Shown here piece by piece: positions 1 to 64,000 of a stretch of 64,000 bases of DNA. This DNA is from Pelomonas sp. Root1237. GTDB lineage: Bacteria; Pseudomonadota; Gammaproteobacteria; Burkholderiales; Burkholderiaceae_C. Each line of letters begins with the position of its first letter. Positions within the stretch are counted from its first letter, which is position 1. The position numbers and the translations under genes were made by a program. Location: contig NZ_LMDK01000016.1 of assembly GCF_001425055.1 (NCBI RefSeq), positions 62,001 to 126,000 on the forward strand, in the 5' to 3' direction. Below the pieces are notes generated by a model, which made no database searches, had not been told where the DNA came from, and saw nothing but the letters and a program-made list of their open reading frames with translations.

Positions 1-1793
1 GCGATGGCGTCCAGGTTGGGGATGACCCAGGAGGTGATCGAGCCATTGGGCAGGTTCTGGCCCTTGCCAAAGCCCGTCAGCGTCGTCACGAGGCTGGCCG
101 GGATCACGTTGGCCGGCAGCGTGTTCATCGTCTCGACGGTGCGGCGGATGTCGTAGCTGGTGAACTTGAACTGCTTGTAGCTGGCGCCGCCCTTGAGCGT
201 CAGCACGTCGGGAATGACTTCCCAGGCCACGTCCGCGGTCAGCACGTCCTGGCGGTTGGTCACGCCGTTGGGGCGGATGCGGATTTCGCTGGGCGTGAAG
301 TTGGCGATGCTGGTCGAGCCGACGGGCACGCCGTAGATCTTCAGGCCACCGTTGGCGTCGCTGGGGTTGAGGTTGCCGTAGCCGAGCAGCGGCGCGCGGT
401 CGTCGCCACGGGCGTCGAACACATAGCCGTTCACATTGGGCGCATCCAACGTCGTCGTGGTCTGGATGGGGTTACGGAAGCGGGACGTGGCACGGCCGCC
501 GCGCAGGGTCAGCTTGAGGGTGTCGGTGATGTCCTGCTCGACGGTCAGCGAGGGCTGCGTGAATTCGGTGCTGAGCTTGTCGAAGCGCGACTCGGCGCGC
601 ACGTCGACGCCGTTGAACTTGCCGTAGAGCATCTGGCCGCTGGGCGCGTACTGCGCCTCGACGACGCTGGTCTGCTGCTTGCCGCCGGCCGACAGCGCGC
701 GGCTGAAGGAGATGGCCTCCAGGAAGTCTTCCTGGCGGGTTGCCTCCAACTTGCTGTACAGCATGTCGAAGGTGATCAACATGCTGTCGGCCGGGCGCAG
801 CTGGATGGCGCCGGTCATGCCCAGACGCTCCTGGTCGTGCGTGAGGCGGCCGTAGCGCGGCAGGCGCGGGTGGAAACTGGTCGCCTTGCTGGCCTCGTTG
901 TAGGCGGCGAGGTTCTCCGGCGTGTTGGGCAGGCGGGCCACGCCCTGGGCGGCGGGGCCGCAGGTGGTGGCGGTGGAGCCGGTCGGCAGGTTGGCCGTCA
1001 CGCCCTGGGGCGGGCACCAGCCGCTGAAGGCGTTGCCGCTGGACGGGCCGTTGTCCCAGCGCACGGTGCTGAAACCCTCTTCATAGACCTTGCGCTTGGA
1101 ATAGGCGCCCGACAGCAGCACGCCGATCTTCTTGTCGGCAAAGGTGTTGGAAATCAGGAAGGAGGCCTTGGGCGTGGCCTTGCCGGACAGATCGTTGTAG
1201 GTGCCCTTGACGGACACGGCGGCCGCGAACTTGTTCAGGTCGAAGGGGCGGGCCGTCTGCAGGTCGATGGTGGCGCCAAGTGACCCTTCATCCACGTCGG
1301 CCGAGCTGCTCTTGCGCACGGTCAGCGAGTTGAAGAGGTCGGCGGCGAAGACGTTGAAGTCGAAGGCGCGGGTGCGGTTGGCGCCGCCGGAGCTGTCGGT
1401 GCCGCCGGTGGTGGCCAGGGCCTCGATGCCGTTGATGCGGGTGCGGGCGAAGTCGCCGCCCAGGCCGCGCACGGTGATGTTGCGGCCTTCGCCGGCGTCA
1501 CGGTCGATGACGACGCCCGGGATGCGCTGCAGCGATTCGGCCAGGTTGGTGTCCGGGAACTTGCCCATGTCCTCGGCCTTGATGACATCGACGATGCCCT
1601 TGTCCTGGCGCTTGGCGTTCAGCGCGCTCTCCAGCGAGGCGCGGATGCCGGTGACGGTGACCGTCTCCAGTTGCGCAGAGGCGGCCGGCGCGGTCTGGGC
1701 CCAGACGGGCGCGGCGATGAAAGTGACGGCCAGGGCCACCGGGCGCAAGGCCAGGCGCTGGGACGGACGGCGGAAAGGGCGAACGGCGGGCAT
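1..1793 (-). CDS. TonB-dependent receptor, C-terminus cut by window edge
   Basis: Only the N-terminal ~597 residues are present; the gene runs off the left edge. The protein begins with a signal peptide ending near VWAQ, then a plug domain with the TonB-box-like stretch ETVTVTGIR, an 'LAESLQRIPGVVIDRD' type plug segment (residues ~85-100) and 'ITVRGLGGDFARTRINGIEA'. This is the layout of large TonB-dependent receptors of the Caulobacter/Xanthomonas carbohydrate type. The ATG has a good ribosome site (CAGGAGA) 8 bases upstream. It is divergent from kduD and the pectin genes, so the inferred job is energised outer-membrane import of oligogalacturonides. The substrate is inferred from context only; the receptor class is clear. 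Confidence 0.9.
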   Translation of the reverse strand, partial: MPAVRPFRRPSQRLALRPVALAVTFIAAPVWAQTAPAASAQLETVTVTGIRASLESALNAKRQDKGIVDVIKAEDMGKFPDTNLAESLQRIPGVVIDRDAGEGRNITVRGLGGDFARTRINGIEALATTGGTDSSGGANRTRAFDFNVFAADLFNSLTVRKSSSADVDEGSLGATIDLQTARPFDLNKFAAAVSVKGTYNDLSGKATPKASFLISNTFADKKIGVLLSGAYSKRKVYEEGFSTVRWDNGPSSGNAFSGWCPPQGVTANLPTGSTATTCGPAAQGVARLPNTPENLAAYNEASKATSFHPRLPRYGRLTHDQERLGMTGAIQLRPADSMLITFDMLYSKLEATRQEDFLEAISFSRALSAGGKQQTSVVEAQYAPSGQMLYGKFNGVDVRAESRFDKLSTEFTQPSLTVEQDITDTLKLTLRGGRATSRFRNPIQTTTTLDAPNVNGYVFDARGDDRAPLLGYGNLNPSDANGGLKIYGVPVGSTSIANFTPSEIRIRPNGVTNRQDVLTADVAWEVIPDVLTLKGGASYKQFKFTSYDIRRTVETMNTLPANVIPASLVTTLTGFGKGQNLPNGSITSWVIPNLDAI

Positions 1794-2216
1794 GTGGTGT
1801 CTCCTGGTGCAGGCCGCCTGGGCGCTGTGTCGCGCCGGCGGCTCTCGGGTTATGCAAGGCTGGGAACCCGGGCGCACGCAGGGCACCCGTTGATTTCCTA
1901 AGCCGGCGACGCTGTAGTGCGAGCGCCGGTTCTTTCGTCGTGACGACAGATCGTTGTCGCGGCGAGGGAAAAACTTGTCGGTCAGCGCGGGCCCGTCATG
2001 GGTAAACAGGGGCTCATTGCTGGGGTCTTCGAAGTTCGTTGTGGACGATGATAGGGGGAAGATGCAAAAATCGGAACATCGGTTCACTAATTAGAAACCA
2101 TGATTCCGCAACACTTGCGCGCTGCCTAAAGTCGTGGCATCGGAAAAAGTGGAACTGCGTTTCAACAAGCTGAACCACCTTGGCCACGACCTCGCGCTGA
2201 ACGGACGCAACAAAAC
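1794..2216. promoter_or_regulatory. Divergent control region between the TonB receptor and kduD
   Basis: This 423-base stretch has no credible gene. It carries the promoters of both divergent genes. Two short palindromes are visible: GTCGT-G-ACGAC at 1937-1947 and GAAC-ATCG-GTTC at 2074-2085. The second lies in an AT-richer patch (about 2062-2105) 130 bases before kduD, preceded by AAAAAT. Since an IclR/KdgR-type regulator is encoded in the same locus, the 2074-2085 site is a candidate operator. This is inference; no -35/-10 pair was firmly assigned. Confidence 0.4.
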
Positions 2217-2978
2217 ATGGTGCTCAACAACTTCAACCTGGCCGGCAAGACGGCCATCGTCACCGGCTGCAATACCGGCCTGGGCCAGGGCATGGCGCTG
2301 GCGCTCGCGCAAGCCGGCGCCGACATCGTCGGCGTCAACGTCTCCGACCCGGATGAGACCAAGGCAGGCGTGGAAAAGCTCGGGCGCCGCTTTCTGGACA
2401 TGCGTGCCAACCTGTCCGACGTGAGCGCCATTTCCGACCTGGTCGCCCAGGCCAGGACCTTCACGGGCGCGGTGCACATCCTGGTCAACAACGCCGGCAT
2501 CATTCGCCGCGAAGACGCCATCAAGTTCTCGGAGGCTGACTGGGACGACGTGATGGACTTGAACCTGAAGTCCGTGTTCTTCCTGTCGCAGGCTGTGGCC
2601 AAGATCTACCTGGCCCAGGGCAGCGGCGGCAAGATCATCAACATCGCGTCGATGCTGAGCTTCCAGGGCGGCGTGCGCGTGCCCTCCTACACGGCCAGCA
2701 AGAGTGGCGTCATGGGCATTACGCGGTTGATGGCCAACGAATGGGCCTCGCATGGCATCAACGTGAACGCCATCGCCCCGGGCTATATGGCCACCAACAA
2801 CACCGCCGCGCTGCGCGCCGACGAGCAGCGCAACAGCGCCATCCTCGACCGCATCCCGGCCGGCCGCTGGGGCAAGCCGGAGGATCTGGCTGGCCCGGTC
2901 GTGTTCCTGGCTTCGCAGGCTTCGGACTATGTCAACGGCTACACCATTGCTGTCGACGGTGGCTGGCTGGCGAGATAA
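2217..2978 (+). CDS. kduD: 2-dehydro-3-deoxy-D-gluconate 5-dehydrogenase KduD
   Basis: Predicted 253-residue NAD-dependent short-chain dehydrogenase that reduces 2,5-diketo-3-deoxygluconate to 2-keto-3-deoxygluconate in the cytoplasm, a late step of pectin (unsaturated galacturonate) catabolism. The Rossmann motif TGCNTGLG lies at 16-23, NNAG at 91-94, catalytic Ser145, and YTASK with Tyr158/Lys162. The length and long stretches (NIASMLSFQGG, NAIAPGYMATNN, YVNGYTIAVDGGWLAR) match the E. coli KduD family essentially end to end. It heads the pectin gene run, 154 bases before oligogalacturonate lyase. The isomerase KduI that would supply its substrate is not in the window. Identification is very secure. 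Confidence 0.96.
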   Translation: MVLNNFNLAGKTAIVTGCNTGLGQGMALALAQAGADIVGVNVSDPDETKAGVEKLGRRFLDMRANLSDVSAISDLVAQARTFTGAVHILVNNAGIIRREDAIKFSEADWDDVMDLNLKSVFFLSQAVAKIYLAQGSGGKIINIASMLSFQGGVRVPSYTASKSGVMGITRLMANEWASHGINVNAIAPGYMATNNTAALRADEQRNSAILDRIPAGRWGKPEDLAGPVVFLASQASDYVNGYTIAVDGGWLAR

Positions 2979-2980
2979 AA

Positions 2981-3116
2981 CGCCCCTCGCCCAACCTCGC
3001 ATCGCTGGACGCGAGCGCGGCTGGTCGGCCCCCCGAGGGGGCGGCGATGCTTGCCGGATCGACCGGCAAGCACATCGCCAAAGGGGCCGGCTCGGGAGCG
3101 GCCCAGCGCTCGGCCC
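2981..3116 (+). repeat. Dispersed intergenic repeat, copy 1
   Basis: A GC-rich element fills the kduD-ogl gap and is repeated, with changes, at 43601-43718. Shared blocks in order are GCCCCTCG-CCAAC, CGGCCCCCCGAGGGG or its variant, GGCGATGC, CACATCGCC, GGGCCGGCT-GGGAGCGGCCC and GCGCTCGGCCC. A 37-base hairpin (3043-3079) has conserved outer arms GGCGATG/CATCGCC and inner arms TTGCCGG/CCGGCAA. In copy 2 the inner arms differ on both sides but still pair. It contains no gene. Confidence 0.8.
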
Positions 3117-3132
3117 AAAAAAGGATCACGCC

Positions 3133-4302
3133 ATGAAATCCACCGAACGCAAGTTTGAATTCCTCACCCGCGAGGACCCCGACACCGGTGCGCGCGTCAC
3201 GCGGCTGACGCCGCCCGACGTCACCTGCCATCGCAACTACTTCTATCAGAAGTGCTTCACGAACGACGGCCGCAAACTGATCTTCGGCGGCGAGTTCGGC
3301 CCCAACCCGAGTCCGAACTGGAACTACCACCTGCTGGACCTCGACTCCCAGCGCTGCGTCCAGCTCACCGACGGCGTGGGCGAGAACACCTTCGGCGGCT
3401 TTTTGAGCCCGGATGACAAGCACCTCTACTTCGTGCGTGACAAGCGCCAGTTCATCCGCCTGGATCTCGCCACGTTGGAAGAGGCGGTCCTGTACGTCGT
3501 GCCTGAAGCCTGGGTGGGCTATGGCACCTGGGTCAGCAACAGTGCCTGCACCAAAATCGTCGGCATCGAAATCTCGGCCGACGACTGGTTCCCGTTGAAC
3601 ACCTGGCAGAAGTTCAACGAGATGTTCCACAAGCGGCCACTGTGCCGGCTGTTCAGCGTCGACCTGGCGACCGGTAAACGCACCGTCATCCTTGAGCAGC
3701 GCGGCTGGCTAGGCCACCCGCAATACCGCCCGTTCGATGACAACACCGTCGCCTACTGCCACGAAGGCCCGCATGACCTGATCGACGCGCGCATGTGGTT
3801 CATCGACGAGGACGGCACGAACCGACGCTGCGGCAAGGAACATCTCGACGGCGAGAGCTGCACGCATGAGTTCTGGGTGCCGGACGGCAGCGCCATGATC
3901 TACGTCAGCTACAACGAGAAGTCGCCCGAGCGCTGGATCTACAGCCTGGACCCGGTCACGCTGGAGAACAAGCTGCTGACGGCGATGCCTCAGTGCTCGC
4001 ACCTGATGAGCAACCACGACGGCACCCTCATTGTCGGCGACGGCGTGGGCAAGGTCAGCCATGACAGCACGGCCAGCAACGCGATGCTGGTGGGCGACCC
4101 TTACCTGCACCTGTTCGACCTGAAGGCCGGCACGACCCGCGCCATCGCCCGCCATGACAGCGGCTGGGACGTCTACAAGGACGACCGCCAGGTCACGCAC
4201 CCGCACCCGAGCTTCACGCCAGACAACAAGCAGGTGCTGTTCAGCTGCGACAAAGAGCGCGCGAACGGCGTCGAACCGGCCCTTTATCTCGCCGACCTGT
4301 GA
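3133..4302 (+). CDS. ogl: Oligogalacturonate lyase (PL22)
   Basis: 389-residue cytoplasmic beta-propeller lyase that cleaves unsaturated di- and oligogalacturonates to 5-keto-4-deoxyuronate. The start ATGAAATCC at 3133 gives the usual family length (about 388); an upstream in-frame extension would read through the intergenic repeat and is rejected. Seen in the protein: the N-terminal RLTPPDVTCHRNYFYQKCF block, repeated propeller blades, and the HPHPSFTPDN segment (about residues 355-364) that contributes metal-binding histidines in PL22 enzymes. There is no signal peptide, as expected for the intracellular enzyme. The next gene overlaps its stop by 4 bases, so the two are translationally coupled. 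Confidence 0.95.
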   Translation: MKSTERKFEFLTREDPDTGARVTRLTPPDVTCHRNYFYQKCFTNDGRKLIFGGEFGPNPSPNWNYHLLDLDSQRCVQLTDGVGENTFGGFLSPDDKHLYFVRDKRQFIRLDLATLEEAVLYVVPEAWVGYGTWVSNSACTKIVGIEISADDWFPLNTWQKFNEMFHKRPLCRLFSVDLATGKRTVILEQRGWLGHPQYRPFDDNTVAYCHEGPHDLIDARMWFIDEDGTNRRCGKEHLDGESCTHEFWVPDGSAMIYVSYNEKSPERWIYSLDPVTLENKLLTAMPQCSHLMSNHDGTLIVGDGVGKVSHDSTASNAMLVGDPYLHLFDLKAGTTRAIARHDSGWDVYKDDRQVTHPHPSFTPDNKQVLFSCDKERANGVEPALYLADL

Positions 4303-5396
4303 AGCTCGCGCTAGTCCTGGCCGCTTCGCTTGCAGTAACGGCAGCTCAGGGGCAAGCACGCCCGCAGCTGCCGGCCGAGCAGGCCGCCGCGCACACCGCG
4401 GCGGCCTACCTCGGCGACTGGCAACCGGGGCCACTGGCCGACCTCTCCGCGACGGCGCCTGACTTCGTCGTCAAGCCGGGTGAGTCGGTGCAAGCCGCGA
4501 TCGACAAGGTGCCCGACCAAGGCAAGAACGGCAGCAAGCGCTGGGTCATCCAGATCCAGCCGGGCACGTATCGCGGTCCCGTTTGCGTCAAGGACAAGGC
4601 ACCGTTGGCCTTGATCGGCTCGGCGCTGGACGCCAGCGCCGTGGTGCTGGTGGACAGCCGCTTCTCCGGCAAGCCCAAGGGCGAGAACGAGCCCGCCCAC
4701 CCCTGCTGGCCCGAACTCGGCAAGGCCACCATCGGCACCAGCGGCAGCACCAGCATGCTGGTGCAGAGCAACGACGTGCAGCTGATCGCGCTGACCATCG
4801 CCAACGACGCGATGGACGGCGTGCGCCGTGGCGAGGCCTACCCGCCGGGCGTGGGCGAAAGCGGCGGCGCGCAGGCCGTGGCATTGACGCTGATGGGCGA
4901 CCGCATCCAGCTCGAAGGCGTGCGCCTGCTCGGCCACCAGGACACCCTCTACGCCAAGCGCGCGAAGGCCGACCAGACCGCCCGCCAGTTGATCCGCCAC
5001 AGCCTGATCGCTGGCGACGTGGACTTCATCTTCGGCAACGCGGTGCTCGTCATCGAACACAGCACCATCCTGACCCGCGCCAACCGCCGCACGCCAGGGC
5101 ACGGCGGCATCGTGCTGGCGCCCAGCACCGCACCCGACGTGGCCCAGGGATTTCTGATCACGCACAGCCGCTTGGTCGGCGAGCCCGGCATCGCGCCCGG
5201 CGCCACATCCATCGGCCGAGCATGGGATGCCGGCGTCAAGGCGGGCACCTGGGTGGCCGGCAGCAGCCCCAACGGCGTCGCCATCGTGCGTGACAGCGAG
5301 ATCGGCGCCCATATCGGCCCCTGGTCGGCCAGCACCTCGCGCCGAGCTTTCGACGCTGCCAGCAACCGCCTGTTCGAGTTCAACAACCGCCCATGA
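4299..5396 (+). CDS. Pectinesterase (CE8), exported
   Basis: 365-residue carbohydrate esterase family 8 protein that removes methyl groups from pectin. A signal peptide (MKLALVLAASLAVTAAQGQA) points to export. Catalytic motifs are visible: GHQDTLY at 212-218 (Asp215), GDVDFIFG at 239-246 (Asp242, the nucleophile position) and IGRAW with Arg307/Trp309. The start is GTG at 4299, overlapping the ogl stop as GTGA; no in-frame ATG fits the signal peptide as well. The following pectate lyase overlaps by ATGA. Demethylation makes the polymer a substrate for the neighbouring lyase, which fits the order. Confidence 0.93.
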   Translation: MKLALVLAASLAVTAAQGQARPQLPAEQAAAHTAAAYLGDWQPGPLADLSATAPDFVVKPGESVQAAIDKVPDQGKNGSKRWVIQIQPGTYRGPVCVKDKAPLALIGSALDASAVVLVDSRFSGKPKGENEPAHPCWPELGKATIGTSGSTSMLVQSNDVQLIALTIANDAMDGVRRGEAYPPGVGESGGAQAVALTLMGDRIQLEGVRLLGHQDTLYAKRAKADQTARQLIRHSLIAGDVDFIFGNAVLVIEHSTILTRANRRTPGHGGIVLAPSTAPDVAQGFLITHSRLVGEPGIAPGATSIGRAWDAGVKAGTWVAGSSPNGVAIVRDSEIGAHIGPWSASTSRRAFDAASNRLFEFNNRP

Positions 5397-6661
5397 CCCT
5401 GCTCCGTCGCCATCTGCTCGCCCTCGCCGGTCTCTCGGCACTCGGCGGTTGCGCCAGCGCGCCCCATGCACTGGTTGAAGCGCCCGAAACCCCGCTAGGC
5501 TGGGCCAGCGTCGGCAGTACGACCGGCGGCGCCAGGGCCATCCCCGAACATGTCTTCGACGTGCACGACCGCGCCGGCCTGGATGCCGCGCTGCGCCTGG
5601 GCGACAAGCCCAAGATCATCCGCATCCACAAGTTCATCGATCTTTGCCCCGGCGGCGTCGAAGCCTTCCGCGACCCCGAGTTCAGCTTCGACGCCTTCGA
5701 CCGCGCGTTCGACCCCGCCACCTGGGGCCGCGACGACCCCAAGGGCCCGCTGGAAGATGCCCGCAAGCGCTCTGAGAAGCGCCAGGCCGAAGTCTCCGTC
5801 GTGCGCCTGCCGTCCAACACGACGGTGCTGGGTGTCGCGCCCGGCGCCGGCTTCCAGCACGGCATGGTGCTGCTGGACAAGGTCAGCAACATCGTCATCC
5901 GTGATCTGCGCTTTTCCGACGCCTACGACCACTTCCCCGAATGGCAGCCACGTGACAACGGGCATGGCGAGTGGAACTCGGAGTACGACGCGCTGTCGCT
6001 GCGCGGTGCCGACCGCGTGTGGGTGGACCACTGCCATTTCGACGACGGCCAGCACCCCGACAAGCTCGAGCCCATCCGCCTGGGGCAGCGGGTGCAGCAC
6101 CACGACGGCCTGCTGGACATCACCAACGGCAGCGACCTCGTCACCGTGTCCTGGTGCCGCTTCCAGGCCCATGACAAGACCATGCTGATCGGCAGCAGCG
6201 ACAGCCGCAGCAGCGACGAGGGCCATCTGCGCGTGACACTGCATCACAACCATTTCCACGCCTGCAAGGAACGCACGCCACGGGTGCGCTTTGGCCGCGT
6301 GCATGTCGTGGCCAACCTCTTCAGCGCCGAGCGCGCCGAAGATTTCGGCTACTCCCTGGGCATCGGCGCCAACTCGCGGCTGTACAGCGAACACAACCGC
6401 TGGGAGCTGCCAGCCGGCATCACCGCTGACCGCCTGATCCGCCGCCTCAAGGGCAGCGCCTTCACCGACCGCGACAGCCGGCTGAACGGCCAAGCGGTCG
6501 ACATCCTGGCCGCCTGGGCGGCCGCGCACCCCGGCGAGTCCCTGTCCGCCGACGTCGGCTGGCGCCCCGACGAGTCCTACGACACAGCAGCCTTGCGCCC
6601 GGCCCGTCCCGATCAATTGGTTGAGCAAATCCGCGCAGGCGTCGGGCCGCGCCGCGCCTGA
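5393..6661 (+). CDS. Pectate lyase (PL1), predicted lipoprotein
   Basis: 422-residue polysaccharide lyase family 1 protein cleaving polygalacturonate by beta-elimination. The N-terminus has a hydrophobic signal with lipobox LGGC (Cys20), so it is probably membrane-anchored in the cell envelope. The parallel beta-helix signature VWVDHCHFDDG lies at 209-219, DKTMLIGSSDS at 261-271, and HHNHFHACKERTPRVRFG at 284-301, including the RxPxxR motif (294-299) that supplies the catalytic arginine in PL1. ATG overlaps the pectinesterase stop by 4 bases. A lipoprotein form is less common than secreted PL1 enzymes and may keep products near the TonB receptor. Confidence 0.94.
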   Translation: MTLLRRHLLALAGLSALGGCASAPHALVEAPETPLGWASVGSTTGGARAIPEHVFDVHDRAGLDAALRLGDKPKIIRIHKFIDLCPGGVEAFRDPEFSFDAFDRAFDPATWGRDDPKGPLEDARKRSEKRQAEVSVVRLPSNTTVLGVAPGAGFQHGMVLLDKVSNIVIRDLRFSDAYDHFPEWQPRDNGHGEWNSEYDALSLRGADRVWVDHCHFDDGQHPDKLEPIRLGQRVQHHDGLLDITNGSDLVTVSWCRFQAHDKTMLIGSSDSRSSDEGHLRVTLHHNHFHACKERTPRVRFGRVHVVANLFSAERAEDFGYSLGIGANSRLYSEHNRWELPAGITADRLIRRLKGSAFTDRDSRLNGQAVDILAAWAAAHPGESLSADVGWRPDESYDTAALRPARPDQLVEQIRAGVGPRRA

Positions 6662-6706
6662 GTCAGAATCCGACTACTGAAACACGCACCCGAAAGAATC
6701 GAAACG

Positions 6707-7513
6707 ATGGACGACGACATTGCTGATTCCAAGCAGCCGGAGTCGGTTGCCGCGGTACTCAAGGTGTTCGCGATCCTGAACGCCCTGGGTGAGCGCAGTG
6801 ACATCGGTATCACCGACCTGTCGGTGCGCTTGGCCATGCCCAAGGCGACGGTCTACCGTTTCCTGCAGACGATGAAGGGCCTGGGCTATGTGCGCCAGGA
6901 AGCCGACAGCGAGCGCTACGGCCTGGCCATGCGAATGTTCGAGATCGGCGCCAAGGCCCTGCCCTCGCCCGAACTGGTCGACCTGTCAAAGCACCACATG
7001 CAGATGCTGGCCGACGCCACCGGCGAGACCGTCCACCTGGGCAGCCTCATCGACAGCGAGATCATCTACATCCACAAGGTCGACTCGCGCCACATGCTGG
7101 GCATGTACTCGCGCATCGGCCGCCGCGCGCCGCTGCATTGCACGGCCATCGGCAAGGTGCTGATGGCCTGGGAACACCCCGAGCGCCGCGACCGCATCCT
7201 CGACGGCGCAGAGTTCAAGCGCTTTCGTGACAAGACCATCACGGAACGCCCGGCCTTCCTGGCCGAGCTCGAGCAGGTCAAACGCCAAGGTTTCGGCGAA
7301 GACCGCGAAGAGTTCGACGACCACATCCGCTGCCTGGGCGTGCCCATCTTCGACCGTCTGGGCCAGCCCATCGCCGGCATGAGCGTGTCCTTCCCGACCT
7401 TCCGCTTCGACGTCGAGAAGGCGCCGGAGGTGGTCCGGATGCTGCAGACGGCCAGCAAGGACATCTCCGAGAAGCTCGGCTGCACGGCATACCCGATCGC
7501 GATCGGCGCTTGA
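6707..7513 (+). CDS. kdgR: IclR-family pectin regulator KdgR
   Basis: 268-residue transcription regulator. The N-terminal winged helix-turn-helix (about 15-75; SVAAVLKVFAILNALGE, GITDLSVRLAMPKATVYRFLQTMK) is followed by the IclR effector domain with YIHKVDS, MYSRIGRRAPLHCTAIGKVLMAW and a conserved C-terminal CLGVPIFDRLGQPIAGMSVSFPT. These blocks match enterobacterial KdgR closely along the whole length. KdgR represses pectin genes and is released by 2-keto-3-deoxygluconate, the product of KduD, so the locus probably carries its own feedback sensor. It lies 45 bases after the pectate lyase, probably in the same transcript. Confidence 0.92.
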   Translation: MDDDIADSKQPESVAAVLKVFAILNALGERSDIGITDLSVRLAMPKATVYRFLQTMKGLGYVRQEADSERYGLAMRMFEIGAKALPSPELVDLSKHHMQMLADATGETVHLGSLIDSEIIYIHKVDSRHMLGMYSRIGRRAPLHCTAIGKVLMAWEHPERRDRILDGAEFKRFRDKTITERPAFLAELEQVKRQGFGEDREEFDDHIRCLGVPIFDRLGQPIAGMSVSFPTFRFDVEKAPEVVRMLQTASKDISEKLGCTAYPIAIGA

Positions 7514-7603
7514 GTCTGGCGCTCTAGAACGTTGTCGCCCCTGGGACGCAGGGGCTTGCGCCACGATGCTTCAATGGTGGCTGCTACTTGAACAGACAGC
7601 CCC

Positions 7604-8623
7604 ATGAGCCCAATCAACCGCCAGATCGTCCTCGCCTCGCGCCCCAAGGGCGAGGTGACGCCCGCCAACTTCCGCCTGGTCGAGGCGCCGCTCGCCGCGC
7701 TGGCCGAAGGCCAGGTGCGCGTGCGCAACCATTTCTTGAGCCTCGATCCCTACATGCGCGGGCGCATGAACGAGAGCAAGAGCTATGCGGCCTCGCAGCC
7801 GCTGGACGAGGTCATGATCGGCGGCACGGTCGGTGAAGTGGTCGAGTCGAAGAACGCCAATTTCGCCGTCGGTGACAAGGTCGTCGGCATGGGCGGCTGG
7901 CAGGAATTCCAGACCGTCGACGCCACCCAGCGCGGCGTGCTGAACAAGGTCGACACCACCCACATCCCGCTGTCGGCCTACCTCGGCTCGGTCGGCATGC
8001 CCGGCGTCACGGCCTGGTATGGCCTGATGAAGATCATCAACGTCAAGGCCGGCGAGACCGTGGTCGTCAGCGCTGCCAGCGGCGCCGTCGGCAGCGTCGT
8101 CGGCCAGCTCGCCAAGGCGCGAGGTGCCCGTGCCGTGGGCCTGGCCGGTGGCGCGGACAAGTGCCGCTACGTCGTCGAGGAACTGGGCTTCGATGCCTGC
8201 ATCGACTACAAGCAGCACCCCGATGTGAAGTCGCTGTCCGCCGCGCTGAAGGCCGAGTGCCCGAACGGCATCGACGGCTATTTCGAGAACGTCGGCGGCA
8301 TGATCCTGGACGCCGTGCTGCTGCGCGCCAATGCCTTCAGCCGCATCGCCATGTGCGGCATGATTTCCGGCTACAACGGCCAGCCCATCCCGATGGCCGC
8401 CCCCCAGCTCATCCTCGTCAACCGCATGAAGGTCGAGGGCTTCATCGTGTCCGAGCACATGGACGTCTGGCCCGAGGCGCTCAAGGAGCTGGGCACCATG
8501 GTCGCCACCGGCAAGCTCAAGTTCCGCGAGTCCATCGCCGAAGGCATCGCCGCGGCGCCCGAGGCCTTCATCGGCCTGCTCAAGGGCAGGAACTTCGGCA
8601 AGCAGCTCGTCAAGTTGATCTGA
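7604..8623 (+). CDS. Zinc-free MDR-superfamily NADP-dependent oxidoreductase (CurA-like)
   Basis: 339-residue medium-chain dehydrogenase/reductase of the leukotriene B4 dehydrogenase/CurA group, which reduces activated double bonds with NADPH. Seen: NHFLSLDPYMRGRMNESKSY (about 44-63), the cofactor loop AASGAVGSVVGQLAKARGARAVGLAGG, YFENVGG, and a C-terminal GKLKFRESIAEGIAAAPEAFIGLLKGRNFGKQLVKL. No structural or catalytic zinc ligands are present, as in this group. It starts a tightly packed trio with the next two genes, downstream of kdgR by 90 bases. The physiological substrate is unknown; a role in pectin use is not shown. Confidence 0.88.
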   Translation: MSPINRQIVLASRPKGEVTPANFRLVEAPLAALAEGQVRVRNHFLSLDPYMRGRMNESKSYAASQPLDEVMIGGTVGEVVESKNANFAVGDKVVGMGGWQEFQTVDATQRGVLNKVDTTHIPLSAYLGSVGMPGVTAWYGLMKIINVKAGETVVVSAASGAVGSVVGQLAKARGARAVGLAGGADKCRYVVEELGFDACIDYKQHPDVKSLSAALKAECPNGIDGYFENVGGMILDAVLLRANAFSRIAMCGMISGYNGQPIPMAAPQLILVNRMKVEGFIVSEHMDVWPEALKELGTMVATGKLKFRESIAEGIAAAPEAFIGLLKGRNFGKQLVKLI

Positions 8624-9072
8624 TGCGCTGGAACTGCCTGCGCTTTGACGAGCTGAGCGTGCAGCAGCTCTACAGTGTGCTGGCCCTGCGCTCCGAGGTC
8701 TTTGTCGTCGAGCAGAACTGCGTGTTCCTCGACATCGACGGTCTCGATCCGCAAACCTGGCATCTGCTGGGGTCAGGCGACGACGGCAAGCTCAAGGCCT
8801 ATGCGCGCTTGATCCCGCCCGGGCTGAAGGCGCCCGAAGCCCTCATCGGCCGCGTCGTCACGTCGCCCGCCGCACGCAGCGGTGGCGTGGGCCGCGCGCT
8901 GATGGCCGAGGCCCTCGTTCACTGCGCGCGTCTGTGGCCCGCCCACGCGATCACGCTGCACGCCCAGGCCCACCTGGAGCGCTTTTACGCCAGCTTTGGT
9001 TTCGTATCGGTGGGTGAGCAATACATCGAAGACGGCATCCCCCATGTGGAGATGCGCAAGGAGACCCCATGA
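8623..9072 (+). CDS. GNAT acetyltransferase, ElaA family
   Basis: 149-residue protein of the ElaA-type GCN5-related N-acetyltransferases. N-terminal FDELSVQQLYSVLALRSEVFVVEQNC and C-terminal HAQAHLERFYASFGFVSVGEQYIEDGIPHVEM are the hallmarks of ElaA; the acetyl-CoA loop is SPAARSGGVGRALMAEAL. ATG overlaps the stop of the oxidoreductase gene by one base (TGATG), and the stop overlaps the following SDR by four bases, so the three are co-translated. The acceptor substrate of this family is not established. Confidence 0.87.
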   Translation: MRWNCLRFDELSVQQLYSVLALRSEVFVVEQNCVFLDIDGLDPQTWHLLGSGDDGKLKAYARLIPPGLKAPEALIGRVVTSPAARSGGVGRALMAEALVHCARLWPAHAITLHAQAHLERFYASFGFVSVGEQYIEDGIPHVEMRKETP

Positions 9073-9962
9073 AAAAGACTGCTGTCATCACCGGCGCCGG
9101 GTCCGGCTTTGGCCTGGAAACCGCCCGCCTCGCCGCCCAGCGCGGCATGAACCTCGTCCTCGTCGACGTGCAGGCCGATGCCCTGGACAAGGCGCAAGCT
9201 GAGTTCAGGGAGTTCAAGGACGTCGAGGTGCTGGCCCGCGTCGTCGACGTCGCCAAGGCCGATCAGATGGAAGGGCTGGCTGCCGCGGTGCAAGAGCGCT
9301 TCGGCGCGCCGCACTTCGTCTTCAACAACGCCGGCGTCGGCTCGGGCGGGCTGATCTGGGAGAACTCCCTGGCCGACTGGGAATGGGTGATGGGCGTCAA
9401 CGTGATGGGCGTCGTGCATGGCGTGCGCCTGTTCACGCCCATGATGCTGGCCGCCGCCAAGGCCGACCCCGGCTATTCGGGCCACATCGTCAACACCGCC
9501 TCGATGGCCGGCATGTTGAACCCGCCCAACATGGGCGTCTACAACGTGTCCAAGCATGCGGTGGTGTCGCTGTCGGAGACGCTCTACCAGGACCTGTCCC
9601 TGGTGACCGACCAGATCCACGCCTCGGTGCTTTGCCCCTTCTTCGTGCCCACCGGCATCAGCCAGAGCCACCGCAACCGCCCGGCCGACCTGGCTGCGGC
9701 CAAGCCGACCAAGAGCCAGATGATTTCCCAGGCGCAGTCCGACAAGGCCGTGTCCTCGGGCAAGCTGACAGCGGCCGACGTCGCCGCTATGGTCTTCGAC
9801 GCCATCGACCACAACAAGTTCTACATCTTCAGCCACCCGCAGGCGCTGGCAGGCGTGCAGACGCGTCTGGAAGACGTCATGCTGCTGCGCAACCCGACCG
9901 ACGCCTTTGCCGACCGACCCGAGATCGGCGCCGGCCTGCGCGCCAAGCTGCGCACCGATTGA
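9069..9962 (+). CDS. Short-chain dehydrogenase/reductase
   Basis: 297-residue classical SDR. The cofactor motif TGAGSGFG is at 8-15, NNAG at about 90-93, and the active-site YNVSK follows SMAGMLNPPNMGV. The C-terminal extension (FSHPQALAGVQTRLEDVMLLRNPTDAF) is like that of SDRs annotated for hydroxy-ketone or aromatic substrates. ATG overlaps the acetyltransferase stop (ATGA). A dehydrogenase for an alcohol or keto compound is safe; the substrate cannot be read from sequence. A 266-base gap follows before the transporter gene. Confidence 0.87.
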   Translation: MKKTAVITGAGSGFGLETARLAAQRGMNLVLVDVQADALDKAQAEFREFKDVEVLARVVDVAKADQMEGLAAAVQERFGAPHFVFNNAGVGSGGLIWENSLADWEWVMGVNVMGVVHGVRLFTPMMLAAAKADPGYSGHIVNTASMAGMLNPPNMGVYNVSKHAVVSLSETLYQDLSLVTDQIHASVLCPFFVPTGISQSHRNRPADLAAAKPTKSQMISQAQSDKAVSSGKLTAADVAAMVFDAIDHNKFYIFSHPQALAGVQTRLEDVMLLRNPTDAFADRPEIGAGLRAKLRTD

Positions 9963-10191
9963 GCGCGCTCGCGGCGCGGCCTGACCCTTCGCCACAACGC
10001 GCGGGTCCGAGGTCGACCAGCCGGCAGCCCGTCTGACACCGGCTGGATGCTCATCCCTGACTGACGCGACTTGCTGGCGCTCTTGAGCGCCGGCAAGCAC
10101 CGCCAATGTAGAGGCTGCCCAGGGTTCACGGCAGGTTCCAAAGCGGTCCGAAATGGGATACTTGCGTCACGGAACGACAGGCCACAAAAAA

Positions 10192-10211
10192 TGAAACTGT
10201 CTTCCATTTCA
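10192..10211 (+). promoter_or_regulatory. Candidate operator upstream of the uronide transporter
   Basis: An inverted repeat TGAAA-N10-TTTCA sits 18 bases before the transporter ATG, preceded by AAAAA. The AAAAAT...AAC...TTCA composition resembles the patch at 2065-2086 in front of kduD, so a shared regulator, plausibly the locally encoded KdgR, is possible. KdgR boxes of enterobacteria have TGAAA and TTTCA arms but a shorter spacer, so this is only a candidate. Confidence 0.3.
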
Positions 10212-10228
10212 ACGCGAGTCAGCACTTC

Positions 10229-11740
10229 ATGAGCAGAACCATCTCAATGCGGCACACGCTGAGCTACGGCAGTGCCAACCTGCTGGGCAGCGGCGCCCTG
10301 GCCATCGCGGCGGCATGGCTGCTCTATTTCTATACGACCTTCTGCGGGCTGACGGTCGTCGAGGCAGCCACCATCTTCTCCGTGGCCAGCATCCTGGACG
10401 CCATCAGCAACCCCGTGATGGGGTATATCAGCGACAACTTCTACAACACGCGATTGGGCCGCAAATTCGGGCGCCGGCGATTTTTCATATTGGTCGGCAT
10501 CCCGGCGGTGCTGCTGTATCCGCTGATGTGGATCGAGGGTTTCGGGTTCTGGTACTACCTGAGCATGTACGCCCTCTTCGAGCTGGTCTACACCATGATC
10601 ATGGTGCCCTATGAAACCCTGGCGACGGAGATGACCACGGATTTCGCGGTTCGCTCCAAGCTCACCGGCTCCAAGGCGATGTTTGGCAAGGGCGCCAACT
10701 TCCTGGCCGCCTTCATCCCGGCCCAACTCTTCTTGGTCTACAGCAAGGAGTCGGCCACGCCCTTCCTGCTGACGGGCATCATCTACGCCCTCATCATGTG
10801 CGCCGCGATGGCGGCCCTCTACTTCTCCTCTTGGGAGCGGCCCGTGCACGAGGTAGTGCAGGAGCGCGCGGGCAGCCTGGGCAAGGCGCTCAAGAAACTC
10901 GCCTCGGACATGCTGTCGACCTTCCACTTGAAGATCTTTCGCAAACACCTCGGCATGTATCTGCTGGGTTTTGGGGCGGAATGGCTGTTCGCTTCGATAT
11001 TCACTTATTTCATCGTCTTCGGCATGGGCCAGGACAAATCCGTTGTCGGCTATCTGAACAGTTTCAGTTCGGTGATGCAGTTGATATCGACCATGTTGTT
11101 CATCGGCCTGTGCATCAAATTCGGCTTTGCGCGTCCCTACCGCATCGCCCTGCTCATCGTCTGCGGCAGTGTGCTGGCCTATACCGCGCTGTTCTACCTC
11201 GGCTGGTCCAAGCAGACCACGACCATCGCCCTCTTTGCCGTCACGGCGGTGTTCGGCCTGGGCACCGGCGGCGTCTACTACATCCCCTGGACGGTCTACA
11301 CCTTCCTGGCCGACGTCGACGAGGTGCTGACGGGGCGGCGGCGTGAAGGAATCTATGCCGGCGCCATGACCTTCGCCGGCAAGATCACCCGCTCGGCCGT
11401 TGTCTTCGTCATGGGCTGGACGCTGGGCCAGTTCGGCTTCCTGTCCGGCCAGGCCACCCAGCCCGAGATCGCGGTCAACGCCATCGTCGGCATCTTCACG
11501 CTGGGCGTCATCGCCTTGGCACTGGGTGGCATCTACTACACCACCCAGATGAAGCTCGATCGCAAGAACCACGCCGTCCTGCTCGAAGAAATCGCGCGCA
11601 TCAAGGCAGGCGGCCGCATCGGCGACGCCCCTGCTGAGGCCCGCGCCGTGGCCGAGGAACTGACCGGCTGGAAGTACGAACAGTGCTGGGGCAACAACGC
11701 CCTGGCGCCGACGGGAGCGACACCGGTCGTGCGGGCCTGA
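10229..11740 (+). CDS. GPH-family (MFS-type) sugar/uronide:cation symporter
   Basis: 503-residue, about 12-span membrane transporter of the glycoside-pentoside-hexuronide group. The N-terminus HTLSYGSANLLGSGALAIAAAWLLYFYTTFCGL and the loop NPVMGYISDNFYNTRLGRKFGRRRFF (D-x-x-x-T-R-x-G-R-x-R-P-like signature) are typical, with repeated MVPYETLATEM. A cytoplasmic hydrophilic tail of about 50 residues ends the protein. Dickeya TogT, a GPH member, imports oligogalacturonides, so inner-membrane uptake of pectin oligomers for the cytoplasmic lyase is the likely role here. The substrate is inferred from the neighbouring genes. Confidence 0.88.
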   Translation: MSRTISMRHTLSYGSANLLGSGALAIAAAWLLYFYTTFCGLTVVEAATIFSVASILDAISNPVMGYISDNFYNTRLGRKFGRRRFFILVGIPAVLLYPLMWIEGFGFWYYLSMYALFELVYTMIMVPYETLATEMTTDFAVRSKLTGSKAMFGKGANFLAAFIPAQLFLVYSKESATPFLLTGIIYALIMCAAMAALYFSSWERPVHEVVQERAGSLGKALKKLASDMLSTFHLKIFRKHLGMYLLGFGAEWLFASIFTYFIVFGMGQDKSVVGYLNSFSSVMQLISTMLFIGLCIKFGFARPYRIALLIVCGSVLAYTALFYLGWSKQTTTIALFAVTAVFGLGTGGVYYIPWTVYTFLADVDEVLTGRRREGIYAGAMTFAGKITRSAVVFVMGWTLGQFGFLSGQATQPEIAVNAIVGIFTLGVIALALGGIYYTTQMKLDRKNHAVLLEEIARIKAGGRIGDAPAEARAVAEELTGWKYEQCWGNNALAPTGATPVVRA

Positions 11741-11808
11741 GGGACGGCGAGCGCCGCCTGCGGCGCAGCCCAACCAGGTCACGGCCAGCCCGGTTCCTAG
11801 AATCGGGC
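11741..11808. other. Gap with GC hairpin and -10-like element
   Basis: After the transporter stop a compact hairpin GCGCCGC-CT-GCGGCGC (about 11750-11765) has no following T run, so it is only terminator-like. TAGAAT just before the next ATG could be a -10 element of a leaderless or short-leader transcript for the flavoprotein gene. Confidence 0.3.
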
Positions 11809-13065
11809 ATGCAACCCAAAGATCCCACGGCCGATATCGCCATCATCGGCGGCGGCCCCGCCGGCCTGATGGCGGCCGAAGTGCTGGCCGCAGTCGGCCA
11901 CACCGTCACCGTCTTCGACGCCAAGCCCAGCGTCGGCCGCAAATTCCTGCTCGCCGGCAAGGGCGGGCTCAACCTGACCCATTCGGAGCCCTTCGAGCCC
12001 TTTATCGAGCGCTTCGGTGCGCGGGCGGCGCACATCGAGCCGCTGCTGCGCGGTTTTGACGGCGATGCGCTGCGTGACTGGGCCGCGCGCCTGGGCATCG
12101 AGACCTTTGTCGGCACTTCGGGCCGTGTGTTCCCCAAGGACCTGAAGGCCGCGCCGTTGCTGCGTGCCTGGCTGCACCGGTTGCGCGCGACTGGCGTGAG
12201 GTTCGCGATGCGGCATCGCTGGGCCGGCTGGGCCGACGATGGCGCCCTGCGCTTCGACACCCCCGACGGTGAACGCCTGGTGACACCGCGCGCCACGCTG
12301 CTCGCGCTGGGTGGCGCCTCCTGGCCCCAACTCGGCTCGGACGGTGCCTGGGTCGAGCGGCTCGCCGCGCGGGGCGTCGACATCGCACCGCTGCGTCCCG
12401 CCAATTGCGGCTTCGATGTTGGGCCCACCGCGGCCCACGCCGGCGGCCCCGGCTGGAGCGAACGCTTTGCCACCGAGTTCGCCGGCCAACCGATCAAGCC
12501 GGTCGCACTCGAGACCGAAGGCTTCGCGAATCGCGCCGGCGAGTTCGTCTTCACGGCCACAGGCATCGAAGGCTCGCTGGTGTACGCAGCGAGCAGCAGC
12601 TTGCGCGAGCAGATTGCGCGTGACGGCGTCGCCACGCTGCACCTGGACCTGCTGCCCCAGCTGACAGCCGAGCGCGTTCTCGCAGAGGTCAGGCACCCGC
12701 GCGGCAGCCGGTCCCTGTCCTCGCACCTGAAAAGCCGCCTGCACCTGAACCCGCTCAAGCTCGGCTTGCTGCACGAATTGCTTACCCGCGAGCAGATGCT
12801 TGATGCCGCCACGCTGGCCGCTGCGATGAAGCATCTACCGCTGACGCTGCGCGCGCCCCGCCCAGTGGCCGAAGCCATCAGTACGGCCGGCGGCGTGCGC
12901 TTCGAGGCGCTGACCCAGAGCCTGATGCTGAAGGCCCTGCCCGGCGTTTTTGTCGCCGGCGAAATGCTGGACTGGGAAGCGCCCACCGGCGGCTATCTGC
13001 TGACAGCCAGCATGGCCAGCGGGCGCGCCGCAGCCGCGGGGCTTGCGGCTTGGCTGGCGTCCTGA
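11809..13065 (+). CDS. HI0933-type FAD-dependent flavoprotein
   Basis: 418-residue NAD(P)/FAD oxidoreductase of the HI0933/YhiN superfamily (the shorter, TIGR03862-like branch). The FAD-binding motif IIGGGPAGLMAAEVLAAVGHTVTVFDAKPSVGRKFLLAGKGGLNLTH occupies residues ~10-55, and the C-terminal signature is GVFVAGEMLDWEAPTGGYLLTASMASGRAAA. The ATG at 11809 directly precedes the FAD motif; longer in-frame extensions overlap the previous gene's end and lack family similarity. The biochemical role of this family is not established. It begins the housekeeping part of the window. Confidence 0.88.
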   Translation: MQPKDPTADIAIIGGGPAGLMAAEVLAAVGHTVTVFDAKPSVGRKFLLAGKGGLNLTHSEPFEPFIERFGARAAHIEPLLRGFDGDALRDWAARLGIETFVGTSGRVFPKDLKAAPLLRAWLHRLRATGVRFAMRHRWAGWADDGALRFDTPDGERLVTPRATLLALGGASWPQLGSDGAWVERLAARGVDIAPLRPANCGFDVGPTAAHAGGPGWSERFATEFAGQPIKPVALETEGFANRAGEFVFTATGIEGSLVYAASSSLREQIARDGVATLHLDLLPQLTAERVLAEVRHPRGSRSLSSHLKSRLHLNPLKLGLLHELLTREQMLDAATLAAAMKHLPLTLRAPRPVAEAISTAGGVRFEALTQSLMLKALPGVFVAGEMLDWEAPTGGYLLTASMASGRAAAAGLAAWLAS

Positions 13066-13181
13066 CAGTCACAGTTGGTTGCAACCCGAACGGGCAGGCA
13101 TCCCTAGCCCTTGGGTGCCGCGGGGATGGGGTGAGCCGAAGCGGCTCCTAGACTCCGCCGTCCCTGCTAACGACACATCTC

Positions 13182-14186
13182 ATGACGTCCCTGCGCCTCG
13201 CCACCCTGGCCCTGAGCTTGACCGCCGCGTTCGCCCACCTCCCGGCATCGGCCGACGCGACCTTGCCGCCCATTTCCCTGGGCATGCCCAATGCGTCCAA
13301 CCTGTACGGGCTGGAACTGAACCAGTGGTTTGTCGCCACCAACGAGGCCACGGCCGGCACGATCATCGACGGCACGCTCAGCCAGGACGGCGCCTGGTTG
13401 AACTTTCCGTCCGCTGCCCAGCTGAGCCGCAGCGCGACTGACTCGCAAGCCGTCAATGACAAGCTGGCCTCGGCCTTCGCCCGCGTCGGACCGACCAGCC
13501 TCGGTGCGTCGGCCTCCGCGCTGGCGCCGTTGAATCCGACCGCCATCAGCAGCGTTGCAGTCGGCCATTCCTTCATGGGCTACTGGGCCATGCTGGACCA
13601 GGACACGACCGTTCAGTTTGACCTGAAGCTTGATGGCCATCTGGCGACGACGGGTGACCGCGCCCTGGGCGCCGACCGCTCGGGCGCTGCCGTCACCGCC
13701 TTCGTCGTCGGCTCGCAAGCCAACTTCACGGCCGAAAGCCAGTACGCCTTGTTCAAGACTGCGGGGCTCGATGCCTTCGAAGTCGGGGGCGATCCCCTGC
13801 TGCAGCAACTCATTGCCGCCCACCCCAGCACGCAGACCCATCTCGACGTGTTCGGTGTGCAAAGCGACACCATGAGCCGCTCGCTGGACGTCGACACCAC
13901 CCTCCACGTGAGCGCCAATGGCACGCGGATCGACTGCCAGACCCCCATCTCGCCCGCCTGCGGCCGCTACTTCTACATGGTGGGCGCCTTCCTGTTCACG
14001 GGTGCGCAGAACGGCGCCGCGGCCGACTTCTCGCACACGCTCGACGTCACGAGCATCCGCATCGGCAACGACGCGGCACAGCCCTTCAACGCCGTCTCGG
14101 CCGTGCCCGAGCCGGCATCGGCTGCGATGCTTGTGGCCGGCCTCATCGGCCTGGGTCTTACCACGCGCCGCCGCCTGCGCTGCTGA
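13182..14186 (+). CDS. PEP-CTERM sorted exported protein
   Basis: 334-residue secreted protein. The N-terminal signal peptide ends near LPASADA. The C-terminal tripartite PEP-CTERM tag is VPEPASAAMLVAGLIGLGLTTRRRLRC: the PEP motif, a hydrophobic helix and an arginine cluster at the very end. Such tags are recognised by exosortase/archaeosortase systems in exopolysaccharide-producing Gram-negatives. The mature part is rich in Ala, Thr and Ser with two Cys near 248-258 (CQTPISPAC) and matches no enzyme I recognise. The PEP motif is preceded by a typical spacer. Function of the mature domain is unknown; the sorting signal is clear. Confidence 0.85.
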   Translation: MTSLRLATLALSLTAAFAHLPASADATLPPISLGMPNASNLYGLELNQWFVATNEATAGTIIDGTLSQDGAWLNFPSAAQLSRSATDSQAVNDKLASAFARVGPTSLGASASALAPLNPTAISSVAVGHSFMGYWAMLDQDTTVQFDLKLDGHLATTGDRALGADRSGAAVTAFVVGSQANFTAESQYALFKTAGLDAFEVGGDPLLQQLIAAHPSTQTHLDVFGVQSDTMSRSLDVDTTLHVSANGTRIDCQTPISPACGRYFYMVGAFLFTGAQNGAAADFSHTLDVTSIRIGNDAAQPFNAVSAVPEPASAAMLVAGLIGLGLTTRRRLRC

Positions 14187-14191
14187 CACTC

Positions 14192-14225
14192 AGGGCCCGC
14201 CGGTCCGCGGCAGCGGGCGGGCCCT
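14192..14225 (+). terminator. Terminator-like hairpin after the PEP-CTERM gene
   Basis: A 10-base-pair GC stem, AGGGCCCGCC (14192-14201) with GGCGGGCCCT (14216-14225), begins six bases after the stop codon. There is no T run, so it may slow polymerase or protect the 3' end rather than act as a classical rho-independent terminator. Confidence 0.5.
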
Positions 14226-14255
14226 GCGCGACGGAAAACCTGGAGAAGTCGCGCG

Positions 14256-14289
14256 ACGGGTTTCAGGTATCCCGTTGCAGGAAACCCGT
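14256..14289. repeat. Perfect inverted repeat upstream of tex
   Basis: Nine-base arms ACGGGTTTC (14256-14264) and GAAACCCGT (14281-14289) flank a 16-base spacer, 43 bases before the chosen tex start. It could be an operator or a 5' UTR hairpin. It overlaps the alternative GTG start of tex at 14288, which argues against that start. Confidence 0.6.
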
Positions 14290-14332
14290 GTGGGAAAATC
14301 GCAGGCTTTTCGCCCGATTTCCAGAGCCCGTT

Positions 14333-16663
<2,331 letters not shown>

Positions 16664-16823
16664 CCTTCGTCATTGCCACAGCGAGCTGCCATGATCGCGG
16701 CCCGCGCCGCGGGGCGTCGATTGGTGCCCCTGAACCCGCAACTGGTCGCAGCACCGCCGCGCCATGACAGCGCTGCCGCTATGGTGCGCGCCGCGCGCTG
16801 AATCGCATCTCTCGGAGTCCGTC

Positions 16824-19082
16824 TTGAAAACCCCCGCCCTCGCCTTGCTGCTTCTGCTCAGCCCAGCCCTGGTCCTGGCCCAGCAGGAGGTCGACCGCGC
16901 CTCGAACAACTCACCCACGCCCAGCAACAACCAACTCGAACGCGTCTCGGTGACGCGCCAGCAGACCGACACCGACCTGCGCCGCCGCGAGCCCGTGGCC
17001 AAGCAGCTCTATGGCCGCGACGAGCTGGACAAATACGGCGACACCCAGCTCAGCGATGTGCTCAAGCGCCTGCCGGGCATCAACGTCTCCGGCGGCCAGC
17101 TGCGCATGCGCGGCCTGGGCGGCGCCTACACGCAGATCCTCGTCAACGGCGAGCCGGCGCCCCCGGGCTTCAGCCTGGACAACCTGAACCCCGCCCAGGT
17201 CGAGCGACTGGAGGTCAGCAAGGCCCCGACGGCCGACCAGAGCGCCCAGGCCATTGCCGGCACGCTCAACATCATCCTGAAGGACGCCCCGCGCGTCGTG
17301 CAGAAGGACTTGCGGCTGGGAATGGCCTATGCGTCGGAAAAGCCCGTCATCAACGCCGGCTTCACCTATGGCGACCGCGTCATCGGCGGCCTGGGTTTCG
17401 TGCTGCCGATCAATGTCCAACAGTGGAATTTCGTCAACGAGAACGAGGGCGACCGCGTGCGTGACCGCGGCCTCACCGGCCTGCGCAACAGCGGGCGCGA
17501 CCGCTCGTTCGGCCAGGGCTTCAACATGGCGCCGCGCCTGAACTGGAAGCTCGGCGACGACGAGACGCTGAGCGTGCAAGGGTTCTTCATCCAGAACCGC
17601 TTCCGCAGCGAAGGCAGCAACACCACCGAGGTGCTGTTCGCAGACCCGGCCACGCCGAGCAAGAGCGTGCTGCCGCCCAGCCTGCTCGACACCACCCGCA
17701 ACCGTGGCACCTTCTCGGCCCAGCGGGTCAATCTGCAATACAACAACCGCTTCGGCGAGGACCGCCGCATCGAGCTGCGCGCTGGCGCGGGCAGTGGCGG
17801 CGCGGACTTCAACTCCGGCTTCTTCGGCCGCAACAAGGACGGCACGCCGGCGATCGACCGCCTCACCACCGGCGAAAACCGCAATCGCAACACGACGCTG
17901 TCGGGCAAATACAGCCAGTACGCTGGCGATGCCCACACCGTGACCGCCGGCGCCGAACTGGAACGTCGCACGCGTGACGAAAGCCGTCGCACCCAGCAGT
18001 TCGACTACCGCAAGGCCGACCCCAAATGGGAGGACCTGCTGACCGGCGTCGAAGGCCAGCCCTTCAACGCGACGATCACGCGCTCGGCCCTGTACGCGCA
18101 GGACGAATGGGAGATCAACCCGCAATGGTCGGCCTATGCCGGCGTTCGCCACGAGCAGATCAAGATGGCCAGCGAAGGCGCAAGCAGCCAGTTCGCCAGC
18201 ACCAGCAAGGTCACCACGCCATTGCTGCACCTGAACTTCAAGCCCGACCCCAAGGGCCGCGACCTGGTGCGCGCCAGCCTCACGCGCAGCTACAAGGCTG
18301 CCGACGTCCAGCAGCTCATCGCCCGGCCGACCGTCAACACCGATTACGAGGTGCGCGGCCCCAATGCCCGCATCAACACCGAGCTTGGTCCCGACCGCAT
18401 CGGCAACCCGCAGCTCAAGCCTGAACTGGCCACGGGGCTGGACGTGGCCTACGAGAAGTACCTTCCGGCCGGGGGGCTGATCTCCGTTGGCGTTTTCCAT
18501 CGCCGCATCACCAACCTGATCCGCACCGACCGCCCGCGGTTGATGACCGTCGACTATGCCGACACGCAGCGCTACGTCATCACCCAGATCAATCTCAGCA
18601 AGGCCACGACCCAGGGCTTGGAGCTGGAGGTCAAGGGCCGTGCCGGCGAACTCTTCCCCAGCCTCTTCGAGCCCAGCACCAACCTCAATCTGCGTGCGTC
18701 GCTGAACCTGTACCGGTCCACGGTCGCCGACATCCCCGGCCCCGACAACCGTTTGGAAGGCCAGCAGCCATGGCAATTCAACTTCGGTGCGGACTATCGG
18801 TTCAAGAGTCTGCCCATCAACATGGGATTCAGCGCACAGATCGCACCGGAGTTCGACGTACGCCAAAGCGTGCTGCAGAGCCAGACTTCGCTGGCCTCGC
18901 GCTCGCTGGACGCCTTTGCGGCGATGCAAGTCAGCAAGCAGGACAGCGTGCGCGTCAGCGTCAACGGCCTGTTCCAGCCCCAACAGGGCACGCGGGTCGT
19001 CATCATCGGCACGCCCGACTACAACCTGAACCGTCGCGATCCGGTGCCATGGTGGGCAGTGAACTGGGAACACAAGTTCTGA
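16824..19082 (+). CDS. TonB-dependent receptor
   Basis: 752-residue outer-membrane receptor. The start is best placed at TTG 16824, after CGGAG, which gives a clean signal peptide (LKTPALALLLLLSPALVLAQ); an upstream in-frame ATG at 16764 would add 20 unlikely residues. The plug domain (about 60-170) contains DVLKRLPGINVSGGQLRMRGLGGAYTQILVNGEPAP and VERLEVSKAPTADQSAQAIAGTLNIILK. The barrel ends in NWEHKF, with the terminal Phe typical of outer-membrane barrels. It is followed after 19 bases by a patatin-like gene. The ligand is unknown; similarity to receptors of the ferrienterochelin/colicin type suggests a siderophore or other large substrate. Confidence 0.9.
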   Translation: MKTPALALLLLLSPALVLAQQEVDRASNNSPTPSNNQLERVSVTRQQTDTDLRRREPVAKQLYGRDELDKYGDTQLSDVLKRLPGINVSGGQLRMRGLGGAYTQILVNGEPAPPGFSLDNLNPAQVERLEVSKAPTADQSAQAIAGTLNIILKDAPRVVQKDLRLGMAYASEKPVINAGFTYGDRVIGGLGFVLPINVQQWNFVNENEGDRVRDRGLTGLRNSGRDRSFGQGFNMAPRLNWKLGDDETLSVQGFFIQNRFRSEGSNTTEVLFADPATPSKSVLPPSLLDTTRNRGTFSAQRVNLQYNNRFGEDRRIELRAGAGSGGADFNSGFFGRNKDGTPAIDRLTTGENRNRNTTLSGKYSQYAGDAHTVTAGAELERRTRDESRRTQQFDYRKADPKWEDLLTGVEGQPFNATITRSALYAQDEWEINPQWSAYAGVRHEQIKMASEGASSQFASTSKVTTPLLHLNFKPDPKGRDLVRASLTRSYKAADVQQLIARPTVNTDYEVRGPNARINTELGPDRIGNPQLKPELATGLDVAYEKYLPAGGLISVGVFHRRITNLIRTDRPRLMTVDYADTQRYVITQINLSKATTQGLELEVKGRAGELFPSLFEPSTNLNLRASLNLYRSTVADIPGPDNRLEGQQPWQFNFGADYRFKSLPINMGFSAQIAPEFDVRQSVLQSQTSLASRSLDAFAAMQVSKQDSVRVSVNGLFQPQQGTRVVIIGTPDYNLNRRDPVPWWAVNWEHKF

Positions 19083-19101
19083 TCCGGGCTATCTTCAGCG
19101 C

Positions 19102-20190
19102 ATGAGCTCGGGCACCCTGCAGGTCTTTGCCGGCCCGGCCGCGAAAGCGCAGCTGGCCGAGCGCGGCCTGCGCGCCGAGGACATTGGCTTGATTCCCGCT
19201 GCCGCCGGCGGTCCCAAGGGGCTGATCCTCAACGGGCTGGACCGTTTCGTCTTCGGTGAATGGCTGCCGCAAAGCCAGCATCCGGTGCATCTCGTCGGCG
19301 CCAGCATCGGTGCCTGGCGCATGGCCACGGCTGCGCTGGCGCACCGCGACGTGCCGGATGCGTTCAACACCATGGCCGAGGCCTATGTGACACAGGAGTA
19401 CGACGTGTTGCCCGGCGAGAAGCGCCCGCGGCCCGAGGGTGTCAGCAAGCGCTTCGGCGAGATCCTGGGCGATATCTTCGAGGGCCGCGAGGCCGAAGTG
19501 CTGGCCCACCCGCGGCTGCGCCTGCACGTGGTCACGTCGCGAGGCCGCGCTGGCTTGCTGGCGCGAGAAGGCAAGCTGCGCACGCCTCTGGGCTACCTCG
19601 GCGCGTTCGCGGCGAACGCCATGTCACGCCCGCTGCTGGGCCGCTTCCTGGAGCGCGTCGTCTTCTCCGACCCGCGCGACCGCCTGCCGCTGAAGCTCAA
19701 CGACTTCACGAGCCGCGAGGTGCATCTGTCGCGCGCCAACCTGCGCGGCGCGCTGCTGGCAAGCTGCTCCATCCCCTTCTGGCTGCAGGCCCAGCACGAC
19801 CTGCCCGGCGCGCCGCGCGGCGCCTACTGGGACGGGGGCATCACCGACTACCACCTGCACCTGGACTACCGCGCACTGCAGTCGTCCACCGCGCCGCTGG
19901 TGCTTTACCCGCATTTCCAGCGCCAGGTGGTGCCCGGCTGGCTGGACAAGGCGTTGAAACACCGCCACCGCTCGACGGACTTCCTCGACAACGTCGTGCT
20001 GCTGTGCCCGTCGCCCGATTTCATCGCCAGGCTGCCCGGCGCCAAGCTGCCCGACCGCAATGACTTCATGGCGCTGGACGCCGCCGAGCGCCGCCGCCGC
20101 TGGCGCGTCGCCGTGACGGAAAGCCAGCGCCTGGCCGATGAATTCGCTGCGTTGGCCCAGCGCGACTCCATTTCCGCCCTGCCGCTTTAG
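19102..20190 (+). CDS. Patatin-like phospholipase family protein
   Basis: 362-residue protein with the patatin catalytic dyad: oxyanion loop GGPKG (36-40), nucleophile elbow GASIG (66-70, Ser68) and DGG (244-246, Asp244). Patatin-type enzymes hydrolyse acyl esters of lipids. The rest is divergent from canonical patatins and has no signal peptide or membrane segment, suggesting a cytoplasmic or peripheral protein. It is only 19 bases downstream of the TonB receptor, so the two may be co-transcribed. The lipid substrate is unknown. The thrS promoter seems to begin within its last codons. Confidence 0.8.
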   Translation: MSSGTLQVFAGPAAKAQLAERGLRAEDIGLIPAAAGGPKGLILNGLDRFVFGEWLPQSQHPVHLVGASIGAWRMATAALAHRDVPDAFNTMAEAYVTQEYDVLPGEKRPRPEGVSKRFGEILGDIFEGREAEVLAHPRLRLHVVTSRGRAGLLAREGKLRTPLGYLGAFAANAMSRPLLGRFLERVVFSDPRDRLPLKLNDFTSREVHLSRANLRGALLASCSIPFWLQAQHDLPGAPRGAYWDGGITDYHLHLDYRALQSSTAPLVLYPHFQRQVVPGWLDKALKHRHRSTDFLDNVVLLCPSPDFIARLPGAKLPDRNDFMALDAAERRRRWRVAVTESQRLADEFAALAQRDSISALPL

Positions 20191-20193
20191 AAT
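20188..20193 (+). promoter_or_regulatory. Probable -10 element of the thrS operon
   Basis: TAGAAT overlaps the last codon and stop of the patatin-like gene, about 44 bases before the leader-peptide ATG. It matches five of six bases of the sigma-70 -10 consensus. No convincing -35 hexamer was found at the proper distance, so the assignment is tentative. Confidence 0.4.
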
Positions 20194-20236
20194 CTCGCCT
20201 TCCTCCCCTCACAAGAGCGAGAAAGGCACCCTGGTT

Positions 20237-20275
20237 ATGACACCGCGAACTACGTTCCCGTTTACCGGTAGTTAG
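20237..20275 (+). CDS. thrS leader peptide, Thr/Phe-rich (12 residues)
   Basis: A short frame upstream of thrS encodes [12 protein letters not shown], then TAG. Four of 12 codons are Thr, each a different codon (ACA, ACT, ACG, ACC), and two are Phe (TTC, TTT). An AAAGG ribosome-site-like stretch lies about ten bases upstream. A strong hairpin with a T run (20318-20346) follows and ends 24 bases before thrS. Thr and Phe are exactly the amino acids charged by the synthetases of the downstream operon (ThrS, PheST), so this is a likely attenuation leader peptide sensing both charged tRNAs. E. coli pheM is a precedent for Phe attenuation; the double-specificity form is inferred here. Confidence 0.75.
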
Positions 20276-20346
20276 TCGGCCGCGGCTCGTCACGTCTTCT
20301 CGCCTTCGGGCACAAACAAAGCGCGGCAAGTGGCCGCGCTTTTTTG
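20276..20346 (+). terminator. Attenuator: anti-terminator arm and rho-independent terminator
   Basis: The terminator stem is AGCGCGGC (20320-20327) with GCCGCGCT (20333-20340), loop AAGTG, then a T run to 20345. The arms extend into AAACAAA/TTTGTTTG. Just after the leader-peptide stop, GCCGCG (20279-20284) can pair instead with CGCGGC of the terminator's left arm, which would prevent the terminator. A stalled ribosome in the leader peptide could therefore switch the fold. The alternative pairing is read by eye and no energies were computed. Confidence 0.7.
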
Positions 20347-20369
20347 TTTGTCGCCTCTTCGGAGCACCC

Positions 20370-22277
20370 ATGATTTCGATTCAACTCCCCGACGGCTCGC
20401 GCCGTGAATACCCCGCCGCGCTGTCGGTCGGCGACGTCGCCGCCAGCATCGGTGCCGGCCTGGCCAAGGCCGCCCTCGGCGGCAAGGTCGACGGCAAGGT
20501 CGTCGACCTCAGCCACGTCATCGACCACGACGTGCAGCTCGCCATCGTCACCGAGAAGGACGCCGACGGCCTGGAGCTGATCCGCCACTCGACGGCCCAC
20601 CTGCTGGCCTACGCGGTCAAGTCGCTCTACCCCGACGCCCAGGTCACCATCGGCCCGGTCATCGAGAACGGCTTCTATTACGACTTTGCCTACAAGCGCC
20701 CGTTCACGCCCGACGATCTGGCCGCCATCGAGGCCAAGATGACCGAGCTGGCCAGGAAGGACGAGAAGGTCTCGCGCCGCGTGCTGCCGCGCGACGAGGC
20801 GGTGGCGCACTTCAAGGCCATGGGCGAGGCCTACAAGGCTGAGATCATCGAAAGCATCCCGGCCGACCAGGATGTGTCGCTGTATGCCGAAGGTGCCTTC
20901 GAAGACCTGTGCCGCGGCCCCCACGTGCCCAGCACGGGCAAGCTCAAGCACTTCAAGCTGATGAAGGTGGCCGGCGCCTACTGGCGTGGCGATCATCGCA
21001 ACGAGATGCTGCAACGCATCTACGGCACGGCCTGGGCGACCAAGGACGACCTCCAGAAGTACCTGGTGATGCTGGAGGAAGCCGAGAAGCGCGACCACCG
21101 CCGCCTCGGCAGGGAGCTGGACCTCTTCCACATCGACGAGCACGCCCCCGGCGTCGTCTTCTGGCATCCCAAGGGCTGGACGGTCTGGCAGGAGGTGGAG
21201 CAGTACATGCGCCGCGTCTACCGCGACAACGGCTACCAGGAGGTCAAGGGCCCGCAGCTGCTCGACAAGACGCTGTGGGAGGCCACGGGCCACTGGGACA
21301 AGTACCGCGACAACATGTTCACGACGGAGTCGGAGAAGCGCGATTACGCGCTCAAGCCGATGAACTGCCCGGGCCACATCCTGATCTTCAAGCACGGCGT
21401 CAAGAGCTACCGCGACCTGCCGCTGCGCTTCGGCGAGTTCGGCCAGTGCCATCGCAACGAGCCCACCGGCGGCCTGCACGGCATCATGCGCGTGCGCGGC
21501 TTCACGCAGGACGATGGCCACATCTTCTGCACGGAAGACCAGATCCTGGCCGAGTGCGTGGCCTACACGGCCCTGCTGCAGAAGGTCTACACGGACTTCG
21601 GCTTCACGGACATCATCTACAAAGTCGCGACGCGCCCTGACGCCCGCATCGGCTCCGACGAGGTCTGGGACAAGGCCGAGCACGCGCTGATGGAATCGCT
21701 GCGTGCCTCGGGCGTGGACTTCATCATCTCCCCCGGAGACGGCGCCTTCTACGGCCCCAAGATCGAGTACACGCTGAAGGACGCCCTCGGCCGCCAATGG
21801 CAGTGCGGCACGATGCAGGTCGATTTCTCGATGCCGGGGCGCCTGGGCGCCGAGTTCGTCGACGAGGACGGCCAGCACAAGACACCCGTCATGCTGCACC
21901 GCGCAATCGTCGGCAGCCTGGAGCGTTTCATCGGCATCTTGATCGAGCAGCATGCCGGCGCGCTGCCCGTCTGGCTGGCTCCGACGCAGGTGGTGGTGGC
22001 CAATATCACCGACGCGCAGGCCGATTACGTGTCTGAAATTGTGAAATCGCTGCAAAAACAAGGGCTTAGGGCCTCAGCAGATTTGCGCAACGAGAAGATC
22101 ACCTATAAAATCCGCCAGCATTCCATGCAAAAGCTGCCGTACATCCTCGTCGTAGGCGACAAGGAAAAGGCGAATGGCAGCGTTGCGGTACGCGCCCGTG
22201 GCAACCAGGACCTCGGCGTGATGCCCCTGCAGGACTTCCTCTCTCGGATCTCCGCAGACATCACCAACAAGGTCTGA
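20370..22277 (+). CDS. thrS: Threonyl-tRNA synthetase
   Basis: 635-residue class II aminoacyl-tRNA synthetase that charges tRNA-Thr. The protein has the usual TGS domain (residues 1-60, [16 protein letters not shown]), the editing domain with [12 protein letters not shown] (metal-binding His region), SAD domain, the catalytic core with motif 2 ([34 protein letters not shown]), motif 3 ([20 protein letters not shown]) and a C-terminal anticodon-binding domain. It is first gene of the thrS-infC-rpmI-rplT-pheS-pheT-ihfA operon. Its leader carries the Thr/Phe attenuator described separately. Confidence 0.98.
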
Positions 22278-22343
22278 AGCCTTTCGGGCGCGATTTGTTT
22301 TGTTTGGGCCTCTCGCCTGGGGGCCCGTTGAAAGGTCTACACC

Positions 22344-22889
22344 ATCGCTACGTTTGCTGACCGTCGTGCGATTCCGGAGCGCAAGCACCGGTTGAACCGC
22401 GAAATCATGGCTCCCGAAGTCCGTCTGAACGGCCCCGAGAACGAACCCATCGGCGTCGTCAGCATCCAGGAAGCCCTGCGTATGGCGGGCGACATGGATG
22501 TGGATCTGGTCGAGATCTCTGCCACCGCCAATCCGCCGGTCTGCCGGCTGATGGACTACGGCAAGTTCAAGTACCAGGAGCAAAAGCGCGCTGCCGAAGC
22601 CAAGTCCAAGCAGAAGATCATCGAAATCAAGGAAGTCAAATTCCGTCCGGGCACGGACGAAGGCGACTACCAGATCAAGATGCGCAATCTGCGCCGCTTC
22701 ATTGCCGAAGACGGTGACAAGGGCAAGGTCACGCTGCGCTACCGGGGCCGTGAAATCACCCACCAGGACATCGGTATGCGCCTGCTGGAGCGGATTCGCG
22801 ACGAACTGGCCGACGTGGCGATCGTTGAGAACATGCCGAAGCTCGAAGGTCGGCAGATGATCATGGTCCTGGCGCCCAAAAAGCGCTAA
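22344..22889 (+). CDS. infC: Translation initiation factor IF-3, ATC start
   Basis: 181-residue IF-3. The frame begins at ATC 22344 after GAAAGG, giving [21 protein letters not shown], the N-terminus conserved in betaproteobacterial IF-3. A TTG at 22392 is in frame but would delete that conserved region. The N-domain ([27 protein letters not shown]), linker KYQEQKR and the C-domain ([34 protein letters not shown]) are complete. IF-3 rejects non-canonical start codons, so an ATC start allows the factor to limit its own synthesis, as is established for the ATT start of E. coli infC. Confidence 0.93.
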
Positions 22890-22952
22890 AGCCCGAAGAG
22901 TTCAACCCGCCGGTTTGGTCGCCGACGGGTTCATTAGTCTCCTGAGGCCAAC

Positions 22953-22993
22953 AAGTGCGCCGGGCTCACCGGCGCCGCCCCAGGGACGCACTT
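22953..22993 (+). promoter_or_regulatory. Hairpin in the rpmI leader next to the ribosome site
   Basis: Arms AAGTGCG (22953-22959) and CGCACTT (22987-22993) enclose a second small stem GCCGG-CTCA-CCGGC. The structure ends immediately before AGAAGGAG, the rpmI ribosome site, so folding could hide or expose it. L20 represses rpmI-rplT translation in other bacteria by binding leader RNA; whether this is such a site is inference. Confidence 0.55.
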
Positions 22994-23008
22994 AGAAGGA
23001 GCATCAAC

Positions 23009-23212
23009 ATGCCCAAAATGAAGACCAAGAGCAGCGCGAAAAAGCGTTTTCGCGTTCGTCCGGGAGGCACCGTCAAGCGCGGTCAGGCGTTCAAGCGCCA
23101 CATCCTGACCAAGAAGACCACGAAGAACAAGCGTCAGCTCCGCGGCGCCGTCACCGTGCACGAAACCAACATGGGTCACATCGCTCAGATGCTGCCCTTT
23201 GCTGGCCTGTAA
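23009..23212 (+). CDS. rpmI: 50S ribosomal protein L35
   Basis: 67-residue very basic protein beginning [20 protein letters not shown], the invariant start of bacterial L35, with [11 protein letters not shown] and a C-terminal MLPFAGL. A strong ribosome site (AGAAGGAG) lies 8 bases before ATG. It lies between infC and rplT, as in most bacteria. Confidence 0.98.
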
Positions 23213-23238
23213 TTCATCACTGACTCAAGGAGAAACAC

Positions 23239-23595
23239 ATGCCTCGCGTCAAACGTGGTGTAACCGCTCGTGCCCGTCACAAGAAGGTCTTGGCTCTGGC
23301 CAAGGGCTTCCGGGGTCGTCGTAAGAACGTCTTCCGCATCGCCAAGCAGGCGGTGATGAAGGCGGGCCAATACGCCTACCGTGACCGTCGTACCAAGAAG
23401 CGCGTCTTCCGCCAGCTCTGGATTGCCCGTATCAACGCTGCATCGCGTGGTCTGGGTCTGTCCTACAGCAAGTTCGTGGCGGGTCTGAAGAAGGCCCAGA
23501 TCGAGATCGACCGCAAGGTCCTCGCCGATCTGGCCGTGAACGACCCGGCTGGTTTTGCCAGCATCTTCGCCAAGGTGAAGGCCGCGCTCGCCTGA
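23239..23595 (+). CDS. rplT: 50S ribosomal protein L20
   Basis: 118-residue basic protein starting [33 protein letters not shown], the typical N-terminal RNA-binding extension of L20, with the globular half ending [11 protein letters not shown]. The AAGGAG ribosome site is just upstream, and only 26 bases separate it from rpmI. L20 is an early assembly protein of the 50S subunit and an autoregulator of rpmI-rplT in several bacteria. Confidence 0.98.
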
Positions 23596-23636
23596 TTGCG
23601 ATTCGCCCTGGCTCGCGTCGGGGCACGCAAACTTTC

Positions 23637-23666
23637 AGGGCCGGCCCACCAGGGTCGGCCCTTTTT
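23637..23666 (+). terminator. Internal rho-independent terminator between rplT and pheS
   Basis: Stem AGGGCCG (23637-23643) with CGGCCCT (23656-23662) is followed by a run of T to 23666, 16 bases before the pheS ATG. Since pheS-pheT follow directly, it probably acts as a partial terminator or a second attenuation point that lowers pheST expression relative to ribosomal protein genes. No Phe-rich leader frame like pheM was found in the gap. Confidence 0.75.
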
Positions 23667-23681
23667 CATTCCGAATTCCGA

Positions 23682-24725
23682 ATGTCTGATCTCGACGCTC
23701 TTCTTGAAGCGGCACGCAGCGACTTTGCCGCCGCGCCCACACCTGCCGAACTGGAAAACGCCAAGGCCCGTTTCCTTGGCAAGTCCGGTCGCGTGACTGA
23801 GTTGATGAAGGGCCTGGGCGCCCTCAGCATCGAGGAGAAGAAGACTCGCGGCGCCGAGATCAACCAGCTCAAGGTCGGCATCGAGGCCGCCCTGACCGCC
23901 CGCCGCGACGCGCTGGCCGCCGCCGAGCTCGAGAAGCAGCTCAAGGCTGAAGCGCTCGATGTCACCCTGCCCGGCCGCCAGCGCGGCACCGGTGGCCTGC
24001 ATCCCATCACGCGCGCCATGGAGCGCATCGAGGCCATCTTCGCCTCCATGGGCTTCGACGTGGCCGACGGCCCCGAGATCGAGACCGACTGGTACAGCTT
24101 CTCGGCGCTGAACAACCCCGAGAACCACCCGGCCCGCTCCATGCAGGACACGTTCTACGTCGACATGAAGGACGAGAACGGTGCCTGGCTGAACCTGCGT
24201 CCGCACACCAGCCCGATGCAGATCCGCTACGCGCAGGCCCACGCCAAGCGCTACGCGGGCCAGGACACCATGCCCGAAATCCGCGTCATCGCGCCGGGCC
24301 GCACCTACCGCGTCGACAGCGACGCCACCCACTCGCCCATGTTCCACCAGGTCGAAGGCCTGTGGGTGGGCGAGAACATTTCGTTCAAGGACCTGAAGGC
24401 GGTCTACCTCAACTTCATCACCGCCTTCTTCGAGACCGACCAGCTGCAGCTGCGCTTTCGCCCCAGCTACTTCCCCTTCACCGAGCCCAGCGCCGAGATC
24501 GACATCATGTTCGAGAGCGGTCCGCTGAAGGGCCGCTGGCTGGAGGTGTCGGGCTCCGGCCAGGTGCACCCGCAGGTGATCCGCAACATGGGCCTGGACC
24601 CCGAGCGCTACATCGGCTTCGCGTTCGGTTCCGGCATCGACCGCCTGGCCATGCTGCGCTATGGCGTCAACGACCTGCGCGCCTTCTTCGACGGCGACCT
24701 CCGCTTTCTCTCGCAGTTCAAGTAA
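23682..24725 (+). CDS. pheS: Phenylalanyl-tRNA synthetase alpha chain
   Basis: 347-residue catalytic chain of the PheRS (alpha-beta)2 enzyme. An N-terminal coiled coil (residues 1-85; [20 protein letters not shown]) binds tRNA. The class II core shows [19 protein letters not shown], the motif 2 region [14 protein letters not shown]-type stretch, [19 protein letters not shown] and the motif 3 [33 protein letters not shown]. It is followed six bases later by pheT. Confidence 0.98.
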
Positions 24726-24731
24726 ATCGTT

Positions 24732-27161
24732 ATGCAATTCCCCGAGTCCTGGCTGCGCGAGTTCTGCAATCCGCCGCTGTCCACTGAAAAACTGGCCGAA
24801 CTGCTGACCATGTCCGGCATGGAGGTTGAAGAGCTGCGCCCCGTGGCGCCGCCTTTCCACGGCATCGTCGTCGCCGAAATCCTCGAAGCCGAACAGCACC
24901 CCAACGCCGACAAGCTGCGTGTCTGCAAGGTCAACGCCGGCGGCGCCGAACCGCTGCAGATCGTCTGCGGTGCACCCAACGCCCGTGTCGGCATCAAGGT
25001 GCCGCTGGCCACCGTCGGCGCCGAGCTGCCCACCGATGACGCAGCCAAGCCCTTCAAGATCGGTGTCGGCAAGCTGCGCGGCGTCGAGAGCTTCGGCATG
25101 CTGTGTTCGGCCCGCGAGCTCAAGCTCAGCGAAGACCACGGCGGCCTGCTGGAACTGCCCGCCGATGCCGTCATTGGCGAAGACATCCGCAAACACCTGA
25201 ATCTCGACGACACCCTCTTCACGCTGAAGCTCACGCCCAACCTGGGCCATGGGCTGAGCGTCTTCGGTGTGGCCCGTGAGGTGGCTGCGCTGACCGGCGT
25301 GCCGCTGCTCAAGGCCGAGTTTCCGCCGGTGAAGCCCGGCATCGACGACAAGCTGCCCATCCGTATCGAGGCGCCCGACCTGTGCGGCCGCTTCTCCGGC
25401 CGCATCGTCAAGGGCATCGACACCAAGGCCAAGACGCCTGCCTGGATGGTCCAGCGCCTGGAGCGCTGCGGCCAACGCTCGGTGACTGCCCTTGTCGACA
25501 TCTCCAACTACGTGATGTTCGAGTACGGCCGCCCGTCGCACATCTTCGACCTCGACAAGATCAGCGGCGAGCTGGTCGTGCGCTGGGGCAAGGCCGGCGA
25601 GCAGCTCAAGCTGCTGAATGGCAACACCATCACGGTGGATGAGAAGGTCGGCGTCATCGCCGATGCGCGCGAGGTCGAGTCCCTCGCCGGCATCATGGGC
25701 GGCGACCACACCGCAGTCTCCGACGACACTCACAACGTCTACGTCGAAGCCGCGTTCTGGTGGCCCGAGGCCGTCATGGGCCGTGGCCGCCGCTACAACT
25801 TCTCCACCGATGCCGGCCACCGCTTCGAGCGCGGCGTCGATGCGTCGCAGACCGTCGAGCACATCGAACGCGTCACGCAGCTCATCATCGACATCTGCGG
25901 CACGTCTGGCACCCAGGTCGGCCCGATGGACGACCAGTCGCCCAACGTGCCCACGCGCAAGCCCGTGACGCTGCGTGTGGCGCGCGCTGCCAAGGTCATC
26001 GGCATGCCGCTGACGCAAGCCCAGTGCGAAGGCGTGTTCACGCGTCTGGGCCTGCCATTCACGGCCGCTGACGGCGTGATCACGGTGACTCCGCCGAGCT
26101 GGCGCTTCGACATCCTGATCGAGGAAGACCTCATCGAGGAAGTCATCCGCGTGCTGGGCTATCCCACGTTGCCATCGACCGCGCCGCTGGCGCCCATCGT
26201 GGGCCGCACGGGCTCGGAATCGCGCCAGAGCACACACGCGCTGCGCCGCGCCGTCGCCGCACGCGACTACTTCGAGACGATCAACTTCAGCTTCGTCGAG
26301 GAACGCTGGGAGCGCGAGCTGGCCGGTGTCGCCGATCCCATCAAGCTGCTGAATCCCATCGCCGCGCCGCTGTCGGTGATGCGCACCAGCCTGATCGGCA
26401 GCCTGGTGCAGGTGCTGCGCCACAACCAGTCCCGCCGCGCGACGCGCGTGCGCGTGTTCGAGCTGGGCCGCGTGTTCAAGCGGGATGCTGGCGTGGCCAA
26501 CGGGCCGCTGAGCGTGGCCGGCATCGAGCAGCCGCTGCGCCTGGGCGGCCTGGCCTGGGGCTCCGCCGACCAGCAGCAATGGAGCCAGCGCGACCGCGCC
26601 GTCGACTTCTTTGACGTCAAGGGCGACCTCGAAGCCCTGTTCGCACCGCAGACGCTGAGCTTCGAAACCGCCGAGCACCCTGCCCTGCACCCCGGCCGCA
26701 GCGCAAGCGTCAAGCTGAACGGCGTCGCCATCGGCATCGTCGGCGAACTGCACCCGCGTTGGCGCCAGGCCTATGAGATCAGCGGCAGCGCCCCCGTCGT
26801 CTTTGAGCTCAATCTCGACGCCGCGCTGACTCGCACGCTGCCGCAAGGCCAGCCGCTGCCGCGCCAGCAGGCCGTGCAGCGCGACCTGGCCCTGGTCGTC
26901 AAGGACAGCACGCCCCACGACGCACTGATGGCCACTATCACGGCCGCTGGCGGCGCGCTGTTGCGTTCAGCCAAGCTCTTCGACGTCTTCAAACCCGCTG
27001 CTGGCGCCAGCACGGATCTGCAACCCGACGAGCGCTCCCTGGCCGTGCGCCTGGAACTGCTCGACGACGAAGCCACATTGACCGATGAGCGCATCGATGC
27101 GGCCGTGGCCGCCATCGTGGCCGCTGTCGGCGACCAGCTCGGCGGCCGCCTGCGCGGCTGA
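24732..27161 (+). CDS. pheT: Phenylalanyl-tRNA synthetase beta chain
   Basis: 809-residue partner chain of PheRS, of normal length for the family. The EMAP/tRNA-binding domain follows the first 40 residues ([27 protein letters not shown]). The B3/B4 editing domain contains [31 protein letters not shown] and [17 protein letters not shown]. The B5 region ([28 protein letters not shown]) and the C-terminal ferredoxin-like anticodon-binding domain ([23 protein letters not shown]) are complete. Confidence 0.98.
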
Positions 27162-27181
27162 CCCCAGGAACAGGAACACGA

Positions 27182-27553
27182 ATGGACGCGAACGACGCCA
27201 AGAAATCCGAATCCGCTGCGGTCGTCATCGGCAGCCTGGAAACGCCCACCCTGACCAAGGCCGAGCTGGCCGAGCTGCTGTTCGACAAGCTCGGGCTGAA
27301 CAAGCGCGAGTCCAAGGACATGGTCGAGGCCTTCTTCGACATGCTGCACGACAGCCTCGTCAAGGGCCAGGACGTCAAGCTCTCGGGCTTCGGCAACTTC
27401 AACATCCGCCGCAAGGCGCCGCGCCCGGGTCGCAACCCGCGCACCGGCGAGTCCATCCCGATCAAGGCCCGCAACGTCGTGACTTTTCACGCCTCCCACA
27501 AGCTCAAGGGGTTGGTGCAAGGCGATACGCCCAGCGGCGAAGACTTCGAGTAG
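27182..27553 (+). CDS. ihfA: Integration host factor alpha subunit
   Basis: 123-residue DNA-bending protein. After a ~20-residue polar N-terminal extension absent from the E. coli protein, it has the standard HU/IHF fold: [32 protein letters not shown] and the beta-arm [37 protein letters not shown] with the intercalating Pro in RNPRTG. IHF is needed to bring enhancer-bound activators to sigma-54 promoters, relevant to the promoter at 57489-57504. Its place after pheT and before a MerR gene is conserved in proteobacteria. Confidence 0.96.
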
Positions 27554-27599
27554 AGTCTGACGCCTTGCCTCAGCTTTCGCTCCGAAGCCCTTGATTTCA

Positions 27600-28130
27600 A
27601 TGGACAAAGCGCTGCCTTCCATTCCCGCCAAACGCTACTTCACCATTGGTGAGGTCAGCGAGCTGTGCGGTGTGAAGCCGTATGTCCTGCGCTATTGGGA
27701 GCAGGAGTTCACCCAGCTCAAGCCCATGAAGCGGCGCGGCAACCGGCGCTATTACCAGCACCACGAGGTGCTGCTGATCCGCCGCATCCGCGACCTGCTC
27801 TACGACCAGGGCTTCACCATCAGCGGCGCGCGCAACCAGCTCAGCGAAGGCCTGCCATCGGCGGCCGCGGCGCAGAACTTCCGAGATGAAGCCGAGGCCG
27901 CACAGGCGCTCGAAGCCATGGATGGGGAACTCGACGGTGACGACGACGCCAGCGCGCCGGTCGAACTGGCGCATCTGCCCGCCGTCCGGTTGGCATCGCA
28001 TGCACATGCCCAGCCGCTGAAGGCCTCCGGGGCATCCTTGACACTGCCGGTGCTCGCCGTGGACCCGCTGACCTCTCTGGAGCAGGTTCGAGCCGAACTT
28101 CTTGCGATCCGAGCCAGCCTTCTGGGCTGA
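27600..28130 (+). CDS. MerR-family transcriptional regulator
   Basis: 176-residue regulator with an N-terminal MerR winged helix: YFTIGEVSELCGVKPYVLRYWEQEFTQLKPMKRRGNRRYYQHHEVLLIRRIRDLLYDQGFTISGAR (about residues 13-80). The C-terminal half is variable and Ala/Asp-rich, without metal-binding cysteines, so it is not a metal sensor of the classical kind. A gene of this type regularly follows ihfA in beta- and gammaproteobacteria, but its targets are unknown. The ATG at 27600 is chosen over the TTG nine bases earlier. Confidence 0.88.
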   Translation: MDKALPSIPAKRYFTIGEVSELCGVKPYVLRYWEQEFTQLKPMKRRGNRRYYQHHEVLLIRRIRDLLYDQGFTISGARNQLSEGLPSAAAAQNFRDEAEAAQALEAMDGELDGDDDASAPVELAHLPAVRLASHAHAQPLKASGASLTLPVLAVDPLTSLEQVRAELLAIRASLLG

Positions 28131-28147
28131 AAGCGCAATTCCTCGGT

Positions 28148-28153
28148 TATACT
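28148..28153 (+). promoter_or_regulatory. -10 element of tRNA-Pro
   Basis: TATACT, one base off the consensus, ends 12 bases before the first base of the tRNA. No clear -35 was recognised. Confidence 0.5.
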
Positions 28154-28164
28154 TTTTGGCTCAG

Positions 28165-28242
<78 letters not shown>

Positions 28243-28261
28243 TAAAACAATAAGAGAATCA

Positions 28262-28295
28262 ACGGCCTAGCAGCTTCGGCAGCTAGGCCGTTTTC
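28262..28295 (+). terminator. Rho-independent terminator after tRNA-Pro
   Basis: Ten-base-pair stem ACGGCCTAGC (28262-28271) with GCTAGGCCGT (28282-28291), followed by TTTTCC. It lies 19 bases after the tRNA. The remaining stretch to 28459 contains no gene I can support. Confidence 0.88.
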
Positions 28296-28459
28296 CTTTG
28301 TGGCCTCGGAAGGGGTCCACCGGAAAAAAGCTGCGAGGCCGGGTCCACGGCCAACAGGACGATTCGGCGGGCCGACCCGCATGACAGGCTTTGAGGGGCA
28401 CCAGCCTGCCGTTTTGCGCTGCCTACCGGGGAAAGAACGGATTTCGCCGCGGCCGTTGG

Positions 28460-29359
28460 TCAGTGCGGCTTGAAAAACAATGCTTCGGGAATCGCCCGGA
28501 AGGGCGCCGTCCAGAGGGGGTTGTCGAGTTCAAAGACTGACGCAGGTAGCCGTCTGCGGCCGTCGAGCAGCGGGCCGATGCGAGCATCCCGAGCCAGGAT
28601 TTCTCTCGCGCGGCCCGTGACGAAAAGTCTGCTCAGGCCTTCGTTCAAAGCATCAGCCAGCGCCGGTTCGTCTCGACGCACAGCGAAGACGCGCGCGAAC
28701 CGGTAGTGAACACACCAATCCTCGAGCAGCACTACCGATGGCGCCAGGTGGCCGAACATGTCCAGCAACATGCCAGCCTCATCGGCTCCCAGCGGGAAGG
28801 CATCGAATCGACCCGCCTCCAGCATACGGAACAGGTGCAAGAACTCTGCCTCCTGCACCTTGAGCCCAGCGGCTCGCAGAATGCTGGAGTCCACCCAATC
28901 AGGCCCCTGACCGAAAACCAATTGCCGAAGATCATCGTGTTCACGCACGGCCCTCAGGCGGTCGAGTCGATCGCGACGTACCAGCATGAGGCGGTAGCCG
29001 CTCAGTCCTAGATCCAGTGGAAAGGGGAGGATCCGAGTACGCTCAGCCACCTTTGGCGATGCACCCGTGTCCATGACATTGACACCGCCGCCTTTGAGTT
29101 CCAAAAAAGCCCTCATCGACGGCAGCGGCGCCTCGCTCACTCGAAGAGTGTGGGGACGTCCAGAAGCCTCCAACGCGGCTGTCAGCAATTTGAACGGCGT
29201 ACCGTCGGTGGGCCGTTCGTGCGTACGTGGATACACGACTTCAAGAAGCTGGCCTGCGATGGACGGGGCAGCGAGGGTGGCACCCAAGCCCAGCATCGCG
29301 GCACGACGGCTGATCAACCGACGATGAACAATTGAAGGCCCCAGGTCCATCTGAATCAT
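28460..29359 (-). CDS. Periplasmic binding protein-like, Tat-type signal
   Basis: About 299 residues. The N-terminus has RRLISRRAAMLGLGATLAAPSIAG, a twin-arginine-like signal, then a domain resembling family-3 extracellular solute-binding proteins (FKLLTAALEASGRPHTLRVSEAP, YRLMLVRRDRLDRLRAVRE, FPLGADEAG, YRFARVFAVRRDEPALADALNEGLSRL). No ABC permease or ATPase gene is nearby, so it is an orphan: either a sensor/scavenger or it serves a transporter elsewhere. The start is uncertain; ATG 29359 or 29350 are both possible, a TTG at 29386 less so. It is convergent with the tRNA and divergent from the UvrA-like gene. Confidence 0.7.
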   Translation of the reverse strand: MIQMDLGPSIVHRRLISRRAAMLGLGATLAAPSIAGQLLEVVYPRTHERPTDGTPFKLLTAALEASGRPHTLRVSEAPLPSMRAFLELKGGGVNVMDTGASPKVAERTRILPFPLDLGLSGYRLMLVRRDRLDRLRAVREHDDLRQLVFGQGPDWVDSSILRAAGLKVQEAEFLHLFRMLEAGRFDAFPLGADEAGMLLDMFGHLAPSVVLLEDWCVHYRFARVFAVRRDEPALADALNEGLSRLFVTGRAREILARDARIGPLLDGRRRLPASVFELDNPLWTAPFRAIPEALFFKPH

Positions 29360-29614
29360 TTTGAGCGCGCCACAGCGGAGTCGCAATCCTGGTCATCGCC
29401 CGGCACCAGGCGCTAGAGAAGGTCTGCAAACCTCTCGTCAATCCGACTGGCGCGCGAGGTGAGGTTTCATTGGACGATGTTCACGTCAGGGCCAAATCGC
29501 TTCCAGCAGTCGAGCACCCCCGCAGGGTCAGGCAGCGCTCTGCCCTGGCAGAGGCAGGACGAACGTTTGCTAGGCATTCGCCGCAGCTGGGCACATTGAT
29601 TGCCGCCGCTGTCC

Positions 29615-31929
29615 ATGCAGGCAAAGAGCTCCTCCGTGCTGAAACATCCATCGCCGTCCACCGACTTCATCCGCATCGTCGGTGCCCGAGAGAACAATCT
29701 GCGCAACGTCAGCGTCGATATCCCGAAGAAGCACATCACCGTGTTCACAGGAGTCTCGGGCTCGGGCAAGTCTTCACTCGTTTTCGACACCATTGCAGCC
29801 GAGTCGCAGCGGCAGCTGAACGACACCTTTTCCACCTTCGTGAGGCACCGCCTGCCGCATCACGCCCAGCCCGATGCCGACGTGCTGGAAAACCTCTGCG
29901 CAGCCATCGTCATCGATCAACGTCGTCTGGGCGGCAATGCGCGCTCCACGGTCGGCACGGCCACCGACATCCTCGCGCTGGTCCGCCTGCTGTTCTCGCG
30001 GGTAGGGCAGCCCTTCGTCGGCTACTCCAACATCTTCTCGTTCAACCACCCTGACGGCATGTGCCCGCGATGCGAGGGCCTGGGGAAGGTCGACACCATC
30101 GACATCGACCGGCTGTTCGACAGGCAGCGCTCGCTCAACCAGGGAGCAATCCGCTTCAGCGCGTTCGCCGTCGGCGGCTACCGCTGGAAGCGCTATGTCC
30201 ACAGCGGCCTGTTCGACAACGACAAGCCGCTGAAGGACTACACCGACGAGGAGTGGGAGACGCTGCTCCACGCGCAGGACGTACCCATCCTGAACCCCGG
30301 GCCAGGCTGGCCACCGACCAGCCGCTACGAGGGCGTGCTGCCGCGCATCCGCCGCAACTTCCTGACCCGCAACATCAGCGAGGTCAAAGGGCTGGACCGC
30401 GCCGAATGGGATCGGTTGGTGACGGCCGGCCCTTGCCCGCGGTGCCACGGGGCGCGCCTCAACGAGAAGGTGTTGAGTTGCCGCATTGACGGCAGGAACA
30501 TCGCCGACTGGTGCGAGATGGAGGTGGGTGAGTTGCTGGCCGTCATCGGCCAGGTCGATGCGCCGCTTGCCGCCAGCATGGTGCCGGCGCTGGCCTACCG
30601 GGTCCAGCATCTGGTTGATATCGGCTTGGGCTACCTGAGCCTCGGCCGAGAAACGACGAGCCTGTCGGGCGGGGAATCCCAACGCGTGAAGATGGTTCGC
30701 CACCTGGGCAGCGGCCTCAGCGACATGAGCTACATCTTCGACGAACCCAGTGTGGGCTTGCACCCGCGCGACGTTGCGCGCCTGAACAAGCTGTTGCGCC
30801 ACCTGTGCGACAAGGGCAACACGGTGCTGGTGGTTGAACACGACCCCGACGTCATCGTGGCGGCGGACCACGTCATCGACATTGGCCCGGGCGCTGGGGA
30901 CGCAGGCGGCACCGTGGTCTTCGAGGGCGATGTGCAGGCCCTGCGGCAGGCCGACACGCCCACGGGGCGCAGCCTGGCTCGCCCGGCGCGCATCAACACC
31001 ACACCGCGCACTCCATCGGGTTGGCTGCCGATCACACACGCCACTCAGCACAACCTGAAGGACGTGAGCGTTTCGATCCCGATGGGCGTCCTGACGGTCG
31101 TGACAGGCGTGGCCGGTTCGGGCAAGAGCAGCCTGATCAACGCCGCCTTCGCCCGCACCTACCCCGAGGTCGTGTGCATCGACCAGGGTGCCATCACAGG
31201 TTCGCGTCGCTCGAACACGGCGACCTACACGGGCATCCTCGATCCCATCCGGAGCCTTTTTGCCCAGGCGAACGCGGCCAGCGCGTCGCTGTTCAGCGCC
31301 AACTCGGGCGGCGCCTGTCCCGTGTGCAAAGGCCTTGGCACCACGGAGACAGACCTCGCATTCATGGAGCCCATCGTCAGCATCTGTGAGCGCTGCCGAG
31401 GGCGCCGGTTCACTGACGAAGCTCTTCAGTACCGCCTGCGCGGCAAGAACATCGCCGAGGCGCTGGCAATGCGCGTCGCCGAAGCGAGCGCATTCTTTGC
31501 CGAGCCGAATATCGCGCCTGCGCTGGCCCGCCTCGATGAAGTCGGGCTCGCCTACCTGTCGCTCGGCCAACCTTTGTCCAGCCTGTCGGGCGGGGAACGG
31601 CAACGCCTGAAGCTGGCCACGGAGCTGGGCCAGTCGGGCCGAATCTATGTGTTCGACGAACCCACCTCAGGCCTGCATCTTTCGGACATCGATCGATTGT
31701 TTCGATTGCTCGACCAACTCATCGAACGCGGCGCCACCGTTGTCGTGATCGAACATCAGCTGGACATGATCGCCCAGGCAGACTGGCTGATCGACATGGG
31801 GCCGGAAGCTGGCCGATTCGGCGGTCGCGTGGTGTTCGAGGGCCCCGTGGCGGAGATGGCCGCGACGGGCTCAGGTGAGACGGCCACGCATCTGAGAAGG
31901 TATGCAAATTCGCAGGGTTCTGGCAGCGC

Positions 31930-31936
<7 letters not shown>
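29615..31936 (+). CDS. UvrA-like ABC ATPase, short form
   Basis: 773-residue double ABC-ATPase of the UvrA group. Both halves are complete: Walker A GVSGSGKSS (~46-54) and GVAGSGKSS, zinc modules CPRCEGLG/CPRCHGARLN and CPVCKGLG/CERCRGRR, signatures SLSGGESQRVK and SLSGGERQRLK, and Walker B IFDEPSVGLHP and VFDEPTSGLHL. It is about 170 residues shorter than housekeeping UvrA (~940). The first zinc module appears close to Walker A, suggesting loss of much of the UvrB-binding/insertion regions. Such short UvrA paralogues (DrrC and UvrA2 type) are linked to tolerance of DNA-intercalating compounds. The ATG at 29615 is chosen over the TTG at 29600. It overlaps the convergent pobR end by seven bases. 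Confidence 0.85.
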
Positions 31937-35012
<3,076 letters not shown>

Positions 35013-35043
35013 GTGCGCATCTTGGCAGAGCCCATGCCGGATC

Positions 35044-35058
35044 GCTATAGCTGATAGC
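35044..35058. promoter_or_regulatory. Inverted repeat in the LysR/lig divergent region
   Basis: Perfect arms GCTAT and ATAGC around AGCTG, 32 bases upstream of the LysR start and about 50 before the binding-protein ATG. The size and dyad are what a LysR recognition site looks like (T-N11-A within a dyad). Confidence 0.5.
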
Positions 35059-35107
35059 AGCAGCCAGACCTAGCGTGACAGAGCTTCACTGCGAAGAATC
35101 GCGCCCC

Positions 35108-35809
35108 ATGAGCACCGCCCTCACCCTGATCTCGTCCATGGCCACGCGCCATCTGCTGACGGCACTCGCGCAAGCGCATGCTCAAACCGGCGCACCGGCC
35201 GTCCACCTCGAATCGGTCGGTGGCGTGGACGCCGCGCGTCGCGTGCACGACGGCGAGGCCTTCGACGTGGTTGTGCTGGCCAGCGATGCCATCGCCAAGC
35301 TGGAGGCTGCCGGCCGACTGAAGCCCGGCAGCGTGCGGGCCATCGCCGACTCCAGCGTCGCCATTGCCGTGCGTGCCGGTTCGGCCCAACCGGATATCAG
35401 CACGGAAACCGCCTTGCGCGCCGCCGTGCTGCAAGCCCGCAGCATCGGCTACTCGACCGGCCCCAGCGGCACGGCCTTGATGCAGCTCTTCGAGCGCTGG
35501 GGCCTGGCCGACAGCTTGAAGGCCCGCCTCGTGCAGGCCCGCCCCGGCGTGCCGGTCGGCAGCCTGGTGGCCAGCGGCGAGGTCGAGTTGGGCTTCCAGC
35601 AGTACAGCGAGCTGATGGATGTTTCCGGCATCACGCTGCTCGGCGGCATGCCGCCGGGGGGCGACATCGTCAGCCGCTTCAGCGGCGCCATCACGGCCCG
35701 TGCGACCCAGCCCGAAGCGGCACTGGCCCTGCTGGACTTCATGGCCAGCCCCGCCACCGAGGCGATCAAACGGCAACACGGCATGCGCGCGACTTCGGAC
35801 GCGCGCTGA
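35108..35809 (+). CDS. ModA-like substrate-binding domain protein, no signal peptide
   Basis: 233-residue protein with the fold of molybdate-type extracellular binding proteins (ALTLISSMATRHLLTALAQ, FDVVVLASDAIAKLEAAGRL, SIGYSTGPSGTALMQLFERWGL, GEVELGFQQYSELM). No signal peptide is visible from ATG 35108, so it may act in the cytoplasm. Genes of this type are found in several aromatic-acid clusters beside transporters, but their function is not established. It is the first gene of the plus-strand lig operon, 24 bases before the MFS gene. Confidence 0.75.
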   Translation: MSTALTLISSMATRHLLTALAQAHAQTGAPAVHLESVGGVDAARRVHDGEAFDVVVLASDAIAKLEAAGRLKPGSVRAIADSSVAIAVRAGSAQPDISTETALRAAVLQARSIGYSTGPSGTALMQLFERWGLADSLKARLVQARPGVPVGSLVASGEVELGFQQYSELMDVSGITLLGGMPPGGDIVSRFSGAITARATQPEAALALLDFMASPATEAIKRQHGMRATSDAR

Positions 35810-35833
35810 CCCCAACGACAACAGGAGACAAGC

Positions 35834-37213
35834 TTGCAGACCTCACCGATCCCCGCTCCCGGCACGCGTGCCGTGGACGTGCAGCGCCTCATCGACGACC
35901 ACCCGCTGTCCCGCTGGCAATGGGTGGTCTTCGCGCTGTGCTTCTTCGTCGTGCTGCTGGACGGCTTCGACACCGCGGCCATCGGCTACATCGCGCCGTC
36001 GCTGATCAAGGACTGGGGCGTCACCAAGCCCATGCTGGCGCCGGTGCTGAGCGCCGCCCTCTTCGGCCTGGCCGCCGGCGCGCTGTTGTCCGGCCCCATC
36101 GCCGACCGGCTGGGCCGCAAGCGTGTGCTGACGGTGACGGTGCTGCTCTTCGGCGTCGCCACGCTGGCCTCGGCCTTCGCCACCAACCTGACGGAACTCA
36201 GCGTGCTGCGCTTCATCACCGGCCTGGGCCTGGGCTCGGCCATGCCCAGCGCCGTCACGCTGATGAGCGAGTACTGCCCCACCGCGCGCCGCTCCACGCT
36301 GACCAACCTCATGTTCTGCGGCTTCCCGCTGGGTGCGGCCTTCGGCGGCTTCCTGGCCGCGTGGATGATCCCGCAATGGGGCTGGCAGAGCGTGCTGGTG
36401 CTGGGTGGCATCGCGCCGCTGCTGCTGACGGTCGGCCTGCTGACGCTGCTGCCCGAATCCGTGCGCTTCATGGTCACGCGCCGCCAACCGGTTGAACGCA
36501 TCCGCGCTGCGCTGGCCCGCATCGCCGGCCCGCAGGTGCACCAGATCGAGCGCTTCACGCTCAGCGAGACCCGCGTCGTTACCAACGAACGCGGCGGCCT
36601 GGCGCAGGTGCTGGCCCGCTCCTACCGCCTCGGCACATTGATGCTTTGGGTGGCCTACTTCATGGGCCTGGTGATCTTCTACGCGCTGATCAACTGGATG
36701 CCGCTGCTGTTCAAGGAGGCCGGCATCGAGCCGCGCACCGCCACGCTGATCTCGGCCCTCTTCCCGCTGGGCGGCGTCGGCGCCGTGTTCTTCGGCTGGC
36801 TGATGGACCGCGTCGAGCCCAACCGCATCGTTGCCCTGGGCTTTGCGCTGACCTCGGTGGCCATCTGGTCCATTGGCCAGATGACAGGCAACGTGGGCGC
36901 GCTGGTCGTCTGCGTCTTCCTGGCCGGCGTGCTGATGAACACCGCGCAGTCCTCGCTGCCGGCGCTGGCGGCGGCCTTCTACCCGACCAATGCGCGCGCC
37001 ACCGGCGTGTCCTGGATGCTGGGCATCGGCCGCTTCGGCGGCATCCTGGGCTCGCTGCTGGTGGCGCAAATGGCCGCCATGCATGCCAGCATCGGCACCG
37101 TCTTCCTGGTGCTGGCCGTGCCCGGCGCCCTCGCCGCCGCGGCGCTGTGGATCAAGCGTGATGCCGATGGCTTTGCCGACGACCGCGATGCCCGCACGGC
37201 GCTCGCGCACTGA
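35834..37213 (+). CDS. MFS aromatic acid:H+ symporter (AAHS family, PcaK-like)
   Basis: 459-residue transporter with about 12 membrane spans. The AAHS signature LLDGFDTAAIGYIAPSL (about 36-52, DGxD in helix 1), the loop GPIADRLGRKRVL and a second DR motif MDRVEPNR are present. Homologues (PcaK) import 4-hydroxybenzoate and protocatechuate by proton symport. The start is TTG 35834, preceded by ACAGGAGAC at a proper distance; no suitable ATG exists. It is in line with ligJ, so it most probably supplies the pathway. Confidence 0.9.
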   Translation: MQTSPIPAPGTRAVDVQRLIDDHPLSRWQWVVFALCFFVVLLDGFDTAAIGYIAPSLIKDWGVTKPMLAPVLSAALFGLAAGALLSGPIADRLGRKRVLTVTVLLFGVATLASAFATNLTELSVLRFITGLGLGSAMPSAVTLMSEYCPTARRSTLTNLMFCGFPLGAAFGGFLAAWMIPQWGWQSVLVLGGIAPLLLTVGLLTLLPESVRFMVTRRQPVERIRAALARIAGPQVHQIERFTLSETRVVTNERGGLAQVLARSYRLGTLMLWVAYFMGLVIFYALINWMPLLFKEAGIEPRTATLISALFPLGGVGAVFFGWLMDRVEPNRIVALGFALTSVAIWSIGQMTGNVGALVVCVFLAGVLMNTAQSSLPALAAAFYPTNARATGVSWMLGIGRFGGILGSLLVAQMAAMHASIGTVFLVLAVPGALAAAALWIKRDADGFADDRDARTALAH

Positions 37214-37231
37214 CAACAAGGAGAAGCTCTG

Positions 37232-38260
37232 ATGATCATCGACGTCCACGGCCACTACACGACCGCACCGGCGGCACTGGGCGCCTGGCGCGACCTGCAG
37301 ATCGCCGGCCTGAAGGACCCGTCCCTCGCGCCCAAGGCCAGCGAGCTGAAGATCAGCGACGACGAACTGCGCGAGAGCATCGAGACCAACCAGCTCAAGC
37401 TGATGAAGCAGCGCGGCTCGGACCTGACCATCTTCAGCCCGCGCGCCAGCTTCATGGCCCACCACATCGGTGACTTCAACACGTCCGCCACCTGGGCCGC
37501 CATCTGCAACGAGCTCTGCTACCGCGTGGCCCGGCTCTTCCCCGACCACTTCGTGCCGGCGGCCATGCTGCCGCAGTCGCCCGGCGTGGACCCGGCGACC
37601 TGCATTCCCGAACTGGTCAAGTGCGTGGAGGAGTACGGCAATGTCGGCATCAACCTGAACCCCGACCCATCCGGCGGCCACTGGACGTCGCCGCCGCTGT
37701 CGGACCGGCACTGGTACCCCATCTACGAACAGATGGTGGAGTACGACATCCCGGCCATGGTGCATGTGTCGACCAGCTGCAATGCCTGCTTCCACACCAC
37801 CGGCGCGCATTACCTGAACGCCGACACGACGGCCTTCATGCAGTGCCTGACCAGCGACCTGTTCAAGGACTTCCCGACGCTGAAGTTCCTGATCCCGCAC
37901 GGTGGCGGCGCGGTGCCCTACCACTGGGGACGCTTCCGCGGCCTGGCCCAGGAACTGAAGAAACCGCTGCTGAGCGAGCACCTGCTGAACAACATCTTCT
38001 TCGACACCTGCGTCTACCACCAGCCAGGCATCGACCTGCTGACCAAGGTGATCCCGGTCAAGAACATCCTGTTCGCCAGCGAGATGATCGGCGCCGTGCG
38101 CGGCATCGATCCCGAGACCGGCCACTACTACGACGACACCAAGCGCTACGTCGAGGCCACAGCCAATCTCAGCGACGAGGATCGCCACGCCGTCTACGAG
38201 GGCAATGCCCGCCGCGTCTTCCCGCGCCTGGATGCGCAACTGAAAGCCAAGGGTCTTTGA
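37232..38260 (+). CDS. ligJ: 4-oxalomesaconate hydratase
   Basis: 342-residue amidohydrolase-superfamily enzyme of the protocatechuate 4,5-cleavage pathway that hydrates 4-oxalomesaconate to 4-carboxy-4-hydroxy-2-oxoadipate. N-terminal metal ligands are in [11 protein letters not shown] (His6/His8), then [38 protein letters not shown] and [17 protein letters not shown], typical of LigJ. A strong AAGGAG site precedes ATG 37232. The next gene, ligK, acts on the product and follows after one base. Confidence 0.95.
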
Positions 38261-38261
38261 T

Positions 38262-38945
38262 ATGTACGAACTCGGCGTCGTCTACCGCAACATCCAACGG
38301 GCCGATCGCACGGCCGCCGACGGCCTGGCCGCGCTGGGCTCGGCCACCGTGCACGAGGCCATGGGCCGCGTCGGCCTGCTCAAGCCTTATATGCGGCCCA
38401 TCTACGCCGGCGTGCAGGTGTCGGGCACGGCCGTGACCGTGCTGCTGCAACCCGGCGATAACTGGATGATGCATGTCGCCGCCGAGCAGATCCAGCCCGG
38501 CGACATCGTCGTCGCGGCGGTCACCGCCGACTGCACCGACGGCTATTTCGGTGACCTGCTCGCCACCTCCTTCCAGGCGCGCGGCGCGCGTGCCCTCGTC
38601 ATCGATGCCGGCGTGCGCGACGTGAAGACACTGCAGCAGATGGGCTTCCCGGTCTGGAGCCGCGCAATCAGCAGCAAGGGCACGATCAAGGCCACGCTGG
38701 GCTCGGTCAACATCCCCGTCGTCTGCGCTGGCATGTGGGTCACGCCCGGCGACGTCATCGTGGCGGATGACGACGGTGTCGTCTGCGTGCCGGCCGCGCG
38801 TGCGGTCGAGACGCTGGAGGCCGCACTCAAGCGCGAGAGCTTCGAAGGCGAGAAGCGCGCCAAGCTGGCTTCGGGCGTGCTTGGCCTCGACATGTACAAG
38901 ATGCGTGAGCCGCTGGAAAAAGCCGGCCTGCGCTACATCGACTGA
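38262..38945 (+). CDS. ligK: 4-carboxy-4-hydroxy-2-oxoadipate aldolase
   Basis: 227-residue class II aldolase of the RraA/HMG-aldolase fold, cleaving the LigJ product to pyruvate and oxaloacetate, the last pathway step. Seen: [17 protein letters not shown], the metal-binding [41 protein letters not shown] (Arg-Asp pair) and [14 protein letters not shown]. Length is as in LigK/ProA-type aldolases. It is translated from a gene one base after ligJ. Confidence 0.95.
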
Positions 38946-38949
38946 AACC

Positions 38950-42113
<3,164 letters not shown>

Positions 42114-42117
<4 letters not shown>

Positions 42118-43100
42118 GAAACCGCCGTATCGGCCCCTTCGAGGTTTCGGCCGTCGGGCTGGGCTGCATGAACCTCAGCCACGCCTATGGCACGCCGCCG
42201 CCTCGCGACGTGGCGGCGGCCGTGCTGGACGGCGCCCTCAACGGCGGCATCACCCTGTTCGACACAGCGGCGCTATATGGCTTTGGCGCCAACGAGGAGC
42301 TGCTGGGCGGCCTGCTGGCGCCGCACCGCGAACGCATCGTGCTGACGAGCAAATGCGGCATGCAGGGCGTCGACGGCCAGCGCGTCATCGACGGCCGGCC
42401 CGACACCATCCGCGCCAGCGTCGAGGCCAGCTTGAAGCGGCTGCGCACCGACGTCATTGACGTGCTCTATCTGCACCGGCTGGACGCCAAGGTGCCGGTG
42501 GAAGAGAGCGTCGGCTCGATGGCCGGGCTGGTGAAGGCGGGCAAGGTCCGTGCAATCGGCCTGTCCGAGGTCTCGGCCGCAACGTTGAAGCGCGCGCACG
42601 CCGTGCACCCCATCGCCGCGCTGCAGACCGAGTACTCGCTGTGGACGCGCAACCCCGAGATCGCCGTGCTCGACGCATGCCGCGAACTGGGCGTCGCGTT
42701 CGTCGCCTTCAGCCCGCTGGCGCGCGGCTTCCTGGGCGGCGAGCTGCGCGACGTGAGCAAGCTCGAGTCCAAGGACATCCGCCGTGCCATGCCGCGCTTT
42801 TCGCCCGAGAACTACAGCGCCAACCTGCGCCTGCTGGACGCTTTCGAAGCAGAAGCGGCCCGGCTGCGCTGCGCGCCGGCCACGCTGGCGCTGGCCTGGT
42901 TGCTGCACCAGGGTGGCGACATCGTCCCCATCCCCGGCACCTCGCGCCCCGATCACCTGGGCGACCTGCTCGCGGCGCCGCAGCTGGCGCTCGACGCCGC
43001 CACACTCGCCCGGCTCGACGCCCTGATCAACCGCCACACGGTCAGCGGCGCGCGCTACAGCGCCGCCACACAGGCCGAGATCGACACCGAAGAGTTTTGA
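42114..43100 (+). CDS. Aldo/keto reductase
   Basis: 328-residue NADPH-dependent aldo/keto reductase. Catalytic residues are visible: Asp and Tyr in LFDTAALYGFGANEELLG, Lys in IVLTSKCGMQ and His in VLYLHRLDAKVP. C-terminal cofactor segment: VPIPGTSRPDHLGDLLAA. ATG overlaps the ligC stop. No aldo/keto reductase is required in the known protocatechuate 4,5 pathway, so its substrate is unknown; it may act on an aromatic aldehyde or a semialdehyde side product. Confidence 0.9.
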
Positions 43101-43141
43101 CAACCACGGCGGCCAGCAGGCCATGGTTATCCTGCGAACCC

Positions 43142-43594
43142 ATGAGCCCGACCCGCGAGAAGTCCCCTCCCCTCGATCAGTCCCGCCTGGCCCACACGCT
43201 GGGCTACGCCATCGCGCGCGCGGCCGTCACGACCAACCAGCTGTTCAGCCAGGGCGTGGGCGAGCCGCTTGGCATGCGGCCCGTCGAGTTCACGCTGCTG
43301 CAGCTGATCTTCTCGAACCGCAACACCACGCAGAAGCGCCTGTGCGACCTGCTGCGCGTGCCGGCACCGCAGATGACGCTCATCCTTGACCGCCTGCAGG
43401 AGCGCGGCTGGGTCGAGCGCGAACGCGACGCCAACGATCGCCGCGCGCTGCACCTGCGGCTCACGCCCGAAGGCGAGCGCCTGGCCGGGGAAAGCCTCGC
43501 GGCGCTGCAGGTCGCCGAGCAGGCGCTGGACCGTGTGCTGTCCAGCGGCGAGCGCCTTCTGCTGCAGGAACTGCTCGCCAAGGTCGCCCGCTGA
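43142..43594 (+). CDS. MarR-family transcriptional regulator
   Basis: 150-residue winged-helix regulator. The DNA-binding region is RNTTQKRLCDLLRVPAPQMTLILDRLQERGWVERERDANDRRALHLRLTPEGERL (about 62-115), with the DxRx wing. MarR proteins of this size often bind phenolic acids or their CoA esters (HpaR, FerC, CouR). It lies 41 bases after the aldo/keto reductase, in the same direction, and may regulate this cluster or the phenylpropanoid genes. Target unknown. Confidence 0.88.
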   Translation: MSPTREKSPPLDQSRLAHTLGYAIARAAVTTNQLFSQGVGEPLGMRPVEFTLLQLIFSNRNTTQKRLCDLLRVPAPQMTLILDRLQERGWVERERDANDRRALHLRLTPEGERLAGESLAALQVAEQALDRVLSSGERLLLQELLAKVAR

Positions 43595-43600
43595 GATGAA

Positions 43601-43718
43601 GCCCCTCGTCCAACGAGTACGTTGGCCGGTCCCCCGAGGGGACGGCGATGCTCGCGGGGAAGGCCCCGCTCGCACATCGCCCACCGGGCCGGCTTGGGAG
43701 CGGCCCGGCGCTCGGCCC
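43601..43718 (+). repeat. Dispersed intergenic repeat, copy 2
   Basis: Second copy of the element at 2981-3116, in the same orientation, six bases after the MarR stop. The hairpin is 43644-43681 with the same outer arms GGCGATG/CATCGCC. Its inner arms, GCGGGG and CCCCGC, differ from copy 1 yet still pair with each other, indicating that the fold is kept. It contains no gene and lies between convergent genes. Confidence 0.8.
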
Positions 43719-43747
43719 GCGGGGTTCATGCGCCGCAGACTGAACCG

Positions 43748-45097
43748 TCAGCTCAGCCGGTAAAGCCCGGCGCCATGCGACGGCAGCTGCTGGGCGAACC
43801 GGCCCGATGCCGCGTCGAGAGGTTTACGCGCCCACAGGTCACGCACCTGGCGAACGCCGTCCAGCCCCAGGTCCCGCAGCGCGATGCCAACCTCGCGGGC
43901 CTTGTCCGTCGGGTTGAACAGCGCGACGTAGCGGCCCTTGCCGTCGGCGGGCCGGGCTGACCAGATGCGCACGAAGTCCTCGACGAAATGCGGCCGGTTG
44001 TCGGTGCTCGCCTGGTCCACGGCCAGCACCTCGGGGTTGGTGAGCAACGCGAGCGTCGGCTCGTCCAGGTGGCGCAGGTCGCCGCCCATGATCAGCGGCG
44101 AGCGGGTGATGGCCCACAGCGTCATCAGCGTGCGCTGCTCATCGGCGGTGAACTTGGTGTCGCGCTCACCCAGGGCCAGGCGGCCCAGCGGCAGCATGTC
44201 CGGGTCAGGCCAGGCGCCCGGGCGGCGCCAGGGGTTCCAGTTCTCCAGCCGCGTGAACTGGGCGTCCAGGGCATGCCAGTCGTCCCAGAAGTCGTCGGAG
44301 ATGCGCCACATCTGCGCATGCTGGCGTACGTGCTCGGCGCGGCTCACGGGCGTCTCGCCGGGCGACAGGCTGAGCGCCATCGGCCGCTTCGTGCGCTGGA
44401 TGGCACGGTGGGCGGCCTCGATCTCCGGCGCATGAGCGTCGTAGGGGCGGCTCATGTCGTCCATCTTGATGAAGTCCACGCCCCAGGAGGCGTAGAGCGC
44501 GAAGACGCTGTCGTAGTAGGCCTGCGCGCCGGGCTTCTTCATGTCCACGCCGTACATGTCGGGGTTCCAGGTGCAGACGCTGCTGGTGTCGGCGATGTCA
44601 GCGGCGCGGTAGGGCGTGCCCAGGATGGGCAGGTTGCGCTTCACGGCCAGGCGCGGGATGCCGCGCATCAGGTGGATGCCGAACTTCAGGCCCATGGCAT
44701 GGACATCCGCCGCCAGCGGCGCGAAACCGCGGCCTTCGGCACTGGACGGGAACCGGTTCACGGCGGGGATCAGCCGGCCGTGACCGTCCATCGCCGGCTC
44801 GGGGTTGGCGCTGTAGCTGTAGCTTGACGCCGTGGGCTCGTACCACTGGATGTCGATGGTGAAGATGTTGTAGCCGGCCGGCAGCAGCTTGTCCGCCATG
44901 ATGCGGGCCGTCTCGCGGGCCTGGGCTTCGTTGATGGTGGTGGCGAAGCTGTTCCAGCTGTTCCAACCCATCGGCGGCGTGGGGGCCAGCAGGCCTTTGG
45001 CCGGCGTTGCAGCGGTGGTGGCGGCCTGGGCGGGCAACGTGGACGCGGCGATGCCGGTGAGGCCGGCGCTGATCAGGCCCCTGCGATTCAATGCCAT
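43748..45097 (-). CDS. Glycoside hydrolase family 27, alpha-galactosidase-like
   Basis: 449-residue exported glycosidase. The N-terminus NRRGLISAGLTGIAASTLPAQA is a Tat-like signal with two arginines. The catalytic barrel starts with TPPMGWNSWNSF, includes the nucleophile region VDFIKMDDMSRPYD and the acid/base region MWRISDDFWDDW, then ITRSPLIMGGDL and a beta-sandwich C-terminus. GH27 enzymes remove alpha-galactosyl (or related) residues from plant oligosaccharides. ATG 45097 is chosen; an upstream extension would lack the signal at its end. It follows the aromatic operon by 108 bases and may be separately transcribed. Confidence 0.88.
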   Translation of the reverse strand: MALNRRGLISAGLTGIAASTLPAQAATTAATPAKGLLAPTPPMGWNSWNSFATTINEAQARETARIMADKLLPAGYNIFTIDIQWYEPTASSYSYSANPEPAMDGHGRLIPAVNRFPSSAEGRGFAPLAADVHAMGLKFGIHLMRGIPRLAVKRNLPILGTPYRAADIADTSSVCTWNPDMYGVDMKKPGAQAYYDSVFALYASWGVDFIKMDDMSRPYDAHAPEIEAAHRAIQRTKRPMALSLSPGETPVSRAEHVRQHAQMWRISDDFWDDWHALDAQFTRLENWNPWRRPGAWPDPDMLPLGRLALGERDTKFTADEQRTLMTLWAITRSPLIMGGDLRHLDEPTLALLTNPEVLAVDQASTDNRPHFVEDFVRIWSARPADGKGRYVALFNPTDKAREVGIALRDLGLDGVRQVRDLWARKPLDAASGRFAQQLPSHGAGLYRLS

Positions 45098-45205
45098 GGG
45101 ATGTCTCTTGTCTCGTTTGTCGTGGCTGCCGGGTGTACGGCATTCCACGACAACAATCCAATGGCGATTTCCTCTCAAGCCATGCCAGTTTCGATATGGC
45201 TTGGA

Positions 45206-46138
45206 TCACCCCAGCAAGGCCTGCCGCAGCGCACTCGCCACCTGCCCCAGCGCCAGCCGCGCCGCCGGGACGGCGCCGGCCATGCTGATGAAGCCGTGCG
45301 CCAGGCCGTGGTACTCGATGACGGTGACGGCATTGCCAGCCGCGCCGAGCGCCTCGCCGTAGGCCATGGCCTCGTCGCGCAGCGCATCGTGGGCCGCCAG
45401 CAGCAACAGCGTCGGCGGCAGGCCGGCGAGGCTGGGCGCGAGCAGCGGCGCGCCGCGCCAGTCGGGCGCTTTGCCGGCGGCGCCGTAGTAGTGGCGGTTG
45501 AAGTAGTCCATGGTGCGCTTCGTCAGCGTGGGGCCACCGGCATGCCGCTCGCGGGACGGGTAGTCGCCATCGTGAGCACCGGCTGCCGGCGGGTAGACGA
45601 GGACCTGCAAGGCGATTGCCGGCCCGCCCGCGTCGCGCGCCAGCAAGGCGGCGGTGGTGGCCAGCGCAGCGCCGGCGCTGTCGCCCACGACGGCCAGGCG
45701 GCTCGGGTCGCCGCCAAAGCTGCGGATGGCCTCGGCCACCCAGCCGAGCGCGGCGTAGCTGTCCTCGATGGCCGCCGGATAGGGATGCTCGGGTGCCAAC
45801 CGGTAGGCGGCGCTGACGATCATCACGCCGCTGTCAGCGCAGAGCTGGCGGCAGACGGCGTCATAGCTTTCGAGATCGCCGAGCACGAAGCCGCCGCCGT
45901 GGAAGTACAGCGCCACGGGCAAGGCGCCCGCCGCATCGCGAGGTTTGTAGATGCGCACGCGCACAGCCTGGCCGGCGAAGTGGGTCTCGTGCGGCGTCAC
46001 GTCGACGTCGGCGGGCGGCATGGTCGCCAACGTGCAGATCTGCCGGTACAGGCCGCGAGAGGCCTCGGGCGGCAGGTCACAGAGGTCGGGGGCGCCGGCC
46101 GCCTGGGCCAGCACGTGTTGCAGGTGCAGATCGAGCAT
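45206..46138 (-). CDS. Alpha/beta hydrolase, hormone-sensitive-lipase type
   Basis: 310-residue esterase. Oxyanion hole HGGGFVLGD (about 82-90), nucleophile elbow GDSAGAAL, acid region HDALRDEAM and catalytic His in HGLAHGFI are present; no signal peptide. ATG 46138 follows AAAGGAGA at a good distance. It could hydrolyse ester-linked phenylpropanoids (ferulate or chlorogenate-like), consistent with its place at the end of the aromatic operon, but specificity cannot be read from sequence. It follows the binding-protein gene by 35 bases. Confidence 0.88.
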   Translation of the reverse strand: MLDLHLQHVLAQAAGAPDLCDLPPEASRGLYRQICTLATMPPADVDVTPHETHFAGQAVRVRIYKPRDAAGALPVALYFHGGGFVLGDLESYDAVCRQLCADSGVMIVSAAYRLAPEHPYPAAIEDSYAALGWVAEAIRSFGGDPSRLAVVGDSAGAALATTAALLARDAGGPAIALQVLVYPPAAGAHDGDYPSRERHAGGPTLTKRTMDYFNRHYYGAAGKAPDWRGAPLLAPSLAGLPPTLLLLAAHDALRDEAMAYGEALGAAGNAVTVIEYHGLAHGFISMAGAVPAARLALGQVASALRQALLG

Positions 46139-46173
46139 GGAATGTCTCCTTTGAGGGACTGGGAAAGTGAAGT

Positions 46174-47289
46174 TCATCGCCGCAGGCGCCCGTCGCGGCC
46201 GCGAAGGCCGATCTCGACGTGCTCGGAGCCGCGGTGCTGGCGGGGGCTGAAGCGCACGCTGAAGCCGCCGAGGTCGAGCGCGCCCAGGTTCTCCAGCGCA
46301 CTCGCCAGCCCAGGCCCGTCGACACGGTTGCCGGCGCGGCGCAGCGCCTCGACGCAGACGCGCAGATGCAGGTAGGCCGCCAGGCCCTCCAGGCTGATGG
46401 CCTCGGGGCCGACGTGGCTTTCCGCATCCCGCTCGAACTCGCGCACCAGCGGCAGCTGCGAGATCTCGGGGTTGGGCACGACGCTGGTGAAGCCGATCAG
46501 CCGGTCACGCAGCAGCCGCGTCAGCTGCGTGAGCCCCGGCGACGACAGTGCCGCCACGGTGAGCGGCACCGCGGCGCGCCAGGCGGCCTCGTGGCGGGTC
46601 AGCAGGTCCAGCGACTCGGGGCCGAGATTGAGCACCAGGGCCTGCGGCGCAACGGCGGCCAGCTCGCGCAGCGTGGCGGCGGAATCTGCCTGCATCGCCA
46701 GCGGGTGGAAGCGGATGCCCGCGGCCTGCAGCGCCGCAGCCAGCGCGCGCTCGCGGGCCGGCTCGTCGCCGTCGCCCAGCAGCACGGCCTGCTCGATACC
46801 GATGGCTCGCAATTGCGCAACCAGCGCCTCGGCCTCGCGCCGGTCATCGGGCCGCAGGCTGAACACCATGGGCTGCTGCAGCGCCGCGGCGCCGGAGAAG
46901 GGGCCGACTAGCGGCACGTTCAACTCACGCGCCAGCGCGGCGGTCTGCAGGCAGGCGCGCTCGCCCAGGCAATTGACGAATGCCAGGACGTGATGCTCCC
47001 GGGCGAGCTTGTGCAGGTTGGCCGCGCGGCGCTGGCTGTCGCCGCTATCGTCCAGGGTCACCAACTCCAGCCGGCGTCCGCCGATGCCGCCGCCGGCATT
47101 GACGCGATCCACCAGCGCCTTGGCACCGGCCTGCACGCGATTGCTGATGGGGAAGGCGGCGCCGGTCAGCGGCAGCGACTGGCCCAGCACCAGCGGCGCC
47201 TGCTCGGCCGCCGATGCAACCGACAAACAAAATTCCAGCAGGAGGGGTGCCAGCAGCACCACCCAACGCTGGATCCACCGCCGTGCCAT
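46174..47289 (-). CDS. Branched-chain-amino-acid-type (Leu/Ile/Val) binding protein
   Basis: 371-residue periplasmic binding protein of the ABC type I/LivJ family with a signal peptide (residues ~1-27, ending SVASAAE). LGQSLPLTGAAFPISNRVQAGAKALVDRVNAGGGIGGRRLELVTLDDSGD is the standard N-lobe opening. No ABC permease or ATPase is encoded nearby. It begins two bases after the RND gene, so it is probably part of that unit, as a periplasmic ligand-capture protein. In other clusters such orphan binding proteins bind aromatic acids. Confidence 0.85.
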   Translation of the reverse strand: MARRWIQRWVVLLAPLLLEFCLSVASAAEQAPLVLGQSLPLTGAAFPISNRVQAGAKALVDRVNAGGGIGGRRLELVTLDDSGDSQRRAANLHKLAREHHVLAFVNCLGERACLQTAALARELNVPLVGPFSGAAALQQPMVFSLRPDDRREAEALVAQLRAIGIEQAVLLGDGDEPARERALAAALQAAGIRFHPLAMQADSAATLRELAAVAPQALVLNLGPESLDLLTRHEAAWRAAVPLTVAALSSPGLTQLTRLLRDRLIGFTSVVPNPEISQLPLVREFERDAESHVGPEAISLEGLAAYLHLRVCVEALRRAGNRVDGPGLASALENLGALDLGGFSVRFSPRQHRGSEHVEIGLRGRDGRLRR

Positions 47290-47290
47290 C

Positions 47291-49678
47291 TCAAGCGATC
47301 CTGGCGGGCTTGAGCAGCCAGTGCGCGAGCGCCGGCACCAGCACCAGCGCCCCCACCATGTTCCACACGAACATGAAGGCCAGCAGGATGCCCATGTCGG
47401 CCTGGAACTTGATCGGCGACAGCGCCCAGGTGCCCACGGCGAGCGCCAGCGTGACGCCGGTCAGCATCACGACGCGGCCGGTGAACTGCAGCGCGTGCAG
47501 GTAGGCCGCCGACAGGCTTTCGCCCGCGCGCAGCCGGGCCAGCATGACGCTGAGCACGTAGAGCGCGTAGTCCACGCCGATGCCCACGCCCAGCGCGATG
47601 ACCGGCAGCGTGGCGACCTTGACGCCCATGCCCAGGCCCACCATCAGTGCCTCGCACAGGATGGAGGTCAGCACCAGCGGCAGCACGGCCACGACGACGG
47701 CGCGCCAGGAGCGGAAGGTCACCCAGCACAGCACGACAACGGCGCCGTAGACCCACCACAGCATCTCGTTCATGGCCTGCTTGACGACGATATTGGTCGC
47801 CGCCGCAATGCCGGCCGAGCCGGCCGCGAGCATGAAGCGCTCGTCCTTTGTCGAGTTCTCCTTGATGAAGCCCTCGACCGTGCTCACCACCGTGCTCAGC
47901 GTCTCGGCCTTGTGGTCCTTCAGGTAGACGTAGAGCGACAGGAAGGAGCAGCCCTGGTTGAACAGCTCGCGCGGCGCACGGGTCTGCACGCCGCCGAGCG
48001 CGCTGTCGTTGGGGATCAGCTCGTACCACTTCAGCTGGCCCTCGTTGTAGCCCACCATCGCGAGCTTGGAGAGCGCCGCCATGGAGTTGGTGGACTCGAC
48101 GCCGGGGAGTTGCTCCAGCTGCCAGGCGAGCTGGTCGACCTTGGCCAGCGTGCCGTAGCGGGTGCACTGGTCTTCGGGCGTGGCAACCATGACGACGAGG
48201 ATGTCGCTGGACGCGGCGTAGTGCTGGGTGACGTAGTCGTTGTCGCGGTTGTAGCGCGAGTCGGCGCGCAGCTCGGGGGCACCGGGGTCCAGGTCGCCAA
48301 CGTGCAGCCGCGTGCTGACGGCATAGCCCGCCACGGCCAATGCCGCCGACGCGCCGAGGGCCACCAGCGCCGGGCCGCGCTGCGTGAAGCGGTCGAGCTG
48401 GCGCCACATCCAGGAGCTGCCGGCCTTGGGGTTGAACTCGGGGTCGTCACGCAGGCTGCGCTTGGCCGCCGCCGGGCTCACGCCCACGTAAGACAGCAGG
48501 ATGGGCAGCAGCACGAGGTTGGTGAAAATCAGCACCGCCACGCCGATGCTGGCGACGAGCGCCAGGTCCTGGATGGCCTGGATCTTGATCAAGGCCAGCA
48601 CGGCAAAGCCGACGGCGTCGCACAGCAGCGCGGTGAGGCCGGCGACGAAGAGGCGGCGGAAGGTGTAGCGCGCGGCCACCACGCGATGCGTGCCGCGGCC
48701 CACGTCCTGCATGATGCCGTTCATCTTCTGCGCGCCATGGCTCATGCCGATGGCGAAGACGAGGAAGGGCACGAGCACGGAGTACGGGTCCAGCGCGTAA
48801 CCGAGCAAGGCCAGCAGGCCGAACTGCCAGACCACGGCGACGAGCGAGCAGGCGACGACGAGCGCGGTGCTGCGCACGCAGCGCGTGTAGCCCCACAGCA
48901 CGCCGGCGCAGATGACCAGGGCCACGGCGAAGAACACCAGCACCTGCTGCAAGCCCTCGATGAGGTCGCCCATGACCTTGGCGAAGCCGGTCACGTGCAG
49001 CGCGACGGCGTCGCTGTCGTACTTGGCGCGCAGCGCCTCGACCTGGCGGCCCAGCTCACCATAGTCCAGCGCCTGGCCGGTCTTGGGGTTCACGTCCAGC
49101 AGCGGCACGAAGACGATGCTGGACTTGGCGTCACCGGCGACGATCTGGCCGATCTCGCCGGAGCGCTCGACGTTGGCGCGCACCTCGGCCAGCGCGGCGG
49201 GCGAGCCGTCGTAGCTGTCGCCCATGACGGTGTTGCCATCCAGCCCGTCCTCGGTCACGGCGACCCAGCGGGTGTTGGCCGTCCACAGCGACTTCATGAA
49301 GGGCCGGTCCACACCCGGCATCAGGTAGATCTCGTCACTGATCTTTTGCAGTGTGTCGAGGTAGTGCTTGTCGTAGATCGTGCCCTTCCTGGCCTCGACG
49401 ACGATGCGCAGCGCATTGCCCTGGCCGCCCAGGTCGCCCTTGTGCGCCAGGTAGTTGGCGATGTAGGGATGCTGGGTGGGGATGGTCTTCTCGAAACTGG
49501 CGTTGAGCGTCAGCTTGAAGGCCTGCTGGCACAGCCACAGCGTGGCCAGCAGGCACAGCAGCATCACCCAGGGCCGGTGGTTGAAGAGCAGCCGCTCGGG
49601 CCAGGAGCCGGAGCGGGTGTCGAAGTCGTCGAGCCGGGTGATCACCGGTTGGGCGCCCAGCGTGTCGGTGGCGTGCAT
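47291..49678 (-). CDS. RND/MMPL-family transporter
   Basis: 795-residue inner-membrane protein with 12 predicted membrane segments in two halves of one N-terminal segment plus a large periplasmic loop and five clustered segments. Conserved sequences include VPFLVFAIGMSHGAQKMNGIM and the second-half VKVATLPVIALGVGIGVDYALYVLSVMLARLRAG, a GxxxD-type element of HAE3/MMPL proteins. ATG 49678 opens the protein; a longer frame would overlap the YCF48 gene. RND proteins are proton-driven and usually export, but members next to DUF1302/DUF1329 genes in hydrophobic-substrate clusters are suspected to act in uptake. The direction here is unknown. Confidence 0.88.
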   Translation of the reverse strand: MHATDTLGAQPVITRLDDFDTRSGSWPERLLFNHRPWVMLLCLLATLWLCQQAFKLTLNASFEKTIPTQHPYIANYLAHKGDLGGQGNALRIVVEARKGTIYDKHYLDTLQKISDEIYLMPGVDRPFMKSLWTANTRWVAVTEDGLDGNTVMGDSYDGSPAALAEVRANVERSGEIGQIVAGDAKSSIVFVPLLDVNPKTGQALDYGELGRQVEALRAKYDSDAVALHVTGFAKVMGDLIEGLQQVLVFFAVALVICAGVLWGYTRCVRSTALVVACSLVAVVWQFGLLALLGYALDPYSVLVPFLVFAIGMSHGAQKMNGIMQDVGRGTHRVVAARYTFRRLFVAGLTALLCDAVGFAVLALIKIQAIQDLALVASIGVAVLIFTNLVLLPILLSYVGVSPAAAKRSLRDDPEFNPKAGSSWMWRQLDRFTQRGPALVALGASAALAVAGYAVSTRLHVGDLDPGAPELRADSRYNRDNDYVTQHYAASSDILVVMVATPEDQCTRYGTLAKVDQLAWQLEQLPGVESTNSMAALSKLAMVGYNEGQLKWYELIPNDSALGGVQTRAPRELFNQGCSFLSLYVYLKDHKAETLSTVVSTVEGFIKENSTKDERFMLAAGSAGIAAATNIVVKQAMNEMLWWVYGAVVVLCWVTFRSWRAVVVAVLPLVLTSILCEALMVGLGMGVKVATLPVIALGVGIGVDYALYVLSVMLARLRAGESLSAAYLHALQFTGRVVMLTGVTLALAVGTWALSPIKFQADMGILLAFMFVWNMVGALVLVPALAHWLLKPARIA

Positions 49679-49695
49679 CGTCTTGTTTGAAAAGT

Positions 49696-50715
49696 TCAGG
49701 GCTGGGCGCGACGGGTGCCGCGCAGGCTGGCAATGACCCAGGCGTCGTCGGGTGCGGAGGCCAGGCCGGCGGCGGGCAAGGGGCCGGCGGGCGGGGGCTG
49801 GCGCTTGAAGGTGCGGCCGTCGTCGGCGCTGACGAAGAGCTCGCCGGTCTGGGCCAGCAGCGTCAGTTCGCCGCGCCGCGCTATGCCGGCTTGCAGGCTC
49901 AGCGGCGTGCCGAGGTCGACCTTGTCCCAGCTGTTGCCGGCGTCGGTCGAGCGGTAGACGCTGCCGCGCAGGCCGTAGGCCAGCAGCGCGCCGCTGGGTG
50001 AGGCAAGCAGGCCGAAGAAGCTGCCCTTGTAGGGCGAGGCCAGGGCCGTGAAGCTGGCGCCGCCGTCGCTGGAGCGCAGCAGCAGGCCCTGCTCGCCGGC
50101 GATGAACCATTGGTCGCCCACGACGCGCACGCCGTAGAGATGCAGGCCGCGCGGGTTGGCGGCGCGCGTGGGCAGCGGCTGCCAAGTGGCGCCGCCGTCA
50201 CGCGTGACCATGGCCAGGCCGTAGGCGCCGACGGCGATGGCCTGGCGCGCGTCGATGGCGTCGAGGTCGAACCAGGGCTTGTCGGCGCCCTCCTCCACCA
50301 TGCGCTGGGCGGCGCGGCGGCCGGCGTCGTCGGTGGCGGCGGCAAGCAGGCTGGCAGCGGCCTGCAGGCCGTCGAGCTGTTTGATCCAGGTCTTGCCGCC
50401 ATCGCTCGTCTTGAGGATGACGCCAAGATGGCCTGCCGCCCAGCCATTGTTGGCATCGACAAAGCGCAAGGCCGTCAGGCCCGCGCGCACCGGCACCGCA
50501 GCCTGCTGCCAGGCCTTGCCGCCGTCATCCGACCACAGCACCGTGCCGCGTTCACCGGCTGCGACGAGGCGCTCACCGGCGCGGGCGACGGCCAGCGTCG
50601 CCGCGCTGAGCGCCTTGGGGCTGATCAGCGCCGGCTCGGACAACGCGGCCGGCGCCGGTGCGGCGGCCTGGGCGGACACCGCACAGGCCAGCGCGAGGAA
50701 CGCCAGCCTGCGCAT
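49696..50715 (-). CDS. YCF48-like beta-propeller, exported
   Basis: 339-residue protein with a signal peptide (MRRLAFLALACAVSAQA). Repeated sialidase-type motifs such as VLWSDDGGKAWQQ, ILKTSDGGKTWIK, AMVTRDGGATWQP, LLRSSDGGASF, VYRSTDAGNSWDK and LFVSADDGRTF describe a six- or seven-bladed propeller like photosystem II assembly factor YCF48. In non-photosynthetic bacteria it is probably a periplasmic scaffold. Its ATG shares one base with the stop of the DUF1329 gene (TAATG), so the two are coupled; the RND gene follows after 17 bases. Confidence 0.87.
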   Translation of the reverse strand: MRRLAFLALACAVSAQAAAPAPAALSEPALISPKALSAATLAVARAGERLVAAGERGTVLWSDDGGKAWQQAAVPVRAGLTALRFVDANNGWAAGHLGVILKTSDGGKTWIKQLDGLQAAASLLAAATDDAGRRAAQRMVEEGADKPWFDLDAIDARQAIAVGAYGLAMVTRDGGATWQPLPTRAANPRGLHLYGVRVVGDQWFIAGEQGLLLRSSDGGASFTALASPYKGSFFGLLASPSGALLAYGLRGSVYRSTDAGNSWDKVDLGTPLSLQAGIARRGELTLLAQTGELFVSADDGRTFKRQPPPAGPLPAAGLASAPDDAWVIASLRGTRRAQP

Positions 50716-52073
50716 TACCTGGCCCCTTCGTTGGCGAGCTCTTCGGGGCTGAAGAAGCTGCGCGGCAGCGGTGCGACGATCTTGTACTGGCTGGCCAGTT
50801 CGTTGCTGGCCATGTTCAGGTAGTAGGCGCCGGTCTGCAGGTCGTAGCCGCCCCAGAACATGCTGCCGATGACGGCCGGGATGTCCGGCGCCAGCAGGGT
50901 CAGCGTGTAGTTGGTGCGCCAGAGCTCGCCCTTGGCATCCCAGCCGTCGAACAGGATGATCTGCCAGCTGTCCTCGTCGATGTAGTACTTGCGCTTGGGC
51001 ACGACGTGGCGCTTGCCCTCGGCCAGCGTGGCCTCGACCTCCCAGACACGGTGCAGTTCCCAGCGCACAACGCTGGGGTTCAGCGTGTTGGGGGTGACGA
51101 GATCGGCCACCTTGGCAGACGCTGCGCGGTTGTTGTTGTAGGGGATGAAGAGCTCGCGCTTGCCGACCAGCTTGAGGTTGTGCTTGTCGATGGGGCCGAA
51201 GAGCATGAAGGCTTCGTCGAACAGGCCGATGCCCGAGGTCACCGAGTCGGGCGTGTCATAGGCCACCGACGGCGCCTTGCGCACGCGGCGCTGGCCCACC
51301 AGGTATTGCCACAGGCCGCGCGGGTTGCCGGCGTTGAGGTTGTCGTGCGCCAGGATGGCCTCGCCCGCCTTGGAGCCCGGCTCGCTGACGACGAACTTGC
51401 CCAGGCCGGCATAGCCGTCGAACTTCTCCAGGCTGCCCTCGGGGTCGTAGAACTGCCGGCGAAAGCTCTGCGTGCCGCCGGAGGCCATCGCGCGCTTGCC
51501 GTCGGCCGTCACGACCCAGACGCGCACCGGCGCCTGCGCATAGGTGCCGACCCAGGCGAGGCGGTGGTTCTGGAACACCTCGTAGCCGTCCTTGGGGATC
51601 GGGAACGGCGTGCCGCCATAGGCGCCTTCGGTGCCCTGGCCGTTGTCGACAAGCTTGGCGCGCGTGGCGTTCTTGAAGGTGTTGTCGTAGACCCATTGCG
51701 GCGCGGCGGCCGTGCGGTGGCTGGGGTAGACGTCGATGCGGAAGTCGGGGTACTTCTTCATCAGCGCCTTGACGCCGTCGCTCAGCTTGGCGTCGTACTG
51801 CGCCATGTTCTTGGCGTTGATGCTGTACAGCGGCTTCTCGGCGGCGAAGGGGTCGGGCCGGGCGTCGCCGGGCTTGAAGCCGGCGGGTGCCTTGGTCATG
51901 CCACCGTCCCAGGCGGGGATGCTGGCGTCCTTGTTGGCGGCGCGCTCGGCGCCCAGCGGGGTCAGCGTGGTCTTGAGCTTGGCGGCTTCATCGGCCGACA
52001 CGGCGGCGAGGGCCGGGCCGGCCAGCAGCAGGGCGGTGGCCAGCAACGTGGCCTTGAAATGAATGCGGTTCAT
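50715..52073 (-). CDS. DUF1329 protein, periplasmic
   Basis: 452-residue protein with a signal peptide (MNRIHFKATLLATALLLAGPALA). Typical DUF1329 features: AAKLKTTLTPLGAERAANKDASIPAWDGGM, FPIPKDGYEVFQNHRLAW, RRQFYDPEG, ELFIPYNNNR, HRVWEVEATLAEGKRHVVPKRKYYIDEDSW. The DUF1329 fold is thought to be related to outer-membrane lipoprotein-sorting proteins, which bind hydrophobic ligands. In many proteobacteria it is paired with DUF1302, as here. ATG 52073 has the signal peptide directly behind it. Function has not been proven for any member I can name with certainty. Confidence 0.9.
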   Translation of the reverse strand: MNRIHFKATLLATALLLAGPALAAVSADEAAKLKTTLTPLGAERAANKDASIPAWDGGMTKAPAGFKPGDARPDPFAAEKPLYSINAKNMAQYDAKLSDGVKALMKKYPDFRIDVYPSHRTAAAPQWVYDNTFKNATRAKLVDNGQGTEGAYGGTPFPIPKDGYEVFQNHRLAWVGTYAQAPVRVWVVTADGKRAMASGGTQSFRRQFYDPEGSLEKFDGYAGLGKFVVSEPGSKAGEAILAHDNLNAGNPRGLWQYLVGQRRVRKAPSVAYDTPDSVTSGIGLFDEAFMLFGPIDKHNLKLVGKRELFIPYNNNRAASAKVADLVTPNTLNPSVVRWELHRVWEVEATLAEGKRHVVPKRKYYIDEDSWQIILFDGWDAKGELWRTNYTLTLLAPDIPAVIGSMFWGGYDLQTGAYYLNMASNELASQYKIVAPLPRSFFSPEELANEGAR

Positions 52074-52093
52074 GTGAAGTGCTCCGTGGGGCT

Positions 52094-53830
52094 TCAGAAG
52101 GTGCGCGAGACGGTGAAGCTGACGTTGGCGCGGTCGCGCAGCGACTGGCCGAAGGTGAGCTGGCGCGGCGAGCCGCTGCCGGCGACGAGGGTCTCGGTGA
52201 AGGTCTTGGCGGTGCCGAAGAAGTCGCTGTAGGTCAGCGCGAAGTTCCAGTCGTTCTGGTACTTGCCCTTCAGCCCGATGCTGTAGTCGCCCGCGCTTGC
52301 CGCACCGCCGGCGAAGTTGGCGATGGACGAGGACCGGCCACCAAAGTTGTAGCCAAGGCCGATGGGCACGGACAGGTCCAGCCCCGCCAGCACCTGGAAG
52401 TACTGCGGCTCGAACAGCATGCGGAAGGCGAAAGCGCCCTTGGTGCTGTTCGGGTCCAGCCCGCCGATACCCATGCTTGCACCCGTCGGGGTCGCGAAGA
52501 TGTCCTTCGTGATGCTGAGCCGGTGGTTGTAGGCCAGCTCGGCCACCACCGCGCCGCCCTGCCACAGCGCGCCGGGTTGCAGCACATAGATGCCCGAGGC
52601 CTGCAGGTGGGCCGTGCGGCCGACGGCGAAGCAGGGGTTGTCGCTGCCGCCGCAGGCCAGCACGGGGCCCAGGCCCAGCACGGCGGGATCGCTCGTCAGC
52701 GGCGCGTTCCAGCGCACCGAGCCTTCGACGGCCCAGTTCAGCTGGCCCACCGACGACGTGACGCTGGCGCCGACCGTCTTGATGTCGTCACCGTAGGCGA
52801 GGTGCACGTTGCCGTTGACGAAGTCGAACACCGGCACGGCCGGCGTCTTGTCGTGGTACTGCGCCGCGTAGAGGCCGAACTCGTAGTCGCCGCCCGTCGG
52901 GCTGAGGCGCAGCTGCACGCCGCCCTGCCCCGAATTGCGCGGCCGCAGGTCCTTGCTCTTGTCGTAGCTCAGCAGGATGGGAGCGCCCTGCGGCGTCAGG
53001 CCGAAGTTGACGGTGCCCGTGCCGACGTAGTCCTGGTTGGAGAAGAAGCTGCCAACGCCCGGGATCTTGCTCGGCCGCCACTTGAGCTGGTAGTAAGCGC
53101 CCAGCGAGATGCCTTCGGCGATCTGCAGCGAACCCGAGATCTGCTCGACCGGCAGCAGCACTTCCTTGAACTGCCAGCCGGGCACGGACACGATCTTGGC
53201 GACGTCGACCGGCCCCTGCGCGTTGGCAATGCCGTTCTGGCCGAAGAACAGGCTTTCGCCCCATTGCAGCGTGTGGCGGCCGATGCGCACGGTGCTCTTC
53301 ATGCCGCCGACCTCGCCCTTGAGGTAGACGAAGGCGTCGAGGAACTCGCCGCTTTGGCCATGCTGGCGGCGGGTGTCGGGCAGGAAGTCGTTGGAGGCTT
53401 GGCCCGTGAAGGTGTTGGAGGTCGGGATCGTCGGGCCGAGGGCGTTGCCGCCGGCGTAGAGCGCGGTGCCGGCATAGCTGTTCTGGCGCAGATAGACCGA
53501 GTCGCGCCAGGCGTTACCGCTTACCCGGGCACCCCAGCCGGGGCCGGCGAGGTCGATCTCGGCCAGCAGGTCGAAGCGGTTGGAGATCTGGCCGCGCTTG
53601 AAGTTGTGGTCGCCGTCGTCTTCATTGACGGTGCCGGGGTCCTTGGCCACGTCCAGCCGCGTCAGCGCGTCGGACGGGTTCTTCAGCCGCACGACGGTGC
53701 TGTACTTGGGCGTCAGGTCTAGGCGCAGCTTGTAGTCGCTGCTGGGCAGCTCGATGCCGAAGGCGTGGGAAGCGGCGGGCAGGGCGAGCGCTGCCGCCAC
53801 CGCCAGCGCATGGCGGGTATGTCTTGTCAT
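52094..53830 (-). CDS. DUF1302 outer-membrane-type protein
   Basis: 578-residue protein with a signal peptide ending PAASHAFG and a beta-rich, aromatic-rich body ending FTVSRTF; the terminal Phe and alternating strands suggest an outer-membrane barrel. FDLLAEIDLAGPGWGARVSGNAWRD, VRIGRHTLQWGESLFFGQNGIA and LGLGPVLACGGSDNPCF are visible. DUF1302 and DUF1329 genes travel together next to hydrophobic-compound catabolism (terpenes, steroids, aromatics). A channel for hydrophobic aromatics across the outer membrane is a plausible role. It lies 20 bases before the DUF1329 gene. Confidence 0.88.
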   Translation of the reverse strand: MTRHTRHALAVAAALALPAASHAFGIELPSSDYKLRLDLTPKYSTVVRLKNPSDALTRLDVAKDPGTVNEDDGDHNFKRGQISNRFDLLAEIDLAGPGWGARVSGNAWRDSVYLRQNSYAGTALYAGGNALGPTIPTSNTFTGQASNDFLPDTRRQHGQSGEFLDAFVYLKGEVGGMKSTVRIGRHTLQWGESLFFGQNGIANAQGPVDVAKIVSVPGWQFKEVLLPVEQISGSLQIAEGISLGAYYQLKWRPSKIPGVGSFFSNQDYVGTGTVNFGLTPQGAPILLSYDKSKDLRPRNSGQGGVQLRLSPTGGDYEFGLYAAQYHDKTPAVPVFDFVNGNVHLAYGDDIKTVGASVTSSVGQLNWAVEGSVRWNAPLTSDPAVLGLGPVLACGGSDNPCFAVGRTAHLQASGIYVLQPGALWQGGAVVAELAYNHRLSITKDIFATPTGASMGIGGLDPNSTKGAFAFRMLFEPQYFQVLAGLDLSVPIGLGYNFGGRSSSIANFAGGAASAGDYSIGLKGKYQNDWNFALTYSDFFGTAKTFTETLVAGSGSPRQLTFGQSLRDRANVSFTVSRTF

Positions 53831-53880
53831 GTTGTCTCCGGTTTTGTAGAAATTTCGGGCTCACCGGCCCGTGCGAGAAA

Positions 53881-55140
53881 TCAGAGTGAGGTCGAGGTCA
53901 GCCCGCCCTCCACTGGCAGGCCGCTGCGCTGCTGGCGACAAGGTGCGGTTTCCAGCAGGAACAGCGATGCGATGGCCCCACAGACGAAGCCGCCGAGGGC
54001 AACGTGCAGCGTGGCGGGCAGGCCGTGGTGCTGGGCCACATAGCCCGCCAGGACGGGTGCCAGCCCGCCGCCGAAGATCTCGCCCGCGCCCGACACGAAG
54101 CCGACCGACGAAGCGATGAGCCCGGCCGGGGCCGCCTCGGTGGCGATGGGCCCCGAGATCAGGCCCAGCAATCCCAAGGCGCACACCGACAGGCCGAACA
54201 GCAGGGTGAACAGCATCTGCGGGTTGGCGCCGGTCTGCCCGAAGGCATACAGCAGCACCGCCGAGCCGATGAAGGCACTGATCGCAACGGGCTTGCGGCC
54301 GATGCGATCCGACAGGGCCGACAGGCCGAACGAACCGACAAAGCCGCCGAAGCCGATGGCCGACACCACGTAGCCCATCTCCTGCGTGCTGAGCTTGAGC
54401 ACATGCTCCAGGTAGATCGGCACCATCGCGCTGATGACGAAGATGCCGGCCATGGCGCACAGCACGGCCAGCATGGCCAGCAAGACATTGCGCGAGCGCA
54501 GCAGCGTGCTCCAACGCGGCGCCGGGGCGGCGGCGGCCCCGGGTGCGCGTGCCGGCGGCGCATCGCTGCGCAAGTTGCGTGCGATCAACACCGCCACGAC
54601 CAGCCCCGGCAGCGCCGACACCATGAACACCCAGTGCCATGACGGCAGCACCTGCAGCAGCTGCGTGGCGATGATGGGCGCGAAGCCCAGGCCGAGCAGC
54701 GAGAACATGCTCAGTTGCAGCCCCTGGTTGAAGCCGCGGCGCGCGGGCAGCGAGGCCTCGCCCGTGGCGGCGATGCTGGCGGGCGTGAACGCGCCTTCGG
54801 CCACGCCCATCACGGCACGGATCAACATCAGGCTGGCGAAGCCGCTGGCCAGGCCCGACAGGCCCGACAGCAGCGAGAACGCCACCATCGTCGTCACAAG
54901 GATCCGCTTGCGACCGATGCTGTCCGACAGCCTTCCCATGAGGATGGACCACGCCCCCCAGGTGAGGCTGAGGACGCCGATCAACGTGCCCAGTTGCTGG
55001 TAGTCCAGCCCCAGGTCTTTCATGATGTGCGGGAACAGCGGCGCAATCATCCAGCGGTCCAACCCGACCAGGCCGAAGCCCAGTCCCATCAGCACGAGCG
55101 TCTTGCGCTCGTAGCCCGTGTCATGCGGGGGGTGTTGCAT
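53881..55140 (-). CDS. MFS transporter in the phenylpropanoid operon
   Basis: 419-residue, 12-span major facilitator. MGLGFGLVGLDRWMIAPLFPHIMKDLGLDYQQLGTLIGVLSLTWGAWSILMGRLSDSIGRKRILV carries the DR-x-x-x-G-R-K loop, and there is a second SDRIGRKPV loop after helix 8. ATG 55140 is the first with family similarity; the longer frame crosses the neighbouring SDR gene. Its place directly after coniferyl-alcohol dehydrogenase and aldehyde dehydrogenase suggests inner-membrane uptake of the aromatic substrate. Specificity is not readable from sequence. Confidence 0.88.
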   Translation of the reverse strand: MQHPPHDTGYERKTLVLMGLGFGLVGLDRWMIAPLFPHIMKDLGLDYQQLGTLIGVLSLTWGAWSILMGRLSDSIGRKRILVTTMVAFSLLSGLSGLASGFASLMLIRAVMGVAEGAFTPASIAATGEASLPARRGFNQGLQLSMFSLLGLGFAPIIATQLLQVLPSWHWVFMVSALPGLVVAVLIARNLRSDAPPARAPGAAAAPAPRWSTLLRSRNVLLAMLAVLCAMAGIFVISAMVPIYLEHVLKLSTQEMGYVVSAIGFGGFVGSFGLSALSDRIGRKPVAISAFIGSAVLLYAFGQTGANPQMLFTLLFGLSVCALGLLGLISGPIATEAAPAGLIASSVGFVSGAGEIFGGGLAPVLAGYVAQHHGLPATLHVALGGFVCGAIASLFLLETAPCRQQRSGLPVEGGLTSTSL

Positions 55141-55166
55141 GTGTGTCTCCTCGGTGCGCGGGAGGG

Positions 55167-55934
55167 TCAGTAGTAGGTGGAGGCCAGGCCGCCATCCACC
55201 GGCAGGTTGACGCCGCTGACCCAGCGCGACTCGTCGGCGCACAGGAAGGCCACCACCGGCGCGACCTCGTCGGCCAGCGCGGGGCGCTTGATGCGGTGCG
55301 AGTCCTTCTGCACGCGCTCCTCGCCGAGCATCTGCACGAAGTCGCCGAGGATGGGCGTCAGCACCGGGCCGGGCGCGACGCAGTTCATGCGCACGCCGCT
55401 GCCCAGGAACCATTTCTGCGACTGGGTCAGGGTCCAGACGATCAGCGCTTCCTTGAAGTACTGGTAGCAGGTCTCCTGCGGCACCGGCTTCTTCGCGAGG
55501 AAGGCCAGGCCGGCCTCGAAGTTCGGCGTCTCGGCCAGCGCCTTGTGCAGGTCCAGCCGCGCCGGCCACTCGGCGCCGAGGATGGAGGCGATGTTGACGA
55601 TGGCGCCGCCCTGGGGCAGGCGCTCCATCGCGCGGGTGCAGAGGTGGCGCAGGCCGAGGTAGTTGACGCGGGCCACCAGGTCCACCGGCGCGGTGCCGGG
55701 CACGCCGGCGATGTTGCACAGCGCGTCGAAGCGCTCGGGCAGCAGCTTGAAGGCGGCGTCGATGGCGGCCTGCTCGGACAGGTCGGCCTTGATGAAGCCG
55801 TCCAGCGTCAGCAGCGGCTCGTTGCGGTCCACGCCGATGACGCGGGCGCCCTTGAGGCGCAGGAAGCGCGCGGTCTCGGCGCCGATGCCGGAGCTGACGC
55901 CGGTGATGACGATGGTCTTGCCTTGGAAGTTCAT
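55167..55934 (-). CDS. calA: Coniferyl-alcohol dehydrogenase
   Basis: 255-residue NAD-dependent SDR. TGVSSGIG at 11-18, Asp-rich VIGVDRNEPLLTLDGFIKADLS, CNIAGVPGT, and the active-site YQYFK (YxxxK) with an inserted loop RLDLHKALAETPNFEAGLAFLAKKPVPQETCYQ typical of CalA. The protein oxidises coniferyl alcohol to coniferyl aldehyde in ferulate/eugenol pathways. The calA assignment rests on the length, the TLDGFIKADLS and the conserved C-terminus RWVSGVNLPVDGGLAS. It is preceded by the aldehyde dehydrogenase gene, 28 bases away. Confidence 0.85.
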   Translation of the reverse strand: MNFQGKTIVITGVSSGIGAETARFLRLKGARVIGVDRNEPLLTLDGFIKADLSEQAAIDAAFKLLPERFDALCNIAGVPGTAPVDLVARVNYLGLRHLCTRAMERLPQGGAIVNIASILGAEWPARLDLHKALAETPNFEAGLAFLAKKPVPQETCYQYFKEALIVWTLTQSQKWFLGSGVRMNCVAPGPVLTPILGDFVQMLGEERVQKDSHRIKRPALADEVAPVVAFLCADESRWVSGVNLPVDGGLASTYY

Positions 55935-55962
55935 GCTTGTCTCCTGTTGGTTTGTTGTCGCG

Positions 55963-57426
55963 TCAGAACGGGAATTGAGGAGGCGTGTCTTTCACGGTCA
56001 GCCACTGCCAGGTGCTGAACTGCTCCCAATCGCCGGGGCCGCCGTGCGAGTTGCCGTTGCCGGCGATGCCGGGGCCGCCGAAGGGGTTGACCGCGTCGTC
56101 GTTGACGGTCTGGTCGTTGATGTGGACCATGCCGGCGCGCAGCTGGTTGCCCACCGCCAGGGCGCGACCCACGGACTTGGAGATCACGCCCGCCGCCAGG
56201 CCGCCATGGCCGGTGTTGGCCAGCGCCACGGCCTCCTCGTCGGTCTTGAAGGTGACGAGATTGACGACCGGGCCGAAGGTCTCGTCGTCGAAGGCCGGCA
56301 TGCCGGGCTTCACGCCGGCCAGCACGGTCGGCTTGTAGAAGAGGCGGTCGTAGCTGCCACCGGCCAGCAGCTGGGCGCCGGCCTTGACGCTGGCCTGCAC
56401 GGCGGCGTGCACGCGGTCGCGCTGGCGCTCGTCGATCAGGGGCCCAAGGGCAACCTGGCCGGTCGCGCCGTCGCCCACGGGCAGGTGCTGGGCCTTGGCC
56501 ACCAGGCGCTCGGTGATGGCCGGCGCGATGGATTCGTGCACCAGCACGCGGTTGCTGGCCATGCAGATCTGGCCTTGGTGCAGCCAGGCGCCCCAGGCGA
56601 TGTTGCTGGCGGCGAGGTCGAGGTCGGCGTCATCGAGCACGACGAGCGCATTGCTGCCGCCGAGTTCCAGCGAGACCTTCTTCAGGTGCCGCCCCGCCAG
56701 TTCGCCGATGCGCCGGCCCACGCCGGCCGAGCCGGTGAAGGAGATCATCGCAACGGCCGGGTCGGTGACGAGCGCCTCGCCCACATCGGCACCGCCGGGC
56801 AGCACGTGCAGCAGGCCGGCGGGCAGGCCGGCGGCCTCGAAGACCTGGGCGATCATGAAACCGCCGCTGACCGGCGTGCGCGGATCGGGCTTGATGATGA
56901 CGGCGTTGCCTGCGGCCAGCGCCGGGGCGACGACGCGCAGCGTCAGGATGAGCGGGAAGTTGAACGGCGAGATGACGCCCACGACACCCAGCGGCACGCG
57001 CCGGGCGATGGACATGCGGCCCGGCGTGCTGGGCAAGACCTGGCCCTGCGACTGCAGCGGCATGGCGGCGGCGATCTGGCAGAAGGCGATGGCCTCGCGC
57101 AGCTCGTGCTGGCCCTTGGGCAGGATGGCGCCGCTCTCGCGGGTGACGAAGAGCGCCAGTTCGTCGAAATGCTGCTGGAACAGCTGGGCGGCGCGCAGGA
57201 AGACGGCGGCGCGCTCGCGCGGCGGCAGCGCAGCCCAGGCGGCCTGGGCGGTGGTGGCGGCAAGGGTCGCGGGCGGCACGTCGGCGGCCACGGCGCGGCC
57301 GGTGCGCACCAGCACGGCGCCCGTCGCGGGCTCGATCAGGTCGGCGGCCTGCGAGGCGGCGCGCCAGCCGCTGCTGTACAGGTGTTCACGCCACAGCGTG
57401 GGGTCGAGTAGGGGCTGAGGGGTCAT
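55963..57426 (-). CDS. Aromatic aldehyde dehydrogenase (benzaldehyde/vanillin/coniferyl aldehyde type)
   Basis: 487-residue NAD(P)-dependent aldehyde dehydrogenase. Catalytic Cys in GAWLHQGQICMASNR, Glu in KKVSLELGGSNALVVLDDADLDLAA, cofactor region PFNFPLILTLRVVAPALAAGNAVIIKPDPRTPVSGG and the C-terminal HINDQTVNDDAVNPFGG...GNSHGGPGDWEQFSTWQWLTV match the benzaldehyde/vanillin dehydrogenase group. ATG 57426 is 52 bases after the predicted transcription start of the sigma-54 promoter. It probably oxidises the product of CalA, giving ferulate, but could act on vanillin. Confidence 0.88.
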   Translation of the reverse strand: MTPQPLLDPTLWREHLYSSGWRAASQAADLIEPATGAVLVRTGRAVAADVPPATLAATTAQAAWAALPPRERAAVFLRAAQLFQQHFDELALFVTRESGAILPKGQHELREAIAFCQIAAAMPLQSQGQVLPSTPGRMSIARRVPLGVVGVISPFNFPLILTLRVVAPALAAGNAVIIKPDPRTPVSGGFMIAQVFEAAGLPAGLLHVLPGGADVGEALVTDPAVAMISFTGSAGVGRRIGELAGRHLKKVSLELGGSNALVVLDDADLDLAASNIAWGAWLHQGQICMASNRVLVHESIAPAITERLVAKAQHLPVGDGATGQVALGPLIDERQRDRVHAAVQASVKAGAQLLAGGSYDRLFYKPTVLAGVKPGMPAFDDETFGPVVNLVTFKTDEEAVALANTGHGGLAAGVISKSVGRALAVGNQLRAGMVHINDQTVNDDAVNPFGGPGIAGNGNSHGGPGDWEQFSTWQWLTVKDTPPQFPF

Positions 57427-57488
57427 GGCGGGGCTGCTGAGGTGGGTTGCGAAAAGCGCGAACTCGGTGCTCGCTTGCCCACTTGCAG

Positions 57489-57504
57489 TGCAACGCGTGT
57501 GCCA
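57489..57504 (-). promoter_or_regulatory. Sigma-54 promoter of the aldehyde dehydrogenase-calA operon
   Basis: On the minus strand TGGCAC-ACGCG-TTGCA (57504 to 57489) matches the -24/-12 consensus TGGCAC-N5-TTGCW exactly, with ten bases between GG and GC. It predicts a transcript start near 57478, about 52 bases before the aldehyde dehydrogenase ATG. A V4R-type sigma-54 activator is divergent from it, and ihfA is in the same genome window. Confidence 0.85.
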
Positions 57505-57557
57505 CGCCGTGCCAGCGCGCCGCGCCACCGAGGTGCACCACTGCGCCACGACAGATC

Positions 57558-57574
57558 GTTTTCAGAGTGAAAAC
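57558..57574. promoter_or_regulatory. Inverted repeat between promoter and enhancer
   Basis: GTTTTC-AGAGT-GAAAAC, 54 bases upstream of the -24 element, in a locally AT-rich patch. It may be an accessory or IHF-like site, or a regulator half-site; no consensus was confirmed. Confidence 0.3.
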
Positions 57575-57641
57575 ATCGACCTCCCTCGGGACTTTCCCTG
57601 GCCCCGGAAAAAATGCACCAAACGCGGGTTATCCCCCGACA

Positions 57642-57655
57642 TTGATATTTATCAA
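57642..57655. promoter_or_regulatory. Candidate upstream activator site for the sigma-54 regulator
   Basis: TTGATA-TT-TATCAA is a perfect inverted repeat with TTGA/TCAA outer arms, the ends shared by XylR/DmpR-class binding sites. It lies about 140 bases upstream of the -24 element, a normal enhancer distance, and just before the regulator gene, so it could also be an autoregulatory site. Confidence 0.55.
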
Positions 57656-57709
57656 ATGAAAACAATTCGAGGGAGTGACAAGCCGCCGACCTGCTCAATT
57701 CATCACCTC

Positions 57710-59512
57710 ATGACCAAGCTACCTCGCATCTCCCTGGCCGAAGTGGCCCGCCAGACCGGCACCATGCTGAAGCGGGGCGACAGCAAGCACTTCGTCGAGG
57801 ACCAGGCGCCGACGATGGGCGACCTGACCGAGTCGCTGTTCTTCTCGCCCGGCGATGGCCGCATCTGGCTGAACGACCAGCGCATGCTGTTGCTGCACAG
57901 CTCCTCCGTCGGTCACCTGCGCCGCGAGCTGATCGACACCCTCGGCATGGAGCGAGCGCGCGGCCTGCTGACGCGGGCCGGCTATGTGTCCGGCGCCCGC
58001 GACGCCCAGCTCGTGCGCGAGCGCTGGCCCAATGCCGACGCGGCCAACGTCTTCATGGCCGGCACGCGGCTGCATGCACTCGAAGGCGTGGTCAAGGTGA
58101 CGCCGCTCGCCTTCGACTTCGACATCCACCGCGGCACCTACGAGGGCGAGTTCCTGTGGGAGCACTCCAGCGAAGACGATGAGCACATCAGCGCCTACGG
58201 TGTCGGCACCGAGGCCGCCTGCTGGTCGCAGGTGGGCTATGCCACCGGCTACGTGACCAGCCTGTTCGGCCAGCTCGTGATCTTTCGCGAGATCGAGTGC
58301 CGTTCGATGGGCGCCAGCGCCTGCCGCGTGATCGGCCGCCACGCTGCGGCCTGGGGTGACATCAGCGAAGACCTGCGCTATCTCGAAGCCAAGGAATTCC
58401 ATCGCCTGAACGCCGCCGAGTCCGCGCCCGCCGAGGCGCCGGCGGCCGCCACTCCCGCAGGCTCGGATGAACGGCCCAGCGCCGAGCGCCACGACATCGT
58501 CGGCGCGTCGTCGGCCTTCACGTCCGCCTGCCATCAACTGGCCCGCGTGGCCGGCACGCGCGCCACGGTGCTGTTCACCGGCGAGTCGGGTGTCGGCAAG
58601 GAGGCCTTCGCGCACCGGCTGCACCGCATCAGCGCGCGCGCCGCCCAGCCCTTCGTGGCCGTGAACTGCGCCGCCATTCCCGAGACGCTGATCGAGAGCG
58701 AGCTCTTCGGCGTCGAGCGCGGCGCGTTCACCGGCGCCAGCCAGTCACGCCCGGGGCGCTTCGAGCGGGCGGACGGCGGCACGCTGTTCCTCGACGAGAT
58801 CGCCACGCTCAGCCTGGTCAGCCAGGGGAAGCTTTTGCGCGCGCTGCAGGAGGGCGAGGTCGAACGGGTGGGTGGCACGCGCACGTTGCAACTGGACGTG
58901 CGCGTCGTCGCCGCAACCAACGTGGACCTGCAGGCCGAGGTGCGCGCCGGGCGCTTCCGCGAGGATCTTTTCTACCGCCTGAACGTCTACCCCATCCACC
59001 TGCCGCCGCTGCGCGAGCGGCGCGACGACATCCCGCTGCTGATGACGCATTTCCTGCGTCGCGAAGCGCAACGCCACGGTCGCCACCCGACCGGCTTCAC
59101 GCCACGCGCCGTGCGGGCCATGCTGCACTACGCCTTCCCGGGCAACATCCGCGAGCTGCAGAACCTGGTGGAGCGCGGCGTCATCTCGGCCGAGGACGAC
59201 CAGGCCATCGACGTGGCCCACATGTTCCGCCGCGAACAGCTCAGCGATGAGGCCCTGCTGACCATCGGCGCCCATGGCACGCTGCAAAAGGCGGCCGCGC
59301 CGCCGCCGCGCCTGCTCGACCTGCTCGGCGAGGCCCTGCAAACCGGCGGGGCCGGCCATGTCGAGCTGGACGCCATCGAGCGCCAGCTGCTGCAGGAAGC
59401 CACCGAGGCCGAGAACGGCAACCTGGCTGCGGCTGCCCGTCGGCTGGGCATCACGCGGGCGCAACTGGCCTATCGGCTGCAACGCGCCGCCCAGCCGCCT
59501 TCACCTGGTTGA
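57710..59512 (+). CDS. Sigma-54-dependent activator with V4R sensor (XylR/DmpR/PoxR class)
   Basis: 600-residue three-domain regulator. N-terminal XylR_N and V4R domain (about 40-215; RLHALEGVVKVTPLAFDFD, EAACWSQVGYATGYVTSLFGQLVIFREIECRSMGASACRVIG) binds aromatics in this class. The AAA+ domain (about 260-490) has Walker A GESGVGKE, GAFTGAS for sigma-54 contact, GTLFLDEIA (Walker B) and the arginine finger region FPGNIRELQNLVERG. The C-terminal Fis-type HTH is LAAAARRLGITRAQLAYRL. ATG 57710 or 57656 are alternative starts. It is divergent from the aldehyde dehydrogenase operon and should respond to a phenylpropanoid. Confidence 0.9.
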   Translation: MTKLPRISLAEVARQTGTMLKRGDSKHFVEDQAPTMGDLTESLFFSPGDGRIWLNDQRMLLLHSSSVGHLRRELIDTLGMERARGLLTRAGYVSGARDAQLVRERWPNADAANVFMAGTRLHALEGVVKVTPLAFDFDIHRGTYEGEFLWEHSSEDDEHISAYGVGTEAACWSQVGYATGYVTSLFGQLVIFREIECRSMGASACRVIGRHAAAWGDISEDLRYLEAKEFHRLNAAESAPAEAPAAATPAGSDERPSAERHDIVGASSAFTSACHQLARVAGTRATVLFTGESGVGKEAFAHRLHRISARAAQPFVAVNCAAIPETLIESELFGVERGAFTGASQSRPGRFERADGGTLFLDEIATLSLVSQGKLLRALQEGEVERVGGTRTLQLDVRVVAATNVDLQAEVRAGRFREDLFYRLNVYPIHLPPLRERRDDIPLLMTHFLRREAQRHGRHPTGFTPRAVRAMLHYAFPGNIRELQNLVERGVISAEDDQAIDVAHMFRREQLSDEALLTIGAHGTLQKAAAPPPRLLDLLGEALQTGGAGHVELDAIERQLLQEATEAENGNLAAAARRLGITRAQLAYRLQRAAQPPSPG

Positions 59513-59659
59513 AGTGCGCAGATCAGTTGTTTTAACAAATCAATTGCCAGCACCGCGACGAGTGAAGACTCGGCCCGCCGCGAGCGAACGGCTGCACTTA
59601 TAAGGTTGATCTCGTCGATTCAAGGATCAAGTTGTCGGTGCAAACCCTAGATGCAGTCC

Positions 59660-59689
59660 TGATGATTTAGTTAATACTGTTAATCATCA
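59660..59689. promoter_or_regulatory. Inverted repeat upstream of the thiolase operon
   Basis: Perfect eight-base arms TGATGATT (59660-59667) and AATCATCA (59682-59689) with a 14-base spacer lie 34 bases before the thiolase ATG in an AT-rich patch. No sigma-54 -24/-12 match was found in 59513-59723, so this operon probably uses another promoter and a separate, possibly MarR-like, repressor. The 211-base gap contains no gene. Confidence 0.5.
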
Positions 59690-59723
59690 ACAGCCTCGAA
59701 GCTGGCCTGCGCCAGCCGCACCC

Positions 59724-60965
59724 ATGTCCGACTTCTCCGCCCGATTCGACGACCACTGGCTGCTCGGTGGCGCGCGCACGCCCTGGGTCGATTACTGCGG
59801 CGCGCTTGCCGAGATCTCTCCCATCGACCTCGGCATCAAGGCGGCCCGCGCCGCACTGGAGCGCACCGGCGTGGCGGGCAGCGCCATCGACTCGGTGGTC
59901 ACCGCCTCCATGGCGCAGGCGTCGTTCGATGCCTACATGCTGCCGCGCCACGTCGGCCTGTATGCCGGCGTGCCCATAGCCGTGCCGGCCATCCTCGTGC
60001 AGCGCATCTGCGGCAGCGGCTTCGAGATCATTCGCCAGGCGGCCGACCAGATCACCCTCGGCTACGCCAGCCTCGCACTGGTGGTGGGCGCGGAGTCGAT
60101 GTCGCGCAACCCGATCTGCGCCTACACCCACCGCAGCGGCTTCAAGCTCGGCGCGCCGGTCGACTTCAAGGACTTCCTCTGGGAGGCGCTCGACGACCCC
60201 GCCGCCAAGGTCTCGATGATCCAGACGGCCGAGAACCTGGCCAAGAAATACGGCATCACCCGCGCCGAGGTCGATGCCTACGCCGCCGCCTCCTTCGAGC
60301 GTGCGCTGAGCGCCCAGGCCGACGGCTTCCTCGCGGGCGAGATCGCGCCGGTGACCAGCGAGCGCTTCGAACTGGCAGGCTACGAGCCGCGCGGCATCAA
60401 GCTGCCGCGCAAGGTGGCCGCCGCGGACCGCGACACCCACCCCCGCCCCTCCTCGCCCGAAGCTCTGGCCGCGTTGCGCGCAGTCTATGAAGGCGGCGTG
60501 CAGACGGCCGGCAACTCCGCAGCCCTGGTCGATGGCGCGGCGGCCGTCGTCGTGGCCTCGGGCGCGCAGGTGCGTGACCGCGGGCTGACGCCTATCGCCC
60601 GGCTTCGCGGCGCGGCAGCGGCAGGCGTGCCGCCCGAGATCATGGGCATAGGCCCGGCGCCGGCCATCCGCGCGCTGTTGCAGCGCTGCGAGCTGAAGCT
60701 GTCGGACATCGACCTCTTCGAGATCAACGAGGCCCAGGGCGCCCAGACCCTGGCCTGCGTGAAGGAGCTCGGCCTGGACCTGGACCGGCTCAACGTCAAC
60801 GGCGGCTCCATCGCCCTTGGCCACCCGCTCGCCGCCACCGGCGTGCGCCTCACCCTCACCGCCGCCCGCGAACTGCAACGCCGTGGCGGTCGCTACGCGG
60901 TCGTCTCCGCCTGCGTCGGCGGCGGCCAAGGCATGGCCTTGCTCATCGAGAACACACAAGCATGA
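59724..60965 (+). CDS. Acetyl-CoA acyltransferase (thiolase)
   Basis: 413-residue thiolase. Active Cys in QRICGSGFEI (about 92-101), His in GHPLAATGVRL and second Cys in SACVGGGQG are present, as is the NGGSIALGHP loop. Thiolases cleave or form 3-ketoacyl-CoA. In this operon it could release acetyl-CoA from the side chain of a phenylpropanoyl-CoA by a beta-oxidation route. Its stop overlaps the CoA-transferase start (ATGA). Confidence 0.92.
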   Translation: MSDFSARFDDHWLLGGARTPWVDYCGALAEISPIDLGIKAARAALERTGVAGSAIDSVVTASMAQASFDAYMLPRHVGLYAGVPIAVPAILVQRICGSGFEIIRQAADQITLGYASLALVVGAESMSRNPICAYTHRSGFKLGAPVDFKDFLWEALDDPAAKVSMIQTAENLAKKYGITRAEVDAYAAASFERALSAQADGFLAGEIAPVTSERFELAGYEPRGIKLPRKVAAADRDTHPRPSSPEALAALRAVYEGGVQTAGNSAALVDGAAAVVVASGAQVRDRGLTPIARLRGAAAAGVPPEIMGIGPAPAIRALLQRCELKLSDIDLFEINEAQGAQTLACVKELGLDLDRLNVNGGSIALGHPLAATGVRLTLTAARELQRRGGRYAVVSACVGGGQGMALLIENTQA

Positions 60966-62530
60966 AGATCATCACTGCCGACCAGGTCGGCCCCCTCGTC
61001 AAGGACGGCGCCACCCTCTTCCTCGGCGGCCTGGCCATGATGGGCCTGGCCGAGGAGGCGTTGCAAGGGCTGGAGCGCCACTTCCTGGCCACCGGCCACC
61101 CGCGCCAGCTCACCACCTGGGCCTGCGGTGCCATCGGCAACGCCGGCAGCGGCGGCATGGCGCATCTGGCGCACGCGGGCATGGTCAAGCGCGTCGTCGC
61201 CGGGCACTTCGGGCAGACCGGCAAGGCCATGATGGCCATGGTGCATGCCGGCGAGGTGGAGGCCTACAACTTCCCGCAGGGCTCGCTGTCCAGCCTCACG
61301 CGCCACATCGCCAGCCGCTCGCCGGGCCTGCTGACCAAGGTGGGCCTGGGCACCTTCGTCGACCCGCGGCTGGAGGGCGGCAAGCTCAACACCGCCGCGC
61401 AGGAAGACCTGGTGCGCCTGGTCGAATTCGAGGGCGAGGAATGGCTCTTCCATCCCTCGCCGCGCATCGACGTCGCCTTCATCCGTGCCACCTACGCCGA
61501 CGAGCGCGGCAACCTCAGCATGGACAAGGAAGGCGTGCTGCTGGAGCAGCTGTCCATCGCCCAGGCCGCGCGCGCCTGCGGCGGCATCGTCATCGCGCAG
61601 GTCGAGGCCGTCGTGGCCGCCGGCAGCCTGCATCCCAAGAGCGTCAAGGTGCCCGGCCTGGTGGTGGACTACGTCGTCGTCGCCAAGCCCGAGAACCATC
61701 TACAGACCATCACGACGGCCTTCAACCCGGCGTTCAGCGGCGATGTGCGCGTGCCGCTGGGCAGCATGCCGGCCATGCCGCTGGACGAGCGCAAGGTCAT
61801 CGCCCGCCGTGCCGCCATGGAATTGCAGCCGGGTGCCGTCACAAACCTGGGCATCGGCATCCCGGCAGGCGTCCCGTCGGTGGCCGCCGAGGAGGGCGTG
61901 TCCGACCTGCTCAACCTCAGCGTGGAGTGCGGCGTCAACGGCGGCGTGCCGGCCCAAGGCGGCGACTTCGGCATGGCCTACAACCCCGAATCCATCATCG
62001 AACAGTCCTCGCAGTTCGACTTCTACGACGGCGGCGGGCTGGACTGCAGCTTCCTGGGCCTGGCCCAGACCGACCGCCACGGCAACGTCAACGTCAGCAA
62101 GTTCAACGGCCGGCCCGTCGGCTGCGGCGGCTTCATCAACATCACGGCCTCCACGCCTCGCCTCGTGTTCTGCGGCAGCTTCACTGCCGGTGGCGTAGAC
62201 CTCGCGGTGGCCGACGGCCAGCTGCACATCCGCCAGGAAGGCCGCGCGCGCAAGTTCGTCGAGCAGGTCGAGCAGATCACCTTCAACGGCCGCGATGCCG
62301 CACGGCGCGGCCAGGAGGTGCTGTTCGTCACCGAGCGCGCCGTGTTCGCGCTGCGCCCGGAAGGCCTGGAGCTGACCGAGATCGCACCCGGCATCGACCT
62401 CGAACGCGACGTGCTGGCCCACATGGAATTCCGCCCGCTGATGCGCGACGTGAAGACCATGGACGTCGGCCTCTTTAGCGAACACTGGGGCGGCCTGGCC
62501 GCCGCTCTCTCCAAGCAGACCCACGCATGA
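60962..62530 (+). CDS. Fused alpha-beta acyl-CoA:carboxylate CoA-transferase
   Basis: 522-residue family I CoA-transferase with both halves in one chain: N-terminal DGATLFLGGLAMMGLAEEALQGL and a C-terminal half with the catalytic Glu in LLNLSVECGVNGGVPAQGGDFGM (about residue 317) and the beta-ketoacid-type ITNLGIGIPAG-like stretch. It moves CoA between carboxylic acids (acetate/propionate/3-ketoacid type). With a thiolase, crotonase and CoA ligase it can activate aromatic side-chain acids without ATP. Joints to both neighbours are four-base overlaps. Confidence 0.9.
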   Translation: MKIITADQVGPLVKDGATLFLGGLAMMGLAEEALQGLERHFLATGHPRQLTTWACGAIGNAGSGGMAHLAHAGMVKRVVAGHFGQTGKAMMAMVHAGEVEAYNFPQGSLSSLTRHIASRSPGLLTKVGLGTFVDPRLEGGKLNTAAQEDLVRLVEFEGEEWLFHPSPRIDVAFIRATYADERGNLSMDKEGVLLEQLSIAQAARACGGIVIAQVEAVVAAGSLHPKSVKVPGLVVDYVVVAKPENHLQTITTAFNPAFSGDVRVPLGSMPAMPLDERKVIARRAAMELQPGAVTNLGIGIPAGVPSVAAEEGVSDLLNLSVECGVNGGVPAQGGDFGMAYNPESIIEQSSQFDFYDGGGLDCSFLGLAQTDRHGNVNVSKFNGRPVGCGGFINITASTPRLVFCGSFTAGGVDLAVADGQLHIRQEGRARKFVEQVEQITFNGRDAARRGQEVLFVTERAVFALRPEGLELTEIAPGIDLERDVLAHMEFRPLMRDVKTMDVGLFSEHWGGLAAALSKQTHA

Positions 62531-63342
62531 ACGCCGCCACCGACTTCCTCCCCGCCAGCGGCCTGCTGGCCCAGCTCGACCTGCTGCGCATCGAGCATGC
62601 CGCCGCCGTCACGCACCTGTGCCTGAACCGCCCGGCCAAGCGCAATGCCATCAATGAAGAGTTGATGCGCCAGCTGCACACCGCCCTGCTCAACCTGCCG
62701 GCGTCGACCAAGGCCCTGGTCATCAGCGGCGAGGGCAGCCACTTCTGCGCCGGCCTGGACCTGTCGGACCTCAGCGAGCGCAGCGTGGCCGAGGGCGTGC
62801 TGCATTCGCGCGGCTGGCATGTCGTCATGGACGCCATCCAGTTCTGCCGCGCGCCGGTCGTGGCTGCGGTGCATGGCGCCGTGGTCGGCGGTGGGCTGGA
62901 GCTGGCAGCCGCCGCGCACATCCGCGTGGCCGACGAGACCGCCTACTTCGGCCTGCCCGAAGGCCAGCGCGGCATCTTCGTCGGCGGCGGCGGCTCGGCC
63001 CGCATCCCGCGCCTGGCCGGCGTGGCCTGCATGACCGACATGATGCTGACCGGCCGCGTGCTGGACGCCAACGAAGGCGAGCGGCGCGGCCTGGTGCAGT
63101 ACGTCGTGCCGGCCGGCCAGGCTGTTGCCAAGGCCATCGAACTGGCCGGGCGCATCGCGCAGAACGCGCCGCTGTCCAACTTCGCCGTGACGCAGGCGCT
63201 GCCGCGCATTGCCGACCTGTCGCAGGCCGACGGCCTCTTCATGGAGTCGCTGATGGCGGCCATCGCCCAGGGCGACGACGTGGCCAAGCAGCGCCTGCAG
63301 GACTTCCTGCAGAAGCGCACGCCCAAGGTCGTCAAGTCATGA
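62527..63342 (+). CDS. Enoyl-CoA hydratase/isomerase (crotonase) family
   Basis: 271-residue crotonase-fold enzyme. Oxyanion-hole residues are in FCAGLDLSDL and GAVVGGGLELAAAAHIRVAD; LNRPAKRNAINEELM and the glycine-rich FGLPEGQRGIFVGGGGSARIPRLAG are typical of the family. It does not start like the classical feruloyl-CoA hydratase/lyase (Ech), so hydration of a cinnamoyl- or related enoyl-CoA for beta-oxidation is a better guess than direct vanillin release. ATGA overlaps join it to both neighbours. Confidence 0.87.
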   Translation: MNAATDFLPASGLLAQLDLLRIEHAAAVTHLCLNRPAKRNAINEELMRQLHTALLNLPASTKALVISGEGSHFCAGLDLSDLSERSVAEGVLHSRGWHVVMDAIQFCRAPVVAAVHGAVVGGGLELAAAAHIRVADETAYFGLPEGQRGIFVGGGGSARIPRLAGVACMTDMMLTGRVLDANEGERRGLVQYVVPAGQAVAKAIELAGRIAQNAPLSNFAVTQALPRIADLSQADGLFMESLMAAIAQGDDVAKQRLQDFLQKRTPKVVKS

Positions 63343-64000
63343 AGCCGCGCTACCGCCCGGTCGCCATCGGTGGCTGCCTGGACAACGCCAGCGTCGAGCA
63401 CCGCGCCGACGGCGGCTTCGTGCTGCGCTCAACCGAGCCGCTGGCGGCCTACCCGGGACATATGGGCGAGCGTCTGTTGCACTGGGCACAGGTGGCGCCG
63501 GACCGGCTGCTGGCAGCGCAACGCGAGGCGAACGGCGGCTGGCGCTGCATCAGCTACGCCGAGATGGTCGAGCGGGCACGCTCCCTCGGCCAGGCCTTGC
63601 TGGACCGTGGCCTGGGCGTCGAAAAACCCCTGGTCATCCTGTCCGACAACGACCTGGAGCACCTCAGCCTGATGCTGGGCGCCATGTGGGCCGGCATCCC
63701 CAGCGTCAGCATCTCGCCGGCCTATTCGCTGGTCTCGACCGACCACGGCCGCCTGCGCCACATCCTCGCCAAGGCCACGCCGGGCGCGGTCTACGCGGCG
63801 GACGCGGGCTATGCCCGCGCAATCGAGGCCACGGTCACGGCGGACACCCGCGTCATCCTCGGCGAGGGCCGGCTCGAAGGCCGGGCCACCGAGCGCTTCG
63901 CCGACCTGCTGGACACGCCGCCCGGTCCCGCGCTCGACGCCGCCCACGCCCAGATCGGCCCCGACACCATCGCCAAGCTGATGTTCACGTCGGGCTCCAC
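63339..64000 (+). CDS. fcs: Feruloyl-CoA synthase, C-terminus cut by window edge
   Basis: The first ~220 residues of an AMP-forming acyl-CoA ligase. The N-terminus MKPRYRPVAIGGCLDNASVEHRADGGFVLRSTEPLAAYPGHMGERLLHWAQVAPDRLLAAQRE matches the feruloyl-CoA synthase family. The window ends in KLMFTSGST, the start of the AMP-binding P-loop motif. It would activate ferulate (or a similar cinnamate) to the CoA ester. ATG overlaps the crotonase stop. The rest of the gene is outside the window. Confidence 0.88.
   Translation, partial: MKPRYRPVAIGGCLDNASVEHRADGGFVLRSTEPLAAYPGHMGERLLHWAQVAPDRLLAAQREANGGWRCISYAEMVERARSLGQALLDRGLGVEKPLVILSDNDLEHLSLMLGAMWAGIPSVSISPAYSLVSTDHGRLRHILAKATPGAVYAADAGYARAIEATVTADTRVILGEGRLEGRATERFADLLDTPPGPALDAAHAQIGPDTIAKLMFTSGS

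Follow-up and report, generated by a model that had tools for sequence, protein, structure and literature searches.

The thrS leader locus

The DNA analysed here, termed the window, is a stretch of 64,000 nucleotides from Pelomonas sp. Root1237, in which a row of open reading frames was recognised by eye as what we take to be thrS-infC-rplT-pheS-pheT-ihfA; rpmI, being too short for the list of open reading frames, is assumed from the usual gene order to lie between infC and rplT. Directly before thrS, as a sequence-only reading of the locus had stated, lie a 12-codon frame with four different threonine codons and two phenylalanine codons, a terminator hairpin with its T run 24 bases before thrS (ATG at 20370), and a competing segment, GCCGCG (20279-20284), whose complement, CGCGGC, lies in the terminator's left arm at 20322-20327. 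The frame reads ATG (20237-20239) ACA CCG CGA ACT ACG TTC CCG TTT ACC GGT AGT TAG (20273-20275), and the terminator hairpin, AAAGCGCGGC-AAGTG-GCCGCGCTTT, occupies 20318-20342, with the T run extending to 20345. The combined pattern of frame and terminator arm has a single site in the organism's own genome. By thrS, its closest named relatives are records of Rubrivivax and Roseateles (87%), in a search that may omit very near records. The features of the locus are listed below.

20188..20193, + strand: TAGAAT, a -10-like box and probably the promoter of the thrS unit, with a start predicted near 20200
20219..20226, + strand: GAGAAAGG, seen in the window sequence and probably the leader peptide's ribosome-binding site
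20237..20275, + strand: leader peptide of 12 codons and its stop codon, with a conserved MTPRT start and Thr codons enriched in this frame only
20243..20254, + strand: region 1, CCGCGAACTACG (codons 3-6), pairing with region 2 (from partner overlap with region 3 and the ribosome-free fold)
20278..20285, + strand: region 2, GGCCGCGG, directly 3' of the stop codon, pairing with region 1 or region 3 (from sequence, pairing statistics and covariation)
20318..20327, + strand: region 3, left arm of the terminator (from sequence and hairpin scan)
20333..20345, + strand: region 4, formed by the right terminator arm and the T run (from sequence, hairpin scan and hairpin counts in the family)
20370..22277, + strand: thrS, threonyl-tRNA synthetase, the first regulated gene (an open reading frame, 113-204 bases 3' of the leader ATG in 67/67 family loci)

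The start block together with the terminator-arm pattern was found in 234 of 399 family genomes, representing 100 of 141 genera, and the reversed pattern gave no matches. One locus per genus, taken among the pattern matches listed, makes up the set of 67 family loci, all of which have thrS downstream on the same strand; since codons 2 and 3 and most of codon 4 are set by the pattern, variation in this set is free from codon 5 only.

A TANAAT hexamer lies 15-110 bases 5' of the leader ATG in 53/66 family loci against 2.2 expected from shuffles, at a median distance of 51 bases (49 in the window), and a two-hexamer sigma-70 scan of the window region returned no match. The sequence GAAAGG is present no more than 40 bases before the leader ATG in 65/67 family loci and the longer GAGAAAGGC in 57/67. 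Certain loci from other families (L185, L188, L209, L210, and L214) lack the ribosome-binding stretch or have it in altered form. In seven other-family loci (L032, L039, L040, L050, L061, L103, and L108), one or more tRNA-Val(GAC) genes lie upstream on the same strand, so the leader there may be read from the tRNA promoter. In the predicted fold of the window, GCGAGAA (20217-20223) in the ribosome-binding region can also pair with TTCTCGC (20294-20303) after region 2.

Distribution of the leader and its threonine codons

The block GGTTATGACACCGCGAAC was located upstream of thrS with at most four mismatches in 57 of 110 thrS loci, the remaining 53 having at least six, and it was exact in 31 of the 40 block-bearing loci outside the genus. 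A search of 300 genomes of the order met the block with no more than one mismatch in seven other families; at up to two mismatches, 72/300 genomes matched, and as the reversed control also matches at this threshold, trust at the order level is limited to 0-1 mismatch. Among 30 loci from other families of the order, thrS is downstream on the same strand in 27, including all 23 with the exact block, and each of the three without a downstream thrS carries two block mismatches.

The block is absent in nine near relatives with thrS identities of 78-81% (L005, for which just 240 bases of upstream sequence were at hand, L006, L011, L013, L015, L021, L024, L051, and L076). By reading, seven of these (L005, L006, L013, L015, L024, L051, and L076) have a G+C-rich hairpin with a T-rich tail near thrS without the leader block, as if, judging from these sequences, the frame had been lost first. 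L008 keeps the block with its terminator nearly gone (-3.6 kcal/mol). In L016, a Polaromonas metagenome-assembled genome, ATA replaces the leader start codon and Thr 5 is lost (ITPRIGLALF), the terminator hairpin still being there.

At the class level, 60 thrS upstream regions from other families, mostly the best-scoring of 93 matching genomes (the 93 including the own genome and one of its family), held a short frame with at least three Thr codons in 6 cases against 3.8 expected, and likewise 6 against 3.8 for Phe; the Thr frame is thus no general feature of the class. Among the 53 thrS loci without the block, such a Thr frame was present in 16 against 2.6 expected, with other residues raised too (Phe 10 vs 4.3, Ser 20 vs 11.1, Arg 21 vs 13.0, and Ala 14 vs 9.7), and at least four of the Thr-rich frames (L005, L013, L015, and L051) are, by reading, tails of upstream genes. 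Some other betaproteobacteria carry unlike short Thr frames (MFKRTTTTRISR, MQRTSTKTITYLG, and MTLRTCTKH). Threonine-coded control of thrS may therefore have been kept or regained with different peptides, a suggestion to be read with the frame count in block-less loci being raised for other residues as well. Xanthomonad-like thrS loci were also seen with different, very short frames: L065, L067, L071, L078, and L244 (MSTTSSQR, MSTTPI, MATTRFHC, MSTINV, and MSTTTAQR, respectively).

From codon 6 to the stop codon, ACN codons make up 160/575 codons in frame against 26/1016 out of frame in the one-per-genus set (p = 9e-51), and the other fetched loci gave 61/278 against 19/484. Within the genus, the figures are 83/133 in frame and 0/232 out of frame, among sequences that are nearly alike. 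A composition shuffle of the 67 family loci yielded 39.5 Thr from codon 7 on, where 109 were observed. All four Thr codons (ACC, ACT, ACG, and ACA) are in use, and genus members differ from one another by whole Thr codons. From codon 5 on, at least two Thr are present in 65/67 leaders and at least three in 52/67; near-invariance is confined to Thr 2 and Thr 5, and the leaders of certain members (MTPRTSRQLFM and MTPRTKPPSVIG) contain few Thr besides these. By its frame-specific threonine enrichment, the element is a short frame with cognate codons upstream of the operon.

Competing pairings, the attenuation model, and its alternatives

An intrinsic terminator separates the frame from the first gene in the window and in the family, where TTTT is preceded by a hairpin at -10 kcal/mol or below in 66/67 loci against 6/201 shuffled sequences; a lenient rule placed a hairpin before a T run in 117 of the 118 distinct loci. 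In folding, the 170-nt leader surpasses its shuffles (z -2.72, with 3/200 shuffles as good). A simple terminator scan over the whole scanned region found 7 against 5.9 expected, which is not significant, and the case for the terminator consequently rests on conservation.

Region 2 has two alternative potential partners, namely codons 3-4 of the frame and the terminator's left arm. The best partners of regions 1 and 3 overlap in 61/66 family loci against 35.5 expected from shuffles, and the summed pairing energy falls within the best 5% of a locus's own shuffles in 29/66 against 3.3 expected; the other fetched loci behaved similarly (overlap 29/35 vs 20.3 expected; energy 13/35 vs 1.75 expected). 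In same-genus loci, the overlap was 16/16 against 9.3 expected, with no excess in energy (1/16 vs 0.8 expected). Covariation was assessed in 82 of 104 loci, 22 having been dropped for want of a terminator or the core motif: the base adjoining the core 2:3 pairing is paired in 55/82 loci, where 5000 shuffles gave a mean of 35.0 and a maximum of 50, in statistics that ignore relatedness. The same covarying base pairs with region 4 in the terminator in 51/82 loci. Mutually exclusive 1:2, 2:3, and 3:4 pairings are hence indicated by the shared region 2 and the 2:3 covariation, the genus showing no energy excess.

Taken together, the sequence and comparative data establish the frame, its frame-specific Thr enrichment, the terminator, the promoter-like box at a fixed distance, and the shared partner segment. 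The element is probably, at a probability of roughly 0.8, a classical ribosome-mediated transcription attenuator of thrS that senses charged tRNA-Thr; translation of the frame, ribosome stalling, read-through, and the direction of the response are what we infer from its sequence. The order of events, taken by inference from the classical attenuation model, would be as follows. Transcription would start near 20200 and a ribosome would translate the 12-codon leader. With charged tRNA-Thr in good supply, this ribosome would proceed to the stop codon, where its footprint would reach region 2 (20278-20285), leaving regions 3 and 4 to terminate transcription before thrS. Under a shortage of charged tRNA-Thr, the ribosome would wait on one of the Thr codons 2, 5, 6, and 10 and cover region 1 (20243-20254); region 2 would then pair with region 3 (20322-20327), the terminator would fail, and thrS would be transcribed.

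In the ribosome-free fold, the 1:2 pairing forms. Other folding results weigh against this sequence of events. Masking of the ribosome footprint did not set the stalled state apart from the stop state: a stalled ribosome was better than one at the stop codon by at least two pairs in 16/66 loci and worse by at least two in 2, the rest lying within two; the values for the window itself were 5.6 (stall) and 6.6 (stop). With the RNA upstream of a stalled ribosome free to pair, the window leader is expected to form, of its 6 antiterminator pairs, just 1.7 for a stall at codon 5 and 0.8 for one at codon 6. All three folded states favour the terminator as soon as region 4 is present, and the attenuator model accordingly needs timing. 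In Comamonas-type leaders, region 2 begins ~11-14 bases after the stop codon, at the edge of the footprint.

A further point against a plain attenuator is that the start block is conserved at synonymous positions beyond what Thr sensing needs. Outside the genus, codon 2 is ACA in 37/40 loci, codon 3 CCG in 39/40, and codon 4 CGA in 37/40, while the tail diverges, and GGTT precedes the ATG in 35/40. One reading, to our minds unlikely, is that the block GGTTATGACACCGCGAACT, being kept at synonymous positions and 5' of the ATG as the peptide drifts, might serve as a second sensor (for example, a binding site for threonyl-tRNA synthetase or an arrest sequence) beside codon sensing, with a Phe input in the genus as a further layer.

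The sequence-only reading had proposed a dual Thr/Phe attenuator: the operon holds the genes of both synthetases, and the leader would for this reason sense both amino acids. Of that proposal, the Thr leader, terminator, and competing segment before thrS are supported, and Phe sensing is not. The proposal drew on the two Phe codons in the window and on pheST downstream of thrS. At least one Phe codon is present in all 17 genus members, where Phe is frame-specific (18/133 in frame vs 0/232 out of frame), although these members, the own sequence included, are close kin and not independent. From codon 7, Phe occurs 29 times against 10.7 in the composition shuffle, with a cluster at codon 10 in 17/67 family loci. 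Footprint arithmetic also places a ribosome on either Phe codon clear of region 2; as waiting on any of codons 2-10 would free region 2, a shortage of Phe could act weakly, like any shortage for the peptide.

Several observations weigh against Phe as a second sensed amino acid. The Thr frame is conserved across the family and beyond, whereas any Phe at all is found in just 15/40 non-genus loci and 29/67 one-per-genus loci. From codon 6, Phe codons outside the genus are not clearly frame-specific, either in the one-per-genus set (30/575 in frame vs 34/1016 out of frame, p = 0.08) or in the other fetched loci (18/278 vs 17/484, p = 0.07), so that conserved, frame-specific Phe beside Thr was encountered only among the close kin of the genus. 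Among the 17 members, the second Phe codon is private to this species; Thr is scarcest in the window and one other member (4 vs 7 or 8). Glu shows the same excess as Phe (34 vs 10.9), yet no Glu synthetase was recognised among the downstream genes. Nor does Phe track pheS linkage: pheS follows directly after rplT in 32 leader loci, of which 14 have Phe. Dual sensing is rejected as the main reading on the strength of the frame-specificity results, the patchy occurrence of Phe, and the missing link to pheS; a second Phe input is not needed to explain the data, and we regard the dual attenuator as rather improbable. The idea that the Phe codons have a structural cause, with TTC forming part of a local hairpin, found no support either, 9/30 Phe codons lying in stems against 115/575 of all codons (p = 0.16 for Phe vs the rest).

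The arrangement between rplT and pheS also speaks against dual sensing, since this spacer has a terminator-like hairpin of its own (window 23637-23662; with its T run, 23637-23666), and hairpins with T-rich tails were seen by reading in many of the rplT-pheS spacers of 66 relatives. This hairpin may insulate pheST from thrS control, and whatever control the thrS leader has over pheST may be partial; going by gene order, a reach of the attenuator into infC, rpmI, rplT, and pheST is possible. No pheM-type leader (a frame of 6-35 residues with at least two Phe) was found in the window's rplT-pheS spacer, and the 66 spacers hold scattered Phe frames, mutually unlike by reading, with no conserved Phe frame among them.

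Highly doubtful, in our estimation, is a more radical view of the near-invariant start block, namely direct recognition of GGTTATGACACCGCGAACT, whether by threonyl-tRNA synthetase, as an arrest sequence, or in some other way, with codon-by-codon Thr sensing being secondary. The codon and GGTT conservation described above favours it, as does the autoregulation of E. coli thrS by its own product, which is mentioned in the part of PMC2965389 covered here. Set against it, the Thr enrichment goes on past the block, and in frame only, and betaproteobacterial frames with at least three Thr occur without the block (L041, L054, L057, L058, L059, L108, and L110). An origin of the hairpin as the mere terminus of the patatin-like gene upstream, with the short frame arising by chance, is scarcely credible: the patatin-like open reading frame does end at 20190, 128 bases before the hairpin, but a -10-like box sits at its end, and the conservation of frame and block across genera makes such an origin very unlikely.

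Comparison with known systems

The leader-peptide attenuators of the E. coli trp, his, and thr operons share with the Burkholderiales leader a short frame rich in cognate codons, a terminator before the first gene, and an alternative pairing segment past the stop codon; the Burkholderiales leader differs from them in having a tRNA synthetase gene as its target, an almost invariant start block, and, in many members, few cognate codons. The near-invariance of the block raises the question of what is kept besides the Thr codons. E. coli pheM, a Phe-coded leader just before pheST, is likewise a case in which a leader peptide attenuates a tRNA synthetase of this gene neighbourhood, whereas the present leader precedes thrS, is Thr-coded, and has no pheM-like frame between rplT and pheS in the window. 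In the textbook cases, thrS is controlled in E. coli by the synthetase itself, through a translational operator, and in Firmicutes by a T-box; feedback control of thrS is common to both and, as proposed, to the element described here, which differs from them by its short frame and terminator.

A T-box was rejected on the grounds that its covariance model matched neither in the window at gathering score nor around the leader at E up to 10. The threonine operon leader of Rfam (Thr_leader, RF00506), which has Thr-coded peptide attenuation in common with the present element, gave no covariance model match in the window at gathering score and none at E up to 10 around the leader; under these same two settings, no Rfam family matched the leader.

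No description of a Thr leader before thrS in Burkholderiales was found in the open-access literature searched, and by term search thrS is absent from the main text of PMC2864571, PMC6429828, and PMC4833913. The portion of PMC3766115 covered names His, Leu, Thr, and Trp as the attenuators in Rfam at that time, and that of PMC2965389 reports hisS leader peptides alongside its mention of threonyl-tRNA synthetase autoregulation in E. coli.

A short Thr-containing leader peptide upstream of thrS, termed thrL, has been reported from RNA-seq in Streptomyces lividans TK24, with attenuation proposed (PMC8079986). In the sections of that paper covered, thrL is an actinobacterial peptide of 18 residues with two Thr (MKRVRPFLETTPGFVPAR), a leaderless start, and no clear terminator; the Burkholderiales leader, in contrast, encodes an unlike peptide behind a ribosome-binding-site-like stretch and includes a strong terminator followed by a T run. 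On the evidence of these sections of PMC8079986, this kind of control is already known at thrS; an attenuator at thrS in 100 of the 141 sampled genera of one Burkholderiales family, without an Rfam family of its own, would show the solution to be widespread.
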